Assembly: GCA_902622795.1 (NCBI GenBank)
Contig: CACNRD010000004.1
Span: forward strand, 16,256-80,255
Length of the DNA stretch: 64,000 nt
Reading direction: 5' to 3'
From: an uncultured Pelagibacteraceae bacterium
GTDB lineage: Bacteria > Pseudomonadota > Alphaproteobacteria > Pelagibacterales > Pelagibacteraceae
Under the pieces are notes generated by a model that was given only the letters and a program-made list of their open reading frames with translations, made no database searches and was not told the DNA's origin. The translations under genes were made by a program, and so were the position numbers. Positions 1 through 64,000 of this stretch are shown piece by piece; position 1 is the first letter of the stretch; every line of letters begins with the position of its first letter.

Positions 1-359
1 ACATCAACATCATAAAGCTGTGCCGTAGTTGCTTGTCTTTGAAGTTCTTGCCATCTTCCTTTATTTTGAGCAATTGAAAGGGCGCCGTTTAATCTTAAAC
101 CCGCAGAATGATTAACTTCCTTTTCAAGTTTTTTATATAAATCTAATGTATATTTTCTTATCTTAGTTATTGCAGCTGTTGGACCTAATTGACTAACCAA
201 TCCTGCTGCATGCCAAGTTGTTCCTGATGTTAATTGATCTCTTTCTAAAAGAATTGTATCTTTCCAACCAAATTTAGCTAAGTGATAAGCAACTGAACAA
301 CCTACTACACCACCTCCAATAACAACAACCTTAGTGCTATTTGGTAGTTTTTTTTCCAT
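1..359 (-). CDS. FAD-dependent dimethylglycine/sarcosine dehydrogenase-like enzyme (N-terminal part; cut by window edge)
   Basis: Only the first ~119 residues lie in the window, so the ORF track misses it. Translating the minus strand from the ATG at 359 gives a dinucleotide-binding motif (GGGVVG) at residues ~15-20, then SGTTWHAAGLV. The His of the WHAAG motif is the covalent FAD attachment site in the dimethylglycine dehydrogenase family. The same start pattern is seen in the 810-aa protein at 51149-53581, so the two are paralogues. Members oxidatively demethylate N-methylated glycines, passing electrons to ETF and methyl groups to THF when a C-terminal GcvT domain is present; whether this copy has that domain is unseen. 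It begins 4 nt after the alanine dehydrogenase stop, so it is probably the third gene of an aminotransferase-ald operon. The exact substrate is unknown. Confidence 0.85.
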   Translation of the reverse strand, partial: MEKKLPNSTKVVVIGGGVVGCSVAYHLAKFGWKDTILLERDQLTSGTTWHAAGLVSQLGPTAAITKIRKYTLDLYKKLEKEVNHSAGLRLNGALSIAQNKGRWQELQRQATTAQLYDVD

Positions 360-363
360 TTAA

Positions 364-1482
364 TTAATTTTTGATAGCTTCTCCAGGATCAAGATATTCG
401 TGTCCAAATACATCTGCAACTGCTTTATAAGTCACATGGCCTTTATGAACATTTAATCCTGCTAAAAAGTTTTTATCTTCTCCTAAAGCTTTTTGATAAC
501 CTTTTTTAGCTAGTTTAGATAAAAAAGGTAGTGTTGCTTTATTTAAAGCTAAAGTTGAAGTTCTGGGAACTCCACCAGGCATATTCGCTACACAATAATG
601 TACAACATCGTCAACTATATATGTAGGATCTCCATGGGTAGTTGGTCTACTTGTTTCAACACATCCACCTTGGTCTATAGCAACATCAACAATTACCGAT
701 CCACGTTTCATAAATTTTAACATTTGTTTAGTCACTAATTTTGGTGCCTCAGCACCTGGAATTAAAACACCTCCAACTAAAAGATCAGCCTCTGATAACA
801 ATTTAGTTAAATCAATTTTATCACTTTGTTCTGGAATTATTTTATCACCAAAAATTTCTTTAAGTTGTTTTAATCTTTCCTCAGATTTATCAACAATATG
901 AACTTTCGCCTGCATTCCAGTTGCAATAACTGCAGCATTTTCTCCCACTACACCGCCACCTAAAATAACAACAGTTGCTCCAGTTACACCAGGTGCTCCT
1001 CCAAGTAAAAGACCTCTTCCATTTTGGTTTTTTTCTAAACAATGTGCTCCAGCTTGCACAGACATACGCCCTGCAACTGCACTCATAGGAGCAAGTAGAG
1101 GTAATCTTCCACTATTGTCTGTTACAGTTTCGTAAGCGATATTGATACTTTTTGATTTAATTAATCCCTCAGTAAGTTCCTTTGCAGCCGCTAGATGTAA
1201 ATAAGTATAAACAATTTGATTTTCTCTAATCATGCCTACCTCTGATTTTTGAGGCTCTTTAACTTTAACAATTATTTCAGCATCATCAAAAATATCTGCT
1301 GCAGAGTTAGCAATTTTAGCGCCAGCTTTTATGTATTGTTCATTTTCAAAGCCAGCTTCAAAACCTCCGTTGTTTTCAACAATAACTTCATGACCTTCAG
1401 AAACTAAAGTCTTAACACTTTCAGGAGTTAGACCAATTCTGTTCTCTTGTGGTTTTATCTCTTTAGGCACGCCTATCTTCAT
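364..1482 (-). CDS. ald: Alanine dehydrogenase
   Basis: The 372-aa length and the N-terminus MKIGVPKEIK match the NAD-dependent L-alanine dehydrogenase family almost throughout. The substrate-side lysine lies in VKVKEP (~residue 74) and the catalytic-type histidine in YLHLAAAKEL (~95). The Rossmann motif GGGVVGENAA is near residue 175. It interconverts L-alanine with pyruvate and ammonium in the cytoplasm. It lies directly downstream of a class-III aminotransferase (27 nt gap). That pairing is typical of taurine or beta-alanine use: the aminotransferase makes alanine from pyruvate and Ald regenerates the pyruvate and releases ammonium. Co-transcription with the neighbours on both sides is inferred from spacing. 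Confidence 0.96.
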   Translation of the reverse strand: MKIGVPKEIKPQENRIGLTPESVKTLVSEGHEVIVENNGGFEAGFENEQYIKAGAKIANSAADIFDDAEIIVKVKEPQKSEVGMIRENQIVYTYLHLAAAKELTEGLIKSKSINIAYETVTDNSGRLPLLAPMSAVAGRMSVQAGAHCLEKNQNGRGLLLGGAPGVTGATVVILGGGVVGENAAVIATGMQAKVHIVDKSEERLKQLKEIFGDKIIPEQSDKIDLTKLLSEADLLVGGVLIPGAEAPKLVTKQMLKFMKRGSVIVDVAIDQGGCVETSRPTTHGDPTYIVDDVVHYCVANMPGGVPRTSTLALNKATLPFLSKLAKKGYQKALGEDKNFLAGLNVHKGHVTYKAVADVFGHEYLDPGEAIKN

Positions 1483-1509
1483 AAGCTCTCTTTTTTAAGT
1501 TAAAATTAA

Positions 1510-2856
1510 CTAATTTTTTTGGTTTTTTTGATAATTAGTTATACCAGTTCTAAGTTTATCGATAATTTCATCTATATGTTTTTCTTCACATATAAATTGT
1601 GGAGCTATAATTAAACAGTCTCCAGTAGCTTTGAAATTTACTCCTGCTTCATAACAGGCTTTGAAAGTTTCATAACCTGCTTTACCTGGCTTAGTGTTCA
1701 ATTTCATATCAATTCCACCCATCATTCCGTATCCTCTAATATTATCTACAGCTTCTAAATCTTGAAGTGAAAATAATCCTTTTTGGAAATAAGGAGCTAA
1801 ATTTTTTGCTCTTTCAAATATATCTTCTTTTTCAAAAATATCTTGTACTGCCAAAGCTGCAGCGACTGCAACTGGTATTCCTGAGTAGGTATAACCATGA
1901 AATAATTCTACTGAACCCATTGGAGAAGCATCCATAACTGCATCATAAATTTCATCTTTGCATGCAACAACACCCATAGGAACTACACCATTGGTTGTTG
2001 CCTTAGCCATTGTCATGATATCTGGTGTTACTCCGAACTCCTGGCTAGCAAATACAGATCCAGTTCTACCCCAACCTGTAATAACTTCATCAAAAATTAA
2101 AAGTATGCCGTGTTTATCACATGTGTCTCTTAATTTTTGTAAATAACCTTTTGGTGGCACTAAAGTTCCAGTTGATCCAGCAATTGGTTCAACAATACAG
2201 GCTGCAATATTCTCAGGTCCAAAGTTAGTTGCTATTCTTTCTAAGTCGTCAGCTAAGTCTGCACCCGTCTCTGGTTGACCACTTACAAATTTATGTTCTG
2301 GTAAGTGTGTATGTCTCATATGTTGAACACCAGGCATTAAAATGCTTGCAAAAGTTTTAACATTATTGATCATTCCTCCAACTGAAACACAACCAATATT
2401 CATTCCATGATATCCACGTTCACGACCTACAAATCTAAATCTGTGAGCATTTCCTTTTGCTCTATGATAAGCCACTGCAATTTTAATCGCTGTCTCTACT
2501 GCTGTTGAACCACAAATTGTGTAAAACATTTTATTTAAATCTGCTGGAGTGTGTTTAGAAATTCTTGTAGCTAATTCAAACGATCCACCAAAACCTTGTT
2601 GAAAAGGTTGAGCATAATCTAAAGTATCTAATTGTTTAGTTACAGCTTCAGTAATTTCTCTTCTTCCATGGCCTAATGGATTACAAAACAATCCAGAACT
2701 TGCATCAATTTGGGTTTTTCCATGATGGGTCTTTAAATAAACTCCTTTAGCTTCAGTAATTAATCTTGGATTAGCCTTAAAATCTTTATTAGATGTAAAT
2801 GGCATCCAATGTTCATTTAAAGAATTTGGTACCGAGGTTCTATTTTCTGAGCTCAT
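1510..2856 (-). CDS. tpa: Class-III omega-amino acid (taurine or beta-alanine):pyruvate aminotransferase
   Basis: This is a full-length (448 aa) fold-type I PLP aminotransferase. The N-terminus (LNEHWMPFTSNKDF) resembles the omega-amino acid:pyruvate aminotransferase subgroup. Other visible features are the GRERGYHGMN loop, the PLP-contacting IFDEVITGWGRTG, and the Schiff-base lysine in MAKATTNG (~residue 288). It transfers the amino group of an omega-amino acid such as taurine, beta-alanine or hypotaurine to pyruvate, giving alanine, which the downstream Ald would recycle. It is divergent from a taurine-type ABC transporter, which favours taurine and sulfoacetaldehyde as the physiological pair. 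The sequence alone does not separate taurine from beta-alanine or GABA, so the symbol is context-based. Confidence 0.8.
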   Translation of the reverse strand: MSSENRTSVPNSLNEHWMPFTSNKDFKANPRLITEAKGVYLKTHHGKTQIDASSGLFCNPLGHGRREITEAVTKQLDTLDYAQPFQQGFGGSFELATRISKHTPADLNKMFYTICGSTAVETAIKIAVAYHRAKGNAHRFRFVGRERGYHGMNIGCVSVGGMINNVKTFASILMPGVQHMRHTHLPEHKFVSGQPETGADLADDLERIATNFGPENIAACIVEPIAGSTGTLVPPKGYLQKLRDTCDKHGILLIFDEVITGWGRTGSVFASQEFGVTPDIMTMAKATTNGVVPMGVVACKDEIYDAVMDASPMGSVELFHGYTYSGIPVAVAAALAVQDIFEKEDIFERAKNLAPYFQKGLFSLQDLEAVDNIRGYGMMGGIDMKLNTKPGKAGYETFKACYEAGVNFKATGDCLIIAPQFICEEKHIDEIIDKLRTGITNYQKNQKN

Positions 2857-2955
2857 ATTTTTTAATTTTTAGTAATACTAAAATATGTAGACTAATATGT
2901 TTTGTTTACTAGATATATTTTGACCTACATTGGACAATATTAATATACAACTTTT

Positions 2956-2967
2956 AATTGTACAATT
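2956..2967. promoter_or_regulatory. 12-bp perfect palindrome in the tpa/tauA divergent spacer
   Basis: AATTGTACAATT is a perfect palindrome near the middle of the 211-bp spacer between the divergent aminotransferase and tauA-like genes. It could be an operator for a dimeric regulator acting on both directions. AT-rich DNA gives short palindromes by chance, so support is modest. Confidence 0.3.
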
Positions 2968-3031
2968 GATTTATTTGCACACCTGCTTTTCGTCATAAAG
3001 TGTTTTACTTCTATCTAAAATTGAATTTAAA

Positions 3032-3058
3032 TATGTTTAATTTAATTAATTAAACATA
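3032..3058 (+). promoter_or_regulatory. 11-bp inverted repeat abutting the tauA ribosome-binding site
   Basis: TATGTTTAATT and AATTAAACATA are exact reverse complements separated by 5 nt. The right arm ends in the A of the tauA Shine-Dalgarno sequence AGGGG. It may be an operator, or an RNA hairpin that affects ribosome access to the binding-protein mRNA. It is visible directly; its function is inferred. Confidence 0.45.
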
Positions 3059-3067
3059 GGGGAATAA

Positions 3068-4009
3068 ATGAAAAAATTATTAACTTTTATTCTAGGATCT
3101 ATACTTGCGCTAAACCTGTCTATTTCAGTTGCAAATTCAGCTGCAAAAGAAGTTAGAGTTGCATATTTTCTAGAATGGCCAAGTCCTAACCTGGAGGACA
3201 TGCAAAAGAAAAATTTTGCTAAAGCTCTTGGAGTTCCAGTTAAATGGACAAACTTCACAAATGGTGGAGCAATGACTGATGCTATGTTAGCAGGAGATAT
3301 TGATATTTCTTACTCACAAGGTTTAGTACCTTTTATCAATGCTGTAAAATCTAAAGCACCTATTAAGCTAGTAGATATCGCTATGGAATATGGGATGGGA
3401 GGAACTACTTGTGTTACCTCTAATGCTTCTGGAATTACAAAAGCAAATGGTTCTGAGCTAGAGGGGAAAAAAGTTGCTGTACCACTTGGAACAATGGCTG
3501 AATACGTTTTTGATGAAAGTATGAAAGTTGTTGGAGCTGATAGAAGTAAAATGGATATAATTCAAATGGATCCTGAAGAAGGTGCTGCTGCATTGGTCAG
3601 TGGTGATGTTGTAATGGCATGTTTGTTTGGTGGTAACTCTATCAAAGCTGCAGTTGCTGTTGGTTCAAGATTATTAACAGTTCAAGAAGCTAGAGATGCT
3701 GGTATCTTAGGTATAGATATTACTTCTGTTACAGACAAGTTTATGAAAGAAAATCCTGGAATGCTTAGAACTTTTATTGAAGTAACTCATGAGGCAAACG
3801 ACAGATATAGAGCTGGTAAAAGTGATATGAACTCTATGTCAAAAGCTTCTGAAATGAAAGTTGCTGATATGAAAGAAACTCTAGATGGATTTAAATTCTT
3901 AACTCCTTCAGAAACTAAACAGTCTATGGAAAGTGGTAATCTTGATGGTTTCCTAAAAGGAATGGGAACACCTGGTGGAGCTGTAGACACAAGTTTCCTA
4001 CCTTTATAA
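3068..4009 (+). CDS. tauA: Taurine-type ABC transporter, periplasmic substrate-binding protein
   Basis: The 313-aa protein has a clear Sec signal peptide (MKKLLTFILGSILALNLSISVANSAAK). The mature part begins VRVAYFLEWPSP, as in the TauA/SsuA/NMT1 binding-protein superfamily. It captures its ligand in the periplasm for the TauBC-like complex encoded next. The start is well fixed: AGGGG lies 5 nt upstream of ATG, and a nearly identical AGGGGAAA-ATG arrangement precedes proX in this window. A strong intrinsic terminator follows, separating it from the ATPase and permease genes. Taurine as ligand is inferred from family and the divergent aminotransferase; other small sulfonates or amines remain possible. 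Confidence 0.85.
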   Translation: MKKLLTFILGSILALNLSISVANSAAKEVRVAYFLEWPSPNLEDMQKKNFAKALGVPVKWTNFTNGGAMTDAMLAGDIDISYSQGLVPFINAVKSKAPIKLVDIAMEYGMGGTTCVTSNASGITKANGSELEGKKVAVPLGTMAEYVFDESMKVVGADRSKMDIIQMDPEEGAAALVSGDVVMACLFGGNSIKAAVAVGSRLLTVQEARDAGILGIDITSVTDKFMKENPGMLRTFIEVTHEANDRYRAGKSDMNSMSKASEMKVADMKETLDGFKFLTPSETKQSMESGNLDGFLKGMGTPGGAVDTSFLPL

Positions 4010-4028
4010 TTTTAAAGGTTTAAAATTT

Positions 4029-4068
4029 AAATAGGCGCCAATTATAATGATTGGTGCCTATTTTTTTT
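4029..4068 (+). terminator. Intrinsic terminator between tauA and tauB
   Basis: AATAGGCGCCAAT pairs with ATTGGTGCCTATT over 13 positions (one G-U), with a 7-nt loop, and is followed by a run of eight T. This is a textbook Rho-independent terminator. It lies inside the transporter operon, so tauBC would be expressed by partial read-through, giving more binding protein than membrane complex. Confidence 0.9.
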
Positions 4069-4094
4069 ATAAAATTTCTAATATAAGGTAGTTA

Positions 4095-4892
4095 ATGAGT
4101 GATCTTATTTCTGAAAATCTAAACATGATTTTTAAAACTCCAAAAGGAGAAACGGTTCACGCATTAAAAGATGTAAGTTTTACTCTAAAAAAAGGTGAAC
4201 TACTTACTGTCCTTGGACCTTCTGGTTGTGGAAAAACAACTTTACTAAATATTACTGCTGGATTTCTGAGACCTACATCAGGGATAATAACTCTTAATGA
4301 TAAAGAGATAGATGGTCCTGGAGTTGAAAGAGGAATGGTTTTTCAGCAAGGAGCATTGTTTGAATGGTTAACAGTTGCAGAAAACGTAAACTTTGGTCTA
4401 CGAATGAAAAAAGAAAATACAAAATTAACTGAAGAAAAAGTTGAAGAATGGTTAGAAATTGTTGGTCTAAAAGGTTTTGGTAATACGCCTACCTATCAAT
4501 TGTCTGGAGGTATGCAGCAAAGAGTGGCGCTTGCAAGATGTCTAATTAATGATCCTGATTTAATTTTAATGGATGAACCATTGGGAGCATTAGATGCCTT
4601 AACTAGAGAGAAAATGCAGTCTTTGGTATTAAAAATTTGGAAAGAAACTGGAAAAACTATCATCCTAATTACTCACTCAGTTGAAGAAGCATTGTTGCTT
4701 GGAGAACGATTGTATGTAATGGCACCTAGACCAGGAAGAATACATAAAGAATACAATCTTCCCTTTGCAGAAATGGGTCTTAAAGAAGATTTAAGAGAAA
4801 TAAAGAAGAACAAAGAATTTTCATCAAAGAGAGAAGAAATTTTATCCATGATTTGGAATATGGAAGAAGAAATAATGGGTAAAGAAAATTAA
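4095..4892 (+). CDS. tauB: Taurine-type ABC transporter ATP-binding protein
   Basis: This is a 265-aa ABC ATPase of the nitrate/sulfonate/taurine group. Walker A is GPSGCGKTT (~residue 41), the Q-loop is MVFQQGALFEW, the signature is LSGGMQQRVALARCL (~136), and Walker B is LILMDEPLGALDALT. It powers uptake with the TauC-like permease, whose ATG overlaps its stop codon by 1 nt (TAATG), indicating translational coupling. It is separated from the binding protein by a strong terminator. Confidence 0.9.
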   Translation: MSDLISENLNMIFKTPKGETVHALKDVSFTLKKGELLTVLGPSGCGKTTLLNITAGFLRPTSGIITLNDKEIDGPGVERGMVFQQGALFEWLTVAENVNFGLRMKKENTKLTEEKVEEWLEIVGLKGFGNTPTYQLSGGMQQRVALARCLINDPDLILMDEPLGALDALTREKMQSLVLKIWKETGKTIILITHSVEEALLLGERLYVMAPRPGRIHKEYNLPFAEMGLKEDLREIKKNKEFSSKREEILSMIWNMEEEIMGKEN

Positions 4893-6817
4893 TGTTAATT
4901 CAAATAGTAACCCTATTAATATTTGTAGCGATTATAGGAAGTATTCTTTACGGACGAAGATTAATTAGAACTGAAAAAGTAGACGCAGTATTTGGAAATC
5001 CTGAAAGAGCAAAAGGTGGTACTCACTGGGTTATTGTTGGAAGTGCAGCTATACTTTTAGTTTGGCTTTATTACTCCTGGGATATAGCAAAAGGTTTTTA
5101 TCCAAAATCAGCAAATGAATTATGCCAGGTTGCAAAAGTAAACGACTCTTTAATGGGATTGAAATATCAATTTCCTATTGAAGAAAGAGAATTTAAAAGC
5201 ACGTCAATAATAAAAATTGAAAATAAAAATCTTCAAAAAATTACTAAAGAAATTCAAAATTCTCCAGAATTAAAAAGTCAGCAAAAAACTATCTTAGTAA
5301 GTTTTATTAATAAAACTAATCAATTAATTCCTTTATTAACCAATGAAGATTTAATTGAGATTGATACTAAAACAAAAATTAATGAAATGACTGAAGAGAT
5401 AAAACTCTTAAGCTCAAACTTTAAACAAAAAGATTACCCTTTTGAAACGCAAGAACAAAAAAATGAAAGACAAAATGCTGTATCAGAACAGGGTGGATGG
5501 GGAATTATAAAGGTTCAATCAGGTACAGGATCAATAGAAAATACTATAGAGGTTCCTGTAGTTCCTGAAACAAGTAAAGGTCTTAAATTCCATGCTGCAG
5601 CTGAAGAGCTTAAAATCATAAGTGATAAATTCTTTAAACTGAGAAATCACAATCCTCAGTTCAAAACCTCAATCAAACAATTAAAAGATGAAATTAAAAC
5701 CTACAGGAAAAGTTTAAATGACAACGAAGAAATTGCATCAGACTATGCAAAAAATATTGTTAAAATTGCAAGACGTATTGAATTTGCAAGTATCTACCCT
5801 CCTAATGCTCTTAATGAGATGCAGAAAGCAATTATTGAGTTTGATAATTTACAAAAATCTGAACAAGGTGGTCTTAGATTAATTGACATTCTATTATTTC
5901 CAGCAGGCACAATAGTTGCAAGTGGACCAAGTTGCTCAGAACAAGGTTCTGGAAGATGGCTTCCAAAACCCTCTGATACACTAAATAAATTTATTTTAAT
6001 GTCTAAGCCAAGCGTTGGTTACAAAAATATTCCACTGCTTTGGATTGAAATGATTGACGTTTCATCAATTGTTGGTTTTATTTTACCTGATTGGATAGCT
6101 GATGTTCTGCCAGGCGATTATCCTGTTCACACCAAAGACGGAATTGTTAAAGAAAACTTTAAAGGAAATGTTTTAAAAGTTGTTACTGGAGACTTTAAAT
6201 TATTTAAAATTCCAGTGCCATACGGGCATATATGGGATTCTTTTTTAAGAGTATTTTTAGGCCTAGTTTTTGGAATTTTAATTGGAGTTCCTTTAGGTTT
6301 GTTTATGGGGCTAAACAGATTTGCCAAAGGATTTTTTGATCCATTGATAGAATTATATAGACCAGTTCCACCTCTTGCTTGGGCCCCTCTTATTATCTCT
6401 GTTTTAGGAATTGATAACACAGGGAAAGTATTCTTATTATTTATGGTCTCCTTATCTATTATGATCATTTCTGCAAGAGCTGGTGCTTCAGGAACTCAAC
6501 TCTCAAAAATTCATGCTGCTCACTCTTTAGGAGCCTCAAAAAAACAAATTCTAAGATATGTAATTTTTCCAAATTCACTTCCAGAAATTTTAACTGGAAT
6601 TAGAGTTGCTGTAGGAATGTGTTGGGGAACATTGGTTGCTGCTGAATTTTTAGCTGGAACTACTGGTATTGGGTTTGTGGAAAATGTAGCAAAAAAATAC
6701 TTTCAATACGAAGTAATTTGGATCACTATTTTTATCATGGGAATGCTTGGATTATTATTTGATATCACTCTAAGAAAAGTTATCGATAAAACTATTCCAT
6801 GGCGTGGAAAAGGTTAA
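4892..6817 (+). CDS. tauC: Taurine-type ABC transporter permease with ~400-aa N-terminal extension
   Basis: The protein has 641 aa, against about 250-280 for ordinary TauC/SsuC permeases. Residues ~445-641 form the BPD_transp_1 domain, with the EAA-type loop HAAHSLGASKKQILRYVIFP. The N-terminal part has a membrane segment at ~3-20 and another at ~48-64 (WVIVGSAAILLVWLYY). A long hydrophilic, Lys/Glu/Gln-rich stretch with coiled-coil character (~100-350) follows, and then a PSCSEQGSGRW segment. The extension would be periplasmic by simple topology and might assist the binding protein. There is no frameshift and no sign of two fused annotated genes. Permease function is firm; the role of the extension is unknown. 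Confidence 0.85.
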   Translation: MLIQIVTLLIFVAIIGSILYGRRLIRTEKVDAVFGNPERAKGGTHWVIVGSAAILLVWLYYSWDIAKGFYPKSANELCQVAKVNDSLMGLKYQFPIEEREFKSTSIIKIENKNLQKITKEIQNSPELKSQQKTILVSFINKTNQLIPLLTNEDLIEIDTKTKINEMTEEIKLLSSNFKQKDYPFETQEQKNERQNAVSEQGGWGIIKVQSGTGSIENTIEVPVVPETSKGLKFHAAAEELKIISDKFFKLRNHNPQFKTSIKQLKDEIKTYRKSLNDNEEIASDYAKNIVKIARRIEFASIYPPNALNEMQKAIIEFDNLQKSEQGGLRLIDILLFPAGTIVASGPSCSEQGSGRWLPKPSDTLNKFILMSKPSVGYKNIPLLWIEMIDVSSIVGFILPDWIADVLPGDYPVHTKDGIVKENFKGNVLKVVTGDFKLFKIPVPYGHIWDSFLRVFLGLVFGILIGVPLGLFMGLNRFAKGFFDPLIELYRPVPPLAWAPLIISVLGIDNTGKVFLLFMVSLSIMIISARAGASGTQLSKIHAAHSLGASKKQILRYVIFPNSLPEILTGIRVAVGMCWGTLVAAEFLAGTTGIGFVENVAKKYFQYEVIWITIFIMGMLGLLFDITLRKVIDKTIPWRGKG

Positions 6818-6818
6818 T

Positions 6819-7823
6819 GTGAAAATATTAATCTTAAAAAAACAAGTAATTAAAATATTTCAAAAATTTGGATTAAGTAAAGATCATGCAACAATCTCAG
6901 CAAATGCATTAATTAACGCTGAACTAGTTGGTGCTTATGGTCATGGATTATCAAGACTTAAGATGTATTGTGATAGAATTTCAAAGAAAGTAATTAATCC
7001 TAAACCCAAAATAAAAATAAAAAAAATTTCTCAATCCATATCTCATATTGATGCAAACAACAGTATAGGTTTTGTGGCTGCCGATCTTGGGATAAAGACT
7101 GCTATCAAGCATGCTCAAAAAACTGGAATAGGAATGGTTGCTATTAAAGGAAGTGGACACTATGGATTATCTGGTTATTACGCTGAACAAGCTGTTAAAA
7201 AAAATTTGATCACTATGATTTATACTAATGCCCCTCCTGCAGTTGCGCCACATGGTGCATTAAAAAGTTTATTTGGAACAAACCCAATATGTTTTGGGAC
7301 CCCAACTGGAACAAAAATTCCTTTTATATTAGATACCTCAATTTCTATGATTAACAGAGGAAAAATAAGAGTTGCTGCAAGAAGCAATCAAAAAATTCCT
7401 GAAGGTGTTGCACTAGATAAGTTTGGTAAACCTACTAATGATGCGAAGAAAGCATTGGAAGGTGTTCAGTTACCAATCGCAGGATTTAGAGGATCAGGTC
7501 TTGCATGGATGGTTGATATTTTAAGTGGAGTTATTACAGGTGGAAACCATGCAGGACGAGTAAAAGATCCATTCGATGATTTTTCTGGACCACAAAATAT
7601 TGGACATTTATTCATCACTTTTAAATCAAATTTATTTCAAAAAAATTATAATCAGAGAATAAAAGATAATATTAAAACAATTAAAAAACTTCCAAGAATA
7701 AAAGGTGTTAATGAAATAATGTATCCAGGACAAAATAAGTATTACAGATATAAAAAGAATTCTAAAAAAGAAATTTTTATTCCAGATATTATTAAAAAGG
7801 ACTTGGAAACTTTAATAAGTTAA
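6819..7823 (+). CDS. Malate/L-lactate/sulfolactate dehydrogenase family oxidoreductase (Ldh_2/ComC type)
   Basis: About 334 aa of the Ldh_2 family of NAD(P)-dependent 2-hydroxyacid dehydrogenases, which includes malate, ureidoglycolate and (R)-sulfolactate dehydrogenases. Motifs seen: GAYGHGLSRL (~35), GSGHYGLSGYYAEQA (~115) and SLFGTNPICFGTP (~150). The ORF track starts at a GTG at 6804, but the GTG at 6819 has AAAGG about 6 nt upstream and gives VKILILKKQ, so I prefer it. Its proximal end follows the permease stop by 1 nt, so it belongs to the transporter operon. The context suggests reduction or oxidation of a sulfonated or amino-acid-derived keto/hydroxy acid; the substrate is unproved. 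Confidence 0.8.
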   Translation: MKILILKKQVIKIFQKFGLSKDHATISANALINAELVGAYGHGLSRLKMYCDRISKKVINPKPKIKIKKISQSISHIDANNSIGFVAADLGIKTAIKHAQKTGIGMVAIKGSGHYGLSGYYAEQAVKKNLITMIYTNAPPAVAPHGALKSLFGTNPICFGTPTGTKIPFILDTSISMINRGKIRVAARSNQKIPEGVALDKFGKPTNDAKKALEGVQLPIAGFRGSGLAWMVDILSGVITGGNHAGRVKDPFDDFSGPQNIGHLFITFKSNLFQKNYNQRIKDNIKTIKKLPRIKGVNEIMYPGQNKYYRYKKNSKKEIFIPDIIKKDLETLIS

Positions 7824-8009
7824 CACTGTCAAAGCACCTAGAGATACTACCACTGTAGATAAAATAATTGTCCTCTTAACTCTGTCTTTTCTCTTTTGTA
7901 CAATTAGTCTTTGCTTAAGAACATCCACGTTCACTCTAAGAGGAGCCTCAGTTTCTTGAGTGGGGTCTTCAACAACGTGGGATGTTCTATTTAAGCCTTC
8001 ATTATTCAT
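7812..8009 (-). CDS. Small protein with one C-terminal membrane segment
   Basis: The ORF track gives 82 aa from a TTG. The internal ATG at 8009 (MNNEGLN...) gives 65 aa and is the more plausible start. The polar, charged N-terminal part contains RVNVDVLKQRLIVQKRKDR and is followed by a single hydrophobic helix (TIILSTVVVSLGALTVLTY) at the extreme C-terminus. It is therefore probably a tail-anchored inner-membrane protein with its N-terminus in the cytoplasm. It overlaps the end of the convergent dehydrogenase gene by 12 nt and diverges from the winged-helix regulator. I recognise no family. Confidence 0.6.
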   Translation of the reverse strand: MNNEGLNRTSHVVEDPTQETEAPLRVNVDVLKQRLIVQKRKDRVKRTIILSTVVVSLGALTVLTY

Positions 8010-8111
8010 TGGCTTATTAAACCACCTAGTAATAAAATTTGATATATGGTGTGAGTCCAATTTGGGTTGCTATTAACTTCATAATAGTTCAAAGTGGGTC
8101 GGGAGATAACA

Positions 8112-9104
8112 ATGACAACAGTACCTAGCGTTACGGCTCAAATTGACCAAAAAGAAATTTTCAAGGTTATCAGTAATAATTTTAGTAAATTAGCTCCAGC
8201 TTATTATTTCTTGATCAGCAATTGGTTAATACGAGCATATAATGTTCATAAAGATATAGATAAATATATAATAATTATTTACCTAATTAATAAAGATTTG
8301 ATTGTTTTTAGAAGAAACGGGTTGATTGTTGATTACGATACTTTTTACAGGGATAGATCAATAGAAATTGAGAAAATAAATTTAAGTGATATTTCAAAAG
8401 ATCTAGAAATACCAAAAGAAAGTGTGAGAAGGAAAATTTTAGAATTAGAAAAAGCAGGCGTAATTAAAAAATCTGGAAAAAAAATGTTTGTTAATAGGAA
8501 TACACTTGTTGCTACCCAAGCTAAAGACACCTTAAAAGATATGAGTTCTTTGTTATTTGAATTTAATAAATTATTAAAAAATGAAAAGGCTTTCACTGTT
8601 GATGAAATTTCATCCTCTATGAAAGAAAATTTTTCTTTTTGCTGGTATCAGTTTTATAAATTTATATTTATTTATACAAACAGGTGGAGAAAAGAAGTAA
8701 AGGATCTGGAAACTATGTGTATTGGAATTTTGGTAATGCTTAATGCATCTCACAATAAGAGTTTTAAAGTAAGGGACTTAAACTTAAAAACATATCAAAA
8801 AAAAGTTATGGGTTCAGACGGAAGAGGAATGAATGCAATGTCTTTATCTGATATCACAGGGATTCCAAGGCCGACAGTTGTTAGAAAATTAAAATATTTA
8901 ATCGATAATAATTACCTAACTATTAATGAAAGAAAACTGCTTTTTATCAATATTCAAGGAACAGTATTAAAAAGAAGTTCTGAATTACAAGATGCAAATA
9001 TTAAAAGCTTAAGTAGTTTTATTTATAAAGTATTTAATCAAATTAAAATTATAGACTCGAGTAAAGATGAAGATGACGACTTTATTCCTAGTTACTTGAG
9101 ATAA
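8112..9104 (+). CDS. Protein with two winged-helix/HTH modules, probable transcription regulator
   Basis: Two DNA-binding-like helix-turn-helix segments are visible: LSDISKDLEIPKESVRRKILELEKAGVIKK (~residues 95-125) and MSLSDITGIPRPTVVRKLKYLIDNNYL (~245-275). Each is followed by a short basic wing. The second resembles IclR/MarR-type recognition helices (PRPTVVRKL). The tail is acidic (KDEDDDF). The start at 8112 is chosen because GGGAG lies 6 nt upstream, giving 330 aa; the track's GTG at 8094 has no such site. It sits between the taurine-type operon and the phosphotransacetylase/dehydrogenase genes, so it may regulate sulfonate genes. I do not recognise a named family for the tandem architecture. 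Confidence 0.7.
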   Translation: MTTVPSVTAQIDQKEIFKVISNNFSKLAPAYYFLISNWLIRAYNVHKDIDKYIIIIYLINKDLIVFRRNGLIVDYDTFYRDRSIEIEKINLSDISKDLEIPKESVRRKILELEKAGVIKKSGKKMFVNRNTLVATQAKDTLKDMSSLLFEFNKLLKNEKAFTVDEISSSMKENFSFCWYQFYKFIFIYTNRWRKEVKDLETMCIGILVMLNASHNKSFKVRDLNLKTYQKKVMGSDGRGMNAMSLSDITGIPRPTVVRKLKYLIDNNYLTINERKLLFINIQGTVLKRSSELQDANIKSLSSFIYKVFNQIKIIDSSKDEDDDFIPSYLR

Positions 9105-9105
9105 A

Positions 9106-9951
9106 TTAATTATTTTTTCTTAAGATATAAATAAAAATAAATCCAGTTATATACATCAATAGTGCATAGGCTCCTGTTGGCACCATATAAGCTACCTCAT
9201 CAAATATTAATGTTGCAACAAACACTGCTAAAGTTCCATTCTGTAGACCACACTCTAATGCAATACATTTTTGTTGTGCTACCCCTGATACAAACTTTTT
9301 AGCAATAAAGTATGCCAATACCATCATCACAACATTTAAGATTAAAACAGCCAAACCCGCCTGAGCAAGATAAGTTAAAATATTATCTTTTTCTTCAATC
9401 CATATTGCAATAAATACGATTACAAATAACCATCCTGTTAATTTATTAATTAAATTAATTTTAGATAAAATAAAATTTTCAGCAAAACCTCTTATAATCA
9501 TTCCAATTATTACAGGGACTGTAACCACTAAAGCCATTTTCAAAGCTATTCCAATTACTGAGATTTCTTTTGCAATAGTAACACCCAATATATCAGCAGA
9601 ACTGATTACAATTATTGGAATTGTAATAATACAAATTAAACTAGTCACCGCAGTTAAAGAAATAGATAAAGCTACATCTCCATTAGCAAATTTTGTTAAA
9701 ACATTTGAAGTAACACCACCCGGTGCAGCAGCAATAATCATTAGACCAACAGCTATAGCAGAGGGAAGATCGAGACTTAGGGCAATGATTAAAGCTACAA
9801 TTGGCAACAAAATTAATTGAGAAAAAAAACCTACAATAAAATCCCTCGGGGTTTTTAATATTCTTGTGAAATCTTTAATTGAAAGACCAAGACCCAATCC
9901 TAGCATGATTAGGGCTAAAACTATTGGTGCAATTGTTGTTACTATTTCCAT
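9106..9951 (-). CDS. Bile acid:sodium symporter (BASS/SLC10) family transporter
   Basis: 281 aa with nine or so hydrophobic segments and the family pattern AAPGGVTSNVLTKFANGDVALS near residues 75-95, plus ALECGLQNGTLAVFVATLIF near 230. These are the two crossover regions that bind sodium in BASS proteins. Bacterial members carry organic acids (pantoate, pyruvate, 2-keto acids) rather than bile acids. It converges with the winged-helix regulator (1-nt gap) and diverges from the phosphotransacetylase. A role in moving a sulfonate-derived acid is a guess from context. Confidence 0.85.
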   Translation of the reverse strand: MEIVTTIAPIVLALIMLGLGLGLSIKDFTRILKTPRDFIVGFFSQLILLPIVALIIALSLDLPSAIAVGLMIIAAAPGGVTSNVLTKFANGDVALSISLTAVTSLICIITIPIIVISSADILGVTIAKEISVIGIALKMALVVTVPVIIGMIIRGFAENFILSKINLINKLTGWLFVIVFIAIWIEEKDNILTYLAQAGLAVLILNVVMMVLAYFIAKKFVSGVAQQKCIALECGLQNGTLAVFVATLIFDEVAYMVPTGAYALLMYITGFIFIYILRKNN

Positions 9952-9961
9952 AGCCCAAATA

Positions 9962-9975
9962 TCATAGCACTATGA
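9962..9975. promoter_or_regulatory. 6-2-6 inverted repeat in the BASS/pta divergent spacer
   Basis: TCATAG-CA-CTATGA is a perfect inverted repeat 11 nt upstream of the BASS-family start, in the 137-bp divergent spacer. It is a possible operator for either gene. There is no T-tract, so it is not a terminator. Confidence 0.3.
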
Positions 9976-10088
9976 GAGAGGTTAATAAAATAAATATACA
10001 TTAGAATGTTTATGGAAAAATTTAGTTAGTAAAATTAGGAACAATTGCCTATATACTTTAGATTAAATATTAATAATAAACATTACCA

Positions 10089-11000
10089 ATGCTTTCTAAT
10101 AAAGAAATTGTCTGTCCTAACAATCTGCTTGATGTAGCGCATAAAAAAAAAGGTGTTAAAGCAGCAGTTGTAAATGCTGGTATGCCCCTACCGATGCTTT
10201 CTGTTCAAGATGCAGTAAAAGAAAATTTAATAGAGCCAATTTTTATTGGAGATAAAAAGGAAATTCAAAAATGTGCTGAAGATTTAAAATGGGATATTTC
10301 TCAATATGAAATTATTGATGAACCTGTAGAAAACAATACAGCCCCTATAGCAGCTAAACTGGCAAGTAAAGATAAAGTAAAGATTATTGTTAAAGGTCAT
10401 ATTCATACTGACATTTTAATGAAAGAAGTACTAAAGCGTGAATATAATTTAATGGGTAAAACTCGATTAAGTCATATATGGCACATGACTATTGAAAAAG
10501 AAGATTCACCATTAATTATTACTGATGGTGCCTTAAATGTATTGCCTAATATTAAAACAAAAATGCACATTCTTAAGAACGTCGTAGACTTCTCACACAG
10601 AATTGGTATTCCTCGACCTAAAGTATCTATATTATCAGCAACAGAAGAAGTAATTGAAAGTGTGCCTACTTCATTAGAGGCAGCAGAACTCACGAAATTA
10701 GCAGAAAAAGAAAATTTAAATGCTGATGTATTTGGCCCTCTAGCTTTTGATAACAGTATCTCGAAAAAATCAGCAACTATCAAAGGTATAAAAAATTCAG
10801 TAGCAGGAGAAGCAGATGTGCTATTAGTTCCTAGTGTTGAAGCAGGAAACGCTTTAGTAAAAATGATGATCTATTTTATGGGTGCTTGTGCTGCTGGTGT
10901 TGTAATCGGTGGCAAAGTTCCAGTTGTAATTACAAGTAGATCTGATGAAGCTCCAGCAAGATTGGCTTCTATTGCTGCAGCAGTAGTTGCTTTAGATTAA
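10089..11000 (+). CDS. pta: Phosphate acetyl/butyryltransferase family protein
   Basis: 303 aa of the PTA_PTB family (short, single-domain form). The C-terminal phosphate/CoA-binding stretch GKVPVVITSRSDEAPARLASIAAA (~275-300) matches the conserved TSRSDS-type motif, here with SDEA. LVPSVEAGNALVKMMIYFMG is the usual penultimate motif. It converts acyl-phosphate and CoA to acyl-CoA. In sulfonate degraders Pta follows sulfoacetaldehyde acetyltransferase (Xsc), which makes acetyl phosphate; no Xsc is seen here. The gene is followed after 25 nt by the HpsN-like dehydrogenase. Acyl specificity is not determinable by eye. Confidence 0.82.
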   Translation: MLSNKEIVCPNNLLDVAHKKKGVKAAVVNAGMPLPMLSVQDAVKENLIEPIFIGDKKEIQKCAEDLKWDISQYEIIDEPVENNTAPIAAKLASKDKVKIIVKGHIHTDILMKEVLKREYNLMGKTRLSHIWHMTIEKEDSPLIITDGALNVLPNIKTKMHILKNVVDFSHRIGIPRPKVSILSATEEVIESVPTSLEAAELTKLAEKENLNADVFGPLAFDNSISKKSATIKGIKNSVAGEADVLLVPSVEAGNALVKMMIYFMGACAAGVVIGGKVPVVITSRSDEAPARLASIAAAVVALD

Positions 11001-11025
11001 AGATAATATAAAAGGCTTAAAATAA

Positions 11026-12312
11026 ATGACAATCAAATATTTAAAAAAATCACCAAAGACTTCATCAACAGATGATACTAAAACTACAGGTATAGTTCAG
11101 GATCTCTTAAAAGATTTAGAGAATACTAAAGAACAAGGCTGTATTGATCTAACTAAAAAATTTGACAAGTATGATGGTGAAATTGTTGTTTCTAAAGAAA
11201 GAATTGAAGAAATTAAAAAATCTTTAGATCAAAAAACAAAGGATGATATTCAATTTTCATTTGATCGAGTTCGAAAATTTGCAGAAGCGCAATTAAAAAA
11301 CTATGGTCAGGATTTTGAAGTTGAATTATCAGACGGCTTATTTGCCGGCCAAAAATTGATACCTGTAAATACAGCTGGTTGTTATATTCCTGGTGGAAGG
11401 TATGCTCACATAGCCTCAGCGGTCATGAGTGTTACTACAGCTAAAGTTGCTGGGGTTAAAAATATTATTGCATGCAGCCCACCTAAAGAAGGTGTCGGTG
11501 CTCATCCAACAATTGTTTATACTGCTGATTTATGTGGAGCAGATGTAATTTTAAATCTTGGTGGTGTTCCAGCTATTGCAGCAATGACTAATGGATTATT
11601 CAATAACCCTCCTGCGGATATTATTGTAGGACCAGGAAATCAGTTTGTAGCTGAAGCAAAAAGAATTTTATTTGGAAAAGTAGGTATTGATTTGTTTGCT
11701 GGACCAACAGAAATTGGAATTATAGCAGACGCAAAAGCTGATCCTGAAATTGTAGCTGTTGATTTAGTTGGCCAAGCTGAACATGGATATAATTCACCAT
11801 GTTGGTTGTATACAACAAGTAAAGATCTTGCAGAAAAAGTGATGAAAAGGGTTCCTGAATTAATTGAAGAGCTTCCTGAAGTTCCAAGACAAAGTGCCGA
11901 TGCAGCATGGAGAGATTATGGAGAAGTTATTTTATGTGATACCGATGAAGAAATGGTCAAAATTAGTGATGAATACGCACCTGAACACTTAGAAGTGCAA
12001 ACAGAAAATTTGAAATGGTTTCATGAAAGACTAACAAATTATGGCTCTTTATTTGTTGGAGAAGAAACTACTGTTGCTTATGGAGATAAATGTTCAGGCA
12101 CCAACCATATATTGCCTACTAAAGGTGCAGGAAGATATACAGGTGGTTTATTTGTAGGAAAATTTATAAAAACTTTAAGTTTTCAAAGAATGACAAAAGA
12201 CTCTACCAAATTAGTTGGAGCTGCAGCAGCAAGAATTTCCAGGTATGAAGGTATGGAAGCACATGCAAGAACAGGAGATGTAAGACTAAGAAAATATGGA
12301 TTTCAAAATTAA
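11026..12312 (+). CDS. hpsN: Histidinol dehydrogenase homologue, probable sulfopropanediol 3-dehydrogenase (HpsN-like)
   Basis: 428 aa of the HisD superfamily. All usual active-site pieces are visible: zinc ligands in VGQAEHG (~residue 250), YGDKCSGTNHILPT and the terminal EAHARTGD, and the catalytic Glu-His in YAPEHLE. HisD oxidises L-histidinol; the close relative HpsN oxidises (R)-2,3-dihydroxypropane-1-sulfonate to sulfolactate. I favour HpsN because there is no his operon nearby, the neighbours are sulfonate-related, and the N-terminus (MTIKYLKKSPK) resembles the sulfopropanediol group as I remember it. Genuine HisD remains a possible alternative. It converges with an ABC ATPase gene, overlapping by 4 nt. 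Confidence 0.7.
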   Translation: MTIKYLKKSPKTSSTDDTKTTGIVQDLLKDLENTKEQGCIDLTKKFDKYDGEIVVSKERIEEIKKSLDQKTKDDIQFSFDRVRKFAEAQLKNYGQDFEVELSDGLFAGQKLIPVNTAGCYIPGGRYAHIASAVMSVTTAKVAGVKNIIACSPPKEGVGAHPTIVYTADLCGADVILNLGGVPAIAAMTNGLFNNPPADIIVGPGNQFVAEAKRILFGKVGIDLFAGPTEIGIIADAKADPEIVAVDLVGQAEHGYNSPCWLYTTSKDLAEKVMKRVPELIEELPEVPRQSADAAWRDYGEVILCDTDEEMVKISDEYAPEHLEVQTENLKWFHERLTNYGSLFVGEETTVAYGDKCSGTNHILPTKGAGRYTGGLFVGKFIKTLSFQRMTKDSTKLVGAAAARISRYEGMEAHARTGDVRLRKYGFQN

Positions 12313-13364
12313 TATTTAATCCGCTTTCCGTTTTCATCAAATACAAAAATATCTTTTAAATTAAAACCTATTGTGTTTTGGATATTATTTTTACTTGGTA
12401 TTTTTATGCTAATTTCATAATTATCTTTTTTAATATAAATAATTTTTTCATTACCTAAGTTTTCAATCAATTCTATTTTTGGTTTAAATTTGTATTCACT
12501 ATCATCAGAGACATTAAAATGTTCTGGTCTTATACCTATATAATAGTCTTTTTGTAAAAAATTTATTGAACCTATTTTAATTTTATTATCTAAAAAATTA
12601 ATCTCACTATCTGAAATAATATTATCTTTTGTTATTTTAAGAATATTCATTTTTGGAGTGCCAATAAATTGAGCTACAAAAATATTTGATGGATTACTGT
12701 AAATTTCATCTGGAGTACCTACTTGTTCAATATTTCCACCATTCAATATAACTATCCTGTCAGCCAATGTCATAGCCTCAACTTGGTCGTGAGTTACATA
12801 AATCATATTAGTTTTTATTTGATTGTGAAGTTTTGAAATTTCAACTCTCATTTCTGCTCTCAACGCAGCATCTAAATTAGATAACGGTTCATCAAACAAA
12901 AAAATTTTAGGATTTCTTGTTATAGCTCTTCCTATTGCAACTCTTTGTCTTTGACCTCCAGATAATTCTTTTGGCTTCCTCTGTAATAACTCCTCAATTT
13001 TTAGTATTTTTGCAGCTTGCATTACTTTTTTTTGTATTTCATCCTTTGGTTTTTTCTCAATTTTTAGACCAAAAGACATATTTTCAAAAACATTCATGTG
13101 TGGATAAAGTGCGTAGGACTGAAATACCATTGCTGTTTCTCTTTTAGATGGATGTAGATTGTTTACTAATTGGTTATTAATAAATATTTCACCCTCATCA
13201 ATTTGTTCTAAGCCAGCGATCATTCTTAACAATGTAGATTTTCCACATCCTGAAGGTCCAATTAAAACAAGAAACTCATCTTCTTTTCCTAAAAGATTAA
13301 AATCTGTGATTATCTTATTAGATCCAAAAGATTTGTGAACACCATTAAATTTTATATTGGCCAT
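12309..13364 (-). CDS. Orphan CUT1-type (UgpC/MalK-like) ABC transporter ATP-binding protein
   Basis: 351 aa. Walker A GPSGCGKST (~37), Q-loop MVFQSYALYPHMNVFENMSFGL, signature LSGGQRQRVAIGRAI (~134), Walker B IFLFDEPLSNLDAALR and the H-loop IYVTHDQVEA are all typical of ATPases serving carbohydrate and glycerol-3-phosphate importers. The C-terminal ~110 residues form a TOBE-like regulatory domain (YIGIRPEHF). No permease or binding protein lies alongside, so it probably energises a transporter encoded elsewhere, possibly several, as MsmK does. It overlaps hpsN by 4 nt, tail to tail. Confidence 0.88.
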   Translation of the reverse strand: MANIKFNGVHKSFGSNKIITDFNLLGKEDEFLVLIGPSGCGKSTLLRMIAGLEQIDEGEIFINNQLVNNLHPSKRETAMVFQSYALYPHMNVFENMSFGLKIEKKPKDEIQKKVMQAAKILKIEELLQRKPKELSGGQRQRVAIGRAITRNPKIFLFDEPLSNLDAALRAEMRVEISKLHNQIKTNMIYVTHDQVEAMTLADRIVILNGGNIEQVGTPDEIYSNPSNIFVAQFIGTPKMNILKITKDNIISDSEINFLDNKIKIGSINFLQKDYYIGIRPEHFNVSDDSEYKFKPKIELIENLGNEKIIYIKKDNYEISIKIPSKNNIQNTIGFNLKDIFVFDENGKRIKY

Positions 13365-13435
13365 ATTAATTTTTATTTATAAGAACATAGAAATTTATAT
13401 GATTTAATATATGAATTATATCAATTGCTAACTAG

Positions 13436-13466
13436 AAAAATATTTAAAAATCTGAAAAATATTTTT
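13436..13466 (-). terminator. AT-only hairpin downstream of msrB
   Basis: AAAAATATTT and AAATATTTTT are exact reverse complements separated by 11 nt, a few bases after the msrB stop on the minus strand, with T-rich sequence following. It is a weak candidate terminator because the stem has no G-C pairs. Confidence 0.35.
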
Positions 13467-13471
13467 AAATT

Positions 13472-13933
13472 TTAACTTTCAGGAACGAACAACAAGCATA
13501 AACCATTGTTACAAAATCTTTTTCCAGTAGCAGTTGGGCCATCAAGAAAAACATGTCCATGATGAGCACCACAATTTGCACAATGATATTCCATTCTTCT
13601 CATACCAAAGGAATAGTCTATTTTAGTTTTAAAAGCACCTGGTAATGCTTGACTAAAAGATGGCCAGCCAGTTCCACTATCAAACTTTGCATCAGATGAA
13701 AATAATTTAGCTCCACAATTAGCACAATGGTAAAATCCTTTTCTTTTCTCATTAAGTAATTTACTTGTAAAAGCTCTTTCCGTTCCCTCATTAAACATAA
13801 TATCCTTTTGTTTTTTGGTGAGATTTTTATTGATAATTTTTTTTGTCTCAGAAAAAGCAAACTTATAAGGAGCAATCACATAAGTTAACAAGGATAAACC
13901 AAATAGTTTAATAAAATCTCTTTTGTTACTCAT
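13472..13933 (-). CDS. msrB: Peptide-methionine (R)-S-oxide reductase MsrB, probably exported
   Basis: 153 aa. The catalytic domain has two CxxC zinc sites (HCANCGAKLF and HCANCGAHHGH), the conserved FDSGTGWPSF, and the catalytic cysteine in the C-terminal KRFCNNGLCL. It reduces the R-epimer of methionine sulfoxide in proteins. The N-terminal ~28 residues (NKRDFIKLFGLSLLTYVIAPYKFAFS) look like a signal sequence, so the enzyme is probably periplasmic; ccdA at 26.8 kb could supply reducing power. A second ORF in another frame (13618-13875) is a shadow. Confidence 0.93.
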   Translation of the reverse strand: MSNKRDFIKLFGLSLLTYVIAPYKFAFSETKKIINKNLTKKQKDIMFNEGTERAFTSKLLNEKRKGFYHCANCGAKLFSSDAKFDSGTGWPSFSQALPGAFKTKIDYSFGMRRMEYHCANCGAHHGHVFLDGPTATGKRFCNNGLCLLFVPES

Positions 13934-14075
13934 TAAAAATAAATATTAAAATTAATAAATAATTCAATGATTAGTTATGCCACAATATAAAAAGTGACAA
14001 AAACGATCCTTAATTAATAGAAAAATTGATGCTTGTTATAAGAAATAAAGCTATAGTAATTAAAAGGAGAGTCTT

Positions 14076-14267
14076 ATGGCAACTTACGAATGTTCAAAAT
14101 GTGGTATGTCTGTAAATGCTACTTGTGGAAAATGTAACAAACCATTAGTTGATGACATACTAAAATTAGACGATGGTAATCAGGTACAAATATCTAAATG
14201 CCCTGATGATCATGGTAAAATTAAATCACCATTGTGCTGTGGTCAAGATATGAGCTGTGCTGTCTAG
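14076..14267 (+). CDS. Small four-cysteine-pair zinc-ribbon-like protein
   Basis: 63 aa with CSKCGM at residue 6, CGKCNK at 17, a single CPDDH and a terminal LCCGQDMSC. The spacing suggests one or two zinc-ribbon knuckles. A strong ribosome-binding site (AAGGAGAG) lies 7 nt before ATG, and the length lacks room for another domain. I do not recognise a characterised homologue. It ends in a 4-nt overlap with the convergent lysE-type gene. Confidence 0.75.
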   Translation: MATYECSKCGMSVNATCGKCNKPLVDDILKLDDGNQVQISKCPDDHGKIKSPLCCGQDMSCAV

Positions 14268-14869
14268 ATAATATCTAGCAATACATAAACCGCTAAACCA
14301 CTCATAAAAATAATTATAAATAAGTTAATTATTTTCCATATTTTTAAATTATCAGCGTATCGGGAAAAAAATTGTGACAGATAACCAACAAAAAAGAAAA
14401 ATAAAAAAGAAGCGAATGAGGCTCCAATTCCAAATATTATTTTATCAGCCAATAAAAAGTTTTTAGAAAAATTCCCTAAAAAAAATACAGTATCTGAATA
14501 AACGTGGGGATTTAAATAGGTAAATCCTAAAGTTTTAAAAATTATACTAACTAAGTTTGTTTTTTTATAATTTTTATTAAAGTCAATTTTTTGACTAACT
14601 GATTTAATTTTTGAGTAAATAAAGTAAATTAAGAATAAGAGTAAAAGAATATTAAAGATTAATTCAATTGTTGGAGTAAAATATTGATTAAAGTAATAAA
14701 ATAGAAAAATTCCTATAAATATAAGAAAACAGTCTGAAATTGAGCAAATAAAGCAAACTGTAAACGTAAATTGTTTTTTTAATCCCTGCTCTATTACAAA
14801 AATATTTTGGGCTCCAATAGCTAAAATTAAACTAAGGCTGGTAAAAAAACCTAATAATAGAAATTCCAT
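14264..14869 (-). CDS. LysE/ArgO family amino acid exporter
   Basis: 201 aa, six hydrophobic segments. The N-terminal LAIGAQNIFVIEQGLKKQ (~18-35) is the conserved LysE pattern (GAQNxxVxxQG). PHVYSDTVFFLG in the middle corresponds to the family's NPH/D motif. LysE proteins export basic amino acids such as lysine and arginine. It lies 9 nt downstream of proW and might be co-transcribed with it. The substrate is not determined. Confidence 0.85.
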   Translation of the reverse strand: MEFLLLGFFTSLSLILAIGAQNIFVIEQGLKKQFTFTVCFICSISDCFLIFIGIFLFYYFNQYFTPTIELIFNILLLLFLIYFIYSKIKSVSQKIDFNKNYKKTNLVSIIFKTLGFTYLNPHVYSDTVFFLGNFSKNFLLADKIIFGIGASFASFLFFFFVGYLSQFFSRYADNLKIWKIINLFIIIFMSGLAVYVLLDII

Positions 14870-14878
14870 TAGGTTTAA

Positions 14879-16384
14879 TTAAACTCTTTTCTTACCTTGA
14901 ACAACCCTATCTAAAATTAATGCAACAAATAATATTGCAACTCCTGCTAAGATTCCTTGACCAACATTTGCATATTGTAAAGCTTCTAAAACATCTTGAC
15001 CCAAACCTTTTGCGCCAATTAAGGATGCAACTACTACCATTGCTAAACTTAACATTACTGTTTGATTAACTCCTGCTAATATGGATGGTGTTGCTAAAGG
15101 TAAATCAACTTTTCTCAATAAATACCATTTAGATGCTCCATAAGCTATTGCTGCCTCTCGAATAGTTTCGGGAACTCCTCTCAATCCAAGAACAGTTAAT
15201 CTTACAACTGGAGTTCCTCCAAATATCATTGTTATAATTACTGCTGCAACTTTACCGGTACCAAAGAAAGCAATAACAGGAATCATAAAAACAAATGCAG
15301 GCATCGTTTGCATAAAATCCATTATAGGTCTTATCATTGAGTAAAATCTTTGACGTCTTGCACAAAAAATACCTAGGGGAATACCAATTACAATACTTAA
15401 AACTGCTGCAGTACCCAATAGCGCCAACGTTGTCATCGCTTTAACCCAAAAACCTAAAAAACCCATATAACATAGAAATCCTGCAGAATATATTGCAGCT
15501 CTTGGACCAGCTGCTAATCCAGTTAAGGTCACTATGGTAGTTATAATTACTATCCATGGAGTTTTAACAAATAACAATTCTAAAAAATCTAAAACTGATC
15601 TAATACCAATTGTAATAGCAGTAAACAATGCATCTCCTTTTAGAACTGCATAATCAAATATAGTCTCTACCCACTTAATAGAAGTTAATCTTATGTCTGG
15701 ATGAGTAGGGAAATCATCCATGACATTAATTAAACCAGGAAAACTATAATGAACTACAGAAAAAAACATTATAACAGAACTAAATATGATACTTGAAATT
15801 AAGTTTTTAGTTTGCATACCTGGCATAATTGTTTTATCTGATAGCCATTCAGAATATCTTTTTTCTAGAATAGAGTTAGCTAATATTCCTTGAATAATTT
15901 TTATAAAAAATAAAAGACTAATTCCAAGAATAGTAATCCAAATTGCTGAAGCTTCAATTCTTGCTACCTCATCAATATACCCTTGCATAGCATCTTCTAA
16001 AGATTTTATATTTCTTTTATAAACTTCGACTTTATCTGGATTGTTAGTAATTGCTGCCTCCAGCTGTTGGTTTCTAAATGCTATAGTTGATTGAACTTGT
16101 TCAATTTTTTGAACTGCTTCTTTGGTAATATTTCCAAATAAGCCTCTTACTATTTGTACTATTGAAAAAGTTTCAATAATTAAGAAAGCTAAGGACCAAT
16201 TCCAAATATTTCTCATGCCAAACCAAACAGGCCCTAAAATTGCAGCATACAAGTTAAAAGAGAAAGAAAAGGAAGGCTTACTGCCAATTTTTTTAAACTC
16301 TTTAATATAATAATCAGGATTAGATTTAACAAAATCTGAAATTAATTCAGATCTTGTGGGGTTATTAATTTGATTATTCTCCAT
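14879..16384 (-). CDS. proW: Glycine betaine/proline-type ABC permease with extra N-terminal membrane domain
   Basis: The C-terminal ~230 residues are a typical ProW/OpuAB permease (GIPLGIFCARRQRFY, PAFVFMIPVIAFFGTGKVAA and the EAA loop REAAIAYGASKWYLLRKVDLP). The N-terminal region has SFNLYAAILGPVWFGMRNIW, like the DUF2628 membrane domain, and a helix pair with a coiled-coil-like stretch (~75-130). The track starts at a TTG (16396). I prefer the ATG at 16384, which has GAGGG just upstream and overlaps the proV stop by 11 nt, suggesting translational coupling. It imports betaine-like osmolytes, which SAR11 also uses as methyl donors. Confidence 0.9.
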   Translation of the reverse strand: MENNQINNPTRSELISDFVKSNPDYYIKEFKKIGSKPSFSFSFNLYAAILGPVWFGMRNIWNWSLAFLIIETFSIVQIVRGLFGNITKEAVQKIEQVQSTIAFRNQQLEAAITNNPDKVEVYKRNIKSLEDAMQGYIDEVARIEASAIWITILGISLLFFIKIIQGILANSILEKRYSEWLSDKTIMPGMQTKNLISSIIFSSVIMFFSVVHYSFPGLINVMDDFPTHPDIRLTSIKWVETIFDYAVLKGDALFTAITIGIRSVLDFLELLFVKTPWIVIITTIVTLTGLAAGPRAAIYSAGFLCYMGFLGFWVKAMTTLALLGTAAVLSIVIGIPLGIFCARRQRFYSMIRPIMDFMQTMPAFVFMIPVIAFFGTGKVAAVIITMIFGGTPVVRLTVLGLRGVPETIREAAIAYGASKWYLLRKVDLPLATPSILAGVNQTVMLSLAMVVVASLIGAKGLGQDVLEALQYANVGQGILAGVAILFVALILDRVVQGKKRV

Positions 16385-17435
16385 CGCCGCCCTCAACCAC
16401 TGCTCTTAAAAGGTCTGATTGTGTTATCACTCCTACTGACTTTTTGTTTTCATCTTTAACAACCAAGGGTTTTTGTTTTGATTTTGAGATTTCTATCAGC
16501 CTACTTAATAGATCATGTTCATGAACAGTTTCTAAATCATCAGATAAAGCACTATTTTTTTTCTCATAATCTTGAATTGTTTGCATAATAGATTTAGCTT
16601 GAACCACTTTAAGTCTCGATATTCCTTTTACAAAATCTGCAACATAATCATCTGCTGGACTAACAACTATTTGCTCTGGGGTGCCAATTTGAATAACTTT
16701 ACCATCTCTCATTATAGCAATTCGATGACCTACCCTTACTGCTTCATCTAAATCATGAGTAATAAATACTGTAGTTTTTTTCATTTGTTTGGAAAGTTTA
16801 ATAAACTCTGTTTGTAATTGTCTTCTAATTAATGGATCTAAAGCGCTAAAAGGTTCATCCATTAGAAGAAATTCAGGATCAGCAGCTAATGCTCTTGCTA
16901 ACCCAACCCTTTGCTGCATACCTCCTGATAATTCATGTGCGAATTTATTTCCCCATCCTTGTAATTCAACTATGTCTAAAATTTTATTTGCAGCATCTAA
17001 TCGATCATTTTTGCTAACTCCTCTAATCTCTAGTGGCATAGCAATATTATCAACTACTGATCTATGAGGCATTAATGCAAAGTTTTGAAATACCATACCT
17101 ATCTTTTTATTTCTTAACTCTTGTAAATTTTCACGATCAAGCTTCATTACATCTTGATCATTAATTAAAATTTTTCCTGAAGTTGGTTCTAAAAGTCTGT
17201 TAATGTGTCTAACTAAAGTTGATTTTCCACTTCCAGATAAGCCCATTACACAGAAAATTTCTCCTTGCTTAACATCAAAAGAAACATCTGATACACCAAT
17301 TACTGAATTATATTTTTCTAGGGCTTCATTTTTTGAAATACCATGATTTTGAATTGCATCTAAAGCTTCACTCGAGTTATTTCCAAATACCTTCCAAACA
17401 TTTTCAATTTTTATCGCTGAACTTAATGATCCCAT
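16374..17435 (-). CDS. proV: Glycine betaine/proline-type ABC ATPase with CBS domains
   Basis: 353 aa. ProV-type features: Walker A GLSGSGKST (~70), Q-loop MVFQNFALMPHRSVVDNIAMPLE, signature LSGGMQQRVGLARAL, and Walker B FLLMDEPFSALDPLIR. The N-terminus has the ProV-specific insertion (AIQNHGISKNEALEKYNSVIGV). A C-terminal CBS-like region ends KSVGVITQSDLLRAVVEGG; in OpuA and ProV relatives this senses ionic strength. A long hairpin separates it from proX upstream. Confidence 0.94.
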   Translation of the reverse strand: MGSLSSAIKIENVWKVFGNNSSEALDAIQNHGISKNEALEKYNSVIGVSDVSFDVKQGEIFCVMGLSGSGKSTLVRHINRLLEPTSGKILINDQDVMKLDRENLQELRNKKIGMVFQNFALMPHRSVVDNIAMPLEIRGVSKNDRLDAANKILDIVELQGWGNKFAHELSGGMQQRVGLARALAADPEFLLMDEPFSALDPLIRRQLQTEFIKLSKQMKKTTVFITHDLDEAVRVGHRIAIMRDGKVIQIGTPEQIVVSPADDYVADFVKGISRLKVVQAKSIMQTIQDYEKKNSALSDDLETVHEHDLLSRLIEISKSKQKPLVVKDENKKSVGVITQSDLLRAVVEGGDGE

Positions 17436-17457
17436 GTCTTTTTGTATTATAGGTAGG

Positions 17458-17488
17458 TATACTCGGCAATATTTTATTGCCGAGTATA
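17458..17488 (-). terminator. 14-bp perfect hairpin between proX and proV
   Basis: TATACTCGGCAATA and TATTGCCGAGTATA pair perfectly around a 3-nt loop. No T-tract follows on the minus strand, so it is probably an mRNA-stabilising or processing hairpin, or a Rho-dependent attenuator, that keeps proX mRNA more abundant than proVW mRNA. Confidence 0.75.
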
Positions 17489-17503
17489 AGTAGATTTCTT
17501 AAA

Positions 17504-18466
17504 TTAAAGCCCTAACCAACCATCAACAGTTGATTTATTTGCATCCATCCAAGCTCTTGCAACGTCAGCTGGAGCTTTTTTCTCCACTGATATTGCATAA
17601 GCCATTGATGAAACATCATCTGCAGTTAATTGAAAGTTCTTAAAGAATTCAACAATTGCAGGAGATTTACTTTCTAGAGAAGTTCCCCAACCAATTTGAA
17701 TTTGTTTAAGTGCATCTTTTGAAGCTACATAAGATTTTTTGTACCAATCAGCATCTTCTTTAGGTTGAACCATTTTGTATTTAGCTGGATCAAATTTTGG
17801 TTCTTCCAACATAACTACATCAGCCATACCCCAAATTGCATGTGGCTTGTAACAATAAAATGCATATCCCTCACCTTTTTTAATAGAATCTAAAACTCTT
17901 GCATTCTTTACCGCTTCAGCTGCTCTTATTGGTTCAATACCTGCATCATATAAACCATAATCTCTTAATTTAACTTGGTTTACGTTTGCTGATGCCCAAC
18001 CATCTGCACCAATCCAGAACTCACCTTTACCATTGCCATCACTATCCATAGCTTTAACAACTTCAGGTCTACCCAGATCTTCAATTGCGGTAATATTCAT
18101 TTTTTTTGCAAACTTCTGTGAAACACAATAACCTTGGTTTCCTTCATAAGGCTTGCTACTTAACTTTAAAGTACCTTTGGGAACTAAGTCATTAGTATAA
18201 GCCTGTTGGTTTGGTAACCATATATCAGGATGAACTTCAATTTCTCCTTTACTTCTATCAATTGCTCCATAAATAGCAGTATTGTTTCCTGGAACAAGTT
18301 CAGCTTCACCGCCCATCTTGTCTGTAACAACTGCTGCTAATAAATTTGCAATTGCTGTTGCACCTGTCCAACCTGGATCTCCAATTTTTACCTTTTCTGC
18401 AAATGATGAAACAATTGCAAAAAGAGAAATTAATCCAGCTACAAGTGTAGTTTTAATTATTTTCAT
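17504..18466 (-). CDS. proX: Glycine betaine-type ABC transporter, periplasmic binding protein
   Basis: The ATG at 18466 (MKIIKTTLVAGLISLFAIVSSFA) gives a proper signal peptide and is preceded by AGGGGA; the track's upstream Met at 18493 has neither. The mature protein (~300 aa) belongs to the OpuAC/ProX family: KIGDPGWTGATAIANLLAAV at its N-terminus, and aromatic-rich positions such as GEFWIGADGWASAN and YCYKPHAIWGMADVV that could cage a quaternary amine. It delivers betaine-like ligands to ProVW. Glycine betaine is the family default; DMSP or another osmolyte may also bind. Confidence 0.93.
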   Translation of the reverse strand: MKIIKTTLVAGLISLFAIVSSFAEKVKIGDPGWTGATAIANLLAAVVTDKMGGEAELVPGNNTAIYGAIDRSKGEIEVHPDIWLPNQQAYTNDLVPKGTLKLSSKPYEGNQGYCVSQKFAKKMNITAIEDLGRPEVVKAMDSDGNGKGEFWIGADGWASANVNQVKLRDYGLYDAGIEPIRAAEAVKNARVLDSIKKGEGYAFYCYKPHAIWGMADVVMLEEPKFDPAKYKMVQPKEDADWYKKSYVASKDALKQIQIGWGTSLESKSPAIVEFFKNFQLTADDVSSMAYAISVEKKAPADVARAWMDANKSTVDGWLGL

Positions 18467-18493
18467 ATTTTCCCCTATATTTAATTTAGTCAA

Positions 18494-18589
18494 GTTAACT
18501 AAATTAAGAAAGACGAGTCAAAGAAAATGCTTGTTCATTTTGGGTTAACTGGATTGCATTTATTGCAAATGTAGTCTTTTAAAATTTTT
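18494..18589. other. proX upstream region
   Basis: First part of the 357-bp stretch between proX and the VOC gene. It holds two GTTAAC sequences and a small TTGCA-TTTAT-TGCAA hairpin (18554-18568), and presumably the proX promoter. I could not identify convincing -35/-10 elements. The remaining part up to 18850 holds the broken small gene listed next and an AGAGT/ACTCT hairpin after the VOC gene stop. Confidence 0.4.
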
Positions 18590-18716
18590 TTAATCTTTTA
18601 AGTTTAACAATTGATCTAAAGCTTTATGCTTTTTAAACTCCTGTAAAAATTTAGATAGGCTGGCTAATTTCTTTTTTGCGAAAGGTTTCGTAATTTCCTT
18701 AATTTTTTTTTGTCAT
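18590..18716 (-). pseudogene. Small basic-protein gene with a +1 shift in an A9 run (frameshifted or slippage-dependent)
   Basis: On the minus strand, GGAAGA precedes an ATG at 18716. Read in frame it stops after MTKKN. One base less in the run of nine A gives an open frame to 18590: MTKKIKEITKPFAKKKLASL, ending HKALDQLLNLKD, about 41 aa and lysine-rich. The good ribosome-binding site and the amino-acid composition of the shifted frame suggest a real gene that is frameshifted, mis-sequenced, or expressed by polymerase slippage on the homopolymer. I do not recognise the product. It sits upstream of proX on the same strand. Confidence 0.45.
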
Positions 18717-18850
18717 GTATTCTTCCAAACACTATCCCAATTACTCCCCCTGTTTAGTATTGTGTGTTAAATAATGAGCTCCAATAGTTGAAATAATTAA
18801 ATGAAACAGAGTTTCACTCTAAGAATCCAGATTTTTTTTCATTTAAGAAA

Positions 18851-19261
18851 TTATTCTGAATTTGCTGTAAGTGTTTTAATTTCTAAAATATTTTCGTTAG
18901 GATCTTTAACAAAGAAAGTTTCTTGCTCATATTTAGTGCCTTTAAATCTCAAATAAGGCTCATCATAATATTTTGTACCACTATCTTTTAATCTTTGCTT
19001 TAAACCATCAAAATCTTTTCTAGACAAATGAACTCCAAAATGAGGTACTGACACATTTCCCATATCAACATCATGTCTCTCGCTATCCAGTTTATGCTCA
19101 CTTTTATGGAGAGTTAATTCATTTCCCCAAAAATCAACATCAGCCCATTCTTGAGCTGAGTTATCCAATCTACATCCTAAAGTTTCACTATAAAATTTTT
19201 TTGCTATCTCTAAATCTCCACATGGAATTGCCAAGTGAAAACAGTTAGTATTTTTGTACAT
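18851..19261 (-). CDS. Glyoxalase/bleomycin-resistance (VOC) family protein
   Basis: 136 aa, the usual size for a two-module VOC protein. The N-terminal FHLAIPCGDLEIAKKFYSETLGC is the canonical VOC start with its first metal-ligand histidine. The middle VPHFGVHL and the C-terminal DPNENILEIKTL give the further His and Glu ligands. Such proteins act as metal-dependent isomerases, dioxygenases or binding proteins. Substrate unknown; the neighbours (betaine transporter, cysteine synthesis) do not indicate one. Confidence 0.85.
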   Translation of the reverse strand: MYKNTNCFHLAIPCGDLEIAKKFYSETLGCRLDNSAQEWADVDFWGNELTLHKSEHKLDSERHDVDMGNVSVPHFGVHLSRKDFDGLKQRLKDSGTKYYDEPYLRFKGTKYEQETFFVKDPNENILEIKTLTANSE

Positions 19262-19329
19262 AAATTATCCTTTAATTACTAAATATAATCATTATATAAC
19301 CTGTAATTTTAAATTCAACTAGCATAAAT

Positions 19330-19908
19330 ATGAATGATTTTTTACAATCAATAATTGACCGAGATCCTGCTGCTAAGTCAAAATTAAGTTTAATTTTAAC
19401 TTACCCAGGTGTTAAAGCAGTTTTTTTTCATAGGATTGCAAATTTTTTTTCTACAGCAAAATTTGATTTAATTGCAAGAATCATCTCTCAATTTTCAAGA
19501 TTTTTGACCGGTATTGAAATTCATCCTAAAGCAAAAATAGGAAAAAATTTATTTATTGATCACGGTATGGGGGTTGTTATTGGAGAAACCTCGGAAATTG
19601 GAGACAATGTCACTATTTATCATATGGTAACTTTAGGAGGAATAGCTCCTAGCATAAATTCAGACAATCAAAGAAATGTTAAACGCCATCCGACAATTGA
19701 AAATGAAGTTGTTATTGGTTCAGGTGCTCAAGTATTAGGACCAGTGACTGTTGGATGTTGTGCAAAAATTGGAGCTAATGCTGTAATTACAAAAGATGTT
19801 CCAGAAAAAGCTGTAATGGTTGGTATACCTGCTAAAAATGTTGGTATCGCTGATAGCGAATTTAAACCATATGGTATTACTCCTGATAGTGATAAAAAAT
19901 CAGACTAA
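19330..19908 (+). CDS. cysE: Serine O-acetyltransferase
   Basis: 192 aa, the short form of CysE. Left-handed beta-helix hexapeptides run from [19 protein letters not shown] onward. The catalytic His lies in [22 protein letters not shown], and the characteristic LGG loop appears in HMVTLGG. It acetylates L-serine for cysteine synthesis. Its TAA overlaps the cysK ATG by 1 nt (TAATG), so the two enzymes of the pathway are translationally coupled. Such short CysE forms may be less sensitive to cysteine feedback; that is inference. Confidence 0.94.
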
Positions 19909-20909
19909 TGAATGATTTACAAAATGATTTTATTTCAGGAATTGGAAATACTCCTTTAATAAAATTAAGAGCAGCCTCTGAAATTACAGGGTGTAATATT
20001 TTTGGAAAAGCTGAGTTTTTAAATCCTGGAGGTTCTGTCAAAGATAGAGCAGCTCTTGCTTTAATTAAAGATGCTCAAGAAAAAAAATTGATTGCTAAAG
20101 GTGGAACAGTTGTTGAGGGAACTGCTGGTAACACAGGGATTGGACTGGGTCTGTTAGGAAATTCACTGGGTTATAAAACAATCATTGTAATGAATGATAA
20201 TCAAACCCAAGAAAAAAAAGACCTTTTAAGAAATTTAGGTGCAGAATTAAAATTAGTTCCAGCTAAACCTTATAAAGATGATAATAATTTTGTTAAAGTA
20301 GCAGCAAGGTTAGCTGACGAACTAAGACCTTCAAATAATAATGGAGTAATTTGGGCTAACCAATTTGATAATGTAGCAAATGCTAAAGGTCATTATGAAG
20401 GAACTGGTAAAGAAATTTGGGATCAAACTAAAGGTAAAGTTGATGGATTTGTGTGTTCATCTGGAACTGGTGGAACAATTTCAGGTGTTAGTAATGCTCT
20501 TAAAGAAAAAAATAAAGATATAAAAATTTTCCTTTCTGATCCAAAAGGTTCTGCTCTTTATAATTATATAAAGAACGGTGAGTTAAAATCTGAGGGTGGC
20601 TCTATAACAGAAGGTATAGGATCTAGTAGAATAACAGCAAACTTTAAAGATGCTAAAATTGATGACGCATATTCAATTGATGACAAAGAGGCATTACCAA
20701 TTCTGTATGATTTAATTCAAAATGAAGGATTGAGCTTAGGTACTAGCTGTGGAATTAATATTGCAGGAGCTATTAAAATGGGCAAAGAACTTGGTCCTGG
20801 CAAAACAATTGTTACTATTCTTTGTGATAGAAGCGATAAATATGCTACCAAAATGTTCAATAAAAAGTTTTTAGAAGAAAAAGGATTACCAGTACCTAGT
20901 TGGTTTTAA
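19908..20909 (+). CDS. cysK: Cysteine synthase (O-acetylserine sulfhydrylase)
   Basis: 333 aa PLP enzyme of fold type II. The Schiff-base lysine lies in NPGGSVKDRAAL (~residue 42). The substrate loop GTAGNTGIG (~70) and the PLP-phosphate loop SSGTGGTISG (~180) are intact. It combines O-acetylserine with sulfide to make cysteine. It follows cysE directly and ends in a 4-nt overlap with the convergent membrane-protein gene. The C-terminus is slightly longer than in typical CysK. Confidence 0.94.
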   Translation: MNDLQNDFISGIGNTPLIKLRAASEITGCNIFGKAEFLNPGGSVKDRAALALIKDAQEKKLIAKGGTVVEGTAGNTGIGLGLLGNSLGYKTIIVMNDNQTQEKKDLLRNLGAELKLVPAKPYKDDNNFVKVAARLADELRPSNNNGVIWANQFDNVANAKGHYEGTGKEIWDQTKGKVDGFVCSSGTGGTISGVSNALKEKNKDIKIFLSDPKGSALYNYIKNGELKSEGGSITEGIGSSRITANFKDAKIDDAYSIDDKEALPILYDLIQNEGLSLGTSCGINIAGAIKMGKELGPGKTIVTILCDRSDKYATKMFNKKFLEEKGLPVPSWF

Positions 20910-21322
20910 ATATAAATCTTGTCAGCTAATCCGTAACAAAGAACACCACTTAATATTGTTAATACTAATGGAGCATAAATTGCTTCATCTGAAGTTTTAT
21001 CAGTATGACCTAGTTTATTTATTTTTGTGCTATAAAAACCAACAATAAATGCACATAAGTTTTGTAAGAAAATTACATTAAAGAAACCCCAAGTTGCTTC
21101 TAAACCGTTAGGTCTTATAAAGCCCACATAGATTGCCATTAATGTTGAGCCAATAAATATAGATCCGAAAAATCTAACTACACCAGCGCCTGTAGCATCC
21201 ATCCCATATTGATTTAAAAAAGATTGAGTTTGAAACACACATCTAAATCCATAATAAGCAAAGCCTATAAAATGAATTAAAAAAAGGATTAAATAAAAAA
21301 CTCCATTAAATTTTTCAATCAT
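20906..21322 (-). CDS. Four-helix membrane protein of unknown function
   Basis: 138 aa with four hydrophobic segments (about residues 5-24, 44-63, 76-95 and 114-134) and few charged residues between them. The pattern (FRCVFQTQSFLNQYGMD...GAGVVRFFGS) loosely resembles DUF4345-type proteins; I am not sure of that. It has its own promoter region upstream at 21323-21517, divergent from the small-gene operon. Confidence 0.65.
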   Translation of the reverse strand: MIEKFNGVFYLILFLIHFIGFAYYGFRCVFQTQSFLNQYGMDATGAGVVRFFGSIFIGSTLMAIYVGFIRPNGLEATWGFFNVIFLQNLCAFIVGFYSTKINKLGHTDKTSDEAIYAPLVLTILSGVLCYGLADKIYI

Positions 21323-21423
21323 AGTTAAACAATATCAAAAATAAATTTTGAATACACTTTATTTATTAAATAAATAAATCACATTTCAATTGTAAGTTGA
21401 TGTAGGTTTTGCATATTTGATAT

Positions 21424-21457
21424 ACACATTTGACGCATGACGTTTTAATGAATGTGT
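21424..21457. promoter_or_regulatory. 7-bp inverted repeat with inner TGACG repeats upstream of the small-gene operon
   Basis: ACACATT and AATGTGT are exact reverse complements 20 nt apart, and the spacer holds TGACGCATGACG (a direct repeat of TGACG). It lies 60 nt before the first operon gene in a 195-bp divergent spacer. It may be a binding site for a regulator of the ten-gene block. Only the symmetry is seen. Confidence 0.4.
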
Positions 21458-21517
21458 AACACTATGTCATTGAAGATAGCATAAATTTTTAACTCATAAC
21501 AAACTAGAGGAATATTT

Positions 21518-21901
21518 ATGGAAGCAAAAGATGTTGTAAAAAAAGCCTATGAGGCATTTGGTAAAGGTGACATGGAAACTATGTTTAATGACTTAGTACA
21601 TGATGAGTGTATTTGGACCTTTCCAGGTGAAGTAGGTAAACACCCTCTATCAGGAGTCCATAAAGGTAAACAAGCTATGATGGAAACTTTTCAAAAAATT
21701 CCTGCAGCATGGGATAATTTTCAAGTTATTCCAGGTGAAATGATTTCTGAAGGTAACAAGGTATTTGTTAAGTGTACAGGAAAAGCAAGCGGAATGGATA
21801 CAATGTTTGGACATTTTTTTGAAGTTGCAGACAACGGCAAAATATCTTCAATGACAACATACGATGATACATTGAGTATGTTTAATGCAATGAAAAAATA
21901 G
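21518..21901 (+). CDS. SnoaL/NTF2-like protein
   Basis: 127 aa. VKKAYEAFGKGDMETMFNDLVHDECIWTFPG is the standard first helix pair and strand of the NTF2-like/SnoaL fold. GVHKGKQAMMETFQKI and DTMFGHFFEVADNGKISSMTTYDD complete it. Such proteins form a cone-shaped pocket and act as isomerases, hydrolases or ligand binders, usually as dimers. It is the first gene of the tight small-gene run (gap of 11 nt to the next) and has a good GAGGAA ribosome-binding site. The ligand is unknown; a second, shorter NTF2-like gene lies at the end of the block (23706). Confidence 0.8.
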   Translation: MEAKDVVKKAYEAFGKGDMETMFNDLVHDECIWTFPGEVGKHPLSGVHKGKQAMMETFQKIPAAWDNFQVIPGEMISEGNKVFVKCTGKASGMDTMFGHFFEVADNGKISSMTTYDDTLSMFNAMKK

Positions 21902-21912
21902 GAGAAAAATAA

Positions 21913-22386
21913 ATGAAAAAAATACTATTAACTTTAATATTTACATGTTTAACAACTTACTCATTAGCTGATACAGGTAAATTTAATGCCTCTGGAGCAG
22001 GATCTTGGGCAATGAATATTATGAATGCTGGTAACGGAAATATGAGTATTACTTATGATGGTAATGCTGGACTTTCAGATAAAGAAGGAAGCATTTTTGA
22101 TAAATCTACAATGCACTGTATTGGAGGATTAACTTTAGTTGCAGGTAAATTTGATGACGAAACAGGTATGTGTACTTTTTACTTAATGGATGGTGAAAAG
22201 GTTTTCATTAACTACAAAGGTAAAGGAACTGGAGGCCAAGGTGGATCTGGAGAGTTTGTAATTGTTGGTGGAACTGGGAAATATGAAAAAATTTCTGGAA
22301 CAGGTTTCTCTAGTAGACAAAATTTAAAAGGTAAAGCTGGAATGGCTCATTCATTAAATCAAATGAGTGGAAATTTTACTTATTAA
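21913..22386 (+). CDS. Secreted beta-barrel-like protein of unknown function
   Basis: 157 aa with a signal peptide (MKKILLTLIFTCLTTYSLA). The mature part is glycine-rich with alternating strands, notably GKGTGGQGGSGEFVIVGGTGKYEKISGTG. That pattern recalls the allene-oxide-cyclase/dirigent type of small beta-barrel (GGTGxxxxxxGxG). Two cysteines (MHCIGG and GMCTFYLM) could form a disulfide in the periplasm. It is the second gene of the operon, ribosome-binding site AGGAG. No function assigned. Confidence 0.7.
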   Translation: MKKILLTLIFTCLTTYSLADTGKFNASGAGSWAMNIMNAGNGNMSITYDGNAGLSDKEGSIFDKSTMHCIGGLTLVAGKFDDETGMCTFYLMDGEKVFINYKGKGTGGQGGSGEFVIVGGTGKYEKISGTGFSSRQNLKGKAGMAHSLNQMSGNFTY

Positions 22387-22408
22387 TTAAAAAACAAGGA
22401 GATAAATA

Positions 22409-22786
22409 ATGAGAAAAACGACATTGGTACTACTATTTAGTGTTCTTATTTCATCAACTGCAATTGCAGGGATGTCAGATAGCGATAAATCTAAAGCTTG
22501 GGAATGCAGTGGGATTTATATGGCTAATTACTTTTTGCCATCTGGTGAAACTTTTGAATACAGTATGAAAGAAAAATCAATGGCATCTGTTAAGGTTCTT
22601 AAATCATATGCTTTAGAAATAGGAATTCCTGAAAAGGAATGGGACGATGGAGTTAATAAAGCTGTCGATAAGTTTTATGGCTCAAAATATGATGAAGCAA
22701 AAACAGAAGCTTGTCATACTTTTGTGAACTCAGCTGTTCCAGACGGTGAAGAACGAGTAAAAAAAGTAGTGCAGACTTTATATTAA
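22409..22786 (+). CDS. Small secreted helical protein of unknown function
   Basis: 125 aa with a signal peptide (MRKTTLVLLFSVLISSTAIAG). The mature part is helical and charged, with two cysteines (WECSGIY and EACHTFVN) likely to form a disulfide. No family recognised. It is tightly placed in the operon (22 nt after the previous gene, 19 nt before the next), with an AAGGAG ribosome-binding site. Confidence 0.65.
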   Translation: MRKTTLVLLFSVLISSTAIAGMSDSDKSKAWECSGIYMANYFLPSGETFEYSMKEKSMASVKVLKSYALEIGIPEKEWDDGVNKAVDKFYGSKYDEAKTEACHTFVNSAVPDGEERVKKVVQTLY

Positions 22787-22805
22787 ATTTACGAAAGGGA
22801 AAAAA

Positions 22806-23096
22806 ATGGAAAAAGAAATGTTAGCATTAGTAAATTTCAAAGAAGGTAAAATGGAAACCTTTATGGGATGGATGCAGTCTGATGAAGGTATGGGTGTCAG
22901 AAAAAGTGTTGCCTATCCAGAAAAAACTATTGGGGCAATGAAACCAGATAAAACAGGTATGTTGTTTAAAGTTTCAGTTCATAATGAACCTGGAATGAAA
23001 GAATTTGTATCTGGGAAGCATCCTACTGCAAAAGCGATTTATGAAGAATGTATAGAAAGTGCTCAGCTTTGGGAAATGTCAGAGATAAGTCTTTAA
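22806..23096 (+). CDS. Small protein, possibly a dimeric alpha-beta barrel
   Basis: 96 aa, no signal peptide. It opens with a strand (MLALVNFKEGKMETFMGWMQSDEG) followed by a helix and then MLFKVSVHNEPGMKEFVSG, a layout like ferredoxin-like dimeric alpha-beta-barrel proteins. It is methionine-rich. No named family recognised. Next to a similar-sized protein at 23115 and DUF1330 at 23413, which may share the fold. Confidence 0.6.
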   Translation: MEKEMLALVNFKEGKMETFMGWMQSDEGMGVRKSVAYPEKTIGAMKPDKTGMLFKVSVHNEPGMKEFVSGKHPTAKAIYEECIESAQLWEMSEISL

Positions 23097-23114
23097 TTTA
23101 AAAAAGGAGAAAAA

Positions 23115-23402
23115 GTGAAAAACTATATAGTAACTCATACATTTAAGTCTAAAGAGGCTAAGGCTAAAATGATGGAAGTCGTTGGTTCAATGTCTAAGGA
23201 GGATATGGTTAAATCAATGTCTGGAGAAAATGCAAAGTGTCAAATGAGTTGGAATACTCCAGGTGATAATTTAACTATGTTTTGTTGGTGGAAAGGTAAC
23301 GATACTGAATCAATCAACAAACAATTAACACCTATGAATGATTTCTTTGAACCTCACAAATTTGCCGAGTGTACAGACGATATTATAGATTTTAATGCTT
23401 AA
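23115..23402 (+). CDS. Small protein, possibly a dimeric alpha-beta barrel (GTG start)
   Basis: 95 aa. The start is GTG with AAAGGAG about 6 nt upstream. It reads IVTHTFKSKEAKAKMMEVVG, then NLTMFCWWKGNDTESINKQL, consistent with a small ferredoxin-like fold. It resembles small DUF4242/DUF3303-like proteins only vaguely. Part of the operon; function unknown. Confidence 0.6.
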   Translation: MKNYIVTHTFKSKEAKAKMMEVVGSMSKEDMVKSMSGENAKCQMSWNTPGDNLTMFCWWKGNDTESINKQLTPMNDFFEPHKFAECTDDIIDFNA

Positions 23403-23412
23403 TTAAAAAAAA

Positions 23413-23703
23413 ATGCAGGCTGGCTATGCTATTTTTAACATAGAGGTAACTAATCCAGAAGATTATAAAGAATATGTTGAAAAAGTTAAACCTATTGCAG
23501 AAAAATTTGGTGGTGATTACATAATTAGGGGTGGTACAAACCAAATCATAGAAGGAACTTGGCAATATAGCAGAACTGTTGTAATAAAGTTTCCTTCCTA
23601 TGAAAAAGCATTGGAATGGTACAATTCGGAAGAATATCAACCAATAAAAAAAATCCGATTAGTGAATGCAAATACTAATGGGATAATAATACAAGGAGCA
23701 TAA
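23413..23703 (+). CDS. DUF1330 family protein
   Basis: 96 aa. The sequence GYAIFNIEVTNPEDYKEYVEKVKPIAEKFGG, the RGG step and FPSYEKALEWYNSEEYQPIKKIR match the DUF1330 dimeric alpha-beta-barrel family almost end to end. No classical ribosome-binding site is seen (A-rich leader after a 10-nt gap), so it may be coupled to the preceding gene. DUF1330 proteins are uncharacterised small-ligand or radical-handling folds. Confidence 0.85.
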   Translation: MQAGYAIFNIEVTNPEDYKEYVEKVKPIAEKFGGDYIIRGGTNQIIEGTWQYSRTVVIKFPSYEKALEWYNSEEYQPIKKIRLVNANTNGIIIQGA

Positions 23704-23705
23704 AA

Positions 23706-24026
23706 ATGTCGATATTAGAAAAATATAGCGCTGCTTTAAAAAACAAAGATGAAAAAGCAATGAATGAACTTTTGCATGATGATTTTAAATTTACAATGCA
23801 CAAGTCAGGAAATGTTTTAACTAAAAGTGACGTAATGAAATGGGCTATGAGCGGTGACATTAATCAAGATAAAGTAAGAATAGTTTACGAAAATGATGAA
23901 GTAGGAGTTCATCATGCTTTTGTAACATTTAATGATGGTAATGTTGAAGCTGTAATGGCTGTTTACAAATATAAAGATGGAAAAATAGCAAGCTTGGAGA
24001 CAGGCGCTACTCCAATACCTAAATAA
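23706..24026 (+). CDS. Second NTF2-like protein of the block
   Basis: 106 aa. LEKYSAALKNKDEKAMNELLHDDFKFTMHKSGNVLTKSDVMKWA is the front half of an NTF2-like fold, and GNVEAVMAVYKYKDGKIASLETG the back half. It begins 2 nt after DUF1330, preceded by AAGGAGC. It probably pairs structurally with, or duplicates, the protein at 21518. Ligand unknown. Confidence 0.75.
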   Translation: MSILEKYSAALKNKDEKAMNELLHDDFKFTMHKSGNVLTKSDVMKWAMSGDINQDKVRIVYENDEVGVHHAFVTFNDGNVEAVMAVYKYKDGKIASLETGATPIPK

Positions 24027-24037
24027 TTATATAAATT

Positions 24038-24077
24038 TAGCGAGATATCATTTAAAGTCATAAAATGAGTCTCGCTA
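24038..24077 (+). promoter_or_regulatory. 8-bp hairpin enclosing the first SMR start codon
   Basis: TAGCGAGA (24038-24045) and TCTCGCTA (24070-24077) are exact reverse complements. The 24-nt loop carries the translation start of the first SMR gene (ATG at 24065), and the right arm lies within its first codons. Such a hairpin could modulate translation. No known riboswitch structure was recognised. Confidence 0.45.
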
Positions 24078-24397
24078 CTTCCTACTTATTTCTAGGAATT
24101 GCTGTTTTCCTGGGTGTAACTTCGAATAGTTTTGCAAAAAGTGCTGAGGGTTTTACCCTTTTCATACCGAGTTTAATTACTGCAATCACTATAGTCTTGT
24201 GTATGTATGCACTCTCTTTAGTTATGAAAAATATACCAATGGGTATAACTTATGCGTCATTTGCAGGACTGACTATTATAGCAACTGTTGTTGTTGGTGT
24301 TATTAGATTTAACCAAGTACCAAATTTATATTCACTAATTGGCTTAGCTTTTATAATCACTGGTGTATTAATGGTAAACTTATTAGGAAAAAATTAA
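24065..24397 (+). CDS. SMR-family membrane protein lacking the essential glutamate (first of pair)
   Basis: 110 aa, four hydrophobic helices, and SMR hallmarks such as SFAKSAEGFT (EmrE LMKFSEGFT), MGITYASFAGL (EmrE TGIAYAIWSGV) and ITGVLMVNLLG. Aligned on the KxxEGF motif, EmrE Glu14, needed for proton and substrate binding, is Gly17 here (VFLGVTSNSF). The equivalent of EmrE Trp63 is Phe. It is therefore unlikely to be an ordinary proton/drug antiporter. It may act as a heterodimer with the similar protein at 24630, or as a flippase-type SMR relative. It precedes DUF2798 by 2 nt. Confidence 0.85.
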   Translation: MSLATSYLFLGIAVFLGVTSNSFAKSAEGFTLFIPSLITAITIVLCMYALSLVMKNIPMGITYASFAGLTIIATVVVGVIRFNQVPNLYSLIGLAFIITGVLMVNLLGKN

Positions 24398-24399
24398 TT

Positions 24400-24627
24400 A
24401 TGTTTCCAAAAAAATATGCACAAATATTTTTTATTATTTTTATGTCTTTTGGCATGAGTTTTATAATGAGTGGTATCATAGTTGCTGTAAATACAGGCAT
24501 AGAGAATGGTTTTGTTAATAGATGGTTTTATTCTTGGATGTTTGCTTTTCCAGTTGCCTTGGTAGCTGCTTTTTTATTAGCTCCTATTATAAGACCTATA
24601 GTTCACAAAATTGCATCTAAGGAATAA
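24400..24627 (+). CDS. DUF2798 family two-helix membrane protein
   Basis: 75 aa with two hydrophobic segments (about 8-30 and 41-62). The pattern FIIFMSFGMSFIMSGIIVAVNTG...FVNRWFYSWMFAFPVALVAAFLLAPIIRPIV matches DUF2798. It is wedged between the two SMR genes with 2-nt gaps on both sides, so it is probably made together with them and may be a third subunit. Function unknown. Confidence 0.8.
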   Translation: MFPKKYAQIFFIIFMSFGMSFIMSGIIVAVNTGIENGFVNRWFYSWMFAFPVALVAAFLLAPIIRPIVHKIASKE

Positions 24628-24629
24628 TT

Positions 24630-24965
24630 ATGAAACCTTTATTAGGATATTTATTTTTAGCAAATGGTATTATTTTTGGAATAGCTTCAAATAGTTTTGC
24701 AAAAATTTCTGAAGGGTTTACTAAATTAACTCCGTCTGTTCTATGTATATTATTTATGTGCATTACTATGTTCTCAATAGCAAAGGCTATGTCAGCTATT
24801 CCTGTTGGGTTTGCTTATTCGATTTATAGTGGATTAACTGTGACAGGCGTTGTTCTGTTTGCAGTATTAAAATTTAATCAAATCCCAAACATTTATGGAA
24901 TTATTGGAATAATTCTAATTATTGTTGGTGTAATAATGGTCAACTATTTAGGACAAATAGATTAG
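24630..24965 (+). CDS. SMR-family membrane protein lacking the essential glutamate (second of pair)
   Basis: 111 aa, four helices, clearly paralogous to the protein at 24065 (shared SNSFAK, EGFTxxxPS and NYLGQ/NLLGK-type ends). The residue aligned with EmrE Glu14 is again Gly17 (IIFGIASNSF), and the Trp63 position is Tyr. Two consecutive, diverged SMR genes usually mean an obligate heterodimer such as EbrAB or YkkCD, but those keep the Glu. It is the last gene of the small-gene run and converges with the DUF952 gene. Confidence 0.85.
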   Translation: MKPLLGYLFLANGIIFGIASNSFAKISEGFTKLTPSVLCILFMCITMFSIAKAMSAIPVGFAYSIYSGLTVTGVVLFAVLKFNQIPNIYGIIGIILIIVGVIMVNYLGQID

Positions 24966-24975
24966 TAAATAATAA

Positions 24976-25326
24976 TTATTTTTCAAAAGTATTTGGTAAC
25001 TGATGAGTTCCGTCTTTGTTTAAAATTAGTTCAAACTCATCTTCAACATTATCAATATTTAAAGTAGAATACAAATGGGGATACATATCTCCATTAGATG
25101 CATTTTCCCATACTAGATACTCTAGATTTAATGTATGAATTTTTAGCAGAATTAAATTCTCTTGCTTGTGATAATGTTTTTTAAGTGTCTCATGAATTTG
25201 TTCTTCCTCAGAAAAATGGATGTATCCATCTTTTAAATCTTGCGCTGAACCAGAGTAATTCCCTTTTTTTTTGGCATTATTCCACTCTTCTTTATCTAAA
25301 ATTTTAAAAATATACTTTAGATTCAT
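24976..25326 (-). CDS. DUF952 family protein
   Basis: 116 aa. YIFKILDKEEWNNAKKKGNYSGSAQDLKDGYIHFSEEEQI is the conserved N-terminal half of DUF952, and YPHLYSTLNIDNV the second conserved patch. The family resembles ADP-ribosyltransferase-like small proteins in fold predictions, as I recall, but has no proven function. It lies 13 nt downstream of the HisN-like gene on the same strand. Confidence 0.85.
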   Translation of the reverse strand: MNLKYIFKILDKEEWNNAKKKGNYSGSAQDLKDGYIHFSEEEQIHETLKKHYHKQENLILLKIHTLNLEYLVWENASNGDMYPHLYSTLNIDNVEDEFELILNKDGTHQLPNTFEK

Positions 25327-25339
25327 TGATAAAAGATTC

Positions 25340-26143
25340 TTAGCAAACAGGTTTTAATAATTTCAAAAATTTATTATGAATAATTTTGTTTGATGAAACT
25401 AAAATATTTCCACCTTTTATTGCATCTTTGTTATCCCAGGTATTAAGATAACCACCAGCAGCTTTTATGATGGGAATCAAAGGGTGAATGTCCCAAATTT
25501 TATTTGAACATTGAATTACTATATCCAGTCTTCCTTCAGCCAAGTGTGAATAACTTAGAGCATCGCTACAAGGAAATTGCATTAATTTTAAAATTTGAGG
25601 AACTTTTTTTTGTTTATTTAGAGATAGCGCCCCATGAAATGCAGCAGAAACTTTTACATTTTTAAAAGTTGCTTTTTTATTGACCTTAAGTTTTCTTTTT
25701 TTACCATTTTCTACTACATAGGCAGCTTTCTCTGTATGATTTAAATAATATTTTTTTAAGATTGGGAAATTTGCTAATCCTAAAATTGGATAGCCTTTGT
25801 AATTTAATGAAATAAGATTACTCCAAGTTGGATTTCCTATTACAAACGACCTTGTTCCATCAATTGGATCGATTACCCATGTAAATTCACTTTTTGATTT
25901 TTTATGTCCAAACTCTTCACCTATAACTTGGTGATTTGGAAATTTTTTTTTAATTTTAGATCTAATAAATTTTTCAAATGCTTTGTCGGATGTTGTCACT
26001 GGGTCGTATCCCTTTCCTTTAAGTTTATTGGAAACTTTAAAGGTCCTATTTAATTTAGAATAATAAAAACTAGTAAGATCTTTAGCTAACTGGTTTAAGA
26101 ACTTAGCAAATATTGGATATTTTTTTGTGTCAAAATTATTCAC
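25340..26143 (-). CDS. hisN: Inositol monophosphatase-family phosphatase, probably histidinol-phosphatase
   Basis: 267 aa. The magnesium motifs of the family are present: GEEFGH (~71), WVIDPIDGTRSFVIG (~90) and the C-terminal NKIWDIHPLIPIIKAAGG (IWD). The GTRSF and WDIHPL variants are typical of the HisN branch, which hydrolyses histidinol phosphate, though inositol or nucleotide monophosphates are possible substrates. It forms part of a minus-strand run with DUF952. No other his gene adjoins it; hisI is at 46960. Confidence 0.75.
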   Translation of the reverse strand: MNNFDTKKYPIFAKFLNQLAKDLTSFYYSKLNRTFKVSNKLKGKGYDPVTTSDKAFEKFIRSKIKKKFPNHQVIGEEFGHKKSKSEFTWVIDPIDGTRSFVIGNPTWSNLISLNYKGYPILGLANFPILKKYYLNHTEKAAYVVENGKKRKLKVNKKATFKNVKVSAAFHGALSLNKQKKVPQILKLMQFPCSDALSYSHLAEGRLDIVIQCSNKIWDIHPLIPIIKAAGGYLNTWDNKDAIKGGNILVSSNKIIHNKFLKLLKPVC

Positions 26144-26200
26144 AAGGAGTTCATACTATTAAATTAATATCTATTAAAGTTAATTTTTAATTTTATTTTT

Positions 26201-26788
26201 TTAATCTTTGAACAAATTTTCAATTTGAGCTTCTGCATCTTTAATAGATTTATCATAATCCAAAGCCATTTGATCAGCGCTAATTACATCTACTTTTTCT
26301 ATCCCAAAGAAATTTAAAATAAATTTTAACCAGGGTGTTAAAAAATCCTCAGCACTATTAAGTTTGGTACCACCAGAAGTAATGACTAAATAAGCATGTT
26401 TGTTTTTTAATAATCCTTCCCTTCTTCCATTTGGTTTAAATTTAAATGTTTCTCCAATTCTAGCAGCTAAATCCGTCCAAGCCTTTAAGGTTGCTGGTGG
26501 ACCATAATTATAAATTGGAGCTGAGATAATAATGACATCACTTTCTTTAAGCTCTTTTACTAGCTGGTCTGACAACTCAAACATTTTTTTGTGGTGTTCT
26601 GTTTGATCTTTTTCATCAATTTTCATCCCTGACTCTGTTAATCCACTCACAAAAAGCATCTCCTCATCTAAGTCTCTGTAAAGCACTTCATCACCAGGTT
26701 TTTTTATTTTATCCAATAATTTTTTAGCTAATGCTCTTGATGTTGAGCCTTTTTTCCTAGCACTTGAGTCTATTTGATAGATTTTCAT
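26201..26788 (-). CDS. Flavodoxin-like NAD(P)H oxidoreductase (AzoR/FMN-dependent reductase type)
   Basis: 195 aa. The N-terminal IDSSARKKGSTSRALAKKLLDKI is the FMN-phosphate-binding loop. APIYNYGPPATLKAWTDLAARIGETFKF is the next conserved FMN-contacting stretch, typical of AzoR/NQO1-like proteins, and ITSGGT the third. It would reduce quinones, azo or nitro compounds with NAD(P)H. It lies 9 nt downstream of ccdA. Natural substrate unknown. Confidence 0.85.
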   Translation of the reverse strand: MKIYQIDSSARKKGSTSRALAKKLLDKIKKPGDEVLYRDLDEEMLFVSGLTESGMKIDEKDQTEHHKKMFELSDQLVKELKESDVIIISAPIYNYGPPATLKAWTDLAARIGETFKFKPNGRREGLLKNKHAYLVITSGGTKLNSAEDFLTPWLKFILNFFGIEKVDVISADQMALDYDKSIKDAEAQIENLFKD

Positions 26789-26797
26789 TCTTCCTTT

Positions 26798-27505
26798 TTA
26801 GCCGAAATTTTGCATAAAAGGAAAAACTTTAATTATATAAAAGCCAATTGCTTGTAACTGATTGGTTAAAATTAAAATACCTGTAACTAAAAGAGTTATT
26901 CCACCTATTTTTGAGATCAAATTTATATTTTTTCTAAAATTTTTAGAAAATAATAAAAATCTTTGAATTAAATATCCTGATAATACAAAAGGTATAGCAA
27001 GACCTAATGAGTAAGATATCAATAATATTATCGCTCTAGATAATGTTTCTTCAATCGAGGCTAATGCTAGAATAGAACCTAAAATTGGTCCTATACAAGG
27101 AGTCCATCCAAAACCAAATGCAAGTCCAATTATATATGGAAATAAAATATTTCTAGATTCTTTTGCATCAAATCTTTTTTCAAAGTTAAGATATGGAATA
27201 TTTATAATCCCTAATAATTGAAATGAAAATATAACAATTATTATCCCTGCAAAAATTCTTAAAATTTCTGAATTTTGCAAGAGTGCTTGACCAAGAAAAG
27301 AGGCTGATGCTCCCAAAAGTACAAATACAGTTGAAAACCCTAAACAAAATAAAACTAAAGGAAAAAAGTTAGTTTTTTTAGACTCAATTATTTCTTGAAG
27401 CGATTGACCTGAGATATAGGAAACATACCCAGGGATAAGTGGTAAGACACATGGTGATAAAAAACTTATAAGACCTGCACCAAATGCAATTAAATATTCA
27501 AACAT
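26798..27505 (-). CDS. ccdA: Cytochrome c biogenesis/thiol transport protein CcdA
   Basis: 235 aa, six membrane segments, with the duplicated cysteine motifs FLSPCVLPLIPGYVSYISG (N-terminal) and FGWTPCIGPILGS (~133) that carry electrons across the membrane. It moves reductant from cytoplasmic thioredoxin to periplasmic thiol proteins for cytochrome c maturation or the exported MsrB. It starts at the base adjoining the ppc stop, so it is probably co-transcribed. Confidence 0.93.
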   Translation of the reverse strand: MFEYLIAFGAGLISFLSPCVLPLIPGYVSYISGQSLQEIIESKKTNFFPLVLFCLGFSTVFVLLGASASFLGQALLQNSEILRIFAGIIIVIFSFQLLGIINIPYLNFEKRFDAKESRNILFPYIIGLAFGFGWTPCIGPILGSILALASIEETLSRAIILLISYSLGLAIPFVLSGYLIQRFLLFSKNFRKNINLISKIGGITLLVTGILILTNQLQAIGFYIIKVFPFMQNFG

Positions 27506-30190
27506 CTATCCAGTATTTTTCATGGCAGCTGATATTCCAGCTATTGATGTTAAAAGAGCATCATTTAAATATTTTTTTTCAGACATTTTTTTATTTTTTT
27601 TAAGTTTAAATATAACTATTGGTTGAATAATATTAAGTACTTCAGAGTATATAGCTCTGACCATTATCAAAGTTCTAAATTGCTTACGAGTTAAAATAAT
27701 TTCTTTTGTAGTAATTTTTTTATTTAAGTTTTTTATTGCATCAAATTGAAATCTTAGTTTTTTTCCAACTCTTTTTAGTGCACTATCTGCTAAATACTCC
27801 TCATAAATTTTTGAAATTTCTGGATCGACTTTAGTAATTACCATATCAAGAATATCTAACATTGAATTGAAAAAAGGCCAATTTTTTTCCATATCAATTA
27901 ATGTTTTTCTAAATTTTTTTATATACCCATATCTTAAAGCTTCTGCACTACCTAGCCAAGCTGGCAACATCAACCTTATTTGTGTCCAAGCAAAAACCCA
28001 AGGTATAGCTCTTAAACTCTTTATATTATCAATATTTTTCCTTTTTGATGGTCTAGATCCAATAGATAGTTTTCCAAGAGCTGCACTTGGGGTAACGGTT
28101 TTAAAATATTTAATAAATTCTGAACTTTGATTAATATTTTTTCTATACGAACTTTTAGAAATATCAGCCATTTTTTCAATAAGTTCTCTCCAGTTTTGTT
28201 TGGGCATTGGTGGAGGATTAAGTGTTGCCTCAGTCACTGCACCTATATAACTACAGAGATTATATTCAGCTATAGGTTCATAACCATATTTTTGCTGAAT
28301 AACTTCTCCTTGATCAGTAATCCTTATTTTTCCATTTACTGAATTGGGTGGTAGAGATCTTAAAGTAGCTTGAATTGGACCTCCCCCTCTTCCAGGTGAA
28401 CCTCCTCTTCCATGAAAAAAAGTTACATCTATTTTGAATTTTTTCCCTAATTTAACAATTTCTTCTTGAGCTTTATATTGATGCCAACTAGCACAAATTT
28501 TTCCAGCATCTTTGCTAGAATCTGAATATCCTATCATTACCTCTTGTTTACTATTAATTAATTTTCTGTACCATTTTTTCGAAAATAAATTCTCCATAAC
28601 TGGTTTTGCATTAATCAAATCATCCAATGTTTCAAATAATGGAACGACTCTCAATTTATCTTTTATTTTTGCCTCTTTTTGTAAAAATGAAACTGACAGA
28701 ATATCTGACACAGATGTTGTCATTGAAATTACATAAGCACCTAAACACTCAGGGGGTTCATCAGCAAGTATTTTTAAAGTGGACCAAACTTCATTGTTTT
28801 CTTTATTAGAAAATTTAAATTTATTAATAATATTATTATTTGAGGTTAATTTAGATTTTAGAAAATTAATTTTTTCATCTTCAGTGAATTTAAAATAGTT
28901 TTTATTAAATTTCTTTTTAACAAATTCAGCAATCAATTGTGTGTGTCGAGAAGACTCTTGTCTAATATCTATTCTTGCAAGATTTATACCAAAACATTTT
29001 GCTCTTCTCATAAGATCTAATAAATCTCCGCTTGCAACATTTTCGTTTTGATTTTGCTCTAAAGACTCTCTTACAACTCTTAAAGGTTTTAAAATTTCTT
29101 CAGTTGAGGTTAATAAGATTTTTTTATCTAAAGGTGTTTTATTAATAAAATATTGTTCTATAGACCTATGGGTTAATCTCAGTTTATCTCTTAAAGGTCT
29201 TAAAAAAACTCGATACGGCTCAAAAGTTTTTCCAACTTTAGAACTTATTTTTTTTGAACATTTTTTCATAGAATAAGATCTAATAATTTTAGTTAGAGAT
29301 TTCTCATATAATTTTGCTGCTTCCCATCTTGATAATAAAATTACTTTTTTAGTAACTTGAGAAGTTACATTAGGATTTCCGTCTCTATCCCCACCCATCC
29401 ACGAACCGAATTGAATTGGATTAAAATTTTTTGGCAATCCTCTATTCATATTTTTCAAAAAAATAGAGTTTAATCTTCTATAAACTTTTGGAATAGTATC
29501 CCACAAACTATCTTCTATAATAGCTAAACCCCATCTTGCTTCATCAAATGGAGAAGGTTTTGATCTTTTAAGATCATCTGTATTCCAAATAATTGTAAAC
29601 TCGTCATATAGTTGTTTGTTTAATTGTATTAATTTAGATGAATTAGATTTATAGAGATCTTTTTGCTCTAAAATTTCAATTATCTTGTGATATTTCTGTA
29701 TTAATGTTCTTCTTTTAACTTCCGTTGGATGTGCGGTTAAAACTATTCCTATATCTAAATTTTTAGCAAGATTATAAATTTTGTTATTAGATATTTTCTT
29801 ATTTTTAAAAAGTTTTTCAAATATTTCCTCTATGAAAATATTATATTTTAGATTTTTCCTCTTAGTTTCATATTCATCTAAATTTCTTGCAGTATCAATT
29901 GACTCAGCTAGATTTATAAAATTTATGAAATGAGTAAATGCTCTAGTAAGTCTAAGTGTATCTCTTGGATTGCTTTTTCTTACTGTTTTAACTAGTTTTT
30001 TAAAAGAATTTTTATTTTTAAGATTTATTTTATTGGCTTTTGAGAGTTTCCTTACCTTTTCGACTAAATTGAAAAACTTTATACCTTCTTGCTCTTTAAT
30101 TACTTCGCCAAGAATATTTCCAAGATAACTGATGTCTTCTCTAAGCAACTTTGTAGGTATTCTCTCATAATAAAGATCTCGTTTTTTCAT
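27506..30190 (-). CDS. ppc: Phosphoenolpyruvate carboxylase
   Basis: 894 aa, full family length. The two catalytic signatures are intact: IVLTAHPTEVKRRTL (~149) with the active-site histidine, and VTFFHGRGGSPGRGGGP (~545). MGGDRDGNPNVT and the QEVMIGYSDSSKDAG segment are also conserved. It fixes bicarbonate onto PEP to make oxaloacetate, replenishing the TCA cycle in an organism that lives on C1 and organic-acid substrates. It overlaps the end of the SMP-30 gene by 26 nt. Confidence 0.96.
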   Translation of the reverse strand: MKKRDLYYERIPTKLLREDISYLGNILGEVIKEQEGIKFFNLVEKVRKLSKANKINLKNKNSFKKLVKTVRKSNPRDTLRLTRAFTHFINFINLAESIDTARNLDEYETKRKNLKYNIFIEEIFEKLFKNKKISNNKIYNLAKNLDIGIVLTAHPTEVKRRTLIQKYHKIIEILEQKDLYKSNSSKLIQLNKQLYDEFTIIWNTDDLKRSKPSPFDEARWGLAIIEDSLWDTIPKVYRRLNSIFLKNMNRGLPKNFNPIQFGSWMGGDRDGNPNVTSQVTKKVILLSRWEAAKLYEKSLTKIIRSYSMKKCSKKISSKVGKTFEPYRVFLRPLRDKLRLTHRSIEQYFINKTPLDKKILLTSTEEILKPLRVVRESLEQNQNENVASGDLLDLMRRAKCFGINLARIDIRQESSRHTQLIAEFVKKKFNKNYFKFTEDEKINFLKSKLTSNNNIINKFKFSNKENNEVWSTLKILADEPPECLGAYVISMTTSVSDILSVSFLQKEAKIKDKLRVVPLFETLDDLINAKPVMENLFSKKWYRKLINSKQEVMIGYSDSSKDAGKICASWHQYKAQEEIVKLGKKFKIDVTFFHGRGGSPGRGGGPIQATLRSLPPNSVNGKIRITDQGEVIQQKYGYEPIAEYNLCSYIGAVTEATLNPPPMPKQNWRELIEKMADISKSSYRKNINQSSEFIKYFKTVTPSAALGKLSIGSRPSKRKNIDNIKSLRAIPWVFAWTQIRLMLPAWLGSAEALRYGYIKKFRKTLIDMEKNWPFFNSMLDILDMVITKVDPEISKIYEEYLADSALKRVGKKLRFQFDAIKNLNKKITTKEIILTRKQFRTLIMVRAIYSEVLNIIQPIVIFKLKKNKKMSEKKYLNDALLTSIAGISAAMKNTG

Positions 30191-31073
30191 CTGTTAGAAC
30201 AAATTTTTTTTGTAAAATTCCTTTAGAATTAGTTTTTACACTAAATAAAGAGCCAGAGTATCTATATTTTCGCAATTCTGCACTGTTCATACCTTTGGTC
30301 GCTGTAGTCACAAAAAGTTCATTATTATTTTGGCCACCAAATGTACAATTAGTAATATTTTTTGCTGGAAAATTTACTCTATGGATTAACTTTGCTTTTT
30401 GATTAAATACTGAAATACATGCACCACCATAATGTGCTACCCAAAGATTTTTATTTCTGTCCAAAGTCATGCCGTCTGGTGAACCGTCTTTAGGCAAAAA
30501 TTTTTTAAAAACTTTTTTATTTATTATATTATTTTTACTATCAATTTTTATTTTATAAATTTTTTTTTTCGAACTATCTGTATGATAGAAATTAAATTGA
30601 TCTAAAAATGCTGGTCCATTTGTAATTCTATATTTTTTATCAACCCTTATTAACTTTAAATTTCTATTTAATTTATATAATGAACCTTTTTCCAATTTTC
30701 TTTCAAGGTTATCCATTGTTCCAAACCATAAGTTTCCAGCTGTATCAGTTTTACCGTCATTAATTCTATTTAATTTAATTTTAGGTTCTATAGGAATAGA
30801 ATCAAAAATTTTTTTAGTCTTTAGATTTTGAATTCTGATTTCACCTTGTAATCCTAATACAAAAATATTATTTTTTACATGTGCAAGAAATCCTATTTCT
30901 TTATTAACTCTATATATTTTTTTTTTATTTTTTTTTATATTTAAGGAATTAATTGTTTTTTTTTTAATATCTACAAAATAAATTGAATTATGATCTTTAA
31001 CCCAAAGTGTTCCCTCGCCCAATTTTGATTTTAATTTCCATAAAATTTTTGGAGTTGATGTTTTAATTTTCAC
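30165..31073 (-). CDS. SMP-30/gluconolactonase-like sugar lactonase
   Basis: 302 aa beta-propeller. Metal-site residues of the SMP-30 family are visible: Glu in KLGEGTLW (~19), Asn in RINDGKTD (~105), Asn in RITNGPAFL (~153) and Asp in DGSPDGMTLD (~203). It would hydrolyse an aldonolactone to the sugar acid. Downstream of FAH, SDR and HIBADH genes and near an IlvD/Edd dehydratase, it fits a non-phosphorylating sugar pathway. Which sugar is unknown. It is very lysine-rich, as expected from the AT-rich genome. Confidence 0.88.
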   Translation of the reverse strand: MKIKTSTPKILWKLKSKLGEGTLWVKDHNSIYFVDIKKKTINSLNIKKNKKKIYRVNKEIGFLAHVKNNIFVLGLQGEIRIQNLKTKKIFDSIPIEPKIKLNRINDGKTDTAGNLWFGTMDNLERKLEKGSLYKLNRNLKLIRVDKKYRITNGPAFLDQFNFYHTDSSKKKIYKIKIDSKNNIINKKVFKKFLPKDGSPDGMTLDRNKNLWVAHYGGACISVFNQKAKLIHRVNFPAKNITNCTFGGQNNNELFVTTATKGMNSAELRKYRYSGSLFSVKTNSKGILQKKFVLTDEKTRSLL

Positions 31074-31079
31074 AGAAAA

Positions 31080-31922
31080 TTAGAGAGCAATAACTTTAGA
31101 GTTCTGCTCACCTAAGTTTTCAACTGATAATCTCATGGTATCTCCAGCTTTTAAAAACTGCTGAGGCTTCATTCCCATGCCTACTCCCGGGGGAGTTCCT
31201 GTTGTAATGATGTCACCTGGTTGTAGAGACATATACTTACTTAAATAGGACACAATAAAATTAACATTAAATATCATAGTATTCGTGTTTCCTCTTTGCA
31301 TTTTATTTCCATTAACATCTAAACTCATGTTTAAATTATTAACATCTGAGATTTCATCTTTTGTAACTAAGTATGGTCCAATTGGTCCATAAGTATCGTG
31401 AGATTTTCCTTTGACCCATTGACCCATTTTTTCTATTTGCCACTCTCGCTCACTAATATCATTTACTAAACAATAACCTAAAATATGGTCTTGAGATTGA
31501 TCTTCAGATATATGCTTGGTTTCTTTTCCAATAATAATTCCTAACTCAACTTCCCAATCAAGTTTTTTTGATCCAGATACAATTTCTATATTATCATTTG
31601 GACCATTAATACAGCTTGTAGCTTTCATAAATACAATTGGCTCGGATGGGGCATCAGCTCCTGTTTCTGCTGCATGGTCAGAAAAATTTAATCCTATTGC
31701 AATAAATTTTCCTGGCTTAGTAATACATGATCCAATTCTTTCATCGCCTGAAAGTTCTGGTAGTGATGATAGATCTGCACCTTTTAATTTTGAAATAGTG
31801 TCAAAATTTAAATGATTAGGATTTAAATCTTTTATATGAGTGCTTATATCTCTTATTTTTCCATCTTTATCTAAAACAGCAGGCTTTTCTTTTCCTTTTT
31901 GTCCTACTCTTAATAATTTCAT
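31080..31922 (-). CDS. Fumarylacetoacetate-hydrolase family, probable 2,4-diketo-3-deoxy sugar-acid hydrolase
   Basis: 280 aa. FIAIGLNFSDHAAETGA is the conserved start of the FAH fold. The metal ligands Glu-x-Glu lie in DWEVELGIIIG, and GDIITTGTPPGVGMG is the usual C-terminal motif. The N-terminus (MKLLRVGQKGKEKPAVLD) resembles the 2,4-diketo-3-deoxy-L-fuconate/rhamnonate hydrolase group. Those enzymes cleave the diketo acid to pyruvate and a hydroxy acid (lactate for fucose, glycolate for pentoses). Adjacent to an SDR of the matching family, which supports the role. Confidence 0.85.
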   Translation of the reverse strand: MKLLRVGQKGKEKPAVLDKDGKIRDISTHIKDLNPNHLNFDTISKLKGADLSSLPELSGDERIGSCITKPGKFIAIGLNFSDHAAETGADAPSEPIVFMKATSCINGPNDNIEIVSGSKKLDWEVELGIIIGKETKHISEDQSQDHILGYCLVNDISEREWQIEKMGQWVKGKSHDTYGPIGPYLVTKDEISDVNNLNMSLDVNGNKMQRGNTNTMIFNVNFIVSYLSKYMSLQPGDIITTGTPPGVGMGMKPQQFLKAGDTMRLSVENLGEQNSKVIAL

Positions 31923-31944
31923 AATTCTCCTTTTTGTTATTTAA

Positions 31945-32688
31945 TTATATTGAAATCCCACCATCAACAGAAATTGTTGTTCCAGTTGTAAATGTTGCAT
32001 CATCACTTGCTAAATAAACAGCTACTGCAGCAATTTCATCTGCTGTTCCTAATCTTCCCATAGGTTGTCTTGCTATAAAATCTTTCTTAGCCTGAACAGG
32101 ATCTGGGCTTTGATTAACTCTATCTTGCCATGATGGAGAAAAAACTGTGCCTGGTGCAATTGAATTACATCTTATATTTTGTTTAACAAAATCAGCTGCT
32201 ATGGATTTAGTTAAGCCAATCACTGCACCTTTTGTAGTTCCATAGACAAATCTATTTGGAAATCCTTTTAGGCTAGAGGCGCATGATGAAACATTAATAA
32301 TGCTTCCACTCTTTTGTTTAACCATAAGTGGTAATATTGCTTTACACATGAAATACATAGACTTGACATTAACATTACTAGAAAAATCCCAATCTTTTTC
32401 ATCACATTCAAGAATGGTTCCATGATGAACAAATCCTACTGCATTAAATAATACATCCACTTTATCTAGAGATTTTGTAAAATCTAAAATTGCATTGTTA
32501 TTAGTTGAGTCCAATGTTTTCACATGAATATCTGGAAATTCTTTATTTAAATCAGCTAAGGTTTTATCATTTAAGTCGGTTGCAATAACATGAGCTCCTT
32601 CATTATGAAATGCAATAGCTGTAGCTTTTCCTATTCCTTGTCCTGCAGCTGTGACAATAATTTTTTTACCTTCTAATCTTTTACTCAT
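31945..32688 (-). CDS. SDR-family dehydrogenase, probable 2-keto-3-deoxy-L-fuconate dehydrogenase
   Basis: 247 aa classical short-chain dehydrogenase: cofactor motif TAAGQGIGKATA (~12), NAG-equivalent NAVGFVHHGT, catalytic Ser (NVSSCASS), and YGTTK (Tyr-x-x-x-Lys). GTILECDEKDWDFSSNVNVKSMY matches the 2-keto-3-deoxy-L-fuconate dehydrogenase/BDH2 subgroup as I recall. It oxidises KDF to the diketo acid that the downstream FAH enzyme would cleave. It overlaps the HIBADH stop by 4 nt. Confidence 0.8.
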   Translation of the reverse strand: MSKRLEGKKIIVTAAGQGIGKATAIAFHNEGAHVIATDLNDKTLADLNKEFPDIHVKTLDSTNNNAILDFTKSLDKVDVLFNAVGFVHHGTILECDEKDWDFSSNVNVKSMYFMCKAILPLMVKQKSGSIINVSSCASSLKGFPNRFVYGTTKGAVIGLTKSIAADFVKQNIRCNSIAPGTVFSPSWQDRVNQSPDPVQAKKDFIARQPMGRLGTADEIAAVAVYLASDDATFTTGTTISVDGGISI

Positions 32689-33554
32689 TTATTATTCATT
32701 CTTTCAATTTCCTTGTAAAGTGAACTATGATCTTTATTTCCATGACCATTTTCAACTAGGTTTTTATACATTTCTTTAACTAAATTTGAAATAGGTAAAT
32801 GAGTATTAAAAGTATTTGCACATTCTAAAATATTATTCATATCCTTTAAATGTGTGGAAGTTTTACCTTTTGGACTAAAATCTTTATCAATCATTCGTTT
32901 TCCATGTGTTTGTAAAACTTTACTATCTGCCCAACCACCTGACAATGCACTGATCATTTTGTTTGGGTCTGCACCTGCCTTTTCACATAATGTAATAGCT
33001 TCAGCAACTGCTCCTATTGTCAAACCAACTATAATTTGATTTGCCAACTTAGAAACTTGTCCACTTCCAACAGGTCCAACTAATGTAGGATTACCCATGG
33101 TTTTTAAAAGATCTTCAACTTCCTTGAAAACTTTTTTTTCCCCTCCAATCATGATTGCAAGAGAACCTTCCTCTGCACCTATTGTACCCCCTGAAACTGG
33201 AGCATCTAAATATTTAATTTTTTTAAAACTTAAATTTTTTTCATGCTTTTTTGCTGTTATTGGTTTAATTGAGCTCATATCAATCACTATTGATCCGGGT
33301 TTTAAATTATCCAGGAAATTTAAACTACCCATAACTTCGTCAATAGCTTCATCATCAGTCAACATTGTTATTATAATTTCGCTATCTTTAACGAGTTCGC
33401 TCAATGTCATTGTAATTTCAGCACCAAATTCTTCTAATGCCTTAGCTTTAGATGATGACCTATTAAATGCTTTTAATTTATAACCAGATTTTAGTATATT
33501 TTTTGCCATCGGAAACCCCATCAAACCAGTTCCAATAAAACCAATTTTTTTCAT
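32685..33554 (-). CDS. 3-hydroxyisobutyrate dehydrogenase-family (beta-hydroxyacid) reductase
   Basis: 289 aa. Rossmann motif GFIGTGLMGFPMAKN (~4-18), substrate-binding DAPVSGGTIGAEEGSLAIMIGG (~115), and the catalytic lysine in GQVSKLANQIIVG (~170). Related enzymes include tartronate semialdehyde reductase and gamma-hydroxybutyrate dehydrogenase. In this sugar-acid cluster, reduction of an aldehyde product is plausible. It is the first gene of the minus-strand sugar-acid operon and diverges from the IlvD/Edd gene. Confidence 0.85.
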   Translation of the reverse strand: MKKIGFIGTGLMGFPMAKNILKSGYKLKAFNRSSSKAKALEEFGAEITMTLSELVKDSEIIITMLTDDEAIDEVMGSLNFLDNLKPGSIVIDMSSIKPITAKKHEKNLSFKKIKYLDAPVSGGTIGAEEGSLAIMIGGEKKVFKEVEDLLKTMGNPTLVGPVGSGQVSKLANQIIVGLTIGAVAEAITLCEKAGADPNKMISALSGGWADSKVLQTHGKRMIDKDFSPKGKTSTHLKDMNNILECANTFNTHLPISNLVKEMYKNLVENGHGNKDHSSLYKEIERMNNK

Positions 33555-33677
33555 TTCTATGATTTAACTCCAACAGAATAGTTAGATGATGCCAAAATTG
33601 TCATTATGATTTAAAACTATTAGATTACACATAAATTTATTATATAACTTATATTTTAAACAAACCAATAATTTTAA

Positions 33678-35462
33678 ATGCCTGAAAAAAGAAAAACAAA
33701 ATTGAGAAGTGATCAGTGGTTTAACAATCCAAAAAATCCTGACATGACTGCATTGTATTTAGAAAAATATATGAATTATGGTCTTAAAAGAAAAGACTTA
33801 CAATCTGGGAAACCAATAATAGGTATAGCTCAATCAGGTAGCGACCTCTCACCTTGTAATAGACATTTTTTATCATTAAGTAAAAAAATTAAGGATGGAA
33901 TAAAAAAAGCTGGAGGCATCCCAATGGAATTTCCAACTCATCCCATACAAGAAACTGGAAAAAGACCTACAGCAATGTTGGATAGAAATTTATCTTATCT
34001 ATCATTAGTAGAAGTACTGTATGGATATCCAATTGATGGTGTAATTTTAACAACAGGCTGTGATAAAACCACACCTGCTGCTTTGATGGCAGCCGCAACT
34101 GTAAATATTCCAGCAATTGTTTTATCTGGTGGTCCAATGTTAGATGGTTTTTATAAAGGTAAATTAGCAGGATCAGGTACTATAATTTGGGAAGCTCGAA
34201 AGTTACTGGCAAAAGGTGAAATAAATTATGATGAGTTTATGGATATGGCTGCATCATCAGCACCAAGTGTTGGTCATTGTAACACAATGGGTACTGCTTC
34301 CTCCATGAATTCTGTTGCAGAGGCATTAGGTATGTCTTTGCCTGGATGTGCAATTATACCTGCCCCATATAAAGAAAGAAAACAAATTTCATTTGAAACA
34401 GGAAAAAGAATTGTTGATATGGTTCATGAAAATCTAACACCATCAAAAATTATGACCAGAAAAGCTTTTGAAAATGCAGTTGTTGTTGCCAGTGCTATTG
34501 GAGGATCGAGTAACTGTACTACTCATTTAAGTGCAATAGCGAAACATATGGGGATTAAGTTTAATTTATCTGATTGGCAAAAATTAGGTCATAATATTCC
34601 TTTACTTGTAAACTGTCAGCCAGCAGGCGAATATTTAATGGAAAGTTTTTTTAATTCTGGAGGGGTTCCTGCAGTTATGAAAGAATTAATTAAAAATAAA
34701 AAAATTCATACAAATCTACTGACTGTGACGGGTAAAAACATTGCTCAAAATCTGAGAAAAAAAATAAAGGTAAATCCTAATGTAATAAAAAATTTCAAAA
34801 ATGCTCTTGCAGATAAAGCTGGATTTTTAGTGATGAGAAGTAACTTTTTCTCAACAGCTATAATGAAAACATCAGTAATAAGTAAAGAATTTAGAGAAAG
34901 GTACCTTACAAATCCCAAGCATCCAAATGTTTTTAATGGAAAAGCAGTTGTTTTTGAAGGACCAGAGGATTACCACAGACGATTAAATAGTAAAAAATTA
35001 AATATTGATGAAAATTCTGTTTTAATTGTAAGAGGATGTGGTCCAGTAGGCTATCCTGGTTCAGCAGAAGTAATTAATATGCAGCCACCTGATAGATTGT
35101 TAAAAAAAGGGATTAATACATTACCAACATTGGGCGACGGAAGACAGAGTGGTACATCTGCAAGTCCATCTATTCTTCATGTATCACCTGAGTCTGCTAT
35201 TGGGGGTGATTTAGGTATTGTTAAAACTGGTGACAGAATAAAAATAGATCTGAATAAAAGAAGAGTAGATTTATTAATCTCGCAAGCAGAATTTAAAAAT
35301 AGAAGAAAAAAAAGAAAAAAGTTTAAAATTAATAACCAAACACCTTGGCAAGAAATTTTTAGAGATACTGTAAGTCAACTTGAAGATGGCGCTTGTATTA
35401 AATCACGAGGCATTTATTTAAAAGTATCTACTTCAAAGGGTATTCCAAGAGATTCTCACTAA
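33678..35462 (+). CDS. IlvD/Edd family dehydratase, probable sugar-acid (arabonate/xylonate/fuconate) dehydratase
   Basis: 594 aa. Cysteines for the iron-sulfur cluster lie in SDLSPCNRHF, TTGCDKTTPAALMA and VGHCNTMGTASSMNSVAE. SAIGGSSNCTTHLSA and GDGRQSGTSASPSILHVSPE are the other family motifs. It is divergent from, and best explained by, the SDR/FAH/lactonase operon: dehydration of an aldonate to a 2-keto-3-deoxy acid. True IlvD (dihydroxy-acid dehydratase) is usually 550-620 aa as well, but the context argues against branched-chain synthesis. Confidence 0.85.
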   Translation: MPEKRKTKLRSDQWFNNPKNPDMTALYLEKYMNYGLKRKDLQSGKPIIGIAQSGSDLSPCNRHFLSLSKKIKDGIKKAGGIPMEFPTHPIQETGKRPTAMLDRNLSYLSLVEVLYGYPIDGVILTTGCDKTTPAALMAAATVNIPAIVLSGGPMLDGFYKGKLAGSGTIIWEARKLLAKGEINYDEFMDMAASSAPSVGHCNTMGTASSMNSVAEALGMSLPGCAIIPAPYKERKQISFETGKRIVDMVHENLTPSKIMTRKAFENAVVVASAIGGSSNCTTHLSAIAKHMGIKFNLSDWQKLGHNIPLLVNCQPAGEYLMESFFNSGGVPAVMKELIKNKKIHTNLLTVTGKNIAQNLRKKIKVNPNVIKNFKNALADKAGFLVMRSNFFSTAIMKTSVISKEFRERYLTNPKHPNVFNGKAVVFEGPEDYHRRLNSKKLNIDENSVLIVRGCGPVGYPGSAEVINMQPPDRLLKKGINTLPTLGDGRQSGTSASPSILHVSPESAIGGDLGIVKTGDRIKIDLNKRRVDLLISQAEFKNRRKKRKKFKINNQTPWQEIFRDTVSQLEDGACIKSRGIYLKVSTSKGIPRDSH

Positions 35463-35638
35463 AAACAGTTAAGTTATAAGTTGAATTTAATAAGATAAAA
35501 TTAATTACTGTATTGATTTATGATACCGGGAATCTACTAAAGCATTAGGTTGTATTCAAGAAATATATTTTATTAAAATTAAAATAAATTAATTGAAATT
35601 TGTTTAATTATAATTAACTTTTTTATGAGGAGGTTATT
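35463..35638. other. Non-coding AT-rich stretch downstream of the dehydratase
   Basis: The first half of the 324-bp spacer contains no convincing ORF. A segment GATACCGGGAATCTAC with a CTAA-AGCA-TTAG mini-hairpin at ~35537-35548 is markedly less AT-rich than its surroundings, and may be a promoter or the start of an RNA. The rest of the spacer is described in the following entries. Confidence 0.35.
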
Positions 35639-35668
35639 ATGTTAAAACTATCACCACCTGACACTTAG
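35639..35668 (+). CDS. Nine-codon ORF MLKLSPPDT with a perfect Shine-Dalgarno
   Basis: GAGGAGG lies exactly 5 nt before the ATG, the strongest ribosome-binding site I see in the window, yet the frame ends after nine codons. The peptide contains Pro-Pro-Asp, a motif known to stall ribosomes and need EF-P. This resembles a leader peptide, but no plus-strand gene follows. It may be part of a regulatory or dual-function RNA, or a chance event. Confidence 0.35.
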   Translation: MLKLSPPDT

Positions 35669-35696
35669 CTGAATAGCTTTATATTTCAAAAACAAA

Positions 35697-35721
35697 CAAA
35701 AAATAAAATCCTTTTGGATTT
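35697..35721 (-). terminator. Probable terminator for the minus-strand cytochrome c' operon
   Basis: On the minus strand AAATCC-AAAA-GGATTT is followed by TATTTTTTG, a short stem plus T-tract. It lies ~65 nt past the stop of the gene at 35787. The stem is short (6 bp), so efficiency is uncertain. Confidence 0.5.
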
Positions 35722-35779
35722 AAATGCCAAAGAGGCAATATAAGGGAGCTCTTTAGGTAACATCTTAAAGAGCAAACCC
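35706..35779. ncRNA. Three successive hairpins (candidate structured RNA)
   Basis: Within 74 nt: AAATCC-TTTT-GGATTT (35706-35721); TGCC-AAAGA-GGCA (35725-35737); and GCTCTTTA with TAAAGAGC (35748-35773) flanked by GGG and CCC. Each stem is perfect. They may be the body of a small RNA following the nine-codon ORF, or the 3' end of the minus-strand transcript from 36796. Only the pairing is seen; an RNA product is inferred. Confidence 0.4.
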
Positions 35780-35786
35780 TTAAAAT

Positions 35787-36317
35787 TTAATTAACAGATT
35801 TTAAAATTTCTAGTGGAAGTGGTGCTTCTGGATACTTTATTTGACATAATTTTTCATATGTTTCACAAAAACCCATAATTATCTTTAATACAGAATCTTG
35901 TTTTGAATTTTCTTTAATTATTAATTTAGAAATTAAATTATTACGCATTTCCTCTAATTCTTTAATTTGTTCTCCTGTAAAAAATTCACCAGTTTCTATT
36001 TCCCAATAAGTATTATCCAATTCCTCATCGCTTAATTTGTTTAATTTATTTTGTAGTTCAATTATTGTTGGATCATCAGTTTGCTTATTTCTCATTGGTG
36101 AATTCTTTAATTTTCCAAGACATTTATCCCTTAATCCCTCAATAAAATGATCATAAGGTCTTCCTTCCGACAAATCTCTAAAATGATTGCTACTAAAATA
36201 TTTATTTATAGCTAGCTCAGTTGAAACTTTTTCTTTGCCTTTAATTACAGCTATTTGAACGTAGATTTCCTGACTAATATATTCCTCAAGATGGTCTGTT
36301 ACTTTATGTGAAATCAC
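35787..36317 (-). CDS. Hypothetical soluble protein
   Basis: 176 aa, no signal peptide or membrane helix. It is hydrophilic and mostly helical; PTIIELQNKLNKLSDEELDNTYWEIETGEFFTGEQIKELEEMRNNL looks like a helical hairpin. No family recognised. It follows the cytochrome c' gene by 11 nt on the same strand, so it may be co-expressed with it. Confidence 0.6.
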   Translation of the reverse strand: MISHKVTDHLEEYISQEIYVQIAVIKGKEKVSTELAINKYFSSNHFRDLSEGRPYDHFIEGLRDKCLGKLKNSPMRNKQTDDPTIIELQNKLNKLSDEELDNTYWEIETGEFFTGEQIKELEEMRNNLISKLIIKENSKQDSVLKIIMGFCETYEKLCQIKYPEAPLPLEILKSVN

Positions 36318-36328
36318 TGCTTAAAAAA

Positions 36329-36796
36329 TTAATGAGGCATTCGGTATTTGCTATGACATGCCTTACAGCTGCTCCACATAAATTCTCGAAGAGTAGCTCG
36401 AATATCATCACTATCTTCGATCACTGAAGTCAATTTTATCATATTATCTGATGATTTTTGCATCAAAGCGTTAAAAGCTTCTTTTTCTTCCCAAATTAAA
36501 GGCAAGGATTCTGTTTTAAATCCCTCTTTGGTATTTTCAGGAAATAGTCCTAGTAATGTTTTATAATTTTCACTCATTTCAATCATTAACTCTTTTGCTT
36601 TGTCAAAGTCTCCATTTGAAGATAAAGCTTGGACACGCTTTGCTGTACTATAATTCTTACTAAACAGGGCTTTTCTCCCTTTAATGATTTCTTCTACAGA
36701 CTGATCAGCAATACTTTGAGTTCCAACTAATGTAAAAAAAAGAGACAACAAAACTATACCAAAGCAACTAGTTATATGTTTTACTAAAGTATGCAT
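36329..36796 (-). CDS. Cytochrome c' family protein
   Basis: 155 aa with a signal peptide (MHTLVKHITSCFGIVLLSLFFTLVGTQSIA). A single haem-attachment motif CKACH sits at the very C-terminus (WSSCKACHSKYR), the class II (cytochrome c') arrangement, preceded by four helices including IKGRKALFSKNYSTAKRVQAL. It would be periplasmic and may bind NO or pass electrons to the neighbouring cytochrome b561. Its start codon overlaps that of the divergent b561 gene inside the hexamer ATGCAT. Confidence 0.85.
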   Translation of the reverse strand: MHTLVKHITSCFGIVLLSLFFTLVGTQSIADQSVEEIIKGRKALFSKNYSTAKRVQALSSNGDFDKAKELMIEMSENYKTLLGLFPENTKEGFKTESLPLIWEEKEAFNALMQKSSDNMIKLTSVIEDSDDIRATLREFMWSSCKACHSKYRMPH

Positions 36797-37318
36797 GTTA
36801 AAAATACCTTAACAGAGTATGGTATTATTTCAAAGCTGTTACATTGGCTTAGTGCAATATTATTACTAATCCAAATTCCTCTTGGTTTTTATTTAGTTGA
36901 TCTTGATTTTGGGGAAGAAAGATTAAGTATAGAAAACATTCATATTATAATCGGACTATCAATATTTTACTTAGTTATTATAAGATTACTGAACAAAATT
37001 TTTAACCCCACACCAAAATTAGATCCAAGCATTTTTAAAGGTCAAAAATTTATAGCTAAACTTAATCATATTCTTTTATATGTGGCAATTTTATCAATAA
37101 CCATTTCAGGTATTTTAAAAAAATTATTTAATGGTGAAACATTGGTGATATTTTTCAAAGAAATTAAAATCCAAGATAACTTTGTATTAGCTGATCAATT
37201 TTATAATATTCATATATTCTCTAATTATACAATTATAGGTCTAATTACGCTTCATATTTTTGCTGTCATAATTCATAAGCTATTTTTTAATGAAAATTTG
37301 TTGAAAAAAATTCTCTAA
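36791..37318 (+). CDS. Cytochrome b561 family membrane protein
   Basis: 175 aa, four membrane helices. The first is LLHWLSAILLLIQIPLGFYLV, with the haem-ligand His; other histidines lie in NIHIIIGLSIFYLVIIRLL, LNHILLYVAILSITISG and IGLITLHIFAVIIHKLF. The pattern fits the bacterial Cytochrom_B_N/b561 type, moving electrons between the quinone pool and periplasmic partners. It is divergent from cytochrome c' with no intergenic DNA, suggesting a joint role. Confidence 0.87.
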   Translation: MHVKNTLTEYGIISKLLHWLSAILLLIQIPLGFYLVDLDFGEERLSIENIHIIIGLSIFYLVIIRLLNKIFNPTPKLDPSIFKGQKFIAKLNHILLYVAILSITISGILKKLFNGETLVIFFKEIKIQDNFVLADQFYNIHIFSNYTIIGLITLHIFAVIIHKLFFNENLLKKIL

Positions 37319-37323
37319 AATAT

Positions 37324-37761
37324 TTAGTGACAATTAATTCCAAACTTTTTTAATCTCCAGTAATTATAAGGCCATGGAGTTAAAAAACCTACAATCAGCA
37401 TAATAGGTACAACCCACCAAGTTAGAATTGCACCACCAGTTAGAATATAATCTGTCGAATTCATCATAATTTCCATACTTAACATAGAAATTAAACTCAT
37501 GCCTGATGCTGTTTTTACTGCTCCATTAAATGAGAAACCTTGACGTATTAAAATTATAGTCTCTAATATTATGCTTGTAATTAATCCATTTATAATAGCT
37601 AAAATCATTATGCCTAACAGTGGAAAAGGTATTTTAGTTAATTGAAAAAATAATATAGTTCCAAAATCACCGATAGCGCAGCCTAACAAACACCAACCAG
37701 TGTTTTTTGCACTTCTTTTCCAAGTATGTTTACATGCCCAATGAAATGTGGAGCTAATCAT
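37324..37761 (-). CDS. DUF4396 family membrane protein
   Basis: The track starts at 37809. I prefer the ATG at 37761 (MISSTFHWACKHTWKRSAKNT), giving 145 aa and 22 nt to the divergent MBL gene. HWACKHTWKRSAKNTGWCLLGCAIGDFGTI matches the His/Cys-rich start of DUF4396, followed by four hydrophobic segments. His and Cys before the first helix suggest metal binding. Function unknown; the link to sulfur or metal handling is by neighbourhood only. Confidence 0.75.
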   Translation of the reverse strand: MISSTFHWACKHTWKRSAKNTGWCLLGCAIGDFGTILFFQLTKIPFPLLGIMILAIINGLITSIILETIILIRQGFSFNGAVKTASGMSLISMLSMEIMMNSTDYILTGGAILTWWVVPIMLIVGFLTPWPYNYWRLKKFGINCH

Positions 37762-37783
37762 AATTATTTGATAATAATAAAAA

Positions 37784-38467
37784 ATGATTTTTAAACAACT
37801 ATTTGACACAAATTCTTCAACATATACTTATCTAATAGCTTCGGCAAAAGGTCGCGAAGCGATTATTATAGATCCAGTTTTAGAAAATGTTGATGAATAT
37901 ATAATTCATTTAAAAGAACTCGATTTAAAACTAGTGAAAGTAATAGATACTCATATTCATGCTGATCACATTACTGGTGCCTCAAAATTAAAAATTAATA
38001 CAAATTGTACAACAATTATGGGTGAAAATTCCCCTGCTGAAACTGTAGATATAAAACTTAAAGACGATGGAATTATTGAAATAGATCAATTAAAAATTAG
38101 AGCAATGTTTACCCCCGGTCATACTTCAGATAGTTACAGTTTTTTACTGGATAACTATTTATTCTCTGGCGATACTCTTTTGATTAATGGTACTGGGAGA
38201 ACCGATTTTCAAAATGGTAGCTCTAAAGATGCTTATCATTCTCTTTTTCACAAATTATTAAAATTACCTGAGGAAACAATTCTTTATCCTGGTCATGATT
38301 ATAATGGAAAAAAATCTAGTACTATAGGCAAAGAAAAAGAGCATAACCCAAGACTTCAAGTAGAAAATGTAGATCAATATATTGAAATTATGTCTAATTT
38401 AAATTTATCAAAACCAAAGATGATAGATCATAATATTTCTAGAAATCTAAAGCTAGGAAATGTTTAG
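37784..38467 (+). CDS. Metallo-beta-lactamase-fold persulfide dioxygenase-like protein
   Basis: 227 aa. The MBL metal motif HIHADHITGA (~55), FTPGHTSDSYSF (~107), LFSGDTLLINGTGRTDFQNG (~125) and YPGHDYNG match the ETHE1/Blh group: mononuclear iron enzymes that oxidise glutathione persulfide to sulfite. GRTDF is the group hallmark. No rhodanese domain is attached. It is probably involved in sulfide or persulfide detoxification. A hairpin follows its stop codon directly. Confidence 0.88.
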   Translation: MIFKQLFDTNSSTYTYLIASAKGREAIIIDPVLENVDEYIIHLKELDLKLVKVIDTHIHADHITGASKLKINTNCTTIMGENSPAETVDIKLKDDGIIEIDQLKIRAMFTPGHTSDSYSFLLDNYLFSGDTLLINGTGRTDFQNGSSKDAYHSLFHKLLKLPEETILYPGHDYNGKKSSTIGKEKEHNPRLQVENVDQYIEIMSNLNLSKPKMIDHNISRNLKLGNV

Positions 38468-38494
38468 TTATGCCCCTTTTAAAAAGAGGCATAA
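38468..38494 (+). terminator. Hairpin directly after the persulfide dioxygenase stop
   Basis: TTATGCC pairs with GGCATAA, and inside it CTTT with AAAG, separated by one mismatch. It starts right at the stop codon, without a T-tract, so it may be a stabilising or weak terminating hairpin. Confidence 0.55.
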
Positions 38495-38566
38495 GTTATA
38501 AATAACAAGAGAGATAATTAATCAAAAATAAAAATGAATTTTTTAATTAATTAATTCACTTTTACA

Positions 38567-38628
38567 GTTAACAGAGATTTTTAATAACTATATTTGATCA
38601 AAACAGCTATGCGTTAACTGGGGTTAAC
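38567..38628. repeat. Three GTTAAC copies, two spaced by 10 bp
   Basis: GTTAAC occurs at 38567, 38613 and 38623. The last two form GTTAAC-TGGG-GTTAAC, a perfect hairpin, and the flanks GTTAACAGAR are shared by the first and last copy. The region lies between convergent genes, so a promoter operator is unlikely; a transcription-end structure is more likely. Confidence 0.3.
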
Positions 38629-38641
38629 AGAATGACAGTAG

Positions 38642-38959
38642 TTAAGACAAAAAAACAAATATGATTATCCAATAAGATAAAAGGCCAGAGAATATAGTTG
38701 CAATAACATTTTTTGAAAAATAACCAACTATAATTGCAACTAAAGCTCCAAATATTTTAGGATCATTCATTTCTATATAAGCGCCATAATCATTAATAAA
38801 TATTGCAGGAAATATAATTGCAGGAAATACTGCAGATGGAACATAAGCTAAAACAGCTTTAATTTTTTCACCAAGAAGATCTCTTCTAACTAGAGCAATC
38901 ATAGTCATTCTGGTAAAATAAGTTAATATTCCAGCAATTGTAATTGATAGCCAAGTCAT
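38642..38959 (-). CDS. azlD: AzlD family branched-chain amino acid exporter subunit
   Basis: 105 aa with three to four membrane segments. ITIAGILTYFTRMTMIALVRR and LAYVPSAVFPAIIFPAIF match the AzlD pattern. It forms an exporter with AzlC, which precedes it with a 4-nt overlap. AzlCD export branched-chain amino acids or analogues. Confidence 0.88.
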   Translation of the reverse strand: MTWLSITIAGILTYFTRMTMIALVRRDLLGEKIKAVLAYVPSAVFPAIIFPAIFINDYGAYIEMNDPKIFGALVAIIVGYFSKNVIATIFSGLLSYWIIIFVFLS

Positions 38960-39642
38960 TTTTTTAACCTCAATAATAATGCTGCAACGAATAAAGCAAT
39001 AACAGGCGAAATAAGAATATAAGATTTAAATGGTGCTTCAAAAAATAATAAAGAACTAATACCGCAAACAAGCATTACAATTACGTGATCCAATTTTTTT
39101 AAATCTTGAACAACAATTGCAATAAAAGTTAAGGGAATTGCAAATTTTAATCCAAGCTCTTCGGGAACAAATGAACCTAATATTATCCCTGCAAGAGTTG
39201 CTATTTGCCAGCAAATCCAGAGTGTGCCTCCAGTACCAATTAAATGGTAATGCAAATATTCCTCTGTTTTATTTTTTTTAAAAAATTTATTAGACTCAGC
39301 AAACCCTTGATCTACTACAAAATAGGAAATTAAAAGCTTCTTAATAAAAGATAATTTTTCTAGATATTCAGATATAACAGCTCCATATAACAAATGTCTT
39401 GAATTGATTACACCTACTGAGGTAACGGCTACTATTGATGAAGCTCCGCCCGATAACAATTGTAAAAATACAATTTGTGATGCGCCACCAAAAATAATAA
39501 TAGACATTGCATAGACTAAATATGGATTAAAACCGAGTTCAACACCAATTGCTCCACAAATTATACCAAATGGAATTACTGAAAGCATATGGGGAGCAAC
39601 ATCAATCATCCCTCTCATAAAAAGTTGTTTTTTTGATAGCAT
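38956..39642 (-). CDS. azlC: AzlC family branched-chain amino acid exporter subunit
   Basis: 228 aa, about six hydrophobic segments. VIPFGIICGAIGVELGFNPYLVYAMSIIIFGGASQIVFLQLL is the conserved AzlC start, and SVGVINSRHLLYGAVIS the second conserved block. It lies 14 nt after the iron-transport ATPase on the same strand and may be read from the same transcript, although a functional link to iron is not evident. Confidence 0.9.
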   Translation of the reverse strand: MLSKKQLFMRGMIDVAPHMLSVIPFGIICGAIGVELGFNPYLVYAMSIIIFGGASQIVFLQLLSGGASSIVAVTSVGVINSRHLLYGAVISEYLEKLSFIKKLLISYFVVDQGFAESNKFFKKNKTEEYLHYHLIGTGGTLWICWQIATLAGIILGSFVPEELGLKFAIPLTFIAIVVQDLKKLDHVIVMLVCGISSLLFFEAPFKSYILISPVIALFVAALLLRLKK

Positions 39643-39656
39643 TTATTTTGTTTGTA

Positions 39657-40718
39657 TTAAAAACAAACTATATGATCAATATTAATTGGTCTTTTAATGC
39701 CAAATTTTTCATCAACTTCATGCTGGTGTACGTGATGAGAATGAACAAAAACAGGGATCAATAAATCACTATTAGTCTTTAAAGTATAAATAAAATTTGT
39801 ACCTCTAAATTTTCTATCAACAACCTCTAACTTAAGATTACTTCGATCATCATGCTCGAGATCTTCTGGTTGTAATAACAATTGTACATCTGAACCTTTT
39901 GGATAATGTTTTATAAAATTACCTTTAATTGTTCCTAAATCTTTATTTTCTAGCGAATTTTCACCTGTTACTTTAGCTGGAATTAATATCCCTCTATTTA
40001 AAAAATTTACTACTTCAACAGAGTTCGGGAAATGGTAAACATTATAAGGATCATCAAACTGCTTTACTTGACTATCTAATATAATTGCACATTTATTACC
40101 TAAATAAAAAGCCTCATAAGAGTCATGAGTAACTATTATAGTTGTTATTTTTAATCTGCTTAGTATTTTTTTTAATCTTACTTGAATTTCCTCTTTAAAA
40201 CTTTGGTCAACATTAGATAAAGGTTCATCTAATAATAAAAGATCAGGTTGTGTTAACAAGGATCTTGCAAGAGAGGCTCTTTGTGCCTCACCTGCGCTTA
40301 TCTCATGTGGATATTGATTTAATATTTTTGATATATCTAGTAACTTTATTATTTCTTTAAAATTAAGTTTTTTCTTTTTTTTTTCTTTATTTTTATCAGC
40401 TCCTATTAATATATTTTTTTCTACAGTGTAATGTGGAAAGAGACTGTTATCCTGAAATGCTAAAGAAATATTTCTGTGCTCTGGTTCTATATTTTCTTTT
40501 TTAGAAGATAAAATTTTACCCTTTAATTGAATTGTGCCTTTGTCAATCGTCTCTAATCCAGCAATTGTTCTAAGTATTGTTGTTTTTCCAATACCAGATG
40601 GTCCAAGAATACATAAAGTTTCTCCTTCATTTTCAATCCCAAAAGATGCATTCTTTACCTTTGTTTTCCCACCTATGGCAAAGTCAACATTTTTAATTTC
40701 TAAAAAGTTTTTACTCAT
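39657..40718 (-). CDS. fbpC: Iron(III)-type ABC transporter ATP-binding protein
   Basis: 353 aa. Walker A GPSGIGKTT (~37), signature variant ISAGEAQRASLARSL (~140), and Walker B LLLLDEPLSNVDQSFK. The C-terminal ~120 residues form a regulatory domain as in FbpC/FutC. It partners the two-domain permease immediately upstream (8-nt overlap) and presumably the binding protein at 43218. The signature SAGEA in place of SGGQ is common in this group. Confidence 0.87.
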   Translation of the reverse strand: MSKNFLEIKNVDFAIGGKTKVKNASFGIENEGETLCILGPSGIGKTTILRTIAGLETIDKGTIQLKGKILSSKKENIEPEHRNISLAFQDNSLFPHYTVEKNILIGADKNKEKKKKKLNFKEIIKLLDISKILNQYPHEISAGEAQRASLARSLLTQPDLLLLDEPLSNVDQSFKEEIQVRLKKILSRLKITTIIVTHDSYEAFYLGNKCAIILDSQVKQFDDPYNVYHFPNSVEVVNFLNRGILIPAKVTGENSLENKDLGTIKGNFIKHYPKGSDVQLLLQPEDLEHDDRSNLKLEVVDRKFRGTNFIYTLKTNSDLLIPVFVHSHHVHQHEVDEKFGIKRPINIDHIVCF

Positions 40719-42333
40719 TTTCCCTTAAAATATAATTAGATGTAAGCATAATAAATGTTGTTGCAATTAAAATTAAAAATAAAGATGGTACTGCAGCTGC
40801 CTCTAGTAAATCCTCAGATGCTGATATATATGCTGTAGTTGCAAATGTTTCAAAGTTAAATGGTCTTAAAATCAGTGTAATTGGAAGTTCTCTTATAATT
40901 TCAAGAGAAATTAAGATTAAGACGAATAAAAGTGAATTTCTTAAGTAGGGAACGTGAATATTTGTGAAAGTTTTTTGTTTAGAATAACCAAGAAGATAAG
41001 AACTTTCATCAACAGAGATATTAATTTTTTCATATCCAGATTTTATTCCATTAAATGCCAAAGAATAAAATCTTACAAAATAAACTATAACTAAACCAAG
41101 GATAGATCCTATAAACATTTTTTTTATAGACAAGAAGCCTAGGGCTTGAACAATATTTTCATCAAACCATGCTATAAAAGTTATGAAAGCTAAAGCTAGA
41201 ATAACCCCTGGAATTGCGTAACCAGAAATAGATAGAGTAGATAAAATATTTAAAGCTTTATTTTTTGAAACTCTATTCCCATAATTTGAAATAAGAGAAA
41301 AAATTATCAAAACTATGCTTGATAAAAATACTAAATAAACTGTATTTAAAGTTAGAGTAACTACTTGAAGATCAAAAAAGTTTTCAGGAAATTTGACTGT
41401 CCAATATAACATTTGGCTCAAAGGGAATAAAAAACTCAAAAAGAATATAATAAAACAAACAAAAAATGCGTTAAACGCTTTAATTCCAGAAAGCTGTATT
41501 TTTTCTTTTTGCTTAAAACCACCTTTTGTATTGGAGTGATATTTTGCTCTTTTTCTAGATAAATTTTCTAAAATAAAAAAAGCAAAAATAAATATTAAAA
41601 GAAAAAAAGATAATCTATTCGAAAAAGCTAAATCGTCAAACGCTATCCATGAATTGTAAATTCCAGTAGTTAGAGTGTTAATTGAAAAAAAATCAACTGC
41701 ACCAAATTCAGCTAAAGTTTCCATCGCTACGAGAGATAAACCAGCTACTATAGCGGGTCTAGCGGCTGGTAAAATTAAAGAATATAAAGACTTAAATTTT
41801 GAAAATCCCAAACTCCTTCCTAAATCAATTAGGTTTTGTGATTGATATAAGAATGATGCCCTTGTCAGAATATATACATAAGCAAACAAAGAAAAAGAAA
41901 GTGAAAGAACAGCTCCAAACAAACCATCAAATTTTGGAATATGCTGGTTGTAATTTCCTGGTCCAAATAAATTTTTTAAAATTGAATACAAGGTTCCATA
42001 ATTTTCAAAAAAGGCTGTTAGTGAGTAAGCATAAATATATGGAGGAACTGCGAATGATAATATTAAAGCCCACTTAAAAAAATTACTATATGGGAATTTA
42101 TAAAATGAAACTAAATAAGCTGATAGAGTTCCTATTATAAATGTTAAAACTAAAACCGAGATTAACAAAACTAATGAATTAAAAATATATTCTAAAAGAA
42201 AGGTTTCTTTTAGAATGGTAAAATAATTAGATGTGTCTTCAAAAAAACTGTAAAAAACAGTAACTATAGGAATTAATACACTTATAGAAACTAGTAATGA
42301 GGATATAAACCAAATATTTAAGCTCTTAAACAT
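40711..42333 (-). CDS. fbpB: Iron(III)-type ABC transporter two-domain permease
   Basis: 540 aa with about twelve helices in two homologous halves. EAA-type cytoplasmic loops appear in both: DLGRSLGFSKFKSLYSLILPAARP (first half) and ESSYLLGYSKQKTFTNIHVPYLR (second half). This duplicated form is characteristic of FbpB/FutB iron permeases. It lies 39 nt downstream of a peroxiredoxin gene, which separates it from the binding-protein gene. Confidence 0.9.
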   Translation of the reverse strand: MFKSLNIWFISSLLVSISVLIPIVTVFYSFFEDTSNYFTILKETFLLEYIFNSLVLLISVLVLTFIIGTLSAYLVSFYKFPYSNFFKWALILSFAVPPYIYAYSLTAFFENYGTLYSILKNLFGPGNYNQHIPKFDGLFGAVLSLSFSLFAYVYILTRASFLYQSQNLIDLGRSLGFSKFKSLYSLILPAARPAIVAGLSLVAMETLAEFGAVDFFSINTLTTGIYNSWIAFDDLAFSNRLSFFLLIFIFAFFILENLSRKRAKYHSNTKGGFKQKEKIQLSGIKAFNAFFVCFIIFFLSFLFPLSQMLYWTVKFPENFFDLQVVTLTLNTVYLVFLSSIVLIIFSLISNYGNRVSKNKALNILSTLSISGYAIPGVILALAFITFIAWFDENIVQALGFLSIKKMFIGSILGLVIVYFVRFYSLAFNGIKSGYEKINISVDESSYLLGYSKQKTFTNIHVPYLRNSLLFVLILISLEIIRELPITLILRPFNFETFATTAYISASEDLLEAAAVPSLFLILIATTFIMLTSNYILRENE

Positions 42334-42372
42334 AATGGGTTTATAATATAAAATTATCTTTTTAATATAACT

Positions 42373-42918
42373 TTACTTTGTTGATGATAAATAATTAATA
42401 CTATTTTCAGGTGTAGTCTCTATATAAGGATCATCATCAGATCCTGAATTATTAATTCCTGGTTCTTGCCACCATTTTTCAACTATCCCATCTTTAATTA
42501 CAGCCATATATCTCCAGCTTCTTTGACCAAATCCATTATGATCTTTTGCGATAAGCATGCCCATATATTTGGTAAATAGTCCTGAACCATCTGGTATTAA
42601 TTTTATGTTGGAAATACCCATTTTTTTTGCCCACTCATTCATTACATAAGAGTCATTAACAGAGCAGCAATAAACTTCATCAATTCCAAAGTCTTTAATC
42701 TTAGTAAAGTTACTTTCAAAGCCAGGTAATTGTTGAGATGAACATGTGGGTGTAAAAGCACCTGGAAGGCTAAATAAAATTACTCTCTTTCCTTTAAAAA
42801 AATCATCTGTATTTTTTTCAATCCATTTTCCCCCAATTGAACAAGTTTCTTGATTTTCAGCAGTATCACCTTCTCTGACCTTAAATGTTACATTTGGTAT
42901 TTTAAATCCTTCAATCAT
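42373..42918 (-). CDS. Prx5-type peroxiredoxin
   Basis: 181 aa. The peroxidatic cysteine lies in PGAFTPTCSSQQLPGFE (~58), with the PxxxTxxC signature. CCSVNDSYVMNEWAKKMGI follows as in Prx5/thiol peroxiredoxins, and the terminal region ends SDDDPYIETTPENSINYL. It removes hydroperoxides using thioredoxin or glutathione. Its place within the iron-transport genes makes sense because imported iron promotes peroxide damage. A structured leader is visible upstream. Confidence 0.9.
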   Translation of the reverse strand: MIEGFKIPNVTFKVREGDTAENQETCSIGGKWIEKNTDDFFKGKRVILFSLPGAFTPTCSSQQLPGFESNFTKIKDFGIDEVYCCSVNDSYVMNEWAKKMGISNIKLIPDGSGLFTKYMGMLIAKDHNGFGQRSWRYMAVIKDGIVEKWWQEPGINNSGSDDDPYIETTPENSINYLSSTK

Positions 42919-42945
42919 TGCAGCCTCTATAGTAAATTTTTTTTA

Positions 42946-42997
42946 TGCCCAAAACTAATTTAGGAAAGGGTAAAAATCCTGATTTTAGAATTGGGCA
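42946..42997 (-). promoter_or_regulatory. Nested-stem leader structure before the peroxiredoxin
   Basis: TGCCCAA (42946-42952) pairs with TTGGGCA (42991-42997). Inside, CTAA (42955-42958) pairs with TTAG (42985-42988), and AGGA (42962-42965) with TCCT (42977-42980). Three nested stems with small internal loops form one long hairpin in the 103-nt gap before the peroxiredoxin gene. It could be a processing site or a leader element. Confidence 0.45.
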
Positions 42998-43021
42998 CAA
43001 TCATTAAAAAGAAAAATTATG

Positions 43022-43210
43022 TCAATCATTAAAGGGGGTGAGGACTGAAATAACCTCATGATCTTTAATATCTGATAATCTTCTATTATTTATTTTATTT
43101 TTGATTTTTTTAACTTCCAACGAGCATGGTTCACATGTTATCTGACCCACTAGTGAACCACTCGCATCAGAAGAATTATTTGTATCAAAACTAAATAAAT
43201 TCTTTTTCAC
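43022..43210 (-). CDS. 62-aa protein with CxxC motif inside the iron-transport operon
   Basis: GTG start 7 nt after the futA/fbpA-type stop codon, with GGAAG upstream in the end of that gene. The sequence has a single ITCEPCSLEV motif (two cysteines two residues apart) followed by a basic stretch. No family recognised. Position between the binding protein and peroxiredoxin suggests an accessory role, perhaps metal or redox. Being short and AT-rich, it could also be spurious. Confidence 0.45.
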   Translation of the reverse strand: MKKNLFSFDTNNSSDASGSLVGQITCEPCSLEVKKIKNKINNRRLSDIKDHEVISVLTPFND

Positions 43211-43217
43211 TTATTTA

Positions 43218-44246
43218 TTACTTCCAACCTGCTGCAGTCATTACTTCTAATGCTGCTGCTTGATTTTTTCCATAAGTAGCTAGTTTAGTTCTCATATCTT
43301 GTTGAAAATCTAATCCTAAATTATTTACCACTAATGGACTTGGTGAAACACCTTCAATCATTGGAAACTCAAATGTATTGTTTGTGAAATGCTCTTGAGA
43401 CTCTGGAGTTAATAAAAACTCTACAAGTTTAACAGCATTACCTTTATTGGGTGCTCCTTTTACTAAAGCAGCACAACTAACATTCATATGTGTTCCTCTG
43501 CCATTTTGATTAGGAAAGAAAGCTTTTACTTTTTTAGCTGCTTCTTGTTGCTCTGCACCTTTTTTACCAGATAACATCAGAGCTAAATAGTAAGTATTAG
43601 CTACTGCAATATCAGCTTCACCAGCTGCCACTGCCATAATTTGAGCTCTGTCATTTCCTTTTGAATCTCTAGCCATATTTGCAACAACTCCTTTTGCCCA
43701 TTCGGCTGTAGCTTTTTTTCCATTATTCGCAATTAATGAAGCCACAAGAGATTTATTATAAATATTACTTGATTTTCTAATTACTAATCTACCTTTCCAT
43801 TTAGGATCAGCTAGACCTTCATAAGACATTCCAGATAACTCGGCACCGGTAACTCTTTCTGGTGAATAATAAATTATTCTAGCTCTTTTTGCTATTCCAA
43901 CCCATTTATTTGTTCTAAAGCTTTTTGGAACAGCGGCTCTTATAGCTTCAGATGTTAAACCTCTTTGAAGATGACCTTTTGCATCCATGGCACCACATCT
44001 TCCAGCATCAGCTGTGATGTATAGGTCAGCAGATGAATCTGCACCTTCGCTAATGATTCTTTTCTCTAAAGCACCTGATTTACCATTAATTAAATTTACT
44101 TTAATACCAGTAGCTTTTGTAAACTTTCCATAAAGCTCAGCGTCGGCTTTATAGTGTCTTGCATTAAATATATTAACTTCATTTGCAATCACGAAAGATG
44201 ATGCAAATACAGAAAATATTAATGCTAAAATTGATATTTTTCTCAT
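43218..44246 (-). CDS. fbpA: Iron(III)-type ABC transporter periplasmic binding protein
   Basis: The ATG at 44246 (MRKISILALIFSVFASSFVIA) gives a signal peptide and has AAAGGGAG upstream, so the longer track start at 44315 is rejected. The mature 320-odd residues begin NEVNIFNARHYKADAELYGKF, typical of FutA/FbpA ferric-binding proteins. The tyrosines in NTYYLALML (~240 of the track protein) correspond to the paired iron-ligand tyrosines. Two Fur-type boxes lie just upstream. It serves the permease and ATPase at 39657-42333. Confidence 0.92.
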   Translation of the reverse strand: MRKISILALIFSVFASSFVIANEVNIFNARHYKADAELYGKFTKATGIKVNLINGKSGALEKRIISEGADSSADLYITADAGRCGAMDAKGHLQRGLTSEAIRAAVPKSFRTNKWVGIAKRARIIYYSPERVTGAELSGMSYEGLADPKWKGRLVIRKSSNIYNKSLVASLIANNGKKATAEWAKGVVANMARDSKGNDRAQIMAVAAGEADIAVANTYYLALMLSGKKGAEQQEAAKKVKAFFPNQNGRGTHMNVSCAALVKGAPNKGNAVKLVEFLLTPESQEHFTNNTFEFPMIEGVSPSPLVVNNLGLDFQQDMRTKLATYGKNQAAALEVMTAAGWK

Positions 44247-44277
44247 GTCTCCCTTTATATTTATGTTAATTTGCGAA

Positions 44278-44292
44278 TGAGAATTATTCTCA
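44278..44292 (-). promoter_or_regulatory. Fur-type box 1 upstream of the iron-binding-protein gene
   Basis: TGAGAATTATTCTCA is a perfect 7-1-7 palindrome. It matches the classical Fur 7-1-7 pattern TGATAATNATTATCA at all but two symmetric positions. It lies 32 nt upstream of the start codon, where repression by an iron-loaded Fur/Mur-type protein would be expected. The identity of the regulator is inferred. Confidence 0.75.
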
Positions 44293-44293
44293 A

Positions 44294-44314
44294 TGCGAAT
44301 GATTATCAATCGCA
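44294..44314 (-). promoter_or_regulatory. Fur-type box 2 upstream of the iron-binding-protein gene
   Basis: TGCGAATGATTATCAATCGCA is a 21-bp imperfect palindrome (one mismatched pair) around the core TGATTATCA. Its first 15 bases match TGATAATGATTATCA at 13 positions. Its centre is 19 bp from that of box 1, so two dimers could bind on about the same face of the helix. Confidence 0.7.
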
Positions 44315-44375
44315 TATAATGTCGCAGTTTTCAATGATTTTTCGAGATTAAAAGAAAATATTTGTCTTTTAAGTA

Positions 44376-45263
44376 TTATTTCCAGTCACCAATCTTGCTG
44401 AATAAGAAATTCCTAAAAGCTTGAACTCTAGCTGTATTTTTTAGGGATTGAGGGTAGACGAAATGAGCTTCTGTAATTGGTCCTTCTGATTTTGGTAGTA
44501 CTTTTATAACTTTTGAAGAGCCTGTTACTAAGTATTCTGGCAAAGCAGCTAAGCCAACACCCGTCTCTACTGCAAGCAATAATCCCATTACACTATTCAC
44601 CTTCATAATTGTTTTTCTTTTTTTTCCATCATGCATTCCAAGTTTTAAAGCCCAATCAGGATTATAAACTGGTGAAGGTGCACCTTTTCCAAATGAAATG
44701 AACTTATGTTTGTTCAAATCATTCACAGTTTTTGGCATACCATTTTTCTCTAAATACTTACTTGAACCATAAATATAGTACTTAATATCAACTAACTTTT
44801 TTTGAATATAGTTAAGCTGTTTAGGTCTTCTCATAAATATTCCAATGTCAGCTTGTCGAGTGCTTAAATCTAATTCTTTATCATCAAAAACTAATTCTAT
44901 TTCTATTTCAGGGTTCAGCGTCATGAATTCCTGAATTCTTGGTGTTAACCAATGAGTTCCAAAGCTTCTTACTGTAGTGATAGTTAATTTACCTGTAGGT
45001 TTATTTTTTTGATCTCCTAATGATGTTTCAACCTCTTTAAGTTTACTAATTACTTCATGAGCAGTTTTAAAAACGTATTCACCATTTTCAGTAAGTGTTA
45101 GACCTCTAGCATGTCTCTCAAATAATTGAACTTTTAAATCTTGTTCTAAAGATTGTATTTGTCTACTTATAGCGGATTGACTTAGATTTAGGTTAACAGT
45201 AGCGTTTGTGAAGCTACCAGCTTCAGCCACTGCATGAAAAATTTTTAATTTATCCCAATCCAT
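44376..45263 (-). CDS. LysR-family transcription regulator
   Basis: 295 aa. The N-terminal HTH (MDWDKLKIFHAVAEAGSFTNATVNLNLSQSAISRQIQSLEQDL) is followed by FERHARGLTLTENG. The co-inducer domain begins GKLTITTVRSFGTHWL. Its ATG overlaps the stop of the AcuI-type gene by 1 nt, so it is probably made from the same transcript as folE and acuI. Its effector is unknown. It reads towards the iron-transport genes but those have their own promoter. Confidence 0.93.
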   Translation of the reverse strand: MDWDKLKIFHAVAEAGSFTNATVNLNLSQSAISRQIQSLEQDLKVQLFERHARGLTLTENGEYVFKTAHEVISKLKEVETSLGDQKNKPTGKLTITTVRSFGTHWLTPRIQEFMTLNPEIEIELVFDDKELDLSTRQADIGIFMRRPKQLNYIQKKLVDIKYYIYGSSKYLEKNGMPKTVNDLNKHKFISFGKGAPSPVYNPDWALKLGMHDGKKRKTIMKVNSVMGLLLAVETGVGLAALPEYLVTGSSKVIKVLPKSEGPITEAHFVYPQSLKNTARVQAFRNFLFSKIGDWK

Positions 45264-46264
45264 TATTTATTTAAATCCACTAATACTCTTCCAGAAATTT
45301 CACCTTTTAAAATTTTTGGATAAGTTTCTAACAATTCTTCTAGACCTACAGTTAAGATTGATTTTTCTAACAAATCAAAATCAATTAAATTTGAAGCTTC
45401 ACCCCAAATAAATTCTCTTCTCTTGATACTACAATTAGCAGAGTCCATGCCCCAAAGCTTAATACCTCTTAACATGAATGGTATAACACTTGTATTTAAC
45501 TCGTTGTTATTTGCATTGCCACAAACTGCTACAATTCCGTTAGGTTTAGTTTGAACAATTGCATTTGCCAAAATTTTTCCACCAACAGTATCTACTACTC
45601 CGTCCCATAATCCTTTGTCTATAAGTCTTGGATCTTTGTCAAATTCAGCTCTATTTACAATGTTTTTAGCACCTAGAGACTTTAAATAATCTGACTTAGA
45701 ATCTTTTCCTGTAACTGCAGTCACGTTGTAACCTAGTTTTGTTAATGCCATAATTGCTACACTTCCAACTCCTCCAGTAGCACCAGTCACAAGTACATCG
45801 TTAACTTTTTCACCTAATAAAATACTTTCCCTTGCCTGAATTGCAAAAGCGCTCATTAATGAAGTGAAGCCCGCTGTTCCTAAAATCATTGCTTGCTTGG
45901 TTGTTAAATTATCAGGTTTTTTTACCAAAAAATCTGCATTTACTTTTGCTATTTGCGAATATCCACCATAGAAAATTTCACCTACTCTAAAGCCTGTTAA
46001 AATGACTTCATCACCCTCTTTAAACTTAGGGTTTTCACTTTCTAAAACTTTTCCCGCAAAATCTATACCTGGAATGTGAGGAAATTCTTTTACTAATTTT
46101 CCACCATTTTTTAGAATCATTCCGTCTTTAAAATTTAAATCAGAGTAATCTACTTGAACAGTTACATCACCATGTTTTAAGAAACTTTTATCAATTGACT
46201 TAACTTCTCTCGTAAAATTTTCGCCCTCTTGATTTACGATTAATGCTTTGAATTGATCAGACAC
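45263..46264 (-). CDS. acuI: MDR-family quinone oxidoreductase, AcuI/YhdH-type (acryloyl-CoA reductase)
   Basis: 333 aa. YSDLNFKDGMILKNGGKLVKEFPHIPGIDFAG is the diagnostic AcuI/YhdH N-terminus, VTGATGGVGSVAIMAL (~160) the NADPH-binding loop, and DSANCSIKRREFIW a conserved C-terminal patch. AcuI reduces toxic acryloyl-CoA to propionyl-CoA in DMSP and 3-hydroxypropionate metabolism, which fits a SAR11-like organism. The YhdH branch has the same chemistry. It is flanked by folE (1 nt) and a LysR gene. Confidence 0.88.
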   Translation of the reverse strand: MSDQFKALIVNQEGENFTREVKSIDKSFLKHGDVTVQVDYSDLNFKDGMILKNGGKLVKEFPHIPGIDFAGKVLESENPKFKEGDEVILTGFRVGEIFYGGYSQIAKVNADFLVKKPDNLTTKQAMILGTAGFTSLMSAFAIQARESILLGEKVNDVLVTGATGGVGSVAIMALTKLGYNVTAVTGKDSKSDYLKSLGAKNIVNRAEFDKDPRLIDKGLWDGVVDTVGGKILANAIVQTKPNGIVAVCGNANNNELNTSVIPFMLRGIKLWGMDSANCSIKRREFIWGEASNLIDFDLLEKSILTVGLEELLETYPKILKGEISGRVLVDLNK

Positions 46265-46265
46265 T

Positions 46266-46883
46266 TTAATCTTTTGGTATACTTATAAATCTTAAATATC
46301 TATTTTGATAACTTAGGTCTTCTTTAAATTGGCCTAAGTAATAATTTGTTACAGTTGTTGCTTGTTCTTTTTTTATTCCTCTCATAGTCATACATTGATG
46401 TGTAGAGTCTATTGTAACAGCTACACCTTTTGCATCTAAAGACTCCATTAAAGTCTTAGCTATTTGCATTGTTAATCTTTCTTGCGTTTGTAGTCTTTTT
46501 GAAAATACTTCTACAACTCTTGCAAGTTTACTTAATCCTACTACTCTTTCTTTTGGAATATAAGCAACGTGAGCTTTTCCAATAATTGGAGCCATATGAT
46601 GTTCGCAATGACTTTGAACTGAAATATTCTTTTGAATAACCATGTCGTCATATCCATCTACATCTCCAAAAGTTTTATCTAAAATTTTATCTGGATCAAC
46701 TTTGTACCCGCCAAAATATTCTTTGTATGCCTTCATTACTCTTTTTGGAGTTTCTAAAAGCCCTTCTCTGTTAGGATCTTCACCCAACCAAGTTAGAATA
46801 GTTTTGAAAGCCTGTTCAGCTTCTTTGTCAGTAACTTCGCTAGTTTCAATAATTTTATTGTCTGTATCTTTTACTAATTTCAT
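46266..46883 (-). CDS. folE: GTP cyclohydrolase I
   Basis: 205 aa. Zinc and catalytic residues lie in VQSHCEHHMAPIIGKAHVAYIP (~95) and IDSTHQCMTMRG (~165); KLARVVEVFSKRLQTQERLT is the core motif. It converts GTP to dihydroneopterin triphosphate, the first step of folate synthesis, in a window full of tetrahydrofolate-using enzymes. It appears to be the first gene of the folE-acuI-lysR operon. Confidence 0.96.
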   Translation of the reverse strand: MKLVKDTDNKIIETSEVTDKEAEQAFKTILTWLGEDPNREGLLETPKRVMKAYKEYFGGYKVDPDKILDKTFGDVDGYDDMVIQKNISVQSHCEHHMAPIIGKAHVAYIPKERVVGLSKLARVVEVFSKRLQTQERLTMQIAKTLMESLDAKGVAVTIDSTHQCMTMRGIKKEQATTVTNYYLGQFKEDLSYQNRYLRFISIPKD

Positions 46884-46959
46884 AGCGCCTTTTTATACAG
46901 TAATTACTTAATTTTAAAATATTTAATATAGTGAGATTTATGCTAAATAGTCACTACAT

Positions 46960-47427
46960 ATGTTCAAAAAAAGAGAAAATGTGCAGGAAATTGAAGAAGG
47001 AAATCTATTATCACCAAAATTTGATAATGATGGCCTAATTCCTGTAATCACCATGTGTTCTCAAACAAAAGATATTTTAATGCATGGTTATATGAACGTT
47101 GAAGCATTAAAAAAAACTATAGAAACTAAAGAGGCTCACTATTTTAGTAGATCTAGAAAAGCTATTTGGCATAAAGGTAAGACTAGTGGTTTTACACAAA
47201 AGGTAACTGAAATTAGAATTGATGATGATCAAGATTCTATTTGGTTAACTGTTGATATTGGTGATGGAGCTAGTTGTCATGTTGGTTATCGATCATGTTT
47301 TTATAGATCTATTCCAACAGGTCCAATTGAAAATGGTCGAAAAGTTGAAATGAAGTTTTTAGAAGAAGAAAAAAAATTTGATCCTGAGGAAGTTTACAAA
47401 GGTCAACCAAATCCAACTAAGATTTAA
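46960..47427 (+). CDS. hisI: Phosphoribosyl-AMP cyclohydrolase
   Basis: 155 aa. HGYMNVEALKKTIETKEAHYFSRSRKAIWHKGKTSG is the HisI signature, and DGASCHVGYRSCFYR carries the metal-binding cysteines. It opens the adenine ring in the third step of histidine synthesis. No HisE domain is fused. It is followed directly by DUF2237 (start one base after its stop). Confidence 0.95.
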   Translation: MFKKRENVQEIEEGNLLSPKFDNDGLIPVITMCSQTKDILMHGYMNVEALKKTIETKEAHYFSRSRKAIWHKGKTSGFTQKVTEIRIDDDQDSIWLTVDIGDGASCHVGYRSCFYRSIPTGPIENGRKVEMKFLEEEKKFDPEEVYKGQPNPTKI

Positions 47428-47802
47428 ATGAAAGAAAAGCAAAAAAATGTTCTAGGTGAAGATCTGGAAGAATGCTCTAATGATCCTTTAACTGGATGGT
47501 TAAGAGATGGATGTTGTAATACAGATAAAAATGATCATGGCGTACATACTGTTTGCGCAAAAGTAACAACTGAATGTTTAGAATGGTTAAAAGAAGCAGG
47601 TAACGATTTAATCACACCACATCCAGAATTCGGATTTCCTGGGTTAAAAGATGGTGATGGATGGTGCTTATGTGCTAGTTGGTATGCAAAAGCTGTTGAA
47701 GCTGAAAAAGCTTGTCCTATATTTTTGAAAAGAACTCATCAAAATACCTTAAAATATGTTCCGATTGAAACATTAAAAAAGTTTGCAATAGATTTATCGT
47801 AA
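47428..47802 (+). CDS. DUF2237 family protein
   Basis: 124 aa. NVLGEDLEECSNDPLTGWLRDGCCNTDKNDHGVHTVCAKVTTECL, followed by DGDGWCLCASWYAKA, is the DUF2237 consensus, including its conserved cysteines. The family is widespread, uncharacterised and found in bacteria and some eukaryotes. It abuts hisI, which suggests co-transcription rather than a known functional link. Confidence 0.88.
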   Translation: MKEKQKNVLGEDLEECSNDPLTGWLRDGCCNTDKNDHGVHTVCAKVTTECLEWLKEAGNDLITPHPEFGFPGLKDGDGWCLCASWYAKAVEAEKACPIFLKRTHQNTLKYVPIETLKKFAIDLS

Positions 47803-47803
47803 T

Positions 47804-49423
47804 TTACATATTTCCATATTTAGGTCCACCCCCACCCTCAGGAGTTACCCAAATAATATTTTGTGATGGTTCTTTAATGTCACAAGTTTTACAGTGAATA
47901 CAGTTTTGTGAATTGATGACAAATTTATTTACTTCATTTTCTTTTTGAACTTCATAAACTCCTGCAGGACAATATCTTTGAGCAGGTTCATCAAATTTTT
48001 CTAAAGTATAATTAATTGGTAAATTAGGGTCTTTAAGTTTCAGATGAACTGGCTGATTATCTGCGTGATTTGTACCAGTTAAGTAAACAGAGCTCGTTTT
48101 ATCAAAAGTTAAAACATTATCATATTTTGGATAATCTATTTTTGGCATATCTTTAGCTGGTTTTAAGGTCTCATGATCAGCGTGCTTATGCTTAAGAGTA
48201 AAAGGCATTTTTCCTCTAAATAAAATTTGATCTATACCTGTAAATATTATTCCTAATATTAATCCCCAACTAAAACTAGGTTTGACATTTCTTGCCTCAA
48301 ACAATTCTTTATATAGCCAGCTATTTTTAAATTTTTGCTCAAATATAGATAAATCTTTATTATCTTTTAAATGCTCATTTATAGTTTCAGCAGCTATTAT
48401 CCCACTTTTCATAGCTGTGTGAGAGCCTTTGATTTTTGGCATGTTTAAAGTTCCCGCATCACAGCCAACTAACAATGCTCCTGGCATAAACATCTTAGGT
48501 AAACTCTGAAAACCTCCCTCAATTAAAGCTCTTGCACCGTATGAAATTCTTTTTCCGCCTTCTATAATTTTCCTGATAGCTGGATGAGTTTTAAATCTTT
48601 GAAACTCATCGTATGGAGATAAATGAGGGTTTTTATAATCTAAACCTATGACATATCCTAAGAAAACCTGTTTATTTTCTGCATGATACATAAAACTTCC
48701 ACCGTAAGTGTTGTTATCTAATGGCCATCCAGCTGTGTGCATTACTAGACCTTCTTCATGAGTTTTCTCATCAATTTCCCATATTTCTTTAAACCCAATC
48801 CCGTATTGTTGTGGATCTTTTCCTTTATTTAATTCAAATTTTTGAATTAATTCTTTCCCAAGATGGCCTCTGCAACCCTCAGCAAAAACTGTTACCTTAC
48901 CTAATAGTTCAATACCTGGTTCAAAACTATCTTTTTTATTTCCTTCTTTATCTATACCCATATCTTGAGTAGCAACTCCTTTTACAGATCCATCATCGTT
49001 ATATAAAATTTCACTTGCTGGAAATCCTGGAAAAATTTCTACACCTAAATTTTCTGCTTGCTCAGCAAGCCATCTGCATAAATTTGCTAAACTAATAATA
49101 TAATTTTTATGATTTTGTTGAACTTTGGGAAGCAACCAAGTTGGCCAGCTTAATGATTTTGTTTTTCCTAAAAATAAAAATTTTTCTTTTGTTACTTTAG
49201 TTTTGATCGGTGAATTTAGTTCTCTCCAATTGGGTAATAATTCATCTAATGCACGTGTCTCAAAAACATTACCACTTAGAATATGTGCTCCTATTTCTGA
49301 AGCTTTTTCTAGTAGACAAACATTTAGATTTGGATCTAATTGTTTTAGTTTTATTGCTGTTGATAAACCTGATGGCCCACCACCAATGATAACAACATCA
49401 TATTCCATCGATTCCCTAGACAT
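47804..49423 (-). CDS. Electron transfer flavoprotein-ubiquinone oxidoreductase
   Basis: 539 aa. FAD motif GGGPSGLSTAIKL (~14). The C-terminal ferredoxin-like segment contains RYCPAGVYE and NCIHCKTCDIK, giving the four cluster cysteines. The start RESMEYDVVIIGGGPSG is kept as in relatives, although AGGGA before the inner ATG could also serve. It carries electrons from ETF (encoded next) to ubiquinone at the inner membrane. Sits downstream of etfA by 23 nt. Confidence 0.95.
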   Translation of the reverse strand: MSRESMEYDVVIIGGGPSGLSTAIKLKQLDPNLNVCLLEKASEIGAHILSGNVFETRALDELLPNWRELNSPIKTKVTKEKFLFLGKTKSLSWPTWLLPKVQQNHKNYIISLANLCRWLAEQAENLGVEIFPGFPASEILYNDDGSVKGVATQDMGIDKEGNKKDSFEPGIELLGKVTVFAEGCRGHLGKELIQKFELNKGKDPQQYGIGFKEIWEIDEKTHEEGLVMHTAGWPLDNNTYGGSFMYHAENKQVFLGYVIGLDYKNPHLSPYDEFQRFKTHPAIRKIIEGGKRISYGARALIEGGFQSLPKMFMPGALLVGCDAGTLNMPKIKGSHTAMKSGIIAAETINEHLKDNKDLSIFEQKFKNSWLYKELFEARNVKPSFSWGLILGIIFTGIDQILFRGKMPFTLKHKHADHETLKPAKDMPKIDYPKYDNVLTFDKTSSVYLTGTNHADNQPVHLKLKDPNLPINYTLEKFDEPAQRYCPAGVYEVQKENEVNKFVINSQNCIHCKTCDIKEPSQNIIWVTPEGGGGPKYGNM

Positions 49424-49446
49424 AGACTAGTTTTTAACTGTAAGGA

Positions 49447-50400
49447 TTATTTTTGTATAGTGTTTAATTTGTTCAGCTCTTCCATGAACTGTGGAAGTGC
49501 TTCAAATAGATCAGCTTCAAGGCCATAATCTGCAACACTAAATATTGGAGCCTCTCCATCTTTATTGATTGCGACAATTACTTTACTCTCTTTCATTCCA
49601 GCTAAATGCTGGATTGCCCCTGAAATTCCAATCGCAATATATAAATCTGGTACAACAACTTTTCCAGTTTGACCAACTTGATGATCGTTACTTATATAAC
49701 CTGCATCTACGGCAGCTCTTGATGCACCAATGGCTGCTCCTAGTTTATCTGCAACTTCTGTTATTAATTTAAAATTATCTCCACTCTGCATCCCTCTACC
49801 ACCTGAAACAACAATTCTTGCAGTTCCTAGTTCCGGTCTGTCAGATTTAATTTCTTCTCTCTTAATAAATTTTGTATTAGAAAATTCTTCACCAGCCTCT
49901 CCTTTTTCAATTGTTGCAGTTCCACCAGAACTTTCGCATGGTTCAAAAGATGTAGGTCTGATCGTTACACATTTCTTAGTATCATTTGTTTTTACTGTTG
50001 CAAAAGCGTTTCCTGCATAAATAGGTCTTAGAAAAGTATCAGGTGATATCACTTTTATAATATCACTCACCTGAGAAGTATCTAAATGAGCAGCAATTCT
50101 TGGCATTAAGTTTTTACCAAAAGTATTTGCAGAACAAACTATATGAGAATAATTTTCTGCAAGTTTAACTATTGCTGGTGCAAAGTTTTCAGCTGTAAAA
50201 TTTTCATAATGTGGTGCTTCTATACTAATTACTTTTTTAACCACTGGTAATTCAGACAGTTTTTTTGCAGCATTCTCGCTATTTTGACCAATAATTACCG
50301 CGTGAACTTCAGTATCGATTTGAGATGCAGCAGTTGCAGCGTTTAAAGTAAAAGGCCTTAACTCTTTATTATTATGTTCTGCTATAAGTAATACGGCCAT
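49447..50400 (-). CDS. etfA: Electron transfer flavoprotein alpha subunit
   Basis: 317 aa. The C-terminal FAD-binding region is clear: RIVVSGGRGMQSGDNF, GAAIGASRAAVDAGYISNDHQVGQTGKVV and IAIGISGAIQHLAGMK. Its ATG overlaps the etfB stop by 1 nt. With EtfB it accepts electrons from the dimethylglycine-type dehydrogenase encoded in the same operon. Confidence 0.96.
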   Translation of the reverse strand: MAVLLIAEHNNKELRPFTLNAATAASQIDTEVHAVIIGQNSENAAKKLSELPVVKKVISIEAPHYENFTAENFAPAIVKLAENYSHIVCSANTFGKNLMPRIAAHLDTSQVSDIIKVISPDTFLRPIYAGNAFATVKTNDTKKCVTIRPTSFEPCESSGGTATIEKGEAGEEFSNTKFIKREEIKSDRPELGTARIVVSGGRGMQSGDNFKLITEVADKLGAAIGASRAAVDAGYISNDHQVGQTGKVVVPDLYIAIGISGAIQHLAGMKESKVIVAINKDGEAPIFSVADYGLEADLFEALPQFMEELNKLNTIQK

Positions 50401-51149
50401 TATATAACTTTTGCCTCGTTTTTTAATTTTTGAACTAATTCAGCAACATTTGCTACTTTAATACCAGCTTTTCTTTTTGGTGGTTCCTCAACTTTTAATT
50501 GCTGAACTCTTGGGGTGATATCAATTCCTAAATCAGAAACATTTATTTCTTCTATAGGTTTTTTCTTTGCCTTCATAATATTTGGTAATGATGCGTATCT
50601 AGGTTCATTTAATCTTAAATCACAGGTTACAATTGCTGGTATATTAATTTCAACAGTTTCAAGACCTTCGTCAATTTCTCTAGTAACCTCTAAAGAATTA
50701 TCTTTTACTTCTATGTTCGATGCAAAAGTTGCTTGTGGCCAATTTAATAAAGCACTTAGCATTTGTCCTGTTTGATTACAATCATCATCAATTGCTTGTT
50801 TACCCATAAAAACTAAATCAGGTTTTTCTTTTTCTACAATTTTTTGAATAATTTTTGAAACAGCTAAGGGTTCCAAAACACCTTCTGTCTTTACATGAAT
50901 TCCTTTATCAGCTCCAACTGCTAAAGCTTTTCTAACAGTCTCTTGAGCTTTTTCCTCTCCAACCGTTATTGCAACAATCTCTGTTGCTTTACCTGCCTCT
51001 TTTATTTTAACTGCTTCTTCAATAGCGTTATCATCAGGAGGATTAGTTGACATTTTAACATTATCTGTAACTACACCTGATCCATCCTCTTTTACTCTTA
51101 TTTGGACGTTATAATCAATTACTCTTTTTACAGCGACTAAAATTTTCAT
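50400..51149 (-). CDS. etfB: Electron transfer flavoprotein beta subunit
   Basis: 249 aa. AVKRVIDYNVQIRVKEDGSGV starts the family. AVGADKGIHV, GKQAIDDDCNQTGQMLSALLNWPQATFA and RYASLPNIMKAKKKPIE are conserved EtfB blocks. Its start overlaps the 810-aa dehydrogenase gene by 1 nt, and its stop overlaps etfA. The tight order dehydrogenase-etfB-etfA-ETF-QO indicates a dedicated electron route to quinone. Confidence 0.96.
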   Translation of the reverse strand: MKILVAVKRVIDYNVQIRVKEDGSGVVTDNVKMSTNPPDDNAIEEAVKIKEAGKATEIVAITVGEEKAQETVRKALAVGADKGIHVKTEGVLEPLAVSKIIQKIVEKEKPDLVFMGKQAIDDDCNQTGQMLSALLNWPQATFASNIEVKDNSLEVTREIDEGLETVEINIPAIVTCDLRLNEPRYASLPNIMKAKKKPIEEINVSDLGIDITPRVQQLKVEEPPKRKAGIKVANVAELVQKLKNEAKVI

Positions 51150-53581
51150 TATGCTCTCAATAAATTATTTTCTTTATCGTATGGACTTTCCTCTAATACG
51201 GTAGCGTCATACATTTCTCCCAAGATATCAACTTGTAATTTGTCGCCTACATTTGCAAAATCAGGTTTAACCATTGCTAATGCTATTGATTTATCTAATC
51301 TAAAACCAAACTCACCGCCAGTTGCTCTTCCAACAACTTTACTGTCTTTATATATAGGATTATTTCCTAATACATCTGCATCTTTTGTATTATGCACTTC
51401 AAGAGTAACTAATTTGTTATCGAATCCTTTCTCTCGCCATTTATTTAAGGCTTCCAATCCAATAAAATTTCCTTTATTTGGATGAATAAATCTATCCAAC
51501 CCAGACTCGTAAGGTGAATATTCAATTGATAATTCTGTGCCTACAAGTTTGTATGATTTTTCTAATCTTAAACTATTCATAGCTCTTATGCCAAAAGGTT
51601 TTATTCCTAAATCCTTACCTGCATCCATTAATTTATCAAAAATATGATTTTGATACTCAATTGGGTGATGCAATTCCCACCCTAGCTCACCTACAAAATT
51701 TACTCTCATTGCATTAACTGGAGCATAACCAACATTGACCTTTTTAGCAGTTAACCATTTAAAATTTTCATTTGAAAAATCATCTGTAGAAACTTTTTGC
51801 ATTAAATCTCTGGCTTTTGGACCAGCGACCACAAGTACACCTGTACTATTAGTCAAGTCTTCAAATATAACTGAGCCATCAGTTGGCATCCATTTTTGTA
51901 TCCAATCATGATCTAATCTTAAATTTGCTCCTGCAGAAACAAGGTAATAAGAATTTTCCGCCTCTTTCATAATTGTAAATTCTGAATGAACACCTCCTTT
52001 AGTATTTAAAGCGTGACATAAATTTATTCTGCCAATTTTTTTTGGTAATTTGTTTGCAACTAAAAAATCTAAAAATTCTTCAGCTTTAGGTCCTTTTATT
52101 CTACATTTGGCAAATGCTGTCATATCTAACAAGCCAACATTTTCCTTTACATTTTGACACTCTTTTTTAATTGCATCGAACCATTTTGATCGTCTAAACG
52201 ACCAATCATCTTTTTGTTCCATGCCATCAGTTGCAAAAAAGTTTGGTCTTTCCCAACCAAATTTTTGTCCAAAAACTGCACCCAAATTTTTCATTCTTTC
52301 ATAACATGGTGCTGTTCTTAAAGGTCTTGCTGCTGGTCTTTCTTCATCAGGATAGTGAGTGATAAAAACATGACTGTACGCTTCCTCATTTTTTGCTTTT
52401 AAGTATGATTTAGTTGCATAATTTCCATAACGTCTTGGTTCAACTCCCAACATATCAATAGTAGGTTCGCCATCTACAATCCACTCCGCTAATTGCCAAC
52501 CAGCTCCACCTGCTGCTGTTATCCCAAAACTGTGTCCTTCATTAATCCAAAAATTTTTTAATCCCCACGCTGGACCAACTATAGGATTTCCATCAGGTGT
52601 GTAACAGATTGCACCATTATAAACTTTTTTTACACCAACTTCTCCAAAAGCAGGCACACGGTGAATTGCTCCCTCAATATGCGGCGCTAATCTATCGAGA
52701 TCCTCTTGAAACAATTCGTACTCTGAGTTTTTTGATGGACCTTCAACATAACAAGCTGGCGCACCATCTTCATAAGGTCCTAATATCAATCCACCTGCTT
52801 CTTCTCGCATATACCATCTACTATCACTGTCTCTAAGAACTCCCATTTCAGGAAGACCTTCTTTTTTTCTTTTTTGAATTTCAGGATGGGGTTCAGTTAC
52901 AATATATTGATGCTCAACTGGAATTACTGGAATATCTAAACCTACCATTTCACCAGTTTGTCTTGCGAAATTTCCAGAACATGAAATTACATGCTCACAT
53001 TCAATTGAACCTTTATCTGTTTCTACTATCCAGCCATCTTTAGTTTGTTTCATACTTGTTACAGCTGTATTTCTATAAATTTCAGCACCTCTATTTCTTG
53101 CACCAGTTGCTAAAGCTTGAGTTAAATCTGCTGGCTGAATATATCCATCTTCTGGGTGTTGTATTGCGCCAACTAAATCATCTGTATGACACAATGGCCA
53201 AATTTCTTTTACTTGTTGAGGAGTTAAAAATTTTACATCCACCCCGATGGTTTGTGCAACACCAGCATATTGATGATACTCATCCATTCTATCTTTAGTG
53301 CTAGCCAATCGAATATTTGAAACAACACTAAAACCAACATTCTTTCCAGTTTCTTCCTCTAAAGTTTTGTAAAGATTAACTGCATACTTATGAAGCTGTC
53401 CAACGGAGTAACTCATATTAAACAAAGGTAATAAGCCAGCAGCATGCCAAGTAGAACCTGAAGTTAGCTCTTTTCTCTCAATTAGAACAACATCAGACCA
53501 CCCTTTTTTTGCCAGATGATAAAGAGCACTTACTCCTACAACGCCACCTCCAACTACTACAACTTTGGTTTTTGTTTTCAT
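51149..53581 (-). CDS. Dimethylglycine/sarcosine dehydrogenase-type FAD enzyme with GcvT domain
   Basis: 810 aa. The N-terminal DAO-like domain has VVGGGVVGVSALYHLA and the flavinylation motif GSTWHAAGLL (~46). The second half (~425-810) is a GcvT-like tetrahydrofolate domain ending KNNLLRA. Such enzymes demethylate dimethylglycine or sarcosine, sending electrons to ETF and formaldehyde to THF as methylene-THF. The adjacency of etfBA and ETF-QO strongly supports this. Choice between dimethylglycine, sarcosine and related N-methyl amines is not possible by eye. A paralogue begins at the left edge of the window. Confidence 0.92.
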   Translation of the reverse strand: MKTKTKVVVVGGGVVGVSALYHLAKKGWSDVVLIERKELTSGSTWHAAGLLPLFNMSYSVGQLHKYAVNLYKTLEEETGKNVGFSVVSNIRLASTKDRMDEYHQYAGVAQTIGVDVKFLTPQQVKEIWPLCHTDDLVGAIQHPEDGYIQPADLTQALATGARNRGAEIYRNTAVTSMKQTKDGWIVETDKGSIECEHVISCSGNFARQTGEMVGLDIPVIPVEHQYIVTEPHPEIQKRKKEGLPEMGVLRDSDSRWYMREEAGGLILGPYEDGAPACYVEGPSKNSEYELFQEDLDRLAPHIEGAIHRVPAFGEVGVKKVYNGAICYTPDGNPIVGPAWGLKNFWINEGHSFGITAAGGAGWQLAEWIVDGEPTIDMLGVEPRRYGNYATKSYLKAKNEEAYSHVFITHYPDEERPAARPLRTAPCYERMKNLGAVFGQKFGWERPNFFATDGMEQKDDWSFRRSKWFDAIKKECQNVKENVGLLDMTAFAKCRIKGPKAEEFLDFLVANKLPKKIGRINLCHALNTKGGVHSEFTIMKEAENSYYLVSAGANLRLDHDWIQKWMPTDGSVIFEDLTNSTGVLVVAGPKARDLMQKVSTDDFSNENFKWLTAKKVNVGYAPVNAMRVNFVGELGWELHHPIEYQNHIFDKLMDAGKDLGIKPFGIRAMNSLRLEKSYKLVGTELSIEYSPYESGLDRFIHPNKGNFIGLEALNKWREKGFDNKLVTLEVHNTKDADVLGNNPIYKDSKVVGRATGGEFGFRLDKSIALAMVKPDFANVGDKLQVDILGEMYDATVLEESPYDKENNLLRA

Positions 53582-53636
53582 TATCAGACTCCTACTAAAT
53601 TTTTAATTATTACGAAACAAAAATTTAGGTTAATAG

Positions 53637-54098
53637 TCAAATTGAGCTTCCAAGAGGAATTGGGCTTGATACCATTGTGGTTAGCCAACAATCTTTTAGT
53701 GATCCTTCTTCAGTGTATTTTTCTACTTGCCAATTGAATTTGTGATAAATTTTATTCTTATCAAGTATAATTACCTCAAATTGAACCAATTTATTACTGC
53801 CTCCAACCTCAGTAATTGTATGACTTAAATGATCAATCATCATTTGATAAGAGGCACCTTTAATCATCCTTTTAAAATTATTTAAAGGTCCTGTAACCTT
53901 CTTATTATTAGGATGAGCAAAATTCCATGTTTGCTCAATACCACTATCCTTAAATTCAAGATCGTTTTGTTGCAACCCACTTAGTTGAATTTTTACCACT
54001 TCTTTTGGAGTAATAGCACTACTTGGATTAAGTAATTCAGCTTTTGAAAAAGAGATAGTTATTAAAAGTAAGATTAGTACTTTAAAAATATTTTTCAT
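53637..54098 (-). CDS. DUF4864-like exported protein
   Basis: 153 aa with a signal peptide (MKNIFKVLILLLITISFSKA). SSAITPKEVVKIQLSGLQQND, DSGIEQTWNFAHPNNKKVTGPLNNFKRMIKG and the C-terminal FNWQVEKYTEEGSLKDCWLT match DUF4864 (an NTF2-like fold) as I recall. Function unknown. It is the last gene after the BT1-type transporter (11-nt gap). Confidence 0.75.
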   Translation of the reverse strand: MKNIFKVLILLLITISFSKAELLNPSSAITPKEVVKIQLSGLQQNDLEFKDSGIEQTWNFAHPNNKKVTGPLNNFKRMIKGASYQMMIDHLSHTITEVGGSNKLVQFEVIILDKNKIYHKFNWQVEKYTEEGSLKDCWLTTMVSSPIPLGSSI

Positions 54099-54109
54099 TT
54101 GAGAAGTAT

Positions 54110-55720
54110 TTATTCTGAAGTTTTGTATTTACTATTATTTACTATAAATACAAAAAATATTGGAAGAATTAATGTCAAAAGTGTCACAACAATTAATAAA
54201 ATCCCAAGTTCAGAATAATCAGCTGTTGTTTGAATTTCACCACTAACTTTATCTTTAACTTCTCTTGTAACAGTAAATATTTCATTTAAATATTTCGTTC
54301 CTAATGCACTTGCTGACAATGCGAGGTTGGTGAAGGAGGCAAAAACTGCAAAAAAAGTTGCTTTTAAATGAGATGGAGCATTTTTTGCTATCCAAGCAAG
54401 TAATGGAATCATTGATACTTGACCCAAAGGAGATTCAAGAGCTGTATTAATTAAAGCAATAAACTTAGCATCAACCACTCCTCCAGTTAATGAGGATGTC
54501 CAATTATGAAAGCCGTAGTACATTCCAACACTTGGTAAAAATAAAATTGCACCTGCAATACTTAAAACAACAATTATTTTGGCAATTGAATTCTTTGCCA
54601 TAAATGGTCTTAACAAAACAATCCCTGCTAAAGTTAAAATTGATGCAAGTAATGATAAAATTGAAAAAAACTGTTCATTAAATCCAAGTTGATCAATTTC
54701 AAACCAAGTTAAACCTGGTCCAGGTCCTGGCATTGCTCTAAAAATAAATATAATTACAGCCGTACCAACTATTGTTAATCTTAATTCCTGAGGTAGTTCT
54801 TTAATAAGTTTAAACATTAAAAATAAAATAATTATTACTGAGCCTATAAAAACAATCTCTTGTGCAAATGGGACGTTAAAAGATCCTACTGAGAGTGTGA
54901 AAATTACAAAAACTAAACTACCACCTAAAATCCACCAGTTTATCTCTGTTTTTTCATTTCCTCTTTCTTCCTTAAATTCTAATCCTTGAGATTTTAAAAT
55001 TTTTATTTTTTTTTGTCTTAAGTAATTTGCTAAAATTACACCGAAGATCGAAACTAGAGGTATTACAAGAGCATATAAATAAATTGTTCCATATAAATTT
55101 ATTTTTTCAGATTGCTCTAAACTTTCAACATCTCTAAATAAAATGACATTTACTAATGCCACAAGAACTGTTCCACCTATTATTGCAAAACGACCAAGAG
55201 TTTGCATTGTGGTATGCATTATTTTTACTTGATCTTTACTATAATCTGTTCCCTGTTCATCTGATAAGGGAACTGCTTCAACAGTCATTGCATCTGCAAC
55301 TACATCCTGAACTACATATCCAACTGGAGCTAAAATGACACTTATTACAAACCAAGTTTCGACAGAAAATATTTCTGACATAGTTTCTGTATGAATAATT
55401 AACCCATACATAATCATCAAGCTTAAGGCTATTAGGCTGGCACCTAAATAAACCATATAGTTTTTTCTTTCCCATATAAGATCAACAAGATGTCCTAAAG
55501 GCATTTTTAATGCCCAAGGAATCCCTGCCCAAAATCCAAGTCCTGCAAGAAATGCAGCTGATAAATTTAAATAATCTTTAACGAAGAAAGTTCCAACTAT
55601 TCCAGTTAAACCTGAAATACCAGCAGCCATATAGACCATTAATGGCGGAAGATAAGTCCATTTAAATTCTCTTCCTAAATCTAAGAAAGTGCTATCTAAA
55701 AATTTTAATACTTTGTTCAT
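54110..55720 (-). CDS. Folate/biopterin transporter (BT1)-type MFS protein
   Basis: 536 aa, about twelve helices. PWALKMPLGHLVDLIWERKNYMVYLGASLIALSL and GYVVQDVVADAMTVEAVP resemble the BT1 folate-biopterin transporter family, whose members carry an obligate DVVADALVVE-type motif. A long cytoplasmic loop with charged residues splits the two halves. Folate or pterin transport would suit a window rich in THF enzymes, but other substrates (e.g. S-adenosylmethionine) are known in the family. Its start overlaps the CoA-binding gene stop by 1 nt. Confidence 0.75.
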   Translation of the reverse strand: MNKVLKFLDSTFLDLGREFKWTYLPPLMVYMAAGISGLTGIVGTFFVKDYLNLSAAFLAGLGFWAGIPWALKMPLGHLVDLIWERKNYMVYLGASLIALSLMIMYGLIIHTETMSEIFSVETWFVISVILAPVGYVVQDVVADAMTVEAVPLSDEQGTDYSKDQVKIMHTTMQTLGRFAIIGGTVLVALVNVILFRDVESLEQSEKINLYGTIYLYALVIPLVSIFGVILANYLRQKKIKILKSQGLEFKEERGNEKTEINWWILGGSLVFVIFTLSVGSFNVPFAQEIVFIGSVIIILFLMFKLIKELPQELRLTIVGTAVIIFIFRAMPGPGPGLTWFEIDQLGFNEQFFSILSLLASILTLAGIVLLRPFMAKNSIAKIIVVLSIAGAILFLPSVGMYYGFHNWTSSLTGGVVDAKFIALINTALESPLGQVSMIPLLAWIAKNAPSHLKATFFAVFASFTNLALSASALGTKYLNEIFTVTREVKDKVSGEIQTTADYSELGILLIVVTLLTLILPIFFVFIVNNSKYKTSE

Positions 55721-56154
55721 TAGTCACTAAGAACTGGAAAGGCTTGTCTTATTTTTAAGAAATGTTTTTGATATTCCATTTTGGTACATTTATTTTCAAC
55801 ATATCCTATATGATTTTTTTCAACTAACTCTTTTGCATTTTCGTCACGTATTCCAAGTTGCAACCATAAAACTTTAGCACCAATTTTCACAGTGTCCTCT
55901 GCAATTGCCAATACTTCTCTAGATGGTCTAAATACATCAACAATATCTATATTTTTTTTTATATCAGTTATTTTAGCGTATACCTCTTCGCCCAAAATTT
56001 TTTGACCTTTAGCAGATGGGTTAACGGGAAAGACTTTATACCCATATTTCTGCATATACTTCATCACAATAGTAGATGGTTTAGTTTGATCATTACTAAC
56101 TCCTATCATAGCAATAGTTTTATATTTTGAGAGAATATCTTTGATCTGACTCAT
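55720..56154 (-). CDS. CoA-binding domain protein (YccU-like)
   Basis: 144 aa. TIAMIGVSNDQTKPSTIVMKYMQKYGYKVFPVNP and VDVFRPSREVLAIAEDTVKIGAKVLWLQLG form a single Rossmann-type CoA-binding domain as in YccU. No catalytic domain is attached. It follows a short protein and precedes the BT1-type gene within a minus-strand operon. Confidence 0.88.
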   Translation of the reverse strand: MSQIKDILSKYKTIAMIGVSNDQTKPSTIVMKYMQKYGYKVFPVNPSAKGQKILGEEVYAKITDIKKNIDIVDVFRPSREVLAIAEDTVKIGAKVLWLQLGIRDENAKELVEKNHIGYVENKCTKMEYQKHFLKIRQAFPVLSD

Positions 56155-56156
56155 AA

Positions 56157-56354
56157 TTATTTATCACTTTTGATTTGTTCTTCGCAAAATTTCTTTGCCT
56201 CATCTAAGTCGGTAATTTTAGTTTCAGACAATTTTTGGCTCGCAGCTAAACACGCATCCACAGCTCTTTTAGTGTTATAATCATTAAAATTAAAAACTAT
56301 AAACATTCCAAAAATAATTAAGATTATGATGAAAAAATTTTTTTTATTCATCAT
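56157..56354 (-). CDS. Small single-helix or exported protein
   Basis: 65 aa. An N-terminal hydrophobic stretch (FFIIILIIFGMFIVFNF) is followed by a short charged helix with two cysteines (VDACLAASQ and KKFCEEQ). It may be a membrane-anchored periplasmic peptide. The ATGATG start overlaps the ECHDC3-like stop. No family recognised. Confidence 0.6.
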   Translation of the reverse strand: MMNKKNFFIIILIIFGMFIVFNFNDYNTKRAVDACLAASQKLSETKITDLDEAKKFCEEQIKSDK

Positions 56355-57133
56355 TATTTGTTTTTCCAGACAGGTTTCCTTTTTTCTAAAAAAGCTGAAA
56401 TACCTTCTTTAGCATCCATTGCCATCATATTAACAGTCATCATTTTACTTGTGTGTGCATATGCTTTTCTTAAAGGCATCTCTAATTGTTTGTAAAAAGT
56501 TTGTTTACCTATCTTTATTGTTAAATTAGATTTAGATGCTATTTTTTTAGCAATACTAAGTACTTCTCTCTTTAGTTTTTGTTTTGAGAAGCAGTCATTT
56601 ATTAATCCTATTTCTTTTGCATAATTTGCTTTTACTGGCTCGCCAGTTAACAACATTTTCATCATAGGCTTTCGATTAATTTTCCTACTTACAGCGACCA
56701 TAGGTGTACTGCAAAATAATCCGATATTTACTCCTGGAGTTGCAAATAAAGCATCTTTTGTACTATACGCTAGATCACAACTGGCTACTAACTGACAACC
56801 AGCTGCAAATGCAGCACCATGAACTTTTGCGATCACAGGTTTTCTGCCTTCTACAATTTGAAGCATAACTTTTGAGCAAAGATTAAAAAGTTTTTGATAT
56901 CTATCTCTTTTTTTTAATCCTCTTACCTCTTTTAAATTATGACCTGCACTAAACCCTTTGCCTGCGCCTTCTATTATTATAACTTTGACTTTATTGTCAG
57001 CATCTAATTTCTTTAATACTTTTAATAAGTCGATAAGATTTTTAAATGATAATGAATTATATGTTTTTGGTTCATTAAGTATTATTGACGAAATTTCACT
57101 ATTAATTTTTATAATTTTAATATTACTAGTCAT
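56354..57133 (-). CDS. Crotonase-family protein, ECHDC3-like, lacking both catalytic glutamates
   Basis: 259 aa. The CoA-binding crotonase fold is clear (IIEGAGKGFSAGHNLKEV). In the hydratase motif GGGCE the Glu is Gln (AAGCQLVASCD), and the second Glu (usually FGQPE) is Gly (FATPGVNIGLFCST). ATPGVNIGLFCST is the pattern of the ECHDC3 group as I recall. It is therefore probably not a hydratase but a related CoA enzyme or thioesterase. It lies 5 nt downstream of the nucleotidyltransferase gene. Confidence 0.82.
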   Translation of the reverse strand: MTSNIKIIKINSEISSIILNEPKTYNSLSFKNLIDLLKVLKKLDADNKVKVIIIEGAGKGFSAGHNLKEVRGLKKRDRYQKLFNLCSKVMLQIVEGRKPVIAKVHGAAFAAGCQLVASCDLAYSTKDALFATPGVNIGLFCSTPMVAVSRKINRKPMMKMLLTGEPVKANYAKEIGLINDCFSKQKLKREVLSIAKKIASKSNLTIKIGKQTFYKQLEMPLRKAYAHTSKMMTVNMMAMDAKEGISAFLEKRKPVWKNK

Positions 57134-57138
57134 TATAG

Positions 57139-57513
57139 CTATTTTAGTTTGCCCTCTTCTCTCATTTTAGCTCTAATTTTTGTCGCTGAAATTTTTTGCG
57201 TTTCTTCATCCAATACTATTTCTTCCATTTTATATCCAACTCCTCTGCCATAACAAATATTTGTAATATTTGGCACTACCATAATTTTAAACCTACCTTC
57301 AAATTCTGGATTTAATCTATCTTCAATATTTTTTTTCACTGTCTCAAAATCAAATGGATTATCATCTACACCCTGTACATCTCTTATTTGAATACAAACT
57401 TGACCTGTTTTTTTAATAATTTCCTTAAATAAAGTATAATGACCATCATGAAACGGTTGCCATCTTCCAAGCATTTGTGCTGTTGGTTTTTTATTATCCC
57501 ATTGATATGTCAT
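57139..57513 (-). CDS. Nucleotidyltransferase (cytidylyltransferase-like)
   Basis: 124 aa, single domain. The N-terminal GRWQPFHDGHYTLFKEII has the HxGH-type motif (FHDGH), and KISATKIRAKM is the ISxTxxR-type motif, so both halves of the active site are present. Such enzymes transfer AMP or CMP to a small phosphorylated or alcohol acceptor. It overlaps the APS-kinase-like gene by 4 nt (ATGA), which implies a linked reaction. The acceptor is unknown. Confidence 0.8.
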   Translation of the reverse strand: MTYQWDNKKPTAQMLGRWQPFHDGHYTLFKEIIKKTGQVCIQIRDVQGVDDNPFDFETVKKNIEDRLNPEFEGRFKIMVVPNITNICYGRGVGYKMEEIVLDEETQKISATKIRAKMREEGKLK

Positions 57514-57920
57514 TTTTTGATCTCCTTAACGATTTTTAAAGCCCAATTCTTAGCATCTTGAGTAGTAACATGGTAATTAAATGTTTTTGGCTTTACAAAC
57601 ATTTGATTTGTATCATCAAAACGTCCTTCTTTAATTGTATCTACCCAAATTATGAAATCTGCTGGGAATAAGCTTCTCGCTTCTGGAGTGGGTGCTATGA
57701 AATCTGCAATAACATAATGACCGTCACTCTTTAACTTAAGGGCAAACTCAGCCATTCTTTTTGCTTGTCTAATTCTTCCTTCTTTTGAGAAATCCCAATC
57801 ATCTGCTGCTTTTCTTACTTCGTCAGCATTTAATCTTTTAGCATTTAAATACGGCGCTATTTCATTTGCTAAAGTTGTTTTACCTGCACCAGGTAATCCC
57901 ATTACCAAAATTATTTTCAT
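57510..57920 (-). CDS. APS-kinase-like P-loop kinase
   Basis: 136 aa. Walker A GLPGAGKTT (~7), followed by LNADEVRKAADDWDFSKEGRIRQAKRMAEFA and YVIADFIAPTPEARS, the layout of adenylylsulfate kinase (GDxxR, isoleucine-Ser-Pro-type loop). It is shorter than CysC (~200 aa) and the neighbours are not sulfate-assimilation genes. It may phosphorylate a nucleotide-linked or alcohol substrate made by the neighbour. Overlaps both flanking genes by 4 nt. Confidence 0.8.
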   Translation of the reverse strand: MKIILVMGLPGAGKTTLANEIAPYLNAKRLNADEVRKAADDWDFSKEGRIRQAKRMAEFALKLKSDGHYVIADFIAPTPEARSLFPADFIIWVDTIKEGRFDDTNQMFVKPKTFNYHVTTQDAKNWALKIVKEIKK

Positions 57921-58543
57921 TTTACTTTATACAATCCTAACCAAGCATTTACATCTTTACTCGCTATATAATCAGATTTAAAAAATTCAATTTCTGACCA
58001 TTTGTTGTTTGCTTTTAAATCTAAAATTTTTTTATCAAAACCATAGTCTTTATAAATTCCTTCATTAATTGTAAAACAAATTAAACCACCAGGTTTTGTT
58101 ATTCTTATAAATTCATTTAATGCATCAGATTTCACGTGTCCAAACGTAAAAGTTCCAACACACATAACACTATCATAAAGATTATCACTTAATTCAATAC
58201 GTTTGTTTAAATCAATCTTAAATAATTTTTGATATAAATTTCTTGGAACTGTATCTAACAACTTCTGTGAAAGATCAGCACCATGAAAGTTTTTATAACC
58301 AAATTTTTTAAGTTGTTGTCCTACTAATCCGGTTCCACATCCTGCATCAAAAAAAAGTGCATCTTTATTAGCTAAATATTTTTTTATTACTTCAACAGTT
58401 TCTTTGGGGCCTGTATAGTTCCATTCAACCATATCTCTATTATATTTATCTTTTTCTCCCCACTCATCATAATACCTCATCACTTCTTCGGTAGTCTTGA
58501 GTTTGTAAATTGGAACTTTATTTCCCACATCTTTTAGTGCCAT
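57917..58543 (-). CDS. SAM-dependent methyltransferase (class I)
   Basis: 208 aa. Motif I is DALFFDAGCGTGLVGQQL (~77), followed by HGADLSQKLL, then SVMCVGTFTFGHVKSDAL and ITKPGGLICFTINE (motif III region). It probably methylates a small molecule. It overlaps the kinase gene by 4 nt and follows the Rieske oxygenase by 6 nt, so the four proteins are likely made together. Confidence 0.85.
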   Translation of the reverse strand: MALKDVGNKVPIYKLKTTEEVMRYYDEWGEKDKYNRDMVEWNYTGPKETVEVIKKYLANKDALFFDAGCGTGLVGQQLKKFGYKNFHGADLSQKLLDTVPRNLYQKLFKIDLNKRIELSDNLYDSVMCVGTFTFGHVKSDALNEFIRITKPGGLICFTINEGIYKDYGFDKKILDLKANNKWSEIEFFKSDYIASKDVNAWLGLYKVK

Positions 58544-58549
58544 AAAATT

Positions 58550-59767
58550 TTATCCTATTAAATTTTGAGCTACCCATTTGTGAAATTGATGGGTTGGTTG
58601 ATCCATTATTGGTGAAAAATTTCCTCCATTGTAAACAGGTGAATTTCTACCTTCTTGCATACCTTCAACAGCATTTATATCTTCAAACATTACATCTTTC
58701 CAAAATTTTAAATTTTGTTTTCTCATTTCTTTTAATTGTTCACCGTTTGCACTCTCTTCTCCAACATAGTACATTTGCATGTGTTCTTTTGTTTTATTCA
58801 TTGATAAAGGTTCTAGCCAAAAAACATAAAAATGATCTACATGCAAACCAATCATAACATTTGGGAATAGAGCTATGTATTCAGAATTTTTTAACATACT
58901 TTTTTCCCAATTAGGAAATGTATCAAAAATTTTATTACCTTTAACAATTTGATCATATTTTTTACTTCCTTGTCCAGCAAATCGATTTGGTAAACCTTGA
59001 ATGTGATAATGATCATTAATGTTTGATATTTTATTTAGTTCAGGATGAATTGTTGGCAAATGATAGCTTTCGCAATAATTTTCTATAGCAAATTTCCAAT
59101 TGGTTTTTACTTCTAGGCTGAAGTAACCATAGTCATTTGATTTTACTATTAACTTTTGATCATCTTTATTTATGAATTTCGACCATCTTTCTTCGAGAGG
59201 TTTGATGTACTGGTCAAAATCTAACTCATTTGAATTGATATTGACAAATATTATATCCATCCAAAGTTTAGTTTTAACTTCTTTTAAATTACTCTTTGTT
59301 TTATTGAAGTTTGTAGACTGATGATTATTTAAGCCACCAATATGAGGAGTTGCAACTAATTGTCCATTAAAATCATATGCCCAAGAATGATACGGGCATC
59401 TAATAACATTTTTTAAAGTACAGGCCTTATCCAGAAGTTTAAATCCCCTATGACTACAGACATTGTGAAAAACTCTTACATCCATGTTTTTGTCTCTGAT
59501 TAATATCAAAGGAATCCCGAGTAGATTGTAGGGTTTGGCATCTCCAATTTTTGGAATTGAGCTTCCAACCCCAATTGCTGTCCATTTATTATAAAAAATT
59601 TTTTCCTTTTCATGAGCCAAATAGTCTTGATTTGTATAGCACTCATTAGGTAAGCCATTTGCCACTTCTATTGGCTTGTCTACATTGTTGATTTTTTCAA
59701 TATCTAGTATCTTTGATAAGGGTAAATTTTTAAGATTCTGATGCACAAAAAAAATTATCATTCGCAT
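58550..59767 (-). CDS. Rieske non-haem iron oxygenase, large subunit
   Basis: The TTG in the track is rejected in favour of the ATG at 59767 (or 59761), about 405 aa. The Rieske cluster ligands lie in FHNVCSHRGFKLLD (Cys-x-His) and VIRCPYHSWAYDFNG (Cys-x-x-His). The mononuclear iron site is in NWKFAIENYCESYHLPTIHPE (two His, with the downstream Asp/Glu). Relatives hydroxylate or demethylate betaines, carnitine and aromatic acids. Here a betaine-type or C1-linked substrate is likely from the context, but not shown. Confidence 0.88.
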   Translation of the reverse strand: MRMIIFFVHQNLKNLPLSKILDIEKINNVDKPIEVANGLPNECYTNQDYLAHEKEKIFYNKWTAIGVGSSIPKIGDAKPYNLLGIPLILIRDKNMDVRVFHNVCSHRGFKLLDKACTLKNVIRCPYHSWAYDFNGQLVATPHIGGLNNHQSTNFNKTKSNLKEVKTKLWMDIIFVNINSNELDFDQYIKPLEERWSKFINKDDQKLIVKSNDYGYFSLEVKTNWKFAIENYCESYHLPTIHPELNKISNINDHYHIQGLPNRFAGQGSKKYDQIVKGNKIFDTFPNWEKSMLKNSEYIALFPNVMIGLHVDHFYVFWLEPLSMNKTKEHMQMYYVGEESANGEQLKEMRKQNLKFWKDVMFEDINAVEGMQEGRNSPVYNGGNFSPIMDQPTHQFHKWVAQNLIG

Positions 59768-59847
59768 AAATTTTGGCAACAAATTTCATTAAGATAGATA
59801 GATGAATTTCTTTGACAGCTTTTTGAAAACAGATAATGATCTGAAAA

Positions 59848-60576
59848 ATGAATTTTTCTCTAGAAATTGGGCCAAAGACGGAAGTTGATGTGGTTCCTGC
59901 ATTAAGTGATGTTTACATCACTATGTTGCCAGGTGGAGATTATAGAGAAACTGCCGAAAAGGCTTCAGAACTTGTTAGAAAAGGATTTAATCCAGTGCCC
60001 CACTTTCCAGCTCGATCGATGCAAGATGAAAAGGAACTTAAAGATTATGTTTCCAGATGTAAGGACGGTGGAGTTAAGCAAGTTTTAATTATTGGTGGTG
60101 GTAGAGAGCCTGCAGGAAAATTTGACAGTTCATTTCAACTTTTAGAAACAGGATATTTCGAAAAAATGAAAATAGGAATAGCTGGACATCCTGAGGGAAG
60201 TCCTGATATATCCGACTCAGAATTAGAAAAAGCTATGATAGATAAAAAGCCTTACGCTGATTATATCGTAACTCAATGGTTGCTTGATCCTCAGCCTATT
60301 ATAGATTTTATTTCTAAACAAAGCGTACCAGTGCATGTTGGAATTACTGGGCCATTAAAAATATCTAGCTTAATCAAGTTTGCTAATATTGTTGGGGCAA
60401 AAAATTCTATTAACTTTCTTAAATCTAATTTTACTAAGGCGTTAGATTTATTGAAACCTAAAGACCCTAATGATTTAATTGGGAAAGTTAAATCGCATAC
60501 TGATAACTTCCACATTTATACATTCGGCGGCTTGAAGGAAACTAACAAGTGGTTGAAGGAGAATAGTTATGTCTAA
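59848..60576 (+). CDS. MetF-like methylenetetrahydrofolate reductase homologue
   Basis: 242 aa, shorter than MetF (~290). It has NFSLEIGPK (MetF Glu in the EFFPPK position), FNPVPHFPARS, KIGIAGHPEGSPDI (MetF AxYPExHPE) and YIVTQWLLDPQ (MetF xxTQxxFD), so the TIM-barrel THF reductase fold and catalytic Glu remain. It overlaps the DmdA/GcvT-like gene by 8 nt. It may reduce the methylene-THF or use the methyl-THF made by that partner, or it may have a different folate role. Confidence 0.82.
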   Translation: MNFSLEIGPKTEVDVVPALSDVYITMLPGGDYRETAEKASELVRKGFNPVPHFPARSMQDEKELKDYVSRCKDGGVKQVLIIGGGREPAGKFDSSFQLLETGYFEKMKIGIAGHPEGSPDISDSELEKAMIDKKPYADYIVTQWLLDPQPIIDFISKQSVPVHVGITGPLKISSLIKFANIVGAKNSINFLKSNFTKALDLLKPKDPNDLIGKVKSHTDNFHIYTFGGLKETNKWLKENSYV

Positions 60577-61927
60577 TGAATTTGACTATACTAAATTAAA
60601 ACATGTTACTTCTGTTGATCAATCAGACAGAGAAGTACCATACAATTTAAGACAAAGTGGGCCAACAAAAGTTGAAATGTTAATTTCAACAAGAGTGAGA
60701 AAATCACCATATTGGCATTTATCAATGCAGGCAGGATGCTGGAGAGCAACTGTCTATAATCGTATTTATCATCCAAGAGGTTATGTAAAACCTGAAGATG
60801 GTGGAGCAATGGTAGAATATGATGCGATTGTTAATCATGTAACTATGTGGAATGTTGCTGTTGAAAGACAAATAAGAGTAAAGGGTCCAGATGCAGAAAA
60901 ATTTACTGATTATGTAATCACAAGAGATGCAACGAAAATTTCTCCAATGAGAGCAAGATATGTAATTTTATGTAATGCTTATGGAGGTGTCTTAAATGAT
61001 CCAATTTTATTAAGAATTTCTGAAGATGAATTTTGGTTTTCTTTGTCAGATTCTGATATTGGAATGTATTTGCAAGGCGTAAACGCGGATGGAAGATTTA
61101 ATTGCACAGTAGAAGAAATAGATGCTTGTCCTGTGCAAATCCAAGGACCTAAATCAAAAGCTTTAATGAAAGACCTTTGTGGAGATCAAGTAGACTTTGA
61201 TAATATGCCTTTTTATGGATTGGCGGAAGCAAATATAGGCGGAAGAAGTTGTGTTATTTCACAGTCTGGTTTTTCTGGGGAGGCTGGTTATGAAATATAT
61301 TTAAGAAATGCAACTCTATATGCTGAAGATATGTGGAATTCTGTTCTTAAAGCAGGAAAAAAACATAACCTCATGGTTATTGCACCAGCACACCATAGAA
61401 GAATTCAAGCAGGTATTCTTTCTTGGGGACAAGACATGGACCAGCAACATAATCCTTTTCAGTGTAACCTGGGATATCAGGTTTCTTTATCTGGAAAAGG
61501 AGAGTGGAATAAAAAAGGAGATTATGTAGGAAAATCAGCTTTAGAAAAAATGAAAGCAGATCTTGTTGATGGAAAAAAACCATATAAACTTCAGTTAGTT
61601 GGTTTAGAGTTTGGTGGTAAACCAATTGAGGATTATGCACCTGATTTTTGGTTAGTTTCTCCTGAAAGTGGTGGTGATCCTGTAGGATTTATCACTTCTC
61701 CTTGGTATCATCCTGAAAAAAAACAAAATATTGCAATGGGATATGTGCCATTTGATGGAACTCTAAATGCGAATGGTTTTCCAAAAGGTAAGGTTGGGAC
61801 AAAATTTAAAGTGCACTTACCTGAACAATACTCTGAAAAAGCTGGAGTTCCAGTTGACGCAGTTGTAGTTGATATTCCATTTAAAGAGTCTTTTAACGCT
61901 AACACAAGAGAAGTTGTAAAAGGCTAA
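60569..61927 (+). CDS. DmdA/GcvT-family THF-dependent demethylase homologue
   Basis: 452 aa, larger than DmdA (369). The GcvT fold is clear: VRVKGPDAEKFTDYVITRDA, NAYGGVLNDPILLRISEDEFWFSLSDSD (a stretch typical of DmdA and close relatives), CPVQIQGPKSKALM, and SGFSGEAGYEIYLRN. These proteins transfer a methyl group from a sulfonium, amine or aryl ether to THF. The paired MetF-like protein implies a methyl-THF product. The substrate is open: DMSP is possible but the length and upstream partner differ from classical DmdA. Confidence 0.85.
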   Translation: MSNEFDYTKLKHVTSVDQSDREVPYNLRQSGPTKVEMLISTRVRKSPYWHLSMQAGCWRATVYNRIYHPRGYVKPEDGGAMVEYDAIVNHVTMWNVAVERQIRVKGPDAEKFTDYVITRDATKISPMRARYVILCNAYGGVLNDPILLRISEDEFWFSLSDSDIGMYLQGVNADGRFNCTVEEIDACPVQIQGPKSKALMKDLCGDQVDFDNMPFYGLAEANIGGRSCVISQSGFSGEAGYEIYLRNATLYAEDMWNSVLKAGKKHNLMVIAPAHHRRIQAGILSWGQDMDQQHNPFQCNLGYQVSLSGKGEWNKKGDYVGKSALEKMKADLVDGKKPYKLQLVGLEFGGKPIEDYAPDFWLVSPESGGDPVGFITSPWYHPEKKQNIAMGYVPFDGTLNANGFPKGKVGTKFKVHLPEQYSEKAGVPVDAVVVDIPFKESFNANTREVVKG

Positions 61928-61935
61928 AAATATTA

Positions 61936-61961
61936 TGGGGAAGTTAAGTTTAGCTTCCCCA
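61936..61961 (+). terminator. 8-bp hairpin after the DmdA-like gene
   Basis: TGGGGAAG and CTTCCCCA pair perfectly around a 10-nt loop, 8 nt after the stop codon. No T-tract follows (ACAAAATCAATG), so it may slow or end transcription before the small downstream genes. Confidence 0.65.
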
Positions 61962-61969
61962 CAAAATCA

Positions 61970-62080
61970 ATGACAAAAGGTTTTTTAATTGTAATTTGCA
62001 TTACTATTGCGATTGCTTTAATATTATTTCCTTTGATAGTTTCTTATAAAGCACAAAAGAATAAAAAGAATAGAAATTAA
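61970..62080 (+). CDS. 36-aa single-helix membrane peptide
   Basis: Too short for the ORF track. It reads MTKGFLIVICITIAIALILF and continues with a basic tail (KAQKNKKNRN): one transmembrane helix with a positive cytoplasmic end. Its stop TAA overlaps the Yip1 ATG by 1 nt, suggesting translational coupling, which supports it being real. No clear ribosome-binding site. No family recognised. Confidence 0.5.
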   Translation: MTKGFLIVICITIAIALILFPLIVSYKAQKNKKNRN

Positions 62081-62625
62081 TGTTTGGAGAATTTTTAAAT
62101 ATAATTGTCAGATCAATAAAATTAGACAAAACACTTTATTCAGATAATAAAAATTTTGCTGAAGCCTCAATTTATTTTGCAGGTATTATAATGATTTTAG
62201 ATGGTATAGCTGGAGCAGTTGCAGCAAATACAATCATTAAAACTGCAATTGCAATGTCTGGCCTTACTGCAATTATTACCTGGTTGATTTGGGCAATTTT
62301 TATTTATGTAATAGGGGTAAAACTTTTTCCAGACAAACAAACTAAAGTTTCATTTAAAAAAGTTTTAACTGCAGTTGGTTATGCGCATGCTCCAGGACTA
62401 CTAAGATTCTTTGCAGTAACTCCAGACTTAATGATACCAATAATTTTTCTTACACAATTTTGGATATTTGCTGGTTTAATTATTTCAACAAAACAAATTC
62501 TAAATTTAAAATCTAATTTCAAATCTTTTGGAATTATTCTTTTATCTTTCTTAATTATAGCTTTTTTATCTATTTCTTTTGTGATGAGCAGAATGAATAT
62601 GCTGCCAGTTAATCAAATAAGTTAA
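62080..62625 (+). CDS. Yip1-domain membrane protein
   Basis: 181 aa, five hydrophobic segments. FAEASIYFAGIIMILDGIAGAVAAN, TWLIWAIFIYVIGVKLFPDKQTKVSFKKVLTAVGYAHAPGLLRFF and LTQFWIFAGLIISTKQIL follow the Yip1 domain pattern. Its function in bacteria is unknown. It overlaps the convergent small zinc-motif gene by 4 nt. Confidence 0.82.
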   Translation: MFGEFLNIIVRSIKLDKTLYSDNKNFAEASIYFAGIIMILDGIAGAVAANTIIKTAIAMSGLTAIITWLIWAIFIYVIGVKLFPDKQTKVSFKKVLTAVGYAHAPGLLRFFAVTPDLMIPIIFLTQFWIFAGLIISTKQILNLKSNFKSFGIILLSFLIIAFLSISFVMSRMNMLPVNQIS

Positions 62626-62789
62626 AGTGGAAAAATAGTTTTTGAAACCCTACAAGATTTACAAAGTTTGAACCCTGTCATTATAAGATTTTGAAATACA
62701 CTTTCATCCTCTTTTCTACATTCATCACAAATATTATCTAAATCATTGCTATTATTATCTTTAAAATCTTTATCTAAATCTTTAGTCAT
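62622..62789 (-). CDS. 55-aa acidic protein with two CxxC motifs
   Basis: Not in the ORF track because of its length. The minus-strand reading gives NICDECRKEDES and LCKSCRVSKTIF: two CxxC pairs 22 residues apart, a zinc-ribbon-like spacing, after an acidic N-terminus (MTKDLDKDFKDNNSNDL). Its ATG lies inside the end of the DUF3726-like gene (8-nt overlap), so translation is probably coupled. No family recognised. Confidence 0.6.
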   Translation of the reverse strand: MTKDLDKDFKDNNSNDLDNICDECRKEDESVFQNLIMTGFKLCKSCRVSKTIFPL

Positions 62790-63393
62790 TATCTGTTAAA
62801 CCTGCTCCAGCAGCACCTTTTTTTAGACTATCAGTTTCTTCAACAAAAGTGTTCTCGGATAATCTATATAAACTTTTCCATTCTTCTTCATTAAAGTTAT
62901 CTTTATTATCAATAAAATTTATCTCTAAGTTTTTTGAATTTTTTGGAAATTCATCATTTAAGAAGTTAGAATAAATATTTACATTTAAATTTAATAAGAT
63001 TTCTTTCTCATCAAATTTAACATTAATTTTTTTTCCACTAATTTCTGAGGATTTGCTCAAAAATGATATAAAAATAATTGGGTATGCAATATTGGAGATA
63101 TAAATTTTTTCATAATTTTCGACTATTTTTAGTTGATCTAAAAAACTAATTCCTAAAATGATTGGGCAATAAGGATTTGGGGAAGAAGAATTTGACTGAT
63201 TTATTGAACCTAAGTTCTCATACTTATTTTTTTTCTTATCATTAAAATAAGAATTTAAATGTTTGATACCGGGTAAACCAAACATCTCTAATTGTCTTAT
63301 ACATTTTCCAATTTCCTCAGCTTCACCCCATGAAAATCCAGCAGCTTTTGACGCTCTTTTAGCCGTAGTTTCAATCTCGCTTAAAGATTTCAT
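62782..63393 (-). CDS. DUF3726-like protein
   Basis: 203 aa. The N-terminus MKSLSEIETTAKRASKAAGFSWGEAEEIGKCIRQLEMFGLPG is conserved-looking and, as I recall, matches DUF3726 (short helical N-terminus, then a beta-rich half). The C-terminus GAAGAGLTDND is unusual and looks like a conserved tail. No catalytic motif is visible. It lies 3 nt downstream of the hypothetical gene at 63397. Confidence 0.65.
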   Translation of the reverse strand: MKSLSEIETTAKRASKAAGFSWGEAEEIGKCIRQLEMFGLPGIKHLNSYFNDKKKNKYENLGSINQSNSSSPNPYCPIILGISFLDQLKIVENYEKIYISNIAYPIIFISFLSKSSEISGKKINVKFDEKEILLNLNVNIYSNFLNDEFPKNSKNLEINFIDNKDNFNEEEWKSLYRLSENTFVEETDSLKKGAAGAGLTDND

Positions 63394-63396
63394 TTT

Positions 63397-63996
63397 TTAA
63401 TTACTTGACCTATAGACCCACTGTTCGTCATAGTTTTTTAATTCATCAGGTAGTGGTGCTCCTTGGAACATACAAATTCTTAACCATTTATCTGATCGTG
63501 GATCAAATTTTAAGGCTCCAAAAAAAGATAGCTTTAACCTTAGCATATCTATAGGCATTATATTTTTACCAATAGTATTATCTTGTATCTCAGAGTATGG
63601 AAATTTTTCAACAATAAATACTCTCCTAACAATGTGTCTAAGCTCAGAATTTTTAGACAAAAATTCTGCAACAGTAGAATTATTTTTCATATCTAATAAT
63701 TTTTTATGCAGTTTTTTTACATCTCTAGCTATTGCAAGTGGTTGTTCTAATTCAGATCCGCCTTCTTCAAATCTATCAGCTAATCTAGGCTCCTCTTTAT
63801 TCTTGGAAATAAACCAAAAATTTTGTGAATTTTGTTTTTTTTCAAAGTTTATTTTTAAAATATTTGAATATTTTTTTTCAATAATATTGATTAAATCTTT
63901 AATTGTTCTGCTAGTTGGAATAGTAAAGTATTTATCCTCATCAGAACTCATCTGACTTACTAACGGATTAGTTATTTCATTATATGGTTCCATCAT
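63397..63996 (-). CDS. Hypothetical protein (start near window edge)
   Basis: 199 aa in the window. The start ATGATG lies 4 nt from the edge, so the true N-terminus could extend further. The segment AEFLSKNSELRHIVRRVFIVEKFPYSEIQDNTIGKNIMPIDMLRLKLSFFGALKFDPRSDKWLRICMFQGAPLP looks structured and conserved. No family is recognised. It probably forms an operon with the DUF3726-like and zinc-motif genes. Confidence 0.6.
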   Translation of the reverse strand: MMEPYNEITNPLVSQMSSDEDKYFTIPTSRTIKDLINIIEKKYSNILKINFEKKQNSQNFWFISKNKEEPRLADRFEEGGSELEQPLAIARDVKKLHKKLLDMKNNSTVAEFLSKNSELRHIVRRVFIVEKFPYSEIQDNTIGKNIMPIDMLRLKLSFFGALKFDPRSDKWLRICMFQGAPLPDELKNYDEQWVYRSSN

Positions 63997-64000
63997 AATA

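Follow-up and report, generated by a model that had tools for sequence, protein, structure and literature searches.

The window, a stretch of 64,000 nucleotides of Pelagibacteraceae DNA, encodes two neighbouring SMR family proteins, SMR1 and SMR2, and both of them possess glycine at the position of Glu14 of EmrE. In textbook accounts, SMR proteins cannot do without Glu14, and their proton coupling is based on it. A survey of related loci revealed 188 distinct proteins with the same glycine (hereafter Gly14 proteins), nearly all of them from Pelagibacterales (SAR11). These proteins are very unlikely to expel cations by the known proton-coupled route. Their residue pattern suggests, with roughly even chances in our estimate, that they form dual-topology homodimers and act, without coupling, as a facilitator or flippase whose substrate is either uncharged or net-neutral.

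The three-gene set and the residue at position 14

The window is carried by contig 4 of a 1.0-Mb genome, the relatives of which are single-cell genomes and MAGs of Pelagibacteraceae (SAR11). In the named collection, the most similar orthologue of SMR1 has 97% identity. SMR1, a DUF2798 gene and SMR2 are all encoded on the plus strand with gaps of 2 nt between the ORFs (Table 1), downstream of a small-protein island and upstream of convergent genes. In Pfam, both SMR proteins belong to the SMR family PF00893, with scores of 60.5 bits for SMR1 and 59.8 bits for SMR2 (cut-off 23.7), and the protein encoded between them matches PF11391 (DUF2798) with 71.6 bits (cut-off 23.5). SMR1 and SMR2 show 43% identity over residues 5-109. 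The genome also possesses a third SMR gene (L001:1492-1824), which encodes a canonical Glu14/Trp63 protein and is flanked by an acyl-CoA synthetase-like gene and a dihydroorotase-like gene. No Rfam match to a guanidine or other riboswitch was found upstream, in 18000-30000. Phage carriage of the genes was rejected, as phage records hold only relatives with less than 60% identity.

Table 1. Features of the SMR1-DUF2798-SMR2 set, with positions in the window; residue numbers 14, 18, 63 and 67 follow EmrE.
Feature	Position	Strand	Basis
SMR1, Gly14/Asn18/Phe63 SMR protein, 110 aa, four predicted TM helices	24065-24397	+	PF00893, AlphaFold2, Pelagibacteraceae orthologues
Codon GGT, Gly at position 14 of SMR1 (protein residue 17)	24113-24115	+	Sequence, EmrE alignment
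Codon AAT, Asn at position 18 of SMR1; invariant in the clade, Thr in Glu14 sisters	24125-24127	+	
SMR1 helix 3, Phe63 to Thr67; G-L-T in place of the GxG hinge	24260-24274	+	
DUF2798 (PF11391) protein, 75 aa, predicted two-helix hairpin	24400-24627	+	Pfam, fold, distribution
SMR2, Gly14/Asn18/Tyr63 paralogue, 111 aa	24630-24965	+	PF00893, identity to SMR1
Codon GGA, Gly at position 14 of SMR2	24678-24680	+	Sequence, alignment
Codon AAT, Asn at position 18 of SMR2	24690-24692	+	Sequence, clade alignment
SMR2 helix 3, Tyr63 to Thr67	24825-24839	+	

The small-protein island (20906-24026) is situated between a CysK-family gene (19908-20909) and the SMR genes, and is very variable across SAR11 genomes. 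It encodes two SnoaL-like proteins, a DUF1330 protein and a SCO4226-like protein. Several further conserved families of the island show no significant Pfam match: a 138-aa membrane-type protein on the minus strand (20906-21322), proteins of 157 aa (21913) and 125 aa (22409) with hydrophobic N-termini, and a 96-aa protein (22806).

The profile alignment of SMR1 and SMR2 to EmrE (PDB 3b5d, E=3e-20) is ungapped over 105 columns and places Gly of both proteins in the column of Glu14. The AlphaFold2 monomer model of SMR1 (pLDDT 88) is composed of helices 3-26, 33-54, 59-82, and 88-107, which predicts the four-helix fold of the SMR family. The best structural matches of the model are EmrE and Gdx-Clo, with a TM-score of about 0.70-0.83 in nine matches (E<=0.001), and the structure of the EmrE WT/E14Q heterodimer is among them. 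Gly17, the equivalent of EmrE position 14, is located in the middle of helix 1 in this model. A shifted alignment was rejected on the basis of the ungapped columns and the agreeing fold, and degenerate or miscalled genes were rejected by the dN/dS values and the 188 concordant Gly14 sequences. The replacement set shared by all 188 also rejects chance and sequencing error. The initial annotation had reported Gly in place of Glu14 in both paralogues, and the alignment, the fold and the concordant sequences all bear it out. The structure prediction which it proposed gave the fold described above for SMR1 and a two-helix hairpin for DUF2798. It had also proposed a search for another membrane-facing acid, and no compensating membrane acid was found to be conserved among the Gly14 proteins at any position surveyed. 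The only frequent acid is at position 25 in loop 1, where Q or N also occur.

Residue pattern and origin of the Gly14 clade

The SMR set consisted of all fetched loci along with E. coli EmrE, Gdx, MdtI, MdtJ, ArnE, ArnF, and YnfA. The 188 distinct Gly14 proteins include close relatives and are represented by 37 proteins at 85% identity. Position 18, a pocket position in helix 1 of EmrE, is Asn in 188/188 Gly14 proteins, and position 63 is Phe or Tyr in all of them as well. Position 67 is Thr or Cys except in 3 proteins with Ala or Val, giving a hinge of the form G-x-[T/C]. In Qac, Gdx and polyamine SMRs, a central Glu14, which binds protons and cations, is accompanied by Trp63 and a GxG hinge; SMR1, SMR2 and the other clade members have Gly at the first of these positions, and Trp63 with the GxG hinge is absent from 188/188. 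Among Glu14 proteins, Trp63 and Gly67 occur together in 70 of 71, and the exception has Tyr63, consistent with YnfA. Positions 14, 63 and 65-67 represent the binding glutamate, the binding tryptophan and the TM3 hinge, respectively (PMC9574504).

The fixed differences between the Gly14 proteins and their ten nearest SAR11 Glu14 sisters include positions 14, 18, 63, and 67. Tyr60, the 'tyrosine switch' of SMR proteins in general, is invariant across the Gly14 clade, and so are Lys22, Gly90, Gly97, and Asn102. The median dN/dS was 0.042 for SMR1, 0.064 for SMR2 and 0.117 for DUF2798; the SMR1 and SMR2 genes are under purifying selection. The sequences show that the replacements of Glu14 by Gly, Thr18 by Asn, Trp63 by Phe/Tyr and GxG by GxT/C were made together and are conserved under this selection.

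To the Qac-type SMRs (EmrE, QacC/G/H/J), the Gly14 proteins are similar in PF00893 fold and length, in Tyr60 and Lys22 and in their branch of the tree, and they differ in all four replaced features. The best NCBIfam models are those of Qac proteins (1e-22), with scores of 80 against equivalog cut-offs of 160 bits. The ArnE model gave 16.2 and 15.2 bits for SMR1 and SMR2 (cut-off 92), which places both outside ArnE/ArnF by sequence. YvaD, a poorly conserved PSMR member from the YvaE/YvaD pair of Bacillus, shares the loss of E14 (Bay and Turner 2009, PMC2716321). It is, however, strongly diverged and the only pair member reported to lack E14, whereas strong conservation and the lack of Glu14 in both paralogues characterize the SAR11 clade. 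An SMR gene in a genomic island was mentioned, without residue detail, in a paper on Arctic SAR11 (PMC12421898), and a report of the SAR11 Gly14 clade was not found in the literature available.

The maximum-likelihood tree grouped the Gly14 proteins in a single clade (support 100/98) nested among the SAR11 Glu14 Qac-type SMRs. ArnE and ArnF were left out of both trees as they are too distant. When columns 14, 18, 63, and 67 and the sequences of L157, MdtI and MdtJ were removed, the clade was still recovered with support of 100/92, and monophyly as an artefact of the trait columns or of long branches was rejected by this reduced tree. There the Gly14 proteins and the SAR11 Glu14 sisters together formed a clade (96/90). 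The nested position of the one Gly14 clade indicates that the glutamate was lost once, independently of ArnEF, in or near Pelagibacterales and from a drug-exporter-like (Qac/EmrE-type) ancestor. The clade later split in two: SMR1 belongs to a branch with Phe63, and SMR2 to one with Tyr63 that also includes the related 'SMR3'.

Of 149 near-complete genomes sampled across the order, 123 gave a match to the Gly14 profile. A few of these matches, with the weakest E-values (about 1e-19 to 1e-21), probably represent Glu14 sisters, and the share of genomes with a Gly14 SMR is better put at about 80%. The searches in the class and the phylum covered sampled genomes, and the reading of residues was confined to the loci fetched there (best 25-30 places). 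Among the loci read, the only Gly14 SMR outside the order in the class sample was L157, while none was found in the phylum sample, where those read have Glu14. L157 is a Gly14/Asn18 SMR in a 1.4-Mb genome (G480) from another alphaproteobacterial family and forms a long branch inside the SAR11 clade. It may be the result of horizontal transfer.

Pairing and gene neighbourhoods

The pairing of SMR1 and SMR2 was analyzed in 26 same-genus genomes which are at least 96% complete. The two genes are adjacent in 14/26 and present but unlinked in 2/26, a single paralogue is present in 9/26 (SMR1 only in 3, SMR2/SMR3 only in 6), and one genome has neither. The genes are hence not always together, and in other genera SMR1 is found without the partner. 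The mean Lys/Arg topology bias is +0.29 for SMR1 and +0.90 for SMR2 (+1 and 0 in the proteins of the window). Heterodimeric SMR pairs have opposite Lys/Arg biases of about +4/-4 (PMC9574504), and by the measure used here MdtI/MdtJ have -5/+5 and ArnE/ArnF -4/+5; no such opposition is seen in SMR1/SMR2. The near-zero bias of both would indicate dual topology. The possession of two adjacent SMR genes is shared with MdtI/MdtJ and EbrA/EbrB, but MdtI/MdtJ differ in keeping Glu14 and in their strong bias, and SMR1/SMR2 often occur singly. MdtI has Asn18 together with Glu14, and therefore Asn18 alone is no sign of neutral transport.

DUF2798 sits between SMR1 and SMR2 in most close relatives, and in other genomes it is found before both, away from them, or is missing. 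Across the family it adjoins a Gly14 SMR gene in 15/45 genomes having DUF2798, is absent from genus-g4 genomes with the SMR, and is present in one genus without Gly14 SMR. DUF2798 may have a helper function in some lineages, but it is no constant subunit. The adjacent SMR1-(DUF2798)-SMR2 genes are probably co-expressed paralogues and not obligate subunits, and adjacency may mean little in small streamlined genomes.

In other genera, Gly14 SMR genes are tightly coupled to differing genes, and the contexts vary by genus. SMR1 forms an MtnP-MtnA-SMR1 cluster (L106:1489-2900, L136, L138), which in L136 and L138 adjoins a class II aldolase/short-chain dehydrogenase fusion and resembles a DHAP-shunt type pathway for 5'-deoxynucleosides. 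It is also located between two Liv/Urt-type ABC permease genes, one LivH-like (UrtB/LivH family) and one LivM-like (L099:432-2717, L139), and adjoining dxs (L094, L096/L137). In two SAR11 genera (L116:463-801, L151:2991-3332), SMR3 is translationally coupled between the genes of G3P dehydrogenase and glycerol kinase. At L128, L202, and L203 it follows a gene of a ManC-like guanylyltransferase. A related copy is situated after an epimerase-family gene and directly before UgpB (L127, L122). No glycolipid or Arn-like operon was found beside Gly14 SMRs in the neighbourhoods surveyed, nor one common genomic context across genera which names a substrate. As the contexts differ between genera, no single substrate is indicated. 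The recurring neighbours are genes for uptake or catabolism of small neutral metabolites, providing a lead for the substrate class.

Putative function of the Gly14 proteins

A review distinguishes four SMR subtypes and assigns to them at least 97% of the bacterial SMR genes that it analyzed (PMC9574504). Absence of the glutamate is mentioned there for one of the four alone, the lipid SMRs, which often lack it. They are also the only subtype known for noncationic substrates, with ArnEF moving a noncationic lipid substrate, and probably work without proton coupling (PMC9574504). Replacement of E14 in EmrE, Asp excepted, abolishes proton binding as well as binding and transport of known substrates (PMC9860125), and for this reason the known H+/cation cycle is very unlikely in SMR1/SMR2. 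The initial annotation had proposed a non-drug transporter, and this agrees with the clade-wide and co-ordinate absence of the carboxylate, which speaks against an ordinary drug/H+ antiporter. It had also named ArnEF as relatives without the glutamate, correctly: E. coli ArnE has S14, Q18, and K22, and ArnF has A14. ArnE homologues also have a non-acid residue at 14 and keep Gln18 and Lys22. The parallel of S14/Q18/K22 with G14/N18/K22, the existence of glutamate-less lipid SMRs and the effect of E14 replacement are together the reasons for favouring an uncoupled facilitator or flippase.

In this favoured explanation, SMR1 and SMR2 represent one glutamate-less subfamily, which arose once inside SAR11 from a Qac/EmrE-type ancestor. 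Each protein would insert in both orientations and form an antiparallel dual-topology homodimer, and alternating access would be retained through the tyrosine switch. Having no carboxylates for protons or cations, the dimer would act as an uncoupled facilitator, either a uniporter or a flippase. Two Asn18 amides together with Tyr60 would form a neutral hydrogen-bonding pocket, and the substrate would be a small metabolite or a lipid-like molecule, either uncharged or net-neutral. With the hinge changed from GxG to GxT/C, alternation may have been lost.

Among the other explanations, an ArnE/ArnF-like flippase of lipids or lipid-linked sugars, in which the head group of a polyprenyl- or phospholipid would cross the pocket lacking Glu and the tail would remain in the membrane portal, is unlikely but deserves some weight. 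Noncationic substrates are known only for the often glutamate-less lipid SMRs (PMC9574504), the ArnE homologues resemble the Gly14 proteins at positions 14 (non-acid), 18 (amide) and 22 (Lys), and a few loci adjoin dxs or the ManC-like gene. ArnE/ArnF are, however, on another branch of the family, with opposite charge biases, an Arn operon context and a different helix 3 sequence; the Gly14 clade derives from Qac-type SMRs, reaches only 16 bits with the ArnE model, and shows neither an Arn-like operon nearby nor the charge bias. A flippase, as suggested by the initial annotation, is a possible activity, although the clade does not derive from ArnEF and no glycolipid operon adjoins it. It is distinctly unlikely that the proteins keep the SMR fold in a structural, regulatory or assembly role and transport nothing any more. 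The loss of the essential glutamate, the binding-site Trp and the GxG hinge would suit such a role, for which the poorly conserved YvaD without E14 is a precedent (PMC2716321), but the Gly14 SMRs, unlike YvaD, are strongly conserved and widespread, and their invariant Tyr60 and Asn18 suggest a working pocket.

The heteromer with DUF2798 as a possible component, as the initial annotation had pictured it, is improbable. Adjacency of the genes with 2-nt spacing and the frequent position of DUF2798 between them are what an obligate SMR1-SMR2 heterodimer would lead one to expect, but against it stand the charge bias near zero in both proteins, the genomes with one paralogue or separate loci, SMR1 alone in other genera and the loose linkage of DUF2798. 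A cation transporter coupled via another group, such as the protonation of the substrate itself or a backbone/Tyr site, is highly improbable: the Qac models match best and Tyr60 is kept, but no conserved membrane acid is present anywhere, and EmrE binds neither protons nor drugs once E14 is replaced (PMC9860125).

SAR11 bacteria are the most abundant marine heterotrophs. As the closest curated models of the Gly14 SMRs are Qac exporters, homology-based annotation would call them multidrug transporters, and this label is likely wrong. Such misannotation as multidrug efflux would touch roughly 80% of the near-complete genomes sampled in the order. Being natural and strongly conserved, the clade without Glu14 provides a ready-made test of which functions the SMR fold can serve in the absence of proton coupling, and of the way in which an antiporter acquires a different role. 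Tentatively, the clade may even represent a fifth functional class of SMR confined to SAR11 and close relatives: facilitators of dual topology which carry neutral metabolites without proton coupling and which evolved from a drug/H+ antiporter by a swap of the whole binding site and hinge. If this holds true, the neighbourhoods with glycerol kinase/G3P dehydrogenase, UgpB and MtnP-MtnA would suit polyols or small alcohols as substrates.
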